Part shown: positions 1 through 32,298 of the stretch, in pieces
Layout of the letters: each line of letters opens with the position of its first letter
Position numbering within the stretch: position 1 is the stretch's first letter
Assembly: GCA_015233195.1 (NCBI GenBank)
Contig: JADFYE010000005.1
Coordinates: 76,122 to 108,419 of the forward strand
Direction of reading: 5' to 3'
Length of the DNA: 32,298 nucleotides
Origin: Candidatus Omnitrophota bacterium
GTDB taxonomy: Bacteria > Omnitrophota > Gorgyraeia > Zapsychrales > Zapsychraceae
Notes under the pieces: model-generated
What the model was told of the DNA's origin: nothing
Seen by the model: the letters and a program-made list of their open reading frames with translations, nothing else
Databases searched by the model: none
Program-made: the position numbers and the translations under genes

Positions 1-1172
1 CACTCGCAAAATGCTGTTCATTAAACTTCAACCTGTTTTCAAATTCCTGATAATCTGCTTTATTCCATTCCGGAAGCATTTTTTTCGCTTTACTAGTATC
101 AATAAAATCTTTTTTAGGAATACTATCCATGGCTTGCTTCAACTGACTCTTAGCTGAAGCATAATCCCCTTCTTGAATTTTTTTATTCGCGCTTTCTGCT
201 GCCTGCTTTACCACATTCTGAGCTAAAGCAAATTCAACTTTCTTCCGTTCTTCCATTACTGTAGGATTAGCCGGAACCAGCGCCAAAGAAGAATCTAATT
301 CAGTTTTTGCAACTTCCAAATTTCCAGCGCTTAAAGCATCTTGCCCCTTTAAATAATGTTCGATCGCCTGTAAAACATGATCATCAGTTTTTCTGACTAA
401 CAATACTTTAGTCTCTTCATCCAATCCATTTAACTGATCACGAATATTATCAGGGATCAAAAGTTTCTGCCATTGAGAATAAGCCTCAGCACGCGCGGTT
501 TTTAAATTTGGGTCAGCCGGATCTGCCTGTATAGCAAAATCTAATACTTGAACCGCTTTATCAAATTGTTTTTGATTATAAAAATCCAACGCGATCTGAC
601 TTAATTCTTGTCCAGTCTTACCTTGATATTCAGCCGGGATCTCAGGCACTTCAGGCTCAGCCATTTCCTTCTCAAGCCAAACTGCCTGTACTTGCCTGAC
701 CCACATCTCTTGTGAAGGATCTAAAGCTAAAAGTTCTTCCTTAACTTTTTTCGCCCAAGAGTCTTCTCTAGGCGCTAACTCATAGCGTTTTTTAAAATAA
801 TAAACAGCTTTTAAATTATTTCCTAAAGTTTTATAGAATAAAGCCACATTAGAATAAGCTGGCAAATATTTAGGATTCACTTTTATTGCTTCCAAATAAT
901 ATTCTTCAGCTTTTTGAGCGTTGCCAATCTTTTCATACAAAACCCCAAGATCATTATACGATGCAGGATTATTAACGCCTAAACTGATCGCTTTATTATA
1001 ATTTTTAATTGCTTCGACATAATCTCCAGCCTGCATGGTCTCATAGCCTTTGGCTCGATATTCTTCCGCAGTCAATTCTTTAATTTCAGCAAAACCATAC
1101 AACGGGATCAACAGGAAAGATCCAAATAATAACACAACAAAAAGTATTTTTTTGAGATGGCACATCATCATA
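1..1172 (-). CDS. Exported TPR-repeat protein, C-terminus cut by window edge
   Basis: The reading frame is open from an ATG at 1170-1172 to the left edge of the window, about 390 codons, with no stop, so the C-terminus lies outside. The first residues form a signal peptide: MMMCHLKK, a hydrophobic stretch, then a likely cleavage after LYGFA. Residues of about 35-130 form tetratricopeptide repeats (for example AIKNYNKAISLG and KAEEYYLEAIKVNP), and further helical pairs of TPR type recur toward the C-terminus (KAVQVLDFAIQADP, ASAKSQLKQAMDSIP). TPR arrays are protein-interaction scaffolds; with a signal peptide this one should act in the periplasm or at the membrane, but its partner cannot be read from the sequence. 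Three ATG codons are in tandem; an AGGA eight bases upstream fits the first. It lies 34 bases downstream of the NirB-like gene and probably shares its transcript. Confidence 0.8.
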
Positions 1173-1206
1173 AATGATATCCTGACTTGGAAAGACCCCC
1201 AAACGT

Positions 1207-2406
1207 CTATGACGCTTTTTCAAATATTACATTAACTTCTTTTCCAATAGAGTTCAAGTATTTATCTAAATCTTTTTGATAATTAATTAATATAGCCCCG
1301 ACCAGAATTCCATTAGACATAAACGACTTTCGATACTGATTTTGTTCTTTATCCAGAATTTCACTTACTTCAATATTAGGAGCATGAACACAATCGCCTA
1401 AAAAAGAAAATTCAAAATCACCTAGTTTAAAAATATGTTTTGAAAACGGACTAGAATATGTAATATTTCCAGCAACTTCTTGTCCCTGCTCTCTCGCTAA
1501 AATATGTTCAGCTGCAACATTAGCTTGATGCGCCAGATATTCATTTGAAACACCATGGTGATTTTTTTTACTCCCACGTACTAATCCAACTTCATCTAAA
1601 GCAAAAATGCTGCTTTCTGTAGTTTGAAAAAATTCATTAACTACTACCTGATCTTTCATTTCAATAGCACTATCATAGAACAATCGCAAGTCTTCAGCTA
1701 AACCATCAAAAATAACCACCTCGCCTGCATATACTTTTCCGGAAGCCAACCTCACAGCTTTTACTTCCATATCCCCTAAAACTTCCTGAACAACATTAGC
1801 AATTTCTAAAGTTATACGTTTTTCTCTAAGACGAGCCTGTAACCATTCGAGAATTTCTGCAGAAAACATTTCAGTAAAAAACCCATGGCTTGATTGAACC
1901 AATACCACATCACTGCGTTTTTGTGCGAAATAACATGCCAAATCAAACCCGGAAAAATCATCCGACGATATTATAATATTTTCAGCAAATGAAAATTTTT
2001 CAATAACTGTAGCAACATCTTTCTTTTTACGTGCGCCAAAAACCCCTTCTTTATTAACGCCTTTAATATCTGGAAATCTATTTTTAGGAGTTTCCGCTAT
2101 TACCAGCCAATCATAATCAAGCTGATCTTTATTTTCAGTGAATATTTTTTTGCGTGAAGTATTTATCCGGCTGATCTCACGATCAAAAAGCACATTGACT
2201 TTTAATGAATCAAAAAATTCTTTCGGCTGGATAAGCGGCCATTGGGCTTGATCTAAATTGGTTTGGGTAGACAAAACTTCCCGCGTATATGGCAGAAATC
2301 CATCGAACAACATTAAAGTAATATCGCCTGAAAAATTTTTATCTCTTAATTGTTTGATTAATTGAATAGAAACCGGCGAAGCGCCGATAATAACCAACTT
2401 ACTCAT
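1207..2406 (-). CDS. NirB/rubredoxin-reductase-like flavoprotein homologue with degenerate cofactor motifs
   Basis: The 399-residue protein follows the fold order of the FAD/NAD(P)H-dependent oxidoreductases related to the N-terminal half of nitrite reductase NirB: an N-terminal Rossmann strand (KLVIIGAS), a YDWLVIAE segment, a mid-protein second Rossmann strand (AENIIISSDD) and a late TTESSIFALDEV segment. Each nucleotide-binding signature is damaged. The FAD GxGxxG is GASPVS (residues 8-13), the NAD GGGxxGxE is SSDDFSGFD (147-155), ATGS is AETP, and the usual AxGD near the C-terminus is ALDE (269-272). The fold is therefore supported, but ordinary FAD and NAD(P)H binding is doubtful. The start is an ATG 18 bases after the folD stop, with an AAGGACAAAGG stretch upstream serving as ribosome-binding site. 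It could be a regulatory or scaffold relic of a redox enzyme, or a reductase with altered cofactor geometry. Confidence 0.7.
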   Translation of the reverse strand: MSKLVIIGASPVSIQLIKQLRDKNFSGDITLMLFDGFLPYTREVLSTQTNLDQAQWPLIQPKEFFDSLKVNVLFDREISRINTSRKKIFTENKDQLDYDWLVIAETPKNRFPDIKGVNKEGVFGARKKKDVATVIEKFSFAENIIISSDDFSGFDLACYFAQKRSDVVLVQSSHGFFTEMFSAEILEWLQARLREKRITLEIANVVQEVLGDMEVKAVRLASGKVYAGEVVIFDGLAEDLRLFYDSAIEMKDQVVVNEFFQTTESSIFALDEVGLVRGSKKNHHGVSNEYLAHQANVAAEHILAREQGQEVAGNITYSSPFSKHIFKLGDFEFSFLGDCVHAPNIEVSEILDKEQNQYRKSFMSNGILVGAILINYQKDLDKYLNSIGKEVNVIFEKAS

Positions 2407-2424
2407 TCTTTAACCTTTGTCCTT

Positions 2425-3276
2425 TTACCTGCTTTTTAAAAATGCCCCAATGCTATTTCGCATCAACATAACTGAAGTAACCGGACCAACTCCTCCAGGA
2501 ACTGGAGTGATAAAAGCAACTCGAGTTACTGCGCCTTCAAAATCCACATCCCCAACAATTTTGCCATTGACCTCATTAATACCCACGTCTATAACAATTG
2601 CGCCAGACTTAATCCATTCCCCTTTTACGAGCCCTGCTTTGCCGACTGCAACAATTAAAATATCTGCACGTTCAATATGCTCAACTAATTTTCCTGCCTG
2701 ACTTGTACCGATATGACAAACTGTAACAGTTGCCAATTCCCTTAATAAAAGTAATGCTAAAGGTTTGCCGACTATCTGGCTGTCGCCGATTATAACCACT
2801 TCTTTGCCTTTTAACGCGACACCCGTTGATCTCAAATGTTCCATAACTGAAGCTGCAGTACACGGAATCAAAGTCTGATTACCTAACAAAAGATCGCCGA
2901 TATTCGACGCATTGATACCTTCAATATCTTTATACGCGTCTATTAAATTCGCGGCTCCGCTAAAATTTATATGCTTAGGAACTGGTTTAGTTATCATAAC
3001 TCCTGTAACGCTATCATCGTCATTCAACCCTAAAATCAATTTACATAAATGTTCCTGACTAACATCCAACGGCAAAGCCATAAGTTCATAATCAATTCCG
3101 ATGTATTCAGCAGCTTTACGCTGTGAATTCATATATGCAGACGAATCTGGATTTTCACCGATCATAATATTTACAATTTTAGGTACAGCTCCATACTTGG
3201 CTTTAAGACCAGCAACTTCAGTCTTTAGCCCATCCTTTAACTTCAAAGCTAATTTTCTGCCGTCTAAAATTTCCAT
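2425..3276 (-). CDS. folD: FolD-type methylenetetrahydrofolate dehydrogenase with substituted cyclohydrolase residues
   Basis: At 283 residues this has the usual FolD length and layout. It is expected to interconvert 5,10-methylene- and 5,10-methenyl-tetrahydrofolate in the cytosol. The Rossmann motif VIIGDSQIVGKPLA (about 161-174), the VGKAGLV and VIDVGIN strands and the diagnostic ITPVPGGVGPVT (256-267) are intact. Three residues usually invariant in the bifunctional enzyme are not: the lysine of YVxxK is Gln52 (YMNSQ), the glutamine of VQLPLP is Thr96 (ITKPVP), and the aspartate of DVDG is Glu119 (DIEG). In the human enzyme these correspond to Lys56, Gln100 and Asp125; the lysine is known to be needed for the cyclohydrolase step. 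A separate cyclohydrolase candidate, fchA, sits immediately upstream, which fits a divided reaction. The ATG is close to a palindrome that fills the gap to fchA, and no strong ribosome-binding site is seen apart from GGGAAAA. Confidence 0.88.
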   Translation of the reverse strand: MEILDGRKLALKLKDGLKTEVAGLKAKYGAVPKIVNIMIGENPDSSAYMNSQRKAAEYIGIDYELMALPLDVSQEHLCKLILGLNDDDSVTGVMITKPVPKHINFSGAANLIDAYKDIEGINASNIGDLLLGNQTLIPCTAASVMEHLRSTGVALKGKEVVIIGDSQIVGKPLALLLLRELATVTVCHIGTSQAGKLVEHIERADILIVAVGKAGLVKGEWIKSGAIVIDVGINEVNGKIVGDVDFEGAVTRVAFITPVPGGVGPVTSVMLMRNSIGAFLKSR

Positions 3277-3286
3277 TTTTTTTCCC

Positions 3287-3306
3287 GGGCACGAAGTATC
3301 GTGCCC
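3287..3306. repeat. Perfect 8-bp palindrome (REP-like hairpin) between fchA and folD
   Basis: The arms GGGCACGA (3287-3294) and TCGTGCCC (3299-3306) are perfectly complementary around a 4-base AGTA loop. The element fills almost the whole 30-base gap between fchA and folD and begins directly at the fchA stop codon, so the TAG reads into it (TAGGGGCACG). It is much more GC-rich than its surroundings. On the transcript it is followed by GGGAAAAAAAA and then the folD ATG, with no U-tract, so it is not a classical terminator. It resembles small dispersed extragenic palindromes, but only one copy is visible here. Confidence 0.7.
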
Positions 3307-3780
3307 CTACGCTAAAATTTTAACACCATGATAAGCTGCTGATAACAGTTCTACCCCGATCTCAACGTCTTGAAATAAATTTTTATTACCAATCGGTACA
3401 AGATTTGCAGCCAATATAATTCCATCACAGCACAATTTCATTATCTGTTTTGCTATGGCCTTGCTTTGACGGTCTGCGGCTTTTTGTTGTGCAACAGTTC
3501 CTTTACGAACCTTAACTACCAACTCATACACCTCTGCGTCTTTATCTACCAGAACCAATAATTCCTGCTTTATTGCACTGATCTTTTTTATAATTGAAGC
3601 GATCTTTTTTTCAACACTTTTAGACGAGCTTTTTCCGACCGAATAATTAGCAGCCATCTCGATCAAACCCGCTCCGATCGAACCTGCTAAAGCAGCCGCA
3701 GACCCGCCGCCTGGAGTAGGCTTACGTTCTCCCAAAACTTTTAAATATTCCGAAATCGTATAATTATTTAATTTTTTCAT
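3307..3780 (-). CDS. fchA: Cyclodeaminase/cyclohydrolase family protein (FchA-like methenyl-THF cyclohydrolase)
   Basis: The family is that of the cyclodeaminase domain of formiminotransferase-cyclodeaminase and of stand-alone FchA, which hydrolyses 5,10-methenyl-THF to 10-formyl-THF. The signature PTPGGGSAAALAGSIGAGL lies near residues 21-39, followed by EMAANYSVGK and the long helices typical of the family (LLVLVDKDAEVYELV). The length of 157 residues is slightly short for FchA, which is usually nearer 200. I place the start at the ATG at 3778-3780; an upstream TTG at 3816 would add 12 residues but overlaps a hairpin region and has no ribosome-binding site. The neighbour folD has lost the catalytic residues of the cyclohydrolase reaction, so this gene probably supplies that step. 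Cyclodeaminase activity on formimino-THF cannot be excluded, but no formiminotransferase domain is present. Confidence 0.82.
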   Translation of the reverse strand: MKKLNNYTISEYLKVLGERKPTPGGGSAAALAGSIGAGLIEMAANYSVGKSSSKSVEKKIASIIKKISAIKQELLVLVDKDAEVYELVVKVRKGTVAQQKAADRQSKAIAKQIMKLCCDGIILAANLVPIGNKNLFQDVEIGVELLSAAYHGVKILA

Positions 3781-3804
3781 AATTTTTATCTTATAGGAAA
3801 GCCA

Positions 3805-3838
3805 GCCCTCACGCAAGACATTCTCGTGAATTTTGGGC
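3805..3838. repeat. Imperfect hairpin between vapC and fchA
   Basis: Two nested arms pair: GCCC (3805-3808) with GGGC (3835-3838), and TCACG (3809-3813) with CGTGA (3825-3829), with a five-base bulge on one side and a short imperfect inner stem. It starts at the vapC stop and ends about 25 bases before the fchA start. It has no following U-tract on the transcript, so terminator function is uncertain; it may instead be a second small extragenic palindrome flanking fchA. Confidence 0.5.
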
Positions 3839-4251
3839 TATTTACCCGATATATATTCCGCAGGTGAAAAAGCAGGAATGACCGAATTTTTAAAACCTTC
3901 TTTATCCCGAGTAAGAATAAAATCCGCTTCACAAACTTCAGCAGAAACATTCTGAATAGCGTCTTCCAAATCGCCGATAACAAGTAACGCACGACCAATT
4001 ATTTCATCCGTTAGATCAACAGTTTTAGTAAGCTTACGTAAATTATTTAAAAATTGATTGGCTTTTTTTACATCAGAATGTTTTCGCAAAAAATAATATA
4101 AAATAGGATAAGACGCAGCGCTCAAAAATCCTTTTGCTTCTCCCTGCTCAATTAATGACAAAATTTCCTCTGCTGGACCATGATCTGATCCGCGTTCAAA
4201 CGCAACATCTAAAATAATGTTTACATCCAAATAAAGCTTAGGCACGGGCAT
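3838..4251 (-). CDS. vapC: PIN-domain ribonuclease toxin of a type II toxin-antitoxin pair (VapC-like)
   Basis: The 137-residue protein has the PIN-fold layout: an N-terminal strand with an acidic residue (LYLDVNIILD, Asp9), a central DLEDAIQ (94-100) and a C-terminal ILTRD (112-116). These provide the metal-binding acidic residues of the fold, which cleaves RNA, often tRNA, in the VapC family. The second conserved acidic residue, normally a glutamate in helix 2-3, is not obvious in the SAASYPILYYFLR segment. The ATG overlaps the antitoxin gene by 14 bases, and a GGAG in the antitoxin coding sequence sits 7-8 bases upstream, so translation is probably coupled. A GTG two codons later is an alternative start. 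The pair is the only clear stress or plasmid-type module in the window. Confidence 0.82.
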   Translation of the reverse strand: MPVPKLYLDVNIILDVAFERGSDHGPAEEILSLIEQGEAKGFLSAASYPILYYFLRKHSDVKKANQFLNNLRKLTKTVDLTDEIIGRALLVIGDLEDAIQNVSAEVCEADFILTRDKEGFKNSVIPAFSPAEYISGK

Positions 4252-4495
4252 GCTTATTCTCCAAATGCTTACGATAAGTTGCGCGAATATCGGTTGGTGG
4301 AGCTCCTGAAAGAATACCGGACATTCTCCGAACTAAAGGACTAACCTTTTTTTCTTTTATAGCTGATGCTTTTAATCGGATCAAATATTCAGTCACAATA
4401 TTAGACAAAGAACGACCATGCTGCTTCGCCCAATCTTTGCCGAATGAAGCCAAATCACTCTCGACCCATAATGTTAATTTATTTTTTGTCTGCAT
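4238..4495 (-). CDS. Antitoxin partner of the PIN toxin (ribbon-helix-helix-like, DUF6364 type)
   Basis: An 85-residue protein directly upstream of, and overlapping, the PIN toxin gene. The N-terminus (KNKLTLWVESDLASFGKDWA) is a short strand followed by a helix, and HGRSLSNIVTEYLIRL is the second helix; this is the ribbon-helix-helix pattern of small DNA-binding antitoxins, most like the DUF6364 group. The basic C-terminal tail (from about residue 50) would wrap the toxin. A good ribosome-binding site (AAGGAGG) precedes the ATG. The promoter just upstream carries an inverted repeat suitable for autorepression by this protein. Family assignment is from pattern and context; DNA binding is inferred. 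Confidence 0.75.
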   Translation of the reverse strand: MQTKNKLTLWVESDLASFGKDWAKQHGRSLSNIVTEYLIRLKASAIKEKKVSPLVRRMSGILSGAPPTDIRATYRKHLENKHARA

Positions 4496-4505
4496 ATCAG
4501 CCTCC

Positions 4506-4544
4506 TTACGTATAAAATATACAATACTATACGTAATAAGTCAA
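4506..4544 (-). promoter_or_regulatory. Toxin-antitoxin promoter with overlapping operator
   Basis: On the minus strand TTGACT (4539-4544) and TATATT (4516-4521) are separated by exactly 17 bases, a near-consensus housekeeping sigma promoter. An inverted repeat TTACGTATA / TATACGTAA (4506-4514 and 4528-4536, 13-base spacer) has one arm in the promoter spacer and the other over the expected transcription start, just before the ribosome-binding site. Bound repressor would block polymerase, as in autoregulated toxin-antitoxin operons. The leader is only about ten bases. Confidence 0.75.
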
Positions 4545-4571
4545 CTGCGGTTTGATTATAATTAATAACAT

Positions 4572-6548
4572 TTATTTTACAGATTTAGCATTGATGTCCT
4601 GCAATAAACTCGCTTTTGATTTGATGATAGGTCCATTCAAATCATAATTAACCCTTTCACGAATTTCGACCATTGCCTGACAGGAGCAGTAATTCATGCC
4701 TCCTCCTACATTCCAAAAATCACAAAATGGTTTTAATAATTCCAAATCTTCGGGTATCCCATAGTTGCCCAAACGCATAAACGCGACTTGTCGACTTCCA
4801 TAATTTTCTTCTTTGAGCATTTTTCGTAAAAGAGGTAAGATCCTTTCTCCCTTAAGATCACATAATATTTCCGTCGCTACTTCTCTAATACGCTCTTCTT
4901 TATCAGTAAGTAATGTCATTATGACCTGTTCAACTTTATCACCCGCAATATTTTTTAAAGCCTCTTTTGCATTACTAATGCCATGCTCAACAGCATCTCG
5001 TTTAATATAATCTACCAATAACGGAATCGCGCGGTTTTCTTTTAAATCACCAAGACGAAATATAGCCCAAGATCTTGAGATATCGTTATACGGAATACCT
5101 CGAGGAGAATTTTTTAGCACATTTATAAGAAACAATCCTTCATCTTCTGCGCCGGTAAGAGGTACAAGAGGCTGTATTTGTTCCCAAGCTTCCTTATAAA
5201 CGGAATGAGATACTTGTCTTGATTCCAGAATGCTTTTTTCGTCTCCCAACCAAATGAGTTCGAGCAAATAACACATCGGATTATCTCCGGTCAAATGCGA
5301 CGGTGGAGGAGATTGAATCAATTTTTGTATTTTAATAACAGCTTGTTCACGAGCATCTTTTCCGAGCTCTCTTATCGCCATAGTGGCTTGTTGAACAGAT
5401 TTTTCATAGATAGCGTCATTCTTTTCTAAAACATTCAAAAACGATGGTAACGATTCCAAATTATGCCATTTTCGTAAAATTTTAACAGACTCAAACATTG
5501 CCAAGTAATTATCACCTTCCACATCTTTTTGAAAAATCGGCAACATAACCTTTTGAATAGCTATTTTTTCTTGATCATTGGCATCTTGAAGTAATTTAAT
5601 CGCAGCCATTCGCCGAGAAAAAACATCTTCCTTTTCGTCAACAATTAATGAAAAATACATATCCCGGGCTAGTTTAATTTTTCCAGCTTCTTCCATTTGG
5701 CTAGCTTTTAACCATTTTATTTTAGGTTCCGGCTTAGATAAGCTCTCATACTTCTCATTTTCATAACGCTTAGCTAGATACCTTGCCGCAAAATGATCAT
5801 TATCTCGTCCCAATTTAAAATATTTTTCAAATGCTTCAGTTACGCCTTCTGCTCCTGGAAAATTATAATATAGCCCCCGAGCAGCCGCATCACTTGTTGC
5901 CTTAGAAGTTGACAACAACGCTTTAATAAGCATTGGAACGCCTCTCAAATCGTTCATTTCAACAATCATTCCAATTAATTTTACTTGATAACCATCATTT
6001 AATTCATCATATAGCCCGGAAACCAAATCAAAGTTATCTCTATTTTTCATTTGAGCAATTTCTGCAAATAATTGCTCTTGAATATGAACATTGTTTTTTA
6101 AAAATTCTTTTATTAATTCATTTATTCGAGTTCTTTCATCTTTAATACTAAGAATGTTAGCCAGCAACTTTAAAGCTTCTAATTCATTTGGTTGTTGATA
6201 AAAATTAAGCGTTAACAGGTTGTGATCAGGCGTATCCCAATTTGAATTAAGTAAAACAGCTATTTGTTTTGAATCCAGAGGTACAATATTATCCGCCATT
6301 TCCCGACCGTCAGGTATCATAATCTCCTGTCCAACTAATGTTTTATCTCCTTTAATAACTTCACGAACAGAAATGGTCAAATCTAATTCTTTATTGCCCT
6401 TTTTTGTATCACCAATAACAATTAGCCCCGCCTTATTTATGTAATATCCCATCGACATATACGCGGCTTTTGCGTGAGCCTCAACTATTGTTAAAGAAAT
6501 AAAAATAAAAATTATACATACATAAATTTTATATGAATTTCTTTTCAC
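4572..6548 (-). CDS. Exported HEAT-repeat protein, last gene of the ECF sigma operon
   Basis: The 658-residue protein starts with a signal peptide (MKRNSYK, hydrophobic core, likely cleavage after VEAHA). Residues of about 30-115 form a small beta-rich domain with an ISVREVIKG segment, a pattern seen in exported proteins of unknown function. The rest, from about residue 130, is alpha-helical with HEAT-type pairs, for example VPMLIKALLST with SDAAARGLYYN, and EERIREVATEILCDLKG with ERILPLLRKMLKE. Such arrays bind other proteins. The start is a GTG (6546-6548) with AAGGAGA upstream. It follows the DUF4349 gene by 20 bases, so it probably belongs to the sigma/anti-sigma-VWA/DUF4349 operon and may act in the periplasm with those membrane proteins. 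No enzymatic motif was seen. Confidence 0.8.
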   Translation of the reverse strand: MKRNSYKIYVCIIFIFISLTIVEAHAKAAYMSMGYYINKAGLIVIGDTKKGNKELDLTISVREVIKGDKTLVGQEIMIPDGREMADNIVPLDSKQIAVLLNSNWDTPDHNLLTLNFYQQPNELEALKLLANILSIKDERTRINELIKEFLKNNVHIQEQLFAEIAQMKNRDNFDLVSGLYDELNDGYQVKLIGMIVEMNDLRGVPMLIKALLSTSKATSDAAARGLYYNFPGAEGVTEAFEKYFKLGRDNDHFAARYLAKRYENEKYESLSKPEPKIKWLKASQMEEAGKIKLARDMYFSLIVDEKEDVFSRRMAAIKLLQDANDQEKIAIQKVMLPIFQKDVEGDNYLAMFESVKILRKWHNLESLPSFLNVLEKNDAIYEKSVQQATMAIRELGKDAREQAVIKIQKLIQSPPPSHLTGDNPMCYLLELIWLGDEKSILESRQVSHSVYKEAWEQIQPLVPLTGAEDEGLFLINVLKNSPRGIPYNDISRSWAIFRLGDLKENRAIPLLVDYIKRDAVEHGISNAKEALKNIAGDKVEQVIMTLLTDKEERIREVATEILCDLKGERILPLLRKMLKEENYGSRQVAFMRLGNYGIPEDLELLKPFCDFWNVGGGMNYCSCQAMVEIRERVNYDLNGPIIKSKASLLQDINAKSVK

Positions 6549-6568
6549 GCAGTTTCTCCTTATAAAAA

Positions 6569-7462
6569 TTATTTTTTAATCTTCTTGATCAATTTAATCA
6601 CACCCCAAATAACAAACAAAACAATCATAATGGGCAATAAAAATGAAATGAGAATTATCATTCCATTAATCGTGTTCACAAAAACCTCAACTGACACTTT
6701 TAACGTCTGCTGAAATCTTTCTTTAAAATTCAAACCTCTAACGATATGAACTTGTTTTTCATAGTAATTAACAGTTACAGTCGCCATATCTGCTTGTGAA
6801 TCCAAATATTTGATCCTGCCTTCTAATGCTTCAATTTCTCCACCAACCCGAGCCATTTCCTTTTCAATCTCTAATATATCTTTAACTTCCCGGGCTTTTT
6901 CATCCATTATCTTGGTTAATCGATCTTTAACAATTTTATAATTCTGCAGACGAGCTTGAAGGTCTACATATTGTTCGGTTACATCTTCACCACTGACATT
7001 TTCATTCTCAACTTCTCCCAATTTTTTTATATCAACTAACGTTGCCACCATATTAGCAGGCAAAACTTTTAATACAGTTGTACCTCGCCGATTGTTTTCA
7101 CCAGAATTATAAATCTGCGAACTTATAATCATGCCGTTATATTTAGTTACAATATTATTAATTTCAACCTGGACTTTTAAAGAATCTTTGACTCGTATAC
7201 TCAAATTAGCATTTTGAATAACTTTGCGAATAACGGCTGCTGCTGGTGCAGCGCTCACACTACGAGAAATTTTTGACTCCTTATAATTAGGCTCATATGA
7301 TTTATCAGCCATTAAATATTGTCCACCAATATCGTCTGTAGCACTCCGAAGTCGCCCTTGCATTCCTCGGGTTAAATAACTAACCGATATAACCCCCAAT
7401 ATAATACCAATCACAACCCCTGCTAAAATTTTTATCCATGCTTTATTTTTATTAATTTCCAT
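6569..7462 (-). CDS. DUF4349 membrane protein sharing its N-terminal module with the upstream VWA protein
   Basis: The 297-residue protein is anchored at both ends: a membrane helix at about residues 11-30 and another at about 266-290. Between them are a beta-rich region of DUF4349 type (NANLSIRVKDS; NNIVTKYNGMIISSQ; TTVLKVLPANM), a coiled coil at about 163-222 (LQARLQNYKIVKDRL onward) and a VTVNYYEK strand. Function of DUF4349 is not known to me beyond frequent association with sigma/anti-sigma genes. I choose the ATG at 7460-7462 because GGAGGA lies five bases upstream; a longer frame upstream would overlap the VWA gene. Residues 1-60 align with residues 82-131 of the upstream VWA protein (LAG, QG.L, DI.G.Y) and share a YEP.YK segment. 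The gene starts 13 bases after that gene's stop. Confidence 0.85.
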   Translation of the reverse strand: MEINKNKAWIKILAGVVIGIILGVISVSYLTRGMQGRLRSATDDIGGQYLMADKSYEPNYKESKISRSVSAAPAAAVIRKVIQNANLSIRVKDSLKVQVEINNIVTKYNGMIISSQIYNSGENNRRGTTVLKVLPANMVATLVDIKKLGEVENENVSGEDVTEQYVDLQARLQNYKIVKDRLTKIMDEKAREVKDILEIEKEMARVGGEIEALEGRIKYLDSQADMATVTVNYYEKQVHIVRGLNFKERFQQTLKVSVEVFVNTINGMIILISFLLPIMIVLFVIWGVIKLIKKIKK

Positions 7463-7475
7463 ACGTCCTCCATTT

Positions 7476-9821
7476 TTATTTTTTAAACTGAATCCCTTTT
7501 CCCTGATCTTCGACCATACGAGTATCCAAATTTTTCGCTTTTTTAACCATGTCCACAAATTGTTGTCTATAACCAAATTCATCTTTACCGATACTGCCTT
7601 GAGCTAACGTAATTATTTGATCATAAGTTGCCGCACCTTTAAACATGGAATTACGTAACAGCAAACCAAATTCAGCTACTGCTGAGGCGAATGCCATATC
7701 TCCACTGATATTAGCCTCAATCTGGTCTGCAGTTACCGGCTGAGTGATCAAAGCGCTCACATCTTGATCTAGTTTTTTATAACGCAATTTTACTGTCATG
7801 AGCTCGTTACTTGAAACTACTTGAGTGGTTTGATATTTCAAAGCATCGACGCTTGCAACTACCTCTTTAGAATCAATCGGTATTATTTCATATAAAGCGG
7901 TTACGGTATGACCAGCCCCTAATTCACCCGCGTCTTTGGTATCATCATTAAAATCTTTATTAGCCAAAGCGCGTTTTTCATATCCCACCAGACGATATTC
8001 TTTAATCTTGGCTGGATTGAATTCTACTTGAATTTTAACATCCTTTGCAATTGTAAATAACGTCGAGCCTAATTCATTGACCATGACTTTTTTGGCTTCC
8101 TGAATATTGTCAATGTAATACGCATTGCCATTGCCTTTATCTGCCAATTGCTGGATCTTTTCATCTTTATAATTACCCATGCCAAAACCCATGATGGTCA
8201 AATAAACGCCTGACTTGCGTTTCTCCTCGATCATATTAACTAAACCGCTGGTCTGGAACATGCCTACATTAAAATCTCCGTCTGTAGCTAAAACAATCCG
8301 ATTGTTCCCGCCTTTGATAAAATTCTTCTCTGCAATTTGATAACCCATTTGAATGCCGTCTGCTCCTGCAGTACAACCGCAAGACTGTAAAGAATCTATA
8401 GCATTAAAAATTGTTGTTTTATCCGCGCCAGATGTTGAATCCAAAACCAACCAAGCTGCTCCTGAATAAGCAACAATAGCAACTTTTTGATTAGCAGTTA
8501 ATTGATTGACCATCATTTTGAAGCCTTGTTTTAAAAGCGGTAATTTATTCGCATCACTCATTGAGCCAGACACATCAATCAGAAATACCAAATTACTCGG
8601 CGGAATTTCTTTTTCATCTAAAGTTTTTCCATGTATTCCGATCAACGCCAACTGATGATCTTTGTTCCACGGGCATGGGCTGACTTTAGTTGTAATTGAA
8701 AATGGCTCATCATTTTTCGGATTAGGATAATCATAAGTAAAATAATTGATCATCTCTTCGATACGCACGCTTTCTTCAGGCGGCATTTGATTGTTATCTA
8801 AAAATCTGCGAATGTTACTGTATGATGCAGTATCAACGTCTATAGAGAAAGTTGACAATGGATCGGTTTGTGCCAATTTAAAATCAGTTTCAGAAAGTTT
8901 AGTGTATTCTTCAGTATTGGAATTATATACAGGATACACCGGTACAATCGGACCATCATAACTAAACACCATATAACCCCGACGTACACTTGCAATATCT
9001 GCAAAATCCATTCCTGATCGGCCTTCATCAACTCCTAACCTTCTCAAAGTTGATGCGTTTCCTCTAACAGCACCTATTTCATATACAGCCATCGGCTGAG
9101 ATTGCGCCATTCCCCCTATACTTCCCATACTGGCTTGTCCGGGAGCAGACATTAGACTCCTATTATCTACCACAACTTCTGTTTCTCTCTTTGCTTTTTT
9201 ATAATACGGCTCATACTGCCCTCCAGAAATCGGAGCTTCCATCAACAAACTTTTTGCTGTGACCACTTCACTCTTATCTGCCCCCAAACTTAAAGTTGCT
9301 GATTTTTCTGGTTTATAATTAATTTTTCCTAAAGATAAATTTTCAGAACCAGGTTGTAACTGTGCAGCTAATTTTTTTTCCACCGCAGTAGCTTGAGTAA
9401 CTTGAGCAGATTTAGCAGCACTACTAATTGCATACTCTCCGGTAATATCACTTACCACATGTTTCAATTTTCCCTGAGTTCCCTGAAGGATAAAATTTTG
9501 CGATGAAATAAGCGCTACTATCGCAATAGTAGTTCCTGCTAAAACTCTTAACGGCAAACGATTATTCTTAGTTTCCATACGTCCCTCCCTGGGCATAGCT
9601 TTATTCAAGCTTTGGTTAATTTGGTTTTCCAGATCGGGAGAGAGTTGTTCATCTTTCCAAGATGTAAGTTGAGAGGATATGGTCTTTACATCCTGATAAT
9701 ATTTTTTATAAACTTCATTTGTGGCGATCAATTTCTCAACTGCAGCGCGTTCTTCTTCCGTTACTTCGCCGTCTGCGTAAGCTGAGATCAAAATTTTTAT
9801 TTCTTCATCATTATATTTCAT
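7476..9821 (-). CDS. Anti-sigma-like domain fused to a YfbK-type von Willebrand A membrane protein
   Basis: The 781-residue product begins with an anti-sigma-factor-like domain (1-75: ISAYADGEVTEEERAAVEKL), lacking the HxxxCxxC zinc ligands. A membrane helix follows (about 92-112), then a long Gly/Ala/Gln-rich linker, a von Willebrand N-type region (TFSIDVDTASYSNIRRFLD, about 324-342), a VWA domain with an intact metal site (DVSGS at 416-420, Thr484, Asp514) and a DUF3520-like C-terminus. The layout from about 320 on matches YfbK proteins. Its start ATG overlaps the sigma gene stop (ATGA), indicating coupling, as usual for a sigma/anti-sigma pair. An in-frame ribosome-binding site and ATG occur at residue 82, at the joint between the anti-sigma domain and the VWA part, so a 700-residue form without the anti-sigma domain is likely. 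VWA ligand and signal are unknown. Confidence 0.87.
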   Translation of the reverse strand: MKYNDEEIKILISAYADGEVTEEERAAVEKLIATNEVYKKYYQDVKTISSQLTSWKDEQLSPDLENQINQSLNKAMPREGRMETKNNRLPLRVLAGTTIAIVALISSQNFILQGTQGKLKHVVSDITGEYAISSAAKSAQVTQATAVEKKLAAQLQPGSENLSLGKINYKPEKSATLSLGADKSEVVTAKSLLMEAPISGGQYEPYYKKAKRETEVVVDNRSLMSAPGQASMGSIGGMAQSQPMAVYEIGAVRGNASTLRRLGVDEGRSGMDFADIASVRRGYMVFSYDGPIVPVYPVYNSNTEEYTKLSETDFKLAQTDPLSTFSIDVDTASYSNIRRFLDNNQMPPEESVRIEEMINYFTYDYPNPKNDEPFSITTKVSPCPWNKDHQLALIGIHGKTLDEKEIPPSNLVFLIDVSGSMSDANKLPLLKQGFKMMVNQLTANQKVAIVAYSGAAWLVLDSTSGADKTTIFNAIDSLQSCGCTAGADGIQMGYQIAEKNFIKGGNNRIVLATDGDFNVGMFQTSGLVNMIEEKRKSGVYLTIMGFGMGNYKDEKIQQLADKGNGNAYYIDNIQEAKKVMVNELGSTLFTIAKDVKIQVEFNPAKIKEYRLVGYEKRALANKDFNDDTKDAGELGAGHTVTALYEIIPIDSKEVVASVDALKYQTTQVVSSNELMTVKLRYKKLDQDVSALITQPVTADQIEANISGDMAFASAVAEFGLLLRNSMFKGAATYDQIITLAQGSIGKDEFGYRQQFVDMVKKAKNLDTRMVEDQGKGIQFKK
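9576..9590 (-). promoter_or_regulatory. Internal Shine-Dalgarno and ATG inside the anti-sigma/VWA frame
   Basis: On the minus strand AGGGAGGGAC is followed at once by GT and an in-frame ATG (9576-9578, residue 82). The frame reads this as P-R-E-G-R-M. The DUF4349 gene start has nearly the same context, with GACGTATGGAAA identical over twelve bases and a GGAGG just before it. The match in both protein and leader suggests that this was once, and may still be, the true start of the VWA protein. Confidence 0.6.
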
Positions 9822-10390
9822 ATCTCTTCCCCTTTTTGGGACGATATTTGAACACGCAAAAATTCCCTCGCCCTATATATCAAAATTCTAACCTGATCTA
9901 ATGAACAAACCATAACGTCAGCAATTTCCTTATAACTCAAACTTTGATATTCCCTTAATATGATCGCCAATTGCTGTTCTTCAGGTAATTTATTTATAGC
10001 AGCTCGTACTTGTTTTTCCATTTCAACCCGTGCTATTTCTTCAAGCGGAAGTTCCCTAGTATCAGGAATATCCCATTCTTTCATCTCACCGGTTTTATCC
10101 ATGAACCAAAAGTTTGTCATATTTTTACGCTTTCGCATTTTTGAAAATGCCGCGTTTTTTGCTAAAGTAAACAGATAGGTTTTAAACATCGCGCCTTCTA
10201 CTAATTGGTACGTCTTTTTCAGAAGAGCCACAAACACTTCACTGGTTACATCCTCAGCATCTGCCCGATTTCCCACAAAACGCAAGGCAAAGTTCAAGAC
10301 ATGAGTCTTATAACGTTGAAACAACTCGCCTATGGCGTTTGCGTCACCTTTTTGAAAATCCATAATCAGTTCTTCATCAGATTTGACCAT
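9818..10390 (-). CDS. ECF-type RNA polymerase sigma factor
   Basis: The 190-residue protein has region 2 (AIGELFQRYKTHVLNFALRF with the DAEDVTSEVFVALLKK segment, which binds core polymerase and the -10 element) and region 4 (LPEEQQLAIILREYQSLSYKEIADVM followed by the helix-turn-helix that reads the -35). This is the standard extracytoplasmic-function sigma architecture. I take the ATG at 10388-10390, with TGAGGAT directly before it; a GTG 36 bases upstream would add 12 residues in frame but has no better ribosome-binding site. The downstream gene overlaps by four bases and begins with the anti-sigma domain, so the sigma factor is presumably held at the membrane by that protein. A possible self-controlled promoter lies upstream. 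Target genes elsewhere are not visible. Confidence 0.93.
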   Translation of the reverse strand: MVKSDEELIMDFQKGDANAIGELFQRYKTHVLNFALRFVGNRADAEDVTSEVFVALLKKTYQLVEGAMFKTYLFTLAKNAAFSKMRKRKNMTNFWFMDKTGEMKEWDIPDTRELPLEEIARVEMEKQVRAAINKLPEEQQLAIILREYQSLSYKEIADVMVCSLDQVRILIYRAREFLRVQISSQKGEEI

Positions 10391-10431
10391 ATCCTCATTC
10401 CTAAATCCTGAACTACTCTCTCTCACTCATT

Positions 10432-10459
10432 TAAACGCACCAAGGAAAGTTTTGTTACA
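10432..10459 (-). promoter_or_regulatory. Candidate ECF-sigma promoter (autoregulation)
   Basis: On the minus strand TGTAAC (10454-10459) and CGTTTA (10432-10437) are separated by 16 bases. This resembles the TGAAAC-N16-CGT pattern recognised by many ECF sigma factors and lies about 45 bases before the sigma gene start. The resemblance is by eye to motifs from other bacteria; this organism's own ECF motif is unknown. Confidence 0.4.
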
Positions 10460-10482
10460 AAATATTTTACCTTTATTTTGAA

Positions 10483-13482
10483 TTATTTAGAACTGGAAGT
10501 TAGGAATTTTTCGACACTGGACACTGATTGGACATCTGTAATAGTAGGATAGAAACCTTGGTAATTCGCATTTACCATACCCAAGGTACGCTCTGTCATA
10601 TTCATCTGTGCTTTATAACCCTGCTCTTTCAAATTCATCATAGCCGGATTAAAATCAATACCGCCGACGGGGGTTCCTTCGTCTTTATTTACACGCAAAA
10701 CATTAGTTGACAATGTCAATACCGCCTTATCACCATTCATAATTTTATTCATGTCTAAAACTGCGCGTTCAGCACGCTTCTCAAGCATCCGATTCCATAA
10801 TGCAACATATTTATTATCAAATTCTTCAACTTGAATTCCTAATTCATATTTACTCATATATTGTCTTTGCGCATTAAATCTTTCTAACACCCTACCAATT
10901 CGTACACGGGTTGAATCTTTAGTGTCATTAATAATATTTCCAAATACAGCAGTAGCATGTAGAATTTGAACTTCAAAAAATTTATTAAATGCGTCAACAA
11001 CCTCCTTCAATAAATACTCTACGTCAGCTTTTATCTGCTCCTTAGATAACTCCAATCCTTTCTTTGGAATTAAAAGCATACTTGGTCCTGCAGGAGGACC
11101 TCGAGTTACAATAACATTTTCGTATCGCTCCTTAAAAACTGCTGATTTTAAAATGATATGTCTTATAAAAGATAATGCTATATCTCCGCCTTCTTCTCCA
11201 AAAACTTCATTAAGAATTTTTAATTCACCATAATCTATTCTTGAATCACGTAAATTTGTTGCAGCATGAACTTGACGATATTCATCAATTTTAGGATGTG
11301 AATACCCTGAAAAATCACATTGAATAACCAAAGCCCTTGCTAGTTCTTCTTGTGATAATCTGTTCAACGCTTCTACAATAGCATCAAAACTATCAGCATA
11401 ATAAATATGCTCCCCCATCCATTCTTCACGAACTAAATCAAACCTAGATTCATCCCGTAACGCATCAAACAAACCAATATTTTTAAGCACAATCATTGTG
11501 TCCGGATGATCTAAATTTAGTTTTAACATTTCTTCCCATTTACCAGTATTTATAACCCAATCCCCCTTATAAATAATATCCGGAACATTATTAAACTTTC
11601 CAAGTACAAACCCTTTTTTTGATTCCATGCGCCGCACATCCGAAATAGATACTAATTTTCTTAGTATAGATTCCGCACCTGCATTAGTAATAATATCTTG
11701 TTTATGCTCTGGATTTTCAATATCAACAATATCATTAGCAGCATCTGACACTCCTATTGAAAGACGTAAACTCAAAGTATTCGGTTTGGATAAATTATCC
11801 AACCAGGAAGGCACAACTACGAGGTTGCGATCATGTTCATCTTTAATCGTATTAAGAATACCATTAATAAAGTCACGACTATTTTGTGAAATATTAAACT
11901 TAGGAAAAACTACTATCGTACTGTGTCCTACAATCGAAATATCACCACTAAAATCATGAATTCTTTTAATTGCAGCTTCGGATAAAACAACATCCCGCCC
12001 CAAAGAAGCAACCGAAAATTCAATTTTAGATAAATCCTCAACAAATTTTTTAAACTTAACTTTTTTATCATCATCTAAGTTCGATAATACCAGCGAAAAC
12101 TCGTCTCCTCCTCTTCTCCACAAAACTGACTCTGAATATTGCCCAGCAAATTTACCCAATTCCTCCCGAAAAACTTTAAACAAAACATTAGCCGCTCTCT
12201 TACCTATAATTGTGTTCATCCAAAATAATAAAGAAACATCAATATTAAAATATGTGGCACTTTTTGTATTTATTATCATTTTCCTAACTTTAGCTTCAGC
12301 CTCTTGGGTTGGAATAAAATCACTCGGAACTACACCAGAACTAGGAATTAAATTAACTACAATTTGTTTCTCTGCAAACGAATCATCTGCCATCGCAGCA
12401 TCAGTAATTTCACGATAAGTGTCTCCCATCATTGCCCAATCAACCATATCCACACCGCCAGAAAAATATTTCCTAGGTATAGTAGTTTGTGTGATCGGAT
12501 CGTATTCTTCTTTTACATAATCATACGCGCCTTTTTTAAATGATTCGATATATTGATCGTAAATAACTTGTTTATCTGACTGATCAACTAAATTCACACC
12601 TGCTACTTTATTCTTACCCACATATTTCTCACCCAACAAACTTTTCTTTAAATTATGTTTATACCATGTGGCAAGAATAAGCGATTGATACACTTGGCGT
12701 AACTGTGAAAAATTCGCACCAGTATTAACCTCCCGCTCGATTGCAGGGACGATGACCTCTTTGAGTACCTGCGAGGCGGTCCCGTGATCGCGTAGCGATT
12801 TTACGGGATTACCACCAGCAATTTTTGTGTATTCTTCCTCAGTCAGCACCTTCAAATGACTACTTACCACAACAGCCGAAAATTTTGATTTATCCACATA
12901 AACCGTTGCCTCGTCCGGAACGATCCAAACTTTACTTAAAATATCTTTTGGAATATCTAAGTTAACCCTATACACTTTGTCCCAAAAATCTTTTCCTAAC
13001 TGGCTTTCCGGATACATTGCGGTAGCAGTAATTTGTTTTAATAAATAATCTTGCGCCAAAAGATCTCGTCCCATTTCAGTTAAACTAAATTTATCAGCAA
13101 TGATCCGATTCTTTTCATAAGGCGATAAGTTGACCCATAAATCTTTATCCGGCACAGTAAGTGCGGTTAAAAAATATCTGACCAATTTATTCGACTCGTC
13201 TTCAAACTCATCCTCGGTCAGATTTGATTGACCAACATTAACTAAAAAATTTAACTTTAGCGGATCATTAGGATCTACTTTTATACCCTTAAGAACCACT
13301 GGCTCAAAACTCTGGCTAAAATTAACCATTTGTGGTGAGCTGAGTCGGACCATAGTACTTGGTTTAGGCAGATCAAGAACATTTTGGGCAAGCACCAACG
13401 ACGGAGAAACAGTATTAAATACAAAAAAGAAAGTAATTAATAATGATACTTTGCGTAAATTTAATAATATTTTACAACTCAT
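10483..13482 (-). CDS. Exported Omnitrophota-type protein with two GGDEF-like domains
   Basis: The 999-residue protein starts at the ATG at 13480-13482, where AAAGGGGG precedes it; an in-frame upstream ATG at 13569 would give an implausible double hydrophobic leader. Residues 1-33 are a signal peptide ending SLVLAQ. Residues of about 35-350 match a block I recall from many Omnitrophota exported proteins (EDEFEDESNKLVRYFLTAL, IPRKYFSGG). Residues of about 405-625 look like a diguanylate-cyclase fold: Asp415, Asn423, RRGGDEF (456-462) and SIGVS (575-579). Residues of about 715-890 repeat that pattern in degenerate form (LVIQCDF, KILNEVFG, GGD at 765-767; PPAGP at 796-800 where GGDEF would be). 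The C-terminus has GGIDFNP (940-946) and GFYPTITDV. Two substrate-pocket residues of the first domain are changed. Its cellular location and whether it makes cyclic di-GMP are open. Confidence 0.85.
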   Translation of the reverse strand: MSCKILLNLRKVSLLITFFFVFNTVSPSLVLAQNVLDLPKPSTMVRLSSPQMVNFSQSFEPVVLKGIKVDPNDPLKLNFLVNVGQSNLTEDEFEDESNKLVRYFLTALTVPDKDLWVNLSPYEKNRIIADKFSLTEMGRDLLAQDYLLKQITATAMYPESQLGKDFWDKVYRVNLDIPKDILSKVWIVPDEATVYVDKSKFSAVVVSSHLKVLTEEEYTKIAGGNPVKSLRDHGTASQVLKEVIVPAIEREVNTGANFSQLRQVYQSLILATWYKHNLKKSLLGEKYVGKNKVAGVNLVDQSDKQVIYDQYIESFKKGAYDYVKEEYDPITQTTIPRKYFSGGVDMVDWAMMGDTYREITDAAMADDSFAEKQIVVNLIPSSGVVPSDFIPTQEAEAKVRKMIINTKSATYFNIDVSLLFWMNTIIGKRAANVLFKVFREELGKFAGQYSESVLWRRGGDEFSLVLSNLDDDKKVKFKKFVEDLSKIEFSVASLGRDVVLSEAAIKRIHDFSGDISIVGHSTIVVFPKFNISQNSRDFINGILNTIKDEHDRNLVVVPSWLDNLSKPNTLSLRLSIGVSDAANDIVDIENPEHKQDIITNAGAESILRKLVSISDVRRMESKKGFVLGKFNNVPDIIYKGDWVINTGKWEEMLKLNLDHPDTMIVLKNIGLFDALRDESRFDLVREEWMGEHIYYADSFDAIVEALNRLSQEELARALVIQCDFSGYSHPKIDEYRQVHAATNLRDSRIDYGELKILNEVFGEEGGDIALSFIRHIILKSAVFKERYENVIVTRGPPAGPSMLLIPKKGLELSKEQIKADVEYLLKEVVDAFNKFFEVQILHATAVFGNIINDTKDSTRVRIGRVLERFNAQRQYMSKYELGIQVEEFDNKYVALWNRMLEKRAERAVLDMNKIMNGDKAVLTLSTNVLRVNKDEGTPVGGIDFNPAMMNLKEQGYKAQMNMTERTLGMVNANYQGFYPTITDVQSVSSVEKFLTSSSK
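12780..12808. repeat. Palindromic element inside a coding sequence
   Basis: Arms TCCCGT/ACGGGA (12780-12785, 12803-12808) and ATCGC/GCGAT (12787-12791, 12795-12799) pair around a GTA loop with a small internal bulge. The element is more GC-rich than the flanks and encodes residues 225-235 (NPVKSLRDHGT) of the two-GGDEF protein in frame. It looks like a small mobile palindrome inserted into the gene. Confidence 0.55.
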
Positions 13483-13506
13483 ACTGCCCCCTTTATATCT
13501 ATGATA

Positions 13507-13535
13507 AATATATACTAAGAATAGTAAAATTGTAA
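13507..13535 (-). promoter_or_regulatory. Housekeeping-type promoter of the two-GGDEF gene
   Basis: On the minus strand TTACAA (13530-13535) and TATATT (13507-13512) are spaced by 17 bases, close to the sigma-70 consensus, and the start of transcription would fall about 18 bases before the ATG at 13482. It lies in the gap after yraN, so the gene can be expressed separately from the trmD-rplS cluster. Confidence 0.55.
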
Positions 13536-13565
13536 GTAGTGCAGGTAAGAATTGTGAAAGCGTTT

Positions 13566-13925
13566 TCACGCCCTAAAAGCATCTTTTATAAGATTAATTT
13601 CATTTGAACTGTCTGGATAAACCATAATGCCAACCACATCAAATCTAACTGCAGAATCTTCAAGCTCATTATCCGCAATATACATTTTAGCAATTTTAAT
13701 AAGCTGCCTTTGTTTAAACGCAGTTATTGCTTCAAGCGGAGTTCCATATTCGTCAGTATGGCGGGTCTTCACTTCAATGAAACATAAATAATCTTTATCA
13801 TTAGCAACAATATCAACTTCTCCAGAGCGCTTACGATAATTAACTTTTATAATCTCATAACCTTGGTCGAGCAAATATGCGACCGCCAAATCTTCACCGC
13901 GTTTGCCGAATTCTTTTCTATTCAT
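13566..13925 (-). CDS. yraN: YraN/UPF0102 family endonuclease-like protein
   Basis: The 119-residue protein has the normal size and motifs of the UPF0102 family, a small restriction-endonuclease-like fold: GKRGEDLAVAYLLDQGYEII near the N-terminus, then SGEVDIVAND and FIEVKTR, which supply the Glu/Asp/Glu-x-Lys metal-binding residues of the PD-(D/E)XK core. The biological role of the family is not settled; a function in DNA recombination or repair is usually suggested. It overlaps rnhB by four bases (ATGA), an arrangement common in many bacteria (rplS-rnhB-yraN), which supports the identification. Confidence 0.93.
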   Translation of the reverse strand: MNRKEFGKRGEDLAVAYLLDQGYEIIKVNYRKRSGEVDIVANDKDYLCFIEVKTRHTDEYGTPLEAITAFKQRQLIKIAKMYIADNELEDSAVRFDVVGIMVYPDSSNEINLIKDAFRA

Positions 13926-14524
13926 ATTTTAAATGTCCGTCTATGGATGGGACAATACCCAAACTCTCGAATCACTGCCTTATGCGCAACTGTAGGATAA
14001 CCCTTGTGTCCTTTAAACCCATATTGCGGATAAAGCGCATCATATTCACACATCATCCTATCCCTGGTCACCTTTGCGACAATTGACGCACAGGATATTG
14101 ACTGAACTAAGCTGTCACCTTTCACAATAGTTTTATAAGCAAACGGCAATTTGGTTTTAAATCTATTACCGTCAATCAATAAACAAACCTTGTCACAAAA
14201 TTCTTTATCATCTTTCCACCCAGGATTCATCTTTAATAACAAATCTTCAACCGCTTTATTCATAGCCACAAAAGTGGCTTCTAAAATATTTATCTCATCA
14301 ATAATTTTTTCATCAACAATCCCTATACCATAAAAAGACTGCTTACAAATCTCATCAAAAGCTAATTCACGTTGAACTTCAGACATTTTTTTTGAATCAG
14401 TAATACGGCAAGAAAATTGATCGGTTTTTAGAAGAACAGCTCCGGAAACAACAGGACCGGCAAGGGGTCCCCTGCCGGCCTCATCAATACCTATAAAAAT
14501 TTGCTCCTGTTGCAAAACACTCAT
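13922..14524 (-). CDS. rnhB: Ribonuclease HII
   Basis: RNase HII cleaves RNA in RNA-DNA hybrids and single ribonucleotides in DNA, in the cytoplasm. The catalytic signature GIDEAGRGPLAGPV is near the N-terminus, followed by ITDSKKMS, SISCASIVAKVTRD and the C-terminal GYPTVAHKAVIREFG with HRRTF. Size (200 residues) is normal. The start is taken as ATG at 14522-14524, ten bases after the rplS stop; an in-frame GTG at 14548 would overlap rplS and no clear ribosome-binding site discriminates them. It ends in a four-base overlap with yraN. Confidence 0.95.
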   Translation of the reverse strand: MSVLQQEQIFIGIDEAGRGPLAGPVVSGAVLLKTDQFSCRITDSKKMSEVQRELAFDEICKQSFYGIGIVDEKIIDEINILEATFVAMNKAVEDLLLKMNPGWKDDKEFCDKVCLLIDGNRFKTKLPFAYKTIVKGDSLVQSISCASIVAKVTRDRMMCEYDALYPQYGFKGHKGYPTVAHKAVIREFGYCPIHRRTFKI

Positions 14525-14534
14525 CAATGGTAAT

Positions 14535-14903
14535 CTATTTTGTAACACTCTCTTTTTTAGAAAGGGTAGCTTTTCTGCCTGTACGTCCTCTTAAATAATA
14601 CAGTTTTGAACGTTGAGTTTTTCCTTGGCTGACTACAGTTAAACTTTCAATAACCGGAGAATTTACCGGAAAAATTCTTTCTACGCCTTCGCCAAAAGAA
14701 ACTTTACGGATCGTCATAGTCGCGTGAATTCCACTTCCTTTTTTCGCGATTACAGTTCCCTCAAAAGGATGCAAACGGGTTTTCTCGCCTTCCTGAACTC
14801 TAACTTTCATTTTTACAGTATCGCCGATCTCCACTTTAGGAAGATTTGCTTTTGTACCTTTAGTTGCGATTTTCTTGATTGTTTCACCTTTATTCTTGAT
14901 CAT
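14535..14903 (-). CDS. rplS: 50S ribosomal protein L19
   Basis: The 122-residue protein matches L19, a component of the large subunit at the interface with the 30S subunit. Visible signatures are VEIGDTVKMKVRVQEGEKTRLHPFEG (read in parts: VEIGDTVKMKV, then RLHPFEGTVIAKKGSG), TMTIRKVSFGEGVERIFP and the basic C-terminal LYYLRGRTGRKA. The length is within the usual 110-125 range. An AGAAGGACGG ribosome-binding site precedes the ATG. It follows trmD by 54 bases and precedes rnhB, the usual order in many bacteria. The rpsP and rimM genes that often lead this operon are absent here; tgt and queA occupy that place. Confidence 0.97.
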   Translation of the reverse strand: MIKNKGETIKKIATKGTKANLPKVEIGDTVKMKVRVQEGEKTRLHPFEGTVIAKKGSGIHATMTIRKVSFGEGVERIFPVNSPVIESLTVVSQGKTQRSKLYYLRGRTGRKATLSKKESVTK

Positions 14904-14957
14904 TTTTCCGTCCTTCTGATAAACCGCGCCGACTTATTTCCGACGCTTTTATATTGA

Positions 14958-15629
14958 TTATTGTATAATGTCAGGCCTGATTTTTTTAGTTTTTGCCACC
15001 GCCTGCTGGTGTCTCCATTTTTTTATAGCTTCATGATTGCCAGATAATAACACATCAGGTATTGTTTTGCCACGAAAATTTGCCGGACGAGTATATTGCG
15101 GATACTCAAGCAAACCTTGCTCAAAACTTTCCGCTTCCAATGACTCCTCTTTTCCCAATACCCCGGGTATCAATCTAACCACAGCATCAACCATCACCAT
15201 CGCCGGAATTTCCCCTCCGGTCAATACATAGTCACCGATCGAAACACACTCATCAACCACTAAATCCTTCACCCGCTCGTCTATTCCTTCATAATGGCCA
15301 CATATAATAACCAAATTCTTTTCATTTGACAAGTGTTTTGCTTGACTTTGTTTAAAAGTTTTTCCACCCGGGCAAGTAAGCAAAACTTTACATTTCCTGC
15401 GACCTTTAATCTTTTTAACTGCATCTACTATTGGTTGCGGAGTAAGAACCATACCCGGTCCTCCGCCGAACGGACGATCATCAACTTTTCGGTGTTTCTC
15501 CTCCGTATAGTCACGAAGATCATGCACTCTTATCTCCACTAACCCTTTTTCCTGCGCGCGTTTGAGAATAGACTCATTCACAATCGGGTCAAACATCTTT
15601 GGAAAAATAGTTATAATATCAATTCTCAT
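14958..15629 (-). CDS. trmD: tRNA (guanine-N1-)-methyltransferase TrmD
   Basis: TrmD methylates G37 next to the anticodon of tRNAs reading C at the first position, using S-adenosylmethionine, and prevents frameshifting. Motifs are clear: MRIDIITIFPKMF at the start, FGGGPGMVLTPQP, LTCPGGKTF, IICGHYEGIDERV and YVLTGGEIPAMVMVD, the last two forming the trefoil knot of this SPOUT-class enzyme. At 223 residues it is slightly short of the 240-250 typical length, the C-terminal end being trimmed. It starts three bases after the tgt stop and is cotranscribed with rplS. Confidence 0.97.
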   Translation of the reverse strand: MRIDIITIFPKMFDPIVNESILKRAQEKGLVEIRVHDLRDYTEEKHRKVDDRPFGGGPGMVLTPQPIVDAVKKIKGRRKCKVLLTCPGGKTFKQSQAKHLSNEKNLVIICGHYEGIDERVKDLVVDECVSIGDYVLTGGEIPAMVMVDAVVRLIPGVLGKEESLEAESFEQGLLEYPQYTRPANFRGKTIPDVLLSGNHEAIKKWRHQQAVAKTKKIRPDIIQ

Positions 15630-15632
15630 AGA

Positions 15633-16760
15633 TTATACTCTGAGCTCCGAACCATATTTTTCAAGGAAATCATTCGCAAACGCCACATACTGATCATCCT
15701 CGATCGCTTTCCTTATCTTCCGCATCAGATTAACATAAAAATATAAATTATGATAGGTCACAAGCTTCAGACCAGTAATCTCCTTTAATTTCAATAAATG
15801 CCGTATATAACTCTTAGAATACCTTCGGCAAACCAAACAATCACACTCCGGATCAATAGGCGTAAAATCAAATTTAAATTCTTCATTACGGACAATTATC
15901 CGACCATAAGCAGTAAACGCAGTGCCATGCCTGCCAAACCGCGTCGGCAAACAAGTATCAAACATATCTATACCCTCGCCTACAGCTTTAACTATCTGAT
16001 CCGGCAAACCAATTCCCATAAAATATCTTTGCTTATCTTTGGGTAAAAACGGCATGGTCCAATCCAAAGCTTCGAACATATCTTTAACCGGCTCACCTAC
16101 ACTTACCCCTCCTATAGCATAAGCATCAAACCCAATATCTAAAAGTTCTTGAGCAGAACGTTCCCGCAAATCTTTATAAGTCGCGCCTTGTATGATCGCA
16201 AATAAATTTTGTGACCGGTCACTCCGTCGATTTTCTAAAAAATATTTTCTTGCCCGCTTAGCCCATGAAGTAGTCAAACGTACTGATTCTTCTGCCTCAT
16301 GTCTGCTGCAAGGATAAGGCGCACAAACATCCAAAGGCATTATCATATCCGCGCCTATAGACTGTTCAATGTCTATAACTTTTTCAGGCGTAAAAAAATG
16401 ATAAGCGCCGTCAATATGCGATTGAAATTCAACCCCATCGTCTTGAAGTTTTCTTAATTTCGCCAAACTAAAAACCTGATACCCACCGCTGTCAGTAAGT
16501 GTAGGTTTTTGCCAGCTCATGAAATTATGCAAACCTTTAGCCGCTTCAAAAACTTCCAAACCTGGACGTAAAAATAAATGATACGCATTACACAAAACTA
16601 TCTGCGCGCCAATCTCGTTAACGTCTTCGAACGTTAACGACTTGACAGACGAGTTAGTGCCTACCGGCATAAAAAATGGAGACTGAATATCCCCGTGAGC
16701 AGTAGATACTACTCCTCGCCGCGCCTTACAATTCTTATCTGTTTTCAGTAATTTATACAT
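15633..16760 (-). CDS. tgt: Queuine/preQ1 tRNA-ribosyltransferase
   Basis: TGT exchanges guanine 34 of Asn, Asp, His and Tyr tRNAs for preQ1, the first tRNA-level step of queuosine synthesis. The sequence has the TIM-barrel signature TDSGGYQVFSL, YAIGGVSVGEP, the nucleophile region MFDTCLPTRFGRHG and the C-terminal zinc site CDCLVC with a distant His (VTYHNLYF). Length, 375 residues, is normal. Two small departures from the common bacterial form are visible: Tyr for Phe in DSGGF, which packs against the base, and FDTC for FDCV next to the nucleophilic aspartate. The queA gene, which performs the following step, lies two bases upstream, and trmD three bases downstream. Confidence 0.96.
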   Translation of the reverse strand: MYKLLKTDKNCKARRGVVSTAHGDIQSPFFMPVGTNSSVKSLTFEDVNEIGAQIVLCNAYHLFLRPGLEVFEAAKGLHNFMSWQKPTLTDSGGYQVFSLAKLRKLQDDGVEFQSHIDGAYHFFTPEKVIDIEQSIGADMIMPLDVCAPYPCSRHEAEESVRLTTSWAKRARKYFLENRRSDRSQNLFAIIQGATYKDLRERSAQELLDIGFDAYAIGGVSVGEPVKDMFEALDWTMPFLPKDKQRYFMGIGLPDQIVKAVGEGIDMFDTCLPTRFGRHGTAFTAYGRIIVRNEEFKFDFTPIDPECDCLVCRRYSKSYIRHLLKLKEITGLKLVTYHNLYFYVNLMRKIRKAIEDDQYVAFANDFLEKYGSELRV

Positions 16761-16762
16761 AG

Positions 16763-17764
16763 TTATATAATTATCATTCCATCGCCATAGCTAAAAAATC
16801 TATACTTTTCTTTTATCGCCTCTTTATATGCCTTATGAATAAGATCAGTGCCTGCAAACGCGCATACCAACATCAACAACGTACTTTTAGGCAAATGAAA
16901 ATTTGTGATCAATCCGTCAGTAATCTTAAACTCACACCCCGGATACAAAAATATATCAGTTGAGCCAACAAGTTTACCACATCTTGCTACAGATTCAAGC
17001 ACTCTGCAGCTGGTAGTTCCAACTGCAATAGTTTTACCCCCATTACATTTACGACCTTTAACAGATTTCCAAACCTCAGACGAGATACTATACTCTTCCG
17101 TGTGCATTTTATGCTTTATAATATCTTGCTCTTCAACCGGCTTAAAAGTCCCATAACCTACATGCAACGTAACCTGCTCAACCTTATGCCCTTGTTTTTT
17201 AATTTTATTTAATAATCGATCAGTAAAATGCAGACCTGCGGTAGGCGCGGCAAGCGACCCATTATGCTTGGCGTAAACTGTTTGATAATATTTATGGTCT
17301 TCTGCCTTATCCTCATGACTAATATAAGGCGGCAATGGAATGTGCCCAATTTTTTCCAGACGACTTACAATATCCGGAAAATTGAATTTAACTAATCTGT
17401 TTTCTTTATCCACTACTGTAGCGATGATGCCGTCTTTAAAAACAAGTTCTTCACCCTCTTTAAGACGACGGGTAGGTCGCATCAAAACTTCATAAGTCCA
17501 CTTATCAACTTGATGAAGCAAAAATATTTCTGCCTCACCCCCAGTTTTACGTTTGGTCAAAAGCCGCGCAGGTATAACCCGACTATCATTAACTATCAGG
17601 ATAGAATTTTTAGGAAGATACTTATCAACATTCGAAAAAATATCATGACGGATAGTCTGAGCGCTGCGATCAATTACCATTAAACGGGCTTGATCCCTTC
17701 GGTGCAACGGATGCTGGGCAATCAAATTTTCAGGTAAGTCATAATCAAAATCACTCAAACGCAT
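16763..17764 (-). CDS. queA: S-adenosylmethionine:tRNA ribosyltransferase-isomerase
   Basis: QueA transfers and isomerises the ribosyl group of S-adenosylmethionine onto preQ1-modified tRNA, giving epoxyqueuosine. Signatures are FDYDLPENLIAQHPLHRRDQARLMV near the N-terminus (seen as DYDLPENLIAQHP and RRDQARLMV), VIPARLLTKRKTGG, the AAPTAGLHFT block, HVGYGTFKPV and ITNFHLPKSTLLMLV. The 333-residue length is normal. I use the ATG at 17762-17764, eight bases after the tpx stop; a TTG four codons upstream overlaps tpx. The next gene, tgt, is adjacent in the same pathway. The final queG or queH step is not in the window. Confidence 0.96.
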   Translation of the reverse strand: MRLSDFDYDLPENLIAQHPLHRRDQARLMVIDRSAQTIRHDIFSNVDKYLPKNSILIVNDSRVIPARLLTKRKTGGEAEIFLLHQVDKWTYEVLMRPTRRLKEGEELVFKDGIIATVVDKENRLVKFNFPDIVSRLEKIGHIPLPPYISHEDKAEDHKYYQTVYAKHNGSLAAPTAGLHFTDRLLNKIKKQGHKVEQVTLHVGYGTFKPVEEQDIIKHKMHTEEYSISSEVWKSVKGRKCNGGKTIAVGTTSCRVLESVARCGKLVGSTDIFLYPGCEFKITDGLITNFHLPKSTLLMLVCAFAGTDLIHKAYKEAIKEKYRFFSYGDGMIII

Positions 17765-17772
17765 ATAATATC

Positions 17773-18279
17773 TCAAACCATTTTTTTCAATTCAGCGAAA
17801 ACTTCATCAAAATTCGGCGATTGAGTCATTTCTTTTACCAATTGCACATATTTAACTTTATCATTTTTATCGACGATAATAACCGAACGCGCGGTCAACG
17901 CTAATTCCTTAATATGCAAACCATATTTAATTGAAAAATCAGCAGATTTATAATCTGATAAAATTTCAACTCCGCTTATCCCATGCGCGCCACAAAAACG
18001 CTTTTGCGCAAAAGGCAAATCTTTGCTTATACCAATAATTACTACATCCTTAGATAACCCGGCGGCACGTTTATTAAACTCGCGCACCTGCAAATCACAT
18101 ACCGGAGTATCAATCGACGGAAAAGTAGTTATAACTTTTACTTTACCCGCGTAATCAACCAAGGAACGTTTTTTTAGATCAACATTAACAACTGAAAAAT
18201 CTAAAGCCTTATCACCTAGTTTTACTAAATTACCCTCTAAATTTAAAGGATTACCCTGAAAAGTTACTTGATTTGCCAT
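17773..18279 (-). CDS. tpx: Thiol peroxidase, Tpx-type peroxiredoxin
   Basis: The 168-residue protein is an atypical two-cysteine peroxiredoxin that reduces hydroperoxides with thioredoxin as electron donor. The peroxidatic cysteine is in PSIDTPVCDLQVREFN, and the resolving cysteine in QKRFCGAHGI about 35 residues later; the N-terminal VTFQGNPLNLEGN and the middle DLPFAQKRF are typical of Tpx. The start is an ATG with an AGGAGG-like ribosome-binding site eight bases after the mscS stop. Its place between mscS and queA suggests cotranscription only, with no shared pathway. Confidence 0.95.
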   Translation of the reverse strand: MANQVTFQGNPLNLEGNLVKLGDKALDFSVVNVDLKKRSLVDYAGKVKVITTFPSIDTPVCDLQVREFNKRAAGLSKDVVIIGISKDLPFAQKRFCGAHGISGVEILSDYKSADFSIKYGLHIKELALTARSVIIVDKNDKVKYVQLVKEMTQSPNFDEVFAELKKMV

Positions 18280-18287
18280 ACAGCCTC

Positions 18288-19091
18288 CTATTTATTTGAA
18301 ATTATTCTCACGTCTCGCTGAGGGAAAGGAATGGTAACGCCTGCTTTTTCCAATTCTATCTTGCCGCGTTCAGTAATATCAAAATGCACATCCCAATAAT
18401 GTTCCGGCTTAGTCCATGGACGACATACTATATTAACGCTATTATCCCCCAATTCTAAAACCGCAATTTCAGGGGCAGGAGCTTTTAAAACATATGGATT
18501 TGATAACGCAACATTCATCAAAACCTCTTTAGCAGTTTTTATATTATCCGCATAAGATATCCCAAACATCATATCTACTCGTCGCTGCGGAACTGCGCTT
18601 AAATTAACTATATTATCATTTATGATTTTTGAATTCGGAACCAATACATGCTGATTGTCGCCAGTAGCAATCAAAGTGTTAAATATTTTAATCTCTTTGA
18701 CTTCACCAGTAACTCCTCCAGCCTGGACTGAATCCCCAATACGGAATGGCTTTAAACTTATGATCATCACCCCTGCAGCAAAATTTGATAAAGACCCTTG
18801 CAGAGCCAAACCAATCGCCAAACCTGCAGCACCAACTATAGCAACTATCGACGCGGTCTGCACCCCCATTTGGTTCAATGCCGCGATTATAACAAACGCC
18901 AAAATACCGTAATGCACTAATTCACGTAAAAATAATATTAAGGTTACGTCGAGCTTTGACCTGCGCATCAACCGCTCCAAAAACCTGGCAATTACCCGTG
19001 CCGCGATCTTACCGACCAAAAATATAACTAAAGCCCAGATCAAATTACTGCCATACTTAAAAATAAAATCGCTGACCAGTGTCCAACTCAT
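18288..19091 (-). CDS. mscS: MscS-family small-conductance mechanosensitive channel
   Basis: A 267-residue inner-membrane channel of MscS type, which opens on osmotic down-shock. Three membrane helices are seen at about residues 15-35, 50-75 and 80-110. The third is the Gly/Ala-rich pore helix (IVGAAGLAIGLALQGSLSNFAAGVMI, read in parts around GLAIGLALQGSLSNFAAG). The beta domain follows with PFRIGDSVQAGGVTGEV, LVPNSKIINDNIVN and a C-terminal ferredoxin-like part. Length is close to E. coli MscS (286). An AAAGGA lies before the ATG. A 60-nt palindrome ends 18 bases upstream, within its leader. Confidence 0.95.
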   Translation of the reverse strand: MSWTLVSDFIFKYGSNLIWALVIFLVGKIAARVIARFLERLMRRSKLDVTLILFLRELVHYGILAFVIIAALNQMGVQTASIVAIVGAAGLAIGLALQGSLSNFAAGVMIISLKPFRIGDSVQAGGVTGEVKEIKIFNTLIATGDNQHVLVPNSKIINDNIVNLSAVPQRRVDMMFGISYADNIKTAKEVLMNVALSNPYVLKAPAPEIAVLELGDNSVNIVCRPWTKPEHYWDVHFDITERGKIELEKAGVTIPFPQRDVRIISNK

Positions 19092-19109
19092 ACATTATCC
19101 TTTCTTAAT

Positions 19110-19169
19110 AACCATAAGTAACCCCGGGGGTTGTATTAAATTTAACAACCCCCGGGGTTACTTATGGTT
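19110..19169. repeat. 60-nt palindrome with perfect 25-bp arms upstream of mscS
   Basis: Arms at 19110-19134 and 19145-19169 are perfectly complementary over 25 bp (beginning AACCATAAGTAACCCCGG), with a 10-base AT-only loop. The core ACCCCGGGGGTTGT is strikingly GC-rich for this AT-rich region. It lies between the AllA-like gene and mscS. No U-tract follows on the minus strand, so it is not a normal intrinsic terminator in the direction of the genes. It could block transcription, be processed by RNase III, or be a small palindromic (MITE/REP-like) element. Confidence 0.85.
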
Positions 19170-19203
19170 TATTTTATAAGTTAAACAAGAAAAGTCCAGA
19201 AAT

Positions 19204-19632
19204 TTACTTGTGCGGTGATTTAATCCGAAAGCCAAAATTCCAATACTCGCATTTTACTTTTGCGTTCTCGGTAATCTTAATATCCACTTCCTCATCCTGG
19301 CGGATAAGTCCGTGCCAAACCCCTTTAAACAATACAACTGGTTTATCCAAATTAAAACATTCAATTTTATCCATGTCCTTATCTTTACTCACAAAAAACA
19401 ATGCTTTACCTTTTACCGGTTCAAACGTTTCATCCGACTCAGGATGCCGTTCCATCCGTCCGATTGTTTTATCCCGTAATACCAAATACGCGCATCGCCA
19501 TCCAGTCTTAATCGGCGACACATGCACAATGCGCCATAAATTCCTCGTCGTTCCCTTATTATCCCGACAAGGATACTCAATCACCTTTCCGTATTTCTTA
19601 AACCCAGCAGACAAAATGTTTTTAATAATCAT
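19204..19632 (-). CDS. AllA-like (ureidoglycolate lyase-type) cupin protein
   Basis: The 142-residue protein resembles the ureidoglycolate lyase/AllA family, a cupin fold: residues near GRMERHPESDETFEPVKGKA, a FFVSKD strand, then KPVVLFKGVWHGLIR, which has the conserved W-H of the family, and a final strand (VKCEYWNFGF). AllA releases urea and glyoxylate in purine breakdown, but no other allantoin genes are nearby and several family positions cannot be checked by eye, so the substrate is uncertain; cupins of this type can act on other acids or bind sugars. It starts ten bases after the porin stop, so the two are probably one transcript. Its own ribosome-binding site is weak. Confidence 0.6.
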   Translation of the reverse strand: MIIKNILSAGFKKYGKVIEYPCRDNKGTTRNLWRIVHVSPIKTGWRCAYLVLRDKTIGRMERHPESDETFEPVKGKALFFVSKDKDMDKIECFNLDKPVVLFKGVWHGLIRQDEEVDIKITENAKVKCEYWNFGFRIKSPHK

Positions 19633-19642
19633 ATATCAATCT

Positions 19643-20944
19643 TTAAAACTTATACGTCATCGACCCCATTCCATACTGCGCAAAAGTTTTATACTCTCCA
19701 TCCAAATCACTGGTTGCTGTTGAAAAATTACTATCAACATTGCGAGGAACAAATAACATCGCGCTATACGCCACATCAAAAGTAAAATTTGGCGTAAATT
19801 TAAACCCTGTACCAAGAGTAAAACTATGACTATTAGAATCAGGTAAACAAGCTTGGATATTTTTTTCTGATATTGGCGTCTGATGAAAATAATATCCGGC
19901 TCTCAATGCCCACCAATCTAACACCCAATATTCAGTACCTAAAGACAAAGATAACGCATCATGATAATCAAGTGATTCGGGATTACCTGAATTTAAAACC
20001 GCACTCTGATTACCATTTAACTGATCTTGATATACAACATGCTTTTGCTGCAAAACTGACCAGTCTGTCCATTGAATATCAGCATTGACCATCCACTTTT
20101 CTGTTGGTCTAAAACTATAACCTAAAACAACACTCTGAGGCAATACACTTTTAACAGATACGTCTGTTTCAAAATGATTAACCCCAACTCCTCCATTAAG
20201 TAAAAATTGATAAGTCGGGCTAAGTCCATCTAAATATAATTTGCCCCTATATCTAACATGAATTGGACTATGATAAGTTAACCCAAACTGATGCCGTTTA
20301 TTAACTTTATACATCGCGGATAATTGATACCCAGGAGAAAAATCATCTTTTCCTTTTAATTGAAAATTCGCATCATCAGCACCCACATCCAAAGGCTGAG
20401 CAACTTTTTTCTTTTGATTAGCGAACGCGCGCTCCACATCAAAACCAACACCTAAAGAAAGTTTGTCTGTAAATCTATAAGCAACAGTAGAAATAAAAGT
20501 TGAATTTATCAAATCTGATTTAGTCGATGAATACCTTGCAAAACTATTATTTGCCCATTCAGTTCCCAGACCAAATCTTGATACTGTTCCAAATCCAACT
20601 GCTAATCTGTCATTTTTAAATTTATCCGCAAAATAAAAATATGGAACAGCAAAATTCCGCTCATGCGATTTCGTCTCCACACCACTCGCATAATGACTTT
20701 GATTTAAACGGAGTGCTGACGCGCCTAAGGATACATAACGACCTTCATTAAGTTGAGTCAAACCTGCGGAATTGTAATAAACTGCGGATGGATTGTCAGC
20801 TTCCCCGACGAAAGCGTCACCTTTTCCTACTGCTTCGGCGTCAAGCATTTCCAAACTGTACGCGCCTGATCCAGCCCTTGCTGGAGAAATAAAACACAAC
20901 AAACCTGCTAAAATCCCTAAGACACAATATATCCCTTTTTTCAC
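19643..20944 (-). CDS. FadL/OmpP1/TodX-type outer-membrane transporter
   Basis: A 433-residue outer-membrane beta-barrel of the FadL family, which carries long-chain fatty acids or aromatic hydrocarbons across the outer membrane. The first 24 residues are a signal peptide cleaved after SPARA. Family marks are the N-terminal plug-region DAEAVGKGDAFVGEADNPSA followed by YYNSAGLTQL, repeated amphipathic strands (VVLGYSFRPTEKWMVNADI, read in parts), and a C-terminal aromatic residue (TYKF) as needed for barrel insertion. I take the GTG at 20942-20944 as start because GGGGGGGAGAGA precedes it; a TTG nine codons upstream is the first in-frame alternative. The presence of such a barrel shows that the cell has an outer membrane. 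Substrate is not determined. Confidence 0.92.
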   Translation of the reverse strand: MKKGIYCVLGILAGLLCFISPARAGSGAYSLEMLDAEAVGKGDAFVGEADNPSAVYYNSAGLTQLNEGRYVSLGASALRLNQSHYASGVETKSHERNFAVPYFYFADKFKNDRLAVGFGTVSRFGLGTEWANNSFARYSSTKSDLINSTFISTVAYRFTDKLSLGVGFDVERAFANQKKKVAQPLDVGADDANFQLKGKDDFSPGYQLSAMYKVNKRHQFGLTYHSPIHVRYRGKLYLDGLSPTYQFLLNGGVGVNHFETDVSVKSVLPQSVVLGYSFRPTEKWMVNADIQWTDWSVLQQKHVVYQDQLNGNQSAVLNSGNPESLDYHDALSLSLGTEYWVLDWWALRAGYYFHQTPISEKNIQACLPDSNSHSFTLGTGFKFTPNFTFDVAYSAMLFVPRNVDSNFSTATSDLDGEYKTFAQYGMGSMTYKF

Positions 20945-20988
20945 TCTCTCCCCCCCTTGTTTTTTGTTCAAAAGTGAAATACGCTATT

Positions 20989-21016
20989 ATTATATTCGAT
21001 AAATGAAATTTACCAA
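20989..21016 (-). promoter_or_regulatory. Promoter of the porin gene
   Basis: TATAAT (20989-20994) is an exact -10 hexamer on the minus strand; TTGGTA (21011-21016) lies 16 bases upstream and agrees with the -35 consensus at four positions. The transcription start would fall about 35-40 bases before the GTG. The glycosyltransferase gene upstream ends at 21069 without an evident terminator, so some readthrough is possible. Confidence 0.5.
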
Positions 21017-21068
21017 AATGATTTTAAGATTATTTTTGCAAGATAAAAAATGAAGAAAAAACGAAGAT

Positions 21069-22532
21069 TTACATTAAACTTTTATATACACCAATAGTAT
21101 GATCAGCAATCACATCCCAGGAAAAATCTTTTTCAGCAGCAGCACGACCATTTTGTCCCATCCATCTGCCATGGTCAAAACCAGCAAATAATGAACCAAT
21201 ACCCCACGCTATTGAATCAGGATTAGGATGAATTTTAAACCCAGTTACATCATGCCAAACAATTTCAGATGGACCGCCAATATTAGTAGCTATTACAGGC
21301 TTACCTGCGCTCCAAGCTTCCAATATAACAATACCAAATGGTTCATTACGGCTTGGCACGCAAACGCAATCACATGATTTATAAAGATCCCTTAATCCCC
21401 AGGCATTCTGATGACCTAAGAAACGACAAGCATGTGCAACGCCTAATTTATGTGCTCTGGCTTCTACAGAACCACGTAAATTACCATCACCAGCAAAAAT
21501 AAATTTTGCGTTAGGATAAAAACGTAACACATGTGGAACAGATTCAATTAAGATATCTGGACCCTTTTGTTGAGTCATACGTCCCACAAAAAGCACCATT
21601 GGATCCATAGGAGCTATAGAATAACGCATTTTTACTCCACCAGGATCAATTGAAATGTCATAAAAATTAGGATTTACTCCATTATAAACAACACTAGCCT
21701 TCCAATCCGGTAAATTATACATCCATTGCACCTCAGCCTTTGTAGCATGAGATACGGCTATAACTTTATCAGCACAAAATGTACCATTTCTTTCATGATC
21801 ACGGATACGCACAGAGGGGCCATTATAGAAATTATTACCACATCTACCATACTCAGTGGAGTGCATTGTCAAAATTCCACGCCTTCCTCTGCCTTGTTTG
21901 ATCCAAACCATAGCATTTGAAGCTAACCAATCATGCGCATGAACTATATCAAAATGCGCTCCCATATAATCTTCAGTATGAAATACTGATCCTACGAAAG
22001 AACGACACATATTATTTACATCTTCAATAAAATCATGATGTGGCGCATAAGGCACACGGTGATAGTGAACGCCATCTATCAACTGATATTGCAACTGGTT
22101 ATGATAAGCCAACCTAGTATAAACATGAACTTCATGCCCTTTTCTTTCCAAAGCACAAGCCAGCTCAGTAACGTGATTTGCGACTCCACCAACACTGATA
22201 GAATGTAAGGTTTCCCAAGATAATAAAGCAACTCTTAAAGGATTAACTTTTGGTTTAACTTCAACAATTGCAGGGATTTCTGGAGCGTCAACTTCTACTT
22301 TATGCAAAAATTCATCAATGATAGTTTCGTCTTGTTTTTTGAGAATATCTTCAATAATGGAAGAAGCAGAAACTAAGGCATAATCTTCTACCTGAACTTT
22401 TTCAAGGCTATTATCCGTAAGCATAGGTAAATTATTTATTGGAAGTTCTTTATTTTCAACAACTTCCTCAATAACTGCAACTTGAGAAATCGCTTTCTCT
22501 ATCTTTAATCTAGATTTTTTTGAAGATTTCAT
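21069..22532 (-). CDS. GT4-family glycosyltransferase, glycogen-synthase-like, with an extra N-terminal segment
   Basis: The catalytic part (residues about 98-487) is a GT-B glycosyltransferase of family 4: SISVGGVANHVTELACALERKGHEVHVYTR near the donor-side start (read in parts: GGVANHVTELACAL, GHEVHVYTR), DIVHAHDWLA, VYNGVNPNF, LFVGRMTQQKGPDIL and the EX7E motif in EPFGIVILEAWSAG. The pattern is like bacterial and archaeal enzymes annotated as GT4 glycogen synthases or maltose-1-phosphate-forming enzymes, but acceptor and donor are not determined by sequence. The first 97 residues are charged, rich in Glu, Val and Lys, and are not part of the fold. It starts at an ATG with no ribosome-binding site in a strongly A/T-rich leader. 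It has its own promoter. Confidence 0.85.
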   Translation of the reverse strand: MKSSKKSRLKIEKAISQVAVIEEVVENKELPINNLPMLTDNSLEKVQVEDYALVSASSIIEDILKKQDETIIDEFLHKVEVDAPEIPAIVEVKPKVNPLRVALLSWETLHSISVGGVANHVTELACALERKGHEVHVYTRLAYHNQLQYQLIDGVHYHRVPYAPHHDFIEDVNNMCRSFVGSVFHTEDYMGAHFDIVHAHDWLASNAMVWIKQGRGRRGILTMHSTEYGRCGNNFYNGPSVRIRDHERNGTFCADKVIAVSHATKAEVQWMYNLPDWKASVVYNGVNPNFYDISIDPGGVKMRYSIAPMDPMVLFVGRMTQQKGPDILIESVPHVLRFYPNAKFIFAGDGNLRGSVEARAHKLGVAHACRFLGHQNAWGLRDLYKSCDCVCVPSRNEPFGIVILEAWSAGKPVIATNIGGPSEIVWHDVTGFKIHPNPDSIAWGIGSLFAGFDHGRWMGQNGRAAAEKDFSWDVIADHTIGVYKSLM

Positions 22533-22588
22533 ATGAAAATTTTTTTATAAATTTTTTAGTAAACTATTTTATTTGCACAAGATAAGAA

Positions 22589-22616
22589 AATATAACATAT
22601 GAATTGAATTTTGCAA
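22589..22616 (-). promoter_or_regulatory. Promoter of the GT4 glycosyltransferase gene
   Basis: On the minus strand TTGCAA (22611-22616) and TATATT (22589-22594) are spaced by 16 bases. The predicted start gives a leader of about 50 bases that contains no Shine-Dalgarno. The 182-base gap 22533-22714 that holds it shows no other clear element. Confidence 0.45.
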
Positions 22617-22714
22617 AGAAAATATTTTATGCGTAGTTTTCTGATTTTATGTTAAGTAGGATTCTCGACGAGACATGCTGTAAAGATAACCAACAAAACA
22701 AGATAAAATAAATT

Positions 22715-23368
22715 TTACTTACACTTATCCAATAAATCTTTTATTTCTTTTAAATTATCACAACAACGGGTTAATTTATCCTGATCAATAACTGCAGTAT
22801 TTTTATGCGCATCTAAATGAGAAAGATAAGTTAACGGAAACTGTAGTTTGTTCCTGATCTTATCCACAACGGTTTCAATATTAATTGTTGCATATCGCAA
22901 TTTTTCCAAAAAATCAGTTATTGAAGTTAAAGATAATAAAACCCGCTCTGAATATTCTTTTGTCATACCGCCTTGAATATCAGAATCCAAAACATCATTG
23001 ATAGCCAAATTTATAAAATTCAAATCATTACCAAAATAATGTCCCATCAGCTCTTTAACCGCAGGATGCAAAGCTTTACTTTCTTGAATTATCTTTACCA
23101 ACTTCAAATCTTTAGAATCCAAATGCTCCGGATAATGAATTTTCTTAAAATGTTCAATCATTTTTACTACATAATCACGGGCTTTTAAAAGATCAACCCT
23201 AGGGACAGGTTCATCTAATTCTTTGTAATATTCAAATATAAGGCGGGTTGAAGTAAGGTATTCAGAAATAACACTATAGATATACGCCCACATCTCTGTC
23301 GAAAGCGTAACCTTAGATGCTTCAAGATCTGCGAACAACTCTGTTTCTTTGGGGTGTCGGTTAGCCAC
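22715..23368 (-). CDS. All-helical protein of unknown function next to a response regulator
   Basis: I do not recognise this 217-residue family. The sequence is almost entirely predicted helix, charged, with no signal peptide or membrane segment, so it should be cytosolic. A central segment, ELMGHYFGNDLNFINLAINDVL (His110; read as ELMGHYFGND and LNFINLAIND), resembles the phospho-acceptor helix of Spo0B and histidine-kinase DHp domains, and is followed by a second long helix (LLSLTSITDFLEKLR). No ATP-binding domain is present. It lies 18 bases downstream of a stand-alone response regulator, so it may be a phosphotransfer partner or a target. The start is a GTG at 23366-23368 without a strong ribosome-binding site; an in-frame ATG at residue 27 is an alternative. 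Confidence 0.7.
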   Translation of the reverse strand: MANRHPKETELFADLEASKVTLSTEMWAYIYSVISEYLTSTRLIFEYYKELDEPVPRVDLLKARDYVVKMIEHFKKIHYPEHLDSKDLKLVKIIQESKALHPAVKELMGHYFGNDLNFINLAINDVLDSDIQGGMTKEYSERVLLSLTSITDFLEKLRYATINIETVVDKIRNKLQFPLTYLSHLDAHKNTAVIDQDKLTRCCDNLKEIKDLLDKCK

Positions 23369-23374
23369 TTTATT

Positions 23375-23394
23375 CTGTATATTTTTTTATACAG
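23375..23394. repeat. Perfect 7-bp hairpin at the response-regulator stop
   Basis: CTGTATA (23375-23381) and TATACAG (23388-23394) pair around a loop of six T on the plus strand (six A in the transcript). It covers the stop codon of the response-regulator gene and ends a few bases before the GTG of the downstream gene, so it may tune translational coupling. The stem is AT-rich and weak. Confidence 0.4.
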
Positions 23395-23794
23395 CTCTTT
23401 TTAAAGTTAACACCTTATCCACGCAACTATTCAAAGTTTCAATAAAATTTTTAAGTTCGATCGGTTTAAAACAGTATTTTTCCGCTCCCAAGTCCTTGGC
23501 TTTCTCAACAATAGCTTCTTCTTCCATACGTGAGACCATCAAACACACTGCCTGCGGATTGATCTTTTTTACCTCGGCTAAAACTTTAAGTCCGTCAATC
23601 TCATGCGCGCTTCCCAAAAAAACATCCAAAATACAAATATCACTTTTTTCTTTGCGATAATGTTCTAACGCTTCCATCGGATTAGTAGTAGCAAACACCT
23701 GTCCATAACCTTTTCGGATCAGTAAATTTTTTACAAAAAATACAATACCCTCTTCATCATCCAACACCATTATCCGAATTTCGGACTTATCCAT
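23387..23794 (-). CDS. Stand-alone response regulator receiver protein
   Basis: A 135-residue CheY-like receiver with no output domain. The acidic pocket is LDDEE (Asp12-Asp13), the phospho-acceptor is Asp57 (CILDVFLG), with Ser89 in MVSRM and Lys110 in CFKPI at the conserved switch positions. It should take a phosphoryl group from a histidine kinase, and signal by protein contact. I use the ATG at 23792-23794, with GGAGGG upstream; an earlier in-frame start has no such site. No kinase is in the window; the adjacent helical protein is the natural candidate partner. Confidence 0.9.
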   Translation of the reverse strand: MDKSEIRIMVLDDEEGIVFFVKNLLIRKGYGQVFATTNPMEALEHYRKEKSDICILDVFLGSAHEIDGLKVLAEVKKINPQAVCLMVSRMEEEAIVEKAKDLGAEKYCFKPIELKNFIETLNSCVDKVLTLKRAV

Positions 23795-23872
23795 ATTCCC
23801 TCCGTTATCTAACAATTATATATAGTCTACAGAACCATTAACTTCAACACAACCTTAATTCAAAAAAATTTA

Positions 23873-23898
23873 ACCTTTGACCTTTAGCTTTTACCTTT
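23873..23898. repeat. Short AAAGGT direct repeats after htpX
   Basis: Three copies of ACCTTT (AAAGGT on the minus strand) occur at 23873-23878, 23880-23885 and 23893-23898, just after the htpX stop. A related AAAGG-rich stretch follows the folD stop at about 2407-2424. Such low-complexity runs may be intergenic spacer repeats; function is not evident. Confidence 0.45.
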
Positions 23899-23906
23899 AA
23901 CCGCCT

Positions 23907-24860
23907 TTATAACGACGATAAATGTTTTATTCGTTTCAGCATATTTGGATGTGTACTCAAAAGCTCCATTAATTTATCAGTAAAATTAACTTGGATATCT
24001 CTGTTTCGTAAAACCATCAATTCCGCAGGATCAATTGTATTATTTCCATCCTGATCCAATTCTTTCAACTCCCGTATTTCCGCAGACGCTCGTGAAGGAT
24101 CATTTACAAAAAAAGCTTTCATGCCTTCGGTCTCTTTCAGCATATCCTTATCCAAACGCGCTGAACCATAAACCAATTTGTATAAAGCCGTAGCTAATTT
24201 AGACGGGGGATTCCCCAACTCAACTGAGCCTTTATCCGCAAAATATTCCCGGATACGTGAAGCATAAAGTATCAGCAAATTAGTAACAAAATAAAATAAG
24301 AACGCGGCTAAACCGATTAAAACCGTATTCCCTCGATCTCGATTGTTTCTCCCCCCATAAAACATGAAACTCCAAGCAATGCGATAAAGGATCATAGGTA
24401 TAACTGATAATATTGTAATGGTCAAAACATCTCGATTTTTTAAGTGAGTAATCTCATGCCCAATTACTGCTTTTAATTCATCCTCTTCCAATAAATCAAC
24501 TATCCCTTTAGTAACACAAACCCTGCCGTCGCGCTGACCGCGTCCAAACGCAAAAGCATTGGGAATTTCAGAACGTGATATACAAACTCTGGGCATTGGT
24601 ATATTGGCTTTGCGTGATTGATCCTCGATCATCGCAAACAATTCCGGAAAATCTTGCCGCTGAATATATTGCACTCCCATGGTCCATTCAACCATTTTAG
24701 GACCAACCATATACTGAATAAACATAATCCCAACTGAAATCACTAAATAAAAATAAAAATTTGTGATACCAGCCGCAGTACCAATCACTACTACAATGGC
24801 GTATATGATTGCGAACAACGTGCCTAACAACATCATCATTCGAGCCTGTAACGAAAACAT
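23907..24860 (-). CDS. htpX: HtpX-like M48 membrane zinc protease with an EF-hand-like loop
   Basis: The 317-residue protein has HtpX topology: two membrane helices at about residues 10-30 and 35-53, a metallopeptidase core with HEITH (135-139) and a third ligand region SRIREYFADKG (Glu205), and further hydrophobic stretches at about 146-168 and 180-200. HtpX degrades damaged membrane proteins at the cytoplasmic membrane. Unusual for HtpX is a 12-residue loop with EF-hand spacing, DQDGNNTIDPAE (269-280), with Asp, Asp, Asn and a terminal Glu in calcium-coordinating positions, placed between conserved family segments near STHPNMLKRI. AGGAGGAG precedes the ATG. It follows the beta-CASP gene by nine bases. 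Confidence 0.92.
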   Translation of the reverse strand: MFSLQARMMMLLGTLFAIIYAIVVVIGTAAGITNFYFYLVISVGIMFIQYMVGPKMVEWTMGVQYIQRQDFPELFAMIEDQSRKANIPMPRVCISRSEIPNAFAFGRGQRDGRVCVTKGIVDLLEEDELKAVIGHEITHLKNRDVLTITILSVIPMILYRIAWSFMFYGGRNNRDRGNTVLIGLAAFLFYFVTNLLILYASRIREYFADKGSVELGNPPSKLATALYKLVYGSARLDKDMLKETEGMKAFFVNDPSRASAEIRELKELDQDGNNTIDPAELMVLRNRDIQVNFTDKLMELLSTHPNMLKRIKHLSSL

Positions 24861-24869
24861 TTACTCCTC

Positions 24870-26276
24870 CTAAAAAATAAATTCCTGTCCTAGCTTTGGT
24901 ATCAAGATATTACTAAACCCGAATTTCTCAAGAGCGGCTTTCAACGCCTCTTGACGGCTTAACTCTCCATGAACTAAAAACAAAGCTTTAATTTTTGTCC
25001 GATCTTCAGATGATAAAAATGATAGTATTTCCCTCTGATCAGCGTGAGCGCTTAAAGAATCCATTACTTCAATTTTGGCTTTTACTATTTTTTTCTCACC
25101 AAACATCCAAACTTCTTTTACTCCATCACGAAGCAACGCGCCTAAAGTACCAGGCGCGCAAAACCCAACCAATAAAATTGTGGTAGAAGTTTTATCAATA
25201 TTATTAAAAACATGATGCCTGATCCGTCCAGCATTAAGCATCCCAGAAGCGCTGATAATTACTGCAGGTCCAGTCAAAACATTCAACGCTTTTGAATCAT
25301 CTAAATTCCGAATATATTTGAGTCCATTAAAACCAAATGGGTCAGGATCTTTTTTCATATACTGCACTAACTCATCGTCGAAACATTCCGGATGTTTCAT
25401 AAAAATATCTGTAGCACTGACTGCCAATGGACTGTCCACAAATATCGGGATATTCGGCAATTTACGTTCGTTTGCAAATTTATCTAAAAGATAAATAATT
25501 TCTTGTGTGCGTCCTATGCTAAAAGCAGGAATCAATAATTTACCTTTATTAACCACACAAGTATTTTTTATTATTTCAAGTAAATGATCAGCGTCGGCAT
25601 TAAATTCAGAATGCTCTTCTCCTCCATAAGTAGATTCACAAATTAAATAATCAACCTGATCCATGCTTTTCGGATCTTGCAATATCGGACGATGCGGACG
25701 ACCAATATCACCGGTAAAACCGAACACAACTTCATTTACCTGATCGGTCTTGACCTTAACTGTTATATTCGCGCTTCCAATAATATGACCAGCGTCCCTA
25801 AAAACAACTGTAATATTATCAGTCAATTTAAACGGCTTATCATAATCAACGCCCTCAAACAACGCAAATGCATTCTCCACATCTTTAACTGCATACAAAG
25901 GTTCTACTGGAGCGTCTGCAGGTCTGCGTTTACGGTCTTTATTAGCATATTCAGCGTCACGTTCCTGTATCTTCGCGCTATCTAACAGCATCAGACCTGC
26001 CAGATCTTTAGTAGCATGGGTACAAATTATCCGACCTTTGAACCCGTCCTTAACTAACAAGGGAATTCGTCCACAATGATCAATGTGCGCGTGAGAAAGC
26101 AAAAGACAATTTATTTTTGCAGGATCAAACATCCATTCGCGATTCAACCGATCACAATCTTCTTCTTTACCCTGATGCATTCCCGCGTCCATAAGAAGCG
26201 AGAAACCGTCGTCCAGAACTAACATATGACAACTGCCGGTAACCCCTTGATCTGCACCGCAAAATTTTAGTTTCAT
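24870..26276 (-). CDS. MBL-fold beta-CASP RNA-metabolising hydrolase
   Basis: The 468-residue protein is a metallo-beta-lactamase-fold nuclease with a beta-CASP cap, of the CPSF/YSH1-like group. Metal-binding motifs are SHAHIDH (61-67), the AGH of DAGHIIGSAN, GFTGDIGRP, and in the cap and end region SASGMLNAGRIRHH and SLSAHADQ. These enzymes cut or trim RNA. The usual bacterial RNase J has a different domain order, so the closest analogues are the CPSF-like proteins found scattered in bacteria. Its ATG overlaps the SpoIID gene stop by four bases (ATGA), indicating coupled translation, and htpX follows nine bases later. Confidence 0.92.
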   Translation of the reverse strand: MKLKFCGADQGVTGSCHMLVLDDGFSLLMDAGMHQGKEEDCDRLNREWMFDPAKINCLLLSHAHIDHCGRIPLLVKDGFKGRIICTHATKDLAGLMLLDSAKIQERDAEYANKDRKRRPADAPVEPLYAVKDVENAFALFEGVDYDKPFKLTDNITVVFRDAGHIIGSANITVKVKTDQVNEVVFGFTGDIGRPHRPILQDPKSMDQVDYLICESTYGGEEHSEFNADADHLLEIIKNTCVVNKGKLLIPAFSIGRTQEIIYLLDKFANERKLPNIPIFVDSPLAVSATDIFMKHPECFDDELVQYMKKDPDPFGFNGLKYIRNLDDSKALNVLTGPAVIISASGMLNAGRIRHHVFNNIDKTSTTILLVGFCAPGTLGALLRDGVKEVWMFGEKKIVKAKIEVMDSLSAHADQREILSFLSSEDRTKIKALFLVHGELSRQEALKAALEKFGFSNILIPKLGQEFIF

Positions 26277-27487
26277 TCTAAATCCGTTTTATTTAAAAGC
26301 TCTATTGGCTCGTCAATCTTTAATGGTTCTTTAATACTATCCAATTGAACCAAATCCGCGCCAGGATAATAATGTTCTAAAATCTTTTTGTAATCAAACC
26401 CTTGCTTAGACATTTCATAAGCACCCCATTGCGACATGCCTACGCCATGTCCCCAGCCTTTTCCGACCACGTCAAAATAATATCCTTGCATAATAACTTC
26501 GTAATCATTACTGCGTATATCATTTGGTCCTAAAATATCCCTAAAATCTTTACCAGTCAATATAAGCGTACCACCATCTTTATCAGTAATTTTTATTTTA
26601 CGTATGCGACCGCTGTCATTACGTTCAATAACTTCAATATTTACTATCTGCCCTATAGTATGTCCTTTAATATTCAAGCGGGTTTGCACATCTTCAGATT
26701 TAAAATTCTTTTTCCATGAATAATTCTTACCAAACCTCGAATAAGGATCCGGGATTCCACGTAAAGGCGAAAGACCGTGATGATTCCATAATTCAGCCAC
26801 ATCTTCAGTATGGTCGCCGCAATTGGAGTGAAAATACGCTGGCAAAACTTTATTTTCAAATACCAACACTTCATTTCGGGTTTGATCAACTGCCATGCTG
26901 GTACGGAAGCGCTCAGCATTTTTCCCGCCGTAAACTTGCGAATAAATATTGGTTTTTACATCAAAATCCATTTTCACATTTTCCGAAGCCTGATAAACCG
27001 CGTATGAACGAGCTGCTACAGCCTGAGCTTTCATAGCATCTATAGGCCAGCGGTCAGTAATTTCATGATAAAGCACTCCTTTAATATATGTCTCAAGGTC
27101 AAGATGATTGACCAGCATAAATTTACGTTTATCTTTCATTATGATATCCAATGACCCACGATAGCGATTGTGTTTATCATTTGCTAAATAAACTGTAATA
27201 TCCTGATTAGAATTGATACGTAAACGACTCCCCCGAAAAAATCTTTTTCCTACATAAATAAAATTACCGTGTACCAGCACCCGAGATTTATGAAGAACGT
27301 CTCCTTCAAAAATTAACATGTTATGTATGGGGTCTATAATTTGATAATGTCCTCGGGCAGAAATGACTACATCGTCCAGATCGTCCAAAACCATAACCCG
27401 GATATTTGGCGGTTCAACTGCGAACGCAGTCGAGGTTACAAAAAATAAAAAAATAAACCAAAATAAAAATTTTAAATTTCTAATCAT
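26273..27487 (-). CDS. SpoIID/LytB-domain protein (amidase enhancer or lytic transglycosylase type)
   Basis: A 404-residue exported protein with signal peptide (hydrophobic core, cleavage near TAFA). The SpoIID domain is clear: LDLETYIKGVLYHEI with the catalytic-type Glu, PIDAMKAQAVAARSYAVY, the middle SNCGDHTEDVAELW and the C-terminal KGWGHGVGMSQWGAYEMSKQG (read as WGHGVGMSQWGA). In sporulating Firmicutes SpoIID trims denuded glycan; in non-sporulating diderms the LytB-like forms act on the cell wall during division or remodelling. Spore formation is not implied. The start ATG has AGGT seven bases before it. The beta-CASP gene downstream overlaps by four bases. Confidence 0.93.
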   Translation of the reverse strand: MIRNLKFLFWFIFLFFVTSTAFAVEPPNIRVMVLDDLDDVVISARGHYQIIDPIHNMLIFEGDVLHKSRVLVHGNFIYVGKRFFRGSRLRINSNQDITVYLANDKHNRYRGSLDIIMKDKRKFMLVNHLDLETYIKGVLYHEITDRWPIDAMKAQAVAARSYAVYQASENVKMDFDVKTNIYSQVYGGKNAERFRTSMAVDQTRNEVLVFENKVLPAYFHSNCGDHTEDVAELWNHHGLSPLRGIPDPYSRFGKNYSWKKNFKSEDVQTRLNIKGHTIGQIVNIEVIERNDSGRIRKIKITDKDGGTLILTGKDFRDILGPNDIRSNDYEVIMQGYYFDVVGKGWGHGVGMSQWGAYEMSKQGFDYKKILEHYYPGADLVQLDSIKEPLKIDEPIELLNKTDLE

Positions 27488-27507
27488 AATAAATACCTAA
27501 AATTTAC

Positions 27508-28503
27508 CTATTTGATAACTTTAATTGCTTCCTCACTTATTTCCCGACCACGGGACGTGCGGCGTAAAAATCCGATTTTCAATAAAAACGGTTCAACCAC
27601 ATCAATGATCGTATCTACTTCCTCGTTCAAAGTAGCAGCCAATGTCTCAACGCCTACTGGTCCGCCTTTATACTGCTGATGCAGAACTTTTAAAAGCCGA
27701 CGATCCAGTTCATCCAAACCATATTCATCAATACCCAAAGTACTCATTGCTTCTTTAACCTGATCAATGGATATATTATTATTCCCAGCTTTAACTTGAA
27801 CATAATCGCGTACCCGACGGAATAAACGATTTGCAATGCGCGGTGTGCCTCGCGCACGTTTGGCAATTTCCAAGGCTGCTTCTTCATTTAAAATTACATT
27901 TAACTTTTTAGCAGACCGTGAAACAATTTCTTTCAATTCTACCGGCTCATAAAATTCAAGATGATAAAACAAACCAAACCTATCACGCAAAGGCGATGCT
28001 AATAAACCACTGCGGGTAGTAGCGCCAATTAGAGTAAATGGTTTTAAACTAAAATTTATAGTTTTAGCATACGGTCCTTTATCAACCACAAAATCTACTT
28101 TAAAGTTTTCCATAGCAGGATACAAAAATTCTTCAACGGTCTTGGATAAACGGTGAACTTCGTCGATAAACAATATATCGCCTTGTTCCAAATTGGTAAG
28201 TATTCCGATAAGATCGCCAGCGCGTTCTATCGCAGGACCTGAAGTAATAGTAATACGCGCGCCCATTTGATGCGCCACAATGTTAGCTAAAGAAGTTTTT
28301 CCCAGACCAGGCGGTCCAGAAAATAAAATATGTTCTAAAGTTTCTTTACGCTGTTGAGCAGCCTGCAAAGCAACTTTTAAATTACTAACCACATCCTTCT
28401 GCCCGACGAATTCATCTATAGATGCTGGTCTTAACGAAAGACTATAGACCCGGTCTTCATCATTTTCCTGCTGATTAAAAACTATTCGTTTACGTTCTTC
28501 CAT
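27508..28503 (-). CDS. ruvB: Holliday junction branch-migration helicase subunit RuvB
   Basis: RuvB is the AAA+ ring motor of the RuvAB complex that moves Holliday junctions. The 331-residue length is normal. Walker A is SGPPGLGKTS (62-71), Walker B LFIDEVHRL, sensor 1 IGATTRSG, and the C-terminal winged-helix domain includes GGPVGVETLAA and a RTSRGR segment near the end. The N-terminal RPASIDEFVGQ is also typical. ruvA and ruvC are not adjacent here. The gene begins one base after the scpA stop; the SpoIID gene follows 20 bases later. Confidence 0.97.
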   Translation of the reverse strand: MEERKRIVFNQQENDEDRVYSLSLRPASIDEFVGQKDVVSNLKVALQAAQQRKETLEHILFSGPPGLGKTSLANIVAHQMGARITITSGPAIERAGDLIGILTNLEQGDILFIDEVHRLSKTVEEFLYPAMENFKVDFVVDKGPYAKTINFSLKPFTLIGATTRSGLLASPLRDRFGLFYHLEFYEPVELKEIVSRSAKKLNVILNEEAALEIAKRARGTPRIANRLFRRVRDYVQVKAGNNNISIDQVKEAMSTLGIDEYGLDELDRRLLKVLHQQYKGGPVGVETLAATLNEEVDTIIDVVEPFLLKIGFLRRTSRGREISEEAIKVIK

Positions 28504-28504
28504 A

Positions 28505-29239
28505 TTAACTTTGGCTTTCAGTATTACGAATTATCTCTATATTTTCAAACGCGCGTTTCTGCACTGCTTTAATCTGTTTTAACCGTATCAATTCCAAAAT
28601 CGCCAAAAATGTTACCACTATCTCAACTTTAGACCGACATCGTCCGAAAATATCACTTAACTGCATCCGTTCTGTTTCAAGCAATGCCTCAACTATATAT
28701 TGGATTTTTTGTTCAACCGTATATTCTTCTTTAACGATCTCATGGACCAGATCTTCAGGAATTTTCTTCAACGCTTCTGACAACGCGCTGATCAGATCAA
28801 AAAGATTAGTCTCATAATAAACTTCTTTAGCTTCTTCTTTCCATTGACGTTTTTGTTCATCATCAGCTGGACGAGGAAATAAATCTTTGCGTTCTTTTTC
28901 TTTTTGTTCCAGATCGCCGGCTATTTCCTTAAACCTTTGGTATTCAGCTAAACGACGGATCAATTCTTCCTTTGGATCGTCTTCATCAGTTTTTTGTTCT
29001 TCATTATTTTCCGGAGGTAATAACATGCGGGATTTAATATGCATCAATGTGGCAGCCATGACCAAAAAATCGCCAATCACATCCAAATCCAAAATCTTCA
29101 TTATTTCAATAAAACGCAAATACTGTTCAGTAATCGACGCGATAGGAATATCTTTAATATCAATATCATCTTTTCTGATCAAATACAGCAAAAGATCCAA
29201 AGGCCCTTCAAAAATATCCAAACGAATTTTATATGCCAT
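28505..29239 (-). CDS. scpA: Segregation and condensation protein A (kleisin)
   Basis: ScpA is the kleisin that bridges SMC heads in the condensin complex with ScpB. The 244-residue protein has the N-terminal signature RLDIFEGPLDLLLYLIRKD, DIPIASITEQYL and IKSRMLLPP, a charged linker and the C-terminal winged helix (VVTFLAILELIRLKQI). Length is normal. The ATG is nine bases after the trpS stop and the ruvB ATG follows one base later. The scpB gene, which often comes next, is not in the window; ruvB is in its place, so scpB must be elsewhere or the partner differs. Confidence 0.95.
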   Translation of the reverse strand: MAYKIRLDIFEGPLDLLLYLIRKDDIDIKDIPIASITEQYLRFIEIMKILDLDVIGDFLVMAATLMHIKSRMLLPPENNEEQKTDEDDPKEELIRRLAEYQRFKEIAGDLEQKEKERKDLFPRPADDEQKRQWKEEAKEVYYETNLFDLISALSEALKKIPEDLVHEIVKEEYTVEQKIQYIVEALLETERMQLSDIFGRCRSKVEIVVTFLAILELIRLKQIKAVQKRAFENIEIIRNTESQS

Positions 29240-29248
29240 AAATATATA

Positions 29249-30226
29249 TTAAAATACTATCTGCTTAACTTCACTCATGGTTTGGCGCGCAATCACCGAC
29301 GCCTTCTTACGTCCCTCTTCTAAAATATCCCAAACTTTAGACCGGTCTTTCGCAAATTTTTCTCTGCGCTCAGTTATTGGTCTTAAATATTCCACTAAAG
29401 CCTCAGCTAAAATCATCTTACATTCAGTACAACCTTTTTGCGCATTAACACACCATTCTCTAACCTGATCTTTTTTCTCCGGGGCAAATATCGAAAAATA
29501 ACTATGCACATTGCATTCATATGGATGCCCAACATCTTTTAGTCTTAATCGTTTAGGATCTGTGAACATACCTTTTACTTTAGTTTTTATTTCGTCGGGT
29601 GAGTCAGACAAATTTATCGCATTCTGATAACTCTTACTCATTTTCCTACCGTCTAACCCTAACAAACGCGGTGTTTGAGTTAAAATTGCATCGCAATCAG
29701 CAAAAAATTCCGTCTTAAAAATATGGTTGAACCTGCGTCCGATTTCACGGGTCAATTCTAAATGAGGCAATTGATCCTCACCTATCGGCACAGCATTAGC
29801 TTTGTACAAAAGAATATCAGCAGCTTGTAATACCGGGTAACCTAAAAACCCATACGTCTGCAAATCACGGGTAGTAATCTCACGTAATTGTTCTTTATAC
29901 GTCGGATTACGTTCCAGCCAGCCAAGCGGCGTTAGACAAGAAAACATCATTTGTAATTCCAAATGTTCAGGAACTTGTGATTGCACAGAAAAAATCGCTT
30001 TTTCAGGGTCCAGCCCGCAAGCCAACCAATCAATTACCATTTCAACTGTGTTCTCTTTAAGGGTCTTGCTGTTCTCATACTCGCCCATCAGGGCGTGCCA
30101 ATCTGCAACGCCAAAAACACAGTCATATTTTTCCTGGAATTCTTTCCAATTACTTAATGCTCCGACCAGATGCCCTAAATGCAACTTTCCCGTCGGACGC
30201 ATTGCGCTGTATACCCGTTTTCTCAT
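29249..30226 (-). CDS. trpS: Tryptophanyl-tRNA synthetase with a Thermotoga-like four-cysteine motif
   Basis: Class I synthetase that charges tRNA-Trp. It has the HIGH-type motif PTGKLHLGHLVGAL (11-24), GYPVLQAADILLYKA, VPIGEDQLPHLELTR and KMSKS (195-199). At 325 residues it is the normal bacterial length. Four cysteines at 238, 259, 266 and 269 give C-x20-C-x6-C-x2-C in the tRNA-binding C-terminal part. The T. maritima enzyme binds a [4Fe-4S] cluster with a nearly identical spacing (x22, x6, x2), so this form probably binds one too. The start ATG overlaps the infB stop (ATGA), so translation is coupled. Confidence 0.96.
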   Translation of the reverse strand: MRKRVYSAMRPTGKLHLGHLVGALSNWKEFQEKYDCVFGVADWHALMGEYENSKTLKENTVEMVIDWLACGLDPEKAIFSVQSQVPEHLELQMMFSCLTPLGWLERNPTYKEQLREITTRDLQTYGFLGYPVLQAADILLYKANAVPIGEDQLPHLELTREIGRRFNHIFKTEFFADCDAILTQTPRLLGLDGRKMSKSYQNAINLSDSPDEIKTKVKGMFTDPKRLRLKDVGHPYECNVHSYFSIFAPEKKDQVREWCVNAQKGCTECKMILAEALVEYLRPITERREKFAKDRSKVWDILEEGRKKASVIARQTMSEVKQIVF

Positions 30227-32298
30227 AATTTTTGAGCGACTTTCTGTTCTTCATAAATTTCTAATACATCGCCTACTTCATATTTATCAAAACCATTAAT
30301 AGTTAAACCACATTCCATATTCTCAGTAACTTCTTTAACATCGTCTTTAAACCGTTTCAAAGAACTCACTGATCCTGAAAACACACATTCGCCATTACGC
30401 ATAACATCAATTTTAGCTTTTCGAGGAGCTTTACCTTTTAAAACATAACACCCAGCAACCACTCCATGCTTTGATAATTTAAATACTTCACGAACTTCTA
30501 TGCGAGCTAAGAAACGTTTAACTACTTTTGCTTCCAACATGCCTTCGAGCGCGCTATGCATATCTTGAACCACGTCATAAATAATACGGTATTCACGGAT
30601 CTCAACGCCTAAGCGGTCTATTTCAGCTTTAGCTCTAGCATCTGTTCCGACATTAAACGCAATAATCACCGCGTTTGAAGCATGAGCAAGCACCACGTCC
30701 GAAGTATTAACCACGCCTACACCAGCATGCACAAAAATAATCCGCACTTGGTCACTAGGCAATTTTAACAATGATTCCCGTACTGCTTCAACTGATCCTT
30801 GAACGTCTCCTTTTAGAATAACATTCAATTCTTTCATTTCCCCGTCTTTAAGATGGGTATACAACGTTTCTAAAGTAACGCGCTGTTGAGCATTCAACCG
30901 TTCTTTTTTAATCTGTTCTTGACGCTGAAACGCGATTTCGCGAGCTTTACGTTCATCCGGTACAACATAAAACTTCTCACCTGCATCAGGAACGCTCGGC
31001 AACCCTAAAACTTCAACTGGCGTTGCTGGACCAGCAAATTTTAACGGCTTATGATAATCATCGAACATGGCTTTCACTTTGCCATAATACGGACCTACCA
31101 CAATGTAATCGGATTCTTTTAAAGTACCATTTTGTACTATCAAAGTAGCTAATGATCCTCGACCTTGACTTAAATGAGCTTCAACTACAATACCGGAAGC
31201 TGATCTATCCGGATTAGCTTTTAGCTCCAACATTTCAGATTCCAATAACATCATTTCTAACAATTTATCAATGCCTTCTCCGGTTTTAGCTGATACTCCG
31301 ACCACAATGGTTTTACCGCCCCATTCTTCCGGCATAAAACCAATTTCAGATAATTGTTTTTTAACCCGATCAGGATCCACTGTAGACTTATCCATTTTAT
31401 TAAGCGCAATCACAATTGGAACATTCGCCGCCTTTGCATGATCTATAGCTTCCAAAGTTTGCGGCATTACCCCTTCATCTGCAGCTATTACAATTATCGC
31501 AATATCTGTAATGTGAGCGCCGCGTGAGCGCATAGAAGTGAACGCTTCATGACCAGGAGTATCCAAAAATGTTACATTACCGCGTTTGGTCATAACTGAA
31601 TACGCCCGCATGTGCTGCGTTATACCGCCATGCTCAGTATCAGTAACTCTACTTTTACGAATAAAATCCAATAAAGAAGTTTTTCCATGGTCAACATGTC
31701 CCATTAAAGTCACAACCGGAGAACGCGGTTTTAATAAAGCTGGATCTTCCGCTTCCTCATGGAACAATATCAACTGTTCTTCATCACTCTTAAGCTCTAC
31801 CAATTTAAAATTAAATTTTTTAATTACTGCTTCTACAACATCTTTATCCAAAGATTGGTTTATATGACAAAATAAACCCATATCCATCAATATTTTTAAA
31901 ATAACGCCTGATTTTTGTTGCGTCTTTGTACTAAGATCTTTAACTGTGATCGGTACTTTTAATTCAATATTAACTAATTCCTTAGAAACCTCTGCGCCTG
32001 CAGGAACTGCCGTAGATTGCACCACTGCTGCAGTCTGATCAATTACTTCAACTGCTGCATGACGACTAGCATCATCGCCAGTACCACCTCTAGGTTTTTT
32101 ATTTTTACGGCTTAATGGCGTTAGAGTTATCAAAGGTTCATCGCCAATAGATATTCGCGGTTTTTTCTGAACTTTTGGCTGTTCTTTAATAACTTCCTTA
32201 ACCACTTCAACTTTTGGCTCAACCTTTTTAGGAACTTCAACTTCTTCGGATTTCTTTTTAATTACCTTTTTACGTGCCGCAGGTTTTTCTTCTGCCAC
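30223..32298 (-). CDS. infB: Translation initiation factor IF-2, N-terminus cut by window edge
   Basis: IF-2 is the GTPase that places initiator tRNA on the ribosome. The visible 691 residues cover a lysine- and proline-rich low-complexity tail, the IF2 N-domain (VPITVKDLSTKTQQKSGVI), the G domain (VTLMGHVDHGKTSLLDF, LDTPGHEAF, ALNKMDK) and the domains II-IV typical of the family (GDVQGSVEAV, ARIEVREVFKLSKHG). A GTG codon sits exactly at the right edge and reads as a start only by chance; the lysine-rich tail appears to continue upstream, so the true start is probably outside. The stop overlaps trpS by four bases. Confidence 0.96.
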   Translation of the reverse strand: MAEEKPAARKKVIKKKSEEVEVPKKVEPKVEVVKEVIKEQPKVQKKPRISIGDEPLITLTPLSRKNKKPRGGTGDDASRHAAVEVIDQTAAVVQSTAVPAGAEVSKELVNIELKVPITVKDLSTKTQQKSGVILKILMDMGLFCHINQSLDKDVVEAVIKKFNFKLVELKSDEEQLILFHEEAEDPALLKPRSPVVTLMGHVDHGKTSLLDFIRKSRVTDTEHGGITQHMRAYSVMTKRGNVTFLDTPGHEAFTSMRSRGAHITDIAIIVIAADEGVMPQTLEAIDHAKAANVPIVIALNKMDKSTVDPDRVKKQLSEIGFMPEEWGGKTIVVGVSAKTGEGIDKLLEMMLLESEMLELKANPDRSASGIVVEAHLSQGRGSLATLIVQNGTLKESDYIVVGPYYGKVKAMFDDYHKPLKFAGPATPVEVLGLPSVPDAGEKFYVVPDERKAREIAFQRQEQIKKERLNAQQRVTLETLYTHLKDGEMKELNVILKGDVQGSVEAVRESLLKLPSDQVRIIFVHAGVGVVNTSDVVLAHASNAVIIAFNVGTDARAKAEIDRLGVEIREYRIIYDVVQDMHSALEGMLEAKVVKRFLARIEVREVFKLSKHGVVAGCYVLKGKAPRKAKIDVMRNGECVFSGSVSSLKRFKDDVKEVTENMECGLTINGFDKYEVGDVLEIYEEQKVAQKL

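Follow-up and report, generated by a model that had tools for sequence, protein, structure and literature searches.

Tandem GGDEF-type domains in a leader-bearing family of Omnitrophota proteins

Introduction

GTP is a cytosolic nucleotide and is not expected beyond the cytoplasm. An export leader and a need for GTP, ATP, or NAD should not go together. Nevertheless, a gene from Candidatus Omnitrophota, a large uncultured phylum, joins an export-type leader to two GGDEF-type domains, which raises the question of where such a protein would work and on what. The gene lies in a stretch of 32,298 nucleotides (here, the window) from contig JADFYE010000005.1 of assembly GCA_015233195.1. A host-dependent, predatory, or parasitic life has been proposed for the Omnitrophota (PMC10066038).

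Results

The open reading frame of 999 amino acids is genuine (Table 1). Its ATG is preceded by a ggggg run at 13487-13491 with a 4-base spacing, and is a better start than the GTG of a longer frame that extends to 13569. Counted from this ATG, D415, N423, GGDEF (458-462), and SIGVS, followed by LVIQCDF (718), KILNEVFG, and GPPAGP (within RGPPAGP, 794-800), occur in exactly the order and at exactly the positions given in the original prediction, which had been made from the DNA sequence alone.

Table 1. Coordinates of the features described in this study. Positions refer to the window unless a locus is named.
Feature	Position	Strand	Basis
Whole gene, 999 aa plus stop	10483..13482	(-)	ATG at 13482, ORF call
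Export-type leader MSCKILLNLRKVSLLITFFFVFNTVSPSLVLA, predicted cut before Q33	13387..13482	(-)	Heuristic scan
N-block, residues 34-353, common to the family	12424..13383	(-)	32-sequence alignment, AlphaFold2
Domain 1, predicted GGDEF fold, insertion before the SIGVS strand	11602..12306	(-)	Pfam, PDB profile search, Foldseek, hhalign 98.8
GGDEF motif, residues 458-462	12097..12111	(-)	
Domain 2, GGDEF-type fold with altered loop	10810..11409	(-)	hhalign, strand/helix order in model
RGPPAGP, residues 794-800, replacing RYGGEEF	11083..11103	(-)	
C-block, GGIDFNPAMMNL... to end	10486..10677	(-)	Found in family copies
Stretch absent at the locus in G164 and G467	3838..13482	(-)	Synteny, Pfam
G036 leader-bearing N-block protein, PGK+PPDK	L200:402-7916		
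G036 leader-bearing N-block protein, TIM+enolase	L200:8421-12608		
G036 leader-bearing N-block protein, PGM	L202:5838-9476		
G036 leader-bearing N-block protein, iPGM	L202:16252-19899		

An ECF sigma factor gene and its VWA neighbor lie directly downstream, so the predicted adjacency to an ECF operon stands; a conserved link between them does not. In one genome of the same genus (G164) and one of the same family (G467), the genes found at window position 3816 and below come immediately after yraN. The intervening stretch, which here encodes PIN, HEAT, DUF4349, VWA, and ECF sigma proteins along with the GGDEF pair (Pfam), is missing from both, therefore the gene is either a recent gain in this lineage or a loss in the others. 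G467 has an ECF/VWA pair elsewhere. The two relatives give no support to the ECF operon and the gene as a conserved unit. The whole stretch, situated between rnhB/yraN and the genes below 3816, is lineage-specific.

We searched for the tandem in Omnitrophota genomes sampled in overlapping draws of 285, 384, and 384. Because few candidates were scored per genome, the relatives found represent a lower bound. The tandem was detected in at least five other genomes, four from family f34 (G269, G166, G334, and G352) plus G207, with 21 to 28% identity to the pair in the window; no relative was found in G164, and none in viral contigs. The order of the two domains is the same in the five relatives. 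All six proteins begin with a leader or leader-like segment, but their N-terminal domains differ. The pair in G207, a genome in which the N-block described below had no match, sits inside an open frame of 25,804 amino acids that runs to the contig end (C13, from 56524; L098-L102). Internal signal-peptide-like segments occur in this frame at about residues 8965 and 12323.

Profile comparisons and a predicted structure indicate that domain 1 is a GGDEF fold, as had been proposed. With the window protein alone, the Pfam GGDEF family (PF00990) gave E = 7.8e-4 and 19.7 bits against a curated cutoff of 23.8, over residues 416-483 in the numbering used here (445-512 in the longer frame); the relative L061 scored 30.6 bits, above the cutoff. 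A PDB sequence search with the single protein returned no match, and a profile was needed: that of the six pair sequences matched DosC best (E = 1.2e-6), with PleD at 0.01 and further GGDEF structures. NCBIfam gave no match to the whole protein at E values up to 10. Structure prediction, suggested with the original prediction as a check on both domains, produced a GGDEF fold for domain 1 and a GGDEF-like topology for domain 2. The AlphaFold2 model has a pLDDT of 64.6 overall, approximately 75 to 85 in the core of domain 1, and a pTM of 0.44; in Foldseek it matched GGDEF domains at probability 1.00, with TM-scores up to 0.69 by target length.

Across the six pairs, D415, N423, and G459-D460-E461 of domain 1 are invariant, and the locus L062 has NGDEN at the GGDEF loop. 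The GG[DE]EF loop is present in domain 1 and absent in domain 2. Domain 1 lacks a DxLTGLxNR start, and in five of the six pairs it has N at the position of the guanine Asp (PleD D344). No single domain combines the metal Asp, N335, D344, and the loop acid: from this active-cyclase set, domain 1 has N for D344, and domain 2 is without the loop acid.

In hhalign comparisons with ordinary GGDEF domains, domain 1 reached a probability of 98.8 and domain 2, compared with 40 such domains, 92.4; the negative controls gave 0.2 (reversed domain 2 profile) and 0.4 (N-block). The alignment pairs R-YGGEEF-S with R-GPPAGP-S residue for residue, and by our reading the strand and helix order of domain 2 in the model is GGDEF-type. 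The GPPAGP loop recurs with at most one change in five of the six sequences (RGGPSTP in the sixth), and K755, N758, G762, and D767 of the base-binding segment are invariant. Comparison of L096 with L097 gave dN/dS values of 0.39 and 0.34 for the two domains; in this one pair of relatives, both domains are under purifying selection. Because the loop variant is kept in relatives and dN/dS is approximately 0.35 in that pair, the loop of domain 2 is not a product of decay; on loop conservation, dN/dS, and the hhalign probability together, random decay of the domain is rejected. The second domain had been described as degenerate, which holds for its altered loop within a GGDEF-type domain, but not for the conservation of that loop or of the K, N, and D residues of the base-binding segment. 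The invariant residues differ by domain, so the two halves have lost different parts: what remains in domain 1 is the set of metal and loop residues, and in domain 2 the base-binding segment.

The leader consists of K/R, then a hydrophobic core, then an SLVLA site before Q. By our own heuristic it thus has the charged start, hydrophobic core, and signal peptidase I site of a Sec export signal. A hydrophobicity scan of the 999-residue protein found no hydrophobic 19-mer after the leader. The two scans agree with the earlier view of an N-terminal signal peptide without a later membrane helix, and they suggest an extracytoplasmic location for the GGDEF pair. Three relatives (L061, L062, and L096) have membrane segments that separate the leader from the pair; in L061 and L062 the last of these is followed by positive residues. 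In these three the pair may face the cytoplasm; the pair of membrane segments is absent in the window protein and in L097. In family f34, to which these four relatives belong, leader-bearing proteins have in common a leader of the form IIQAFLxxDIAWA, and most of them close with a short tail (e.g., IEQAI, INQSI, or VNQSV), which is perhaps a second terminal tag.

Queried with the whole protein, the window genome gave 41 matches; all but a few cover the N-terminal third, at approximately 45 to 54% identity. About 33 family copies were recognized. They have a constant frame: a leader, an N-block of about 320 amino acids, a variable middle, and a C-block of about 60 amino acids that opens with GGIDL. 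The N-block alignment has 30 invariant columns among 32 sequences, and its AlphaFold2 model is confident (pTM 0.78). The C-block was found in 28 of the 32 copies in addition to the window protein, and three of the four copies without it reach a contig end. In the heuristic scan, each of the 32 family proteins whose start is complete showed a hydrophobic core, and 31 showed a signal-peptidase-I-like site, with a recurrent cut before Q (SYAQ, GYAQ, SAQ, and VLAQ). The N-block was present in 17 of 19 relatives, and the scored copies numbered as many as 34. A survey of the class found it in 39 of 246 genomes, with first-look counts of candidates, only partly scored, that went up to 78. Three IMG/VR contigs (L187, L188, and L189) also encode an N-block, at 48% identity, and are either virus or misassigned Omnitrophota DNA.

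The alignment and the C-block counts confirm the N- and C-terminal Omnitrophota blocks that had been proposed, and the suggestion that their combination with GGDEF domains was undescribed agrees with our searches of the literature, Pfam/NCBIfam, and the PDB. Neither block of the window protein matched Pfam or NCBIfam, and the N-block model had no match at E < 0.1 in the PDB or BFVD (viral folds). No paper describing the frame was found in the literature searched, which took in neither preprints nor the majority of subscription journals. Within the reach of these tools, the frame of the family is undescribed; the GGDEF domain itself is already known, and the pair form is new. No C-terminal sorting domain of a type IX secretion cargo was recognized (no NCBIfam match of the whole protein at E up to 10).

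In the window genome, the domains recognized in the variable middles comprise glutamate dehydrogenase, NAD epimerase, MutS domain V, PGM plus UDPGP, methyltransferase, aldo/keto reductase, shikimate dehydrogenase, RIO-type kinases, adenosine deaminase, histidine-kinase-type ATPases, and a PPDK N-domain, as well as the GGDEF pair. About half of the cargos have no recognized domain, and the cargos of this genome showed neither a typical secreted hydrolase nor a typical adhesin. Catalytic motifs are, by our reading, largely kept (kinase HGDL..N/DWD and epimerase YxxxK). One leader-bearing protein (L145) combines a RIO-type kinase with an adenosine deaminase domain.

In a genome of another family (G036, family f13), the cargos of the frame are TIM+enolase, PGM/PMM, a GatZ-like protein, and an iPGM whose two halves have exchanged places; a single frame protein of 2,505 amino acids carries PGK plus full PPDK. 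The leader-bearing proteins with PGK+PPDK, TIM+enolase, PGM, and iPGM cluster on two contigs (Table 1). G036 further encodes an M48 peptidase paired with an ABC1 kinase, as well as a GH77 protein whose N-block is more distant. By our reading, the active-site motifs of TIM (NWKM/GHSER/YEPVWAIG), PPDK (GGMTSHAA), enolase, PGK, and iPGM are present. Because G036 also encodes an ordinary leaderless PGK (399 amino acids, 38% identical to the leader-bearing one), the leader-bearing PGK is an extra; replacement of cytosolic enzymes by leader-bearing ones is rejected for PGK, of which this genome has both. Going by domain content, the GGDEF pair is one cargo among many in the frame. Since leader, N-block, and C-block carry many cytosolic-type enzymes, the export puzzle is not special to GGDEF.

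Discussion

Starting from a family, a frame, two GGDEF-type domains, and conserved residues that computation establishes, we favor, with a probability of roughly 0.5, a modular exported family in which the GGDEF pair binds nucleotides and works where cytosolic metabolites exist. The Sec-type leader would take the protein across the inner membrane, and the N-block and C-block would form a common frame that probably serves its destination, whether through further export, anchoring, or folding. The middle of the protein would be an exchangeable cargo, here an asymmetric pair of GGDEF-fold domains. Most likely the pair forms an intramolecular pseudo-dimer that binds purine nucleotides, resembling Cas10 or soluble adenylyl cyclase, and only domain 1 could be catalytic. 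The destination may be another cell to which the bacterium attaches, which would accord with the predatory or parasitic life proposed for the phylum (PMC10066038), or an internal compartment; because sister cargos need ATP, NAD, or SAM, a space with cytosolic metabolites is most likely. Points against this reading are that GTP is not expected beyond the cytoplasm, that L061, L062, and L096 have membrane segments before the pair, and that domain 1 departs from canonical cyclases. The genome has eight secretin genes; these show that outer-membrane channels exist in general and do not imply carriage of the family, for which no delivery machinery was identified. A search of the genome for an ATP/ADP translocase gave no match, and the control query was likewise silent. 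We offer only tentatively the broader proposal that leader, N-block, and C-block constitute an undescribed targeting system that sends dozens of cytosolic-type enzymes to a partner or prey cell or to a compartment; in one lineage it would take in a second set of lower-glycolysis enzymes, and in another the two-palm GGDEF protein.

Exported but non-catalytic proteins constitute a doubtful alternative, in which the pair is a periplasmic or surface module for ligand binding or structure, with enzyme-type domains taken over for the sake of their folds. This fits the expectation of no GTP in the periplasm or on the surface, the missing loop acids of domain 2, the departures of domain 1 at D344 and in its N-terminal motif, and the large share of cargos without a recognized domain (about half in the window genome). 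However, catalytic motifs that pure structure would not need are kept in sister cargos (TIM, PPDK, kinase, and epimerase), and D415, N423, and GDE are invariant across six divergent pairs.

It is unlikely that the leader is an uncleaved anchor, or no export signal at all, and the pair a membrane-tethered, unusual cyclase in the cytoplasm. GTP would be available there, and the membrane segments before the pair in L061, L062, and L096, with the positive residues that follow in the first two, would suit such a topology; but the window protein and L097 have no such segments, K/R before the core places the rest outside by the positive-inside rule, and the cut site before Q recurs across the family. 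A cytosolic diguanylate cyclase that became joined to a secreted protein by chance and is now a decaying relic would explain the loss of canonical motifs and the lack of a pair relative in G164, but is highly improbable given five relatives with the same tandem order and GPPAGP-type loop, a dN/dS of approximately 0.35 in one relative pair, an intact frame, and a good ribosome site.

Under any reading of the family, either the enzymes run in another cell, or there is an unseen compartment, or the leaders are misread, and each answer would be new. The N-block and C-block provide direct markers for testing the destination of the family. The GGDEF pair would be a natural tandem palm protein, one half active and one altered, outside CRISPR and adenylyl cyclases.

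The protein shares with GGDEF domains and diguanylate cyclases (PF00990; PleD, DosC, and WspR) the fold, the D and N of the first segment, the GG[DE]EF loop in domain 1, and the base-binding K/N/D segment in domain 2. It differs in the tandem within one chain, the insertion in domain 1, the export leader, the change of D344 to N, the absence of DxLTGLxNR, and the GPPAGP loop of domain 2. Csm1/Cas10 and soluble adenylyl cyclase were among the best Foldseek matches at full length, with TM-scores of 0.13 to 0.19, low values that reflect the uncertain placement of the domains in the model (pTM 0.44). These proteins likewise have two related palms per chain, one active-looking and one altered, whereas no other Cas10 or adenylyl cyclase domains and no sequence match were seen in the window protein. 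Pfam and NCBIfam gave no Cas10 family match; the resemblance is one of fold only. With the giant proteins of Omnitrophota (PMC10066038) there is a connection through the pair relative in the 25,804-residue frame of G207, although the gene in the window is of ordinary size and G207 is without the N-block. Finally, the family resembles proteins with type IX secretion C-terminal domains and polymorphic toxins in its leader, common terminal blocks, and exchangeable middle. It differs from them in that no known family or fold corresponds to its N-block or C-block, and in that its identified cargos are metabolic and signaling enzymes.
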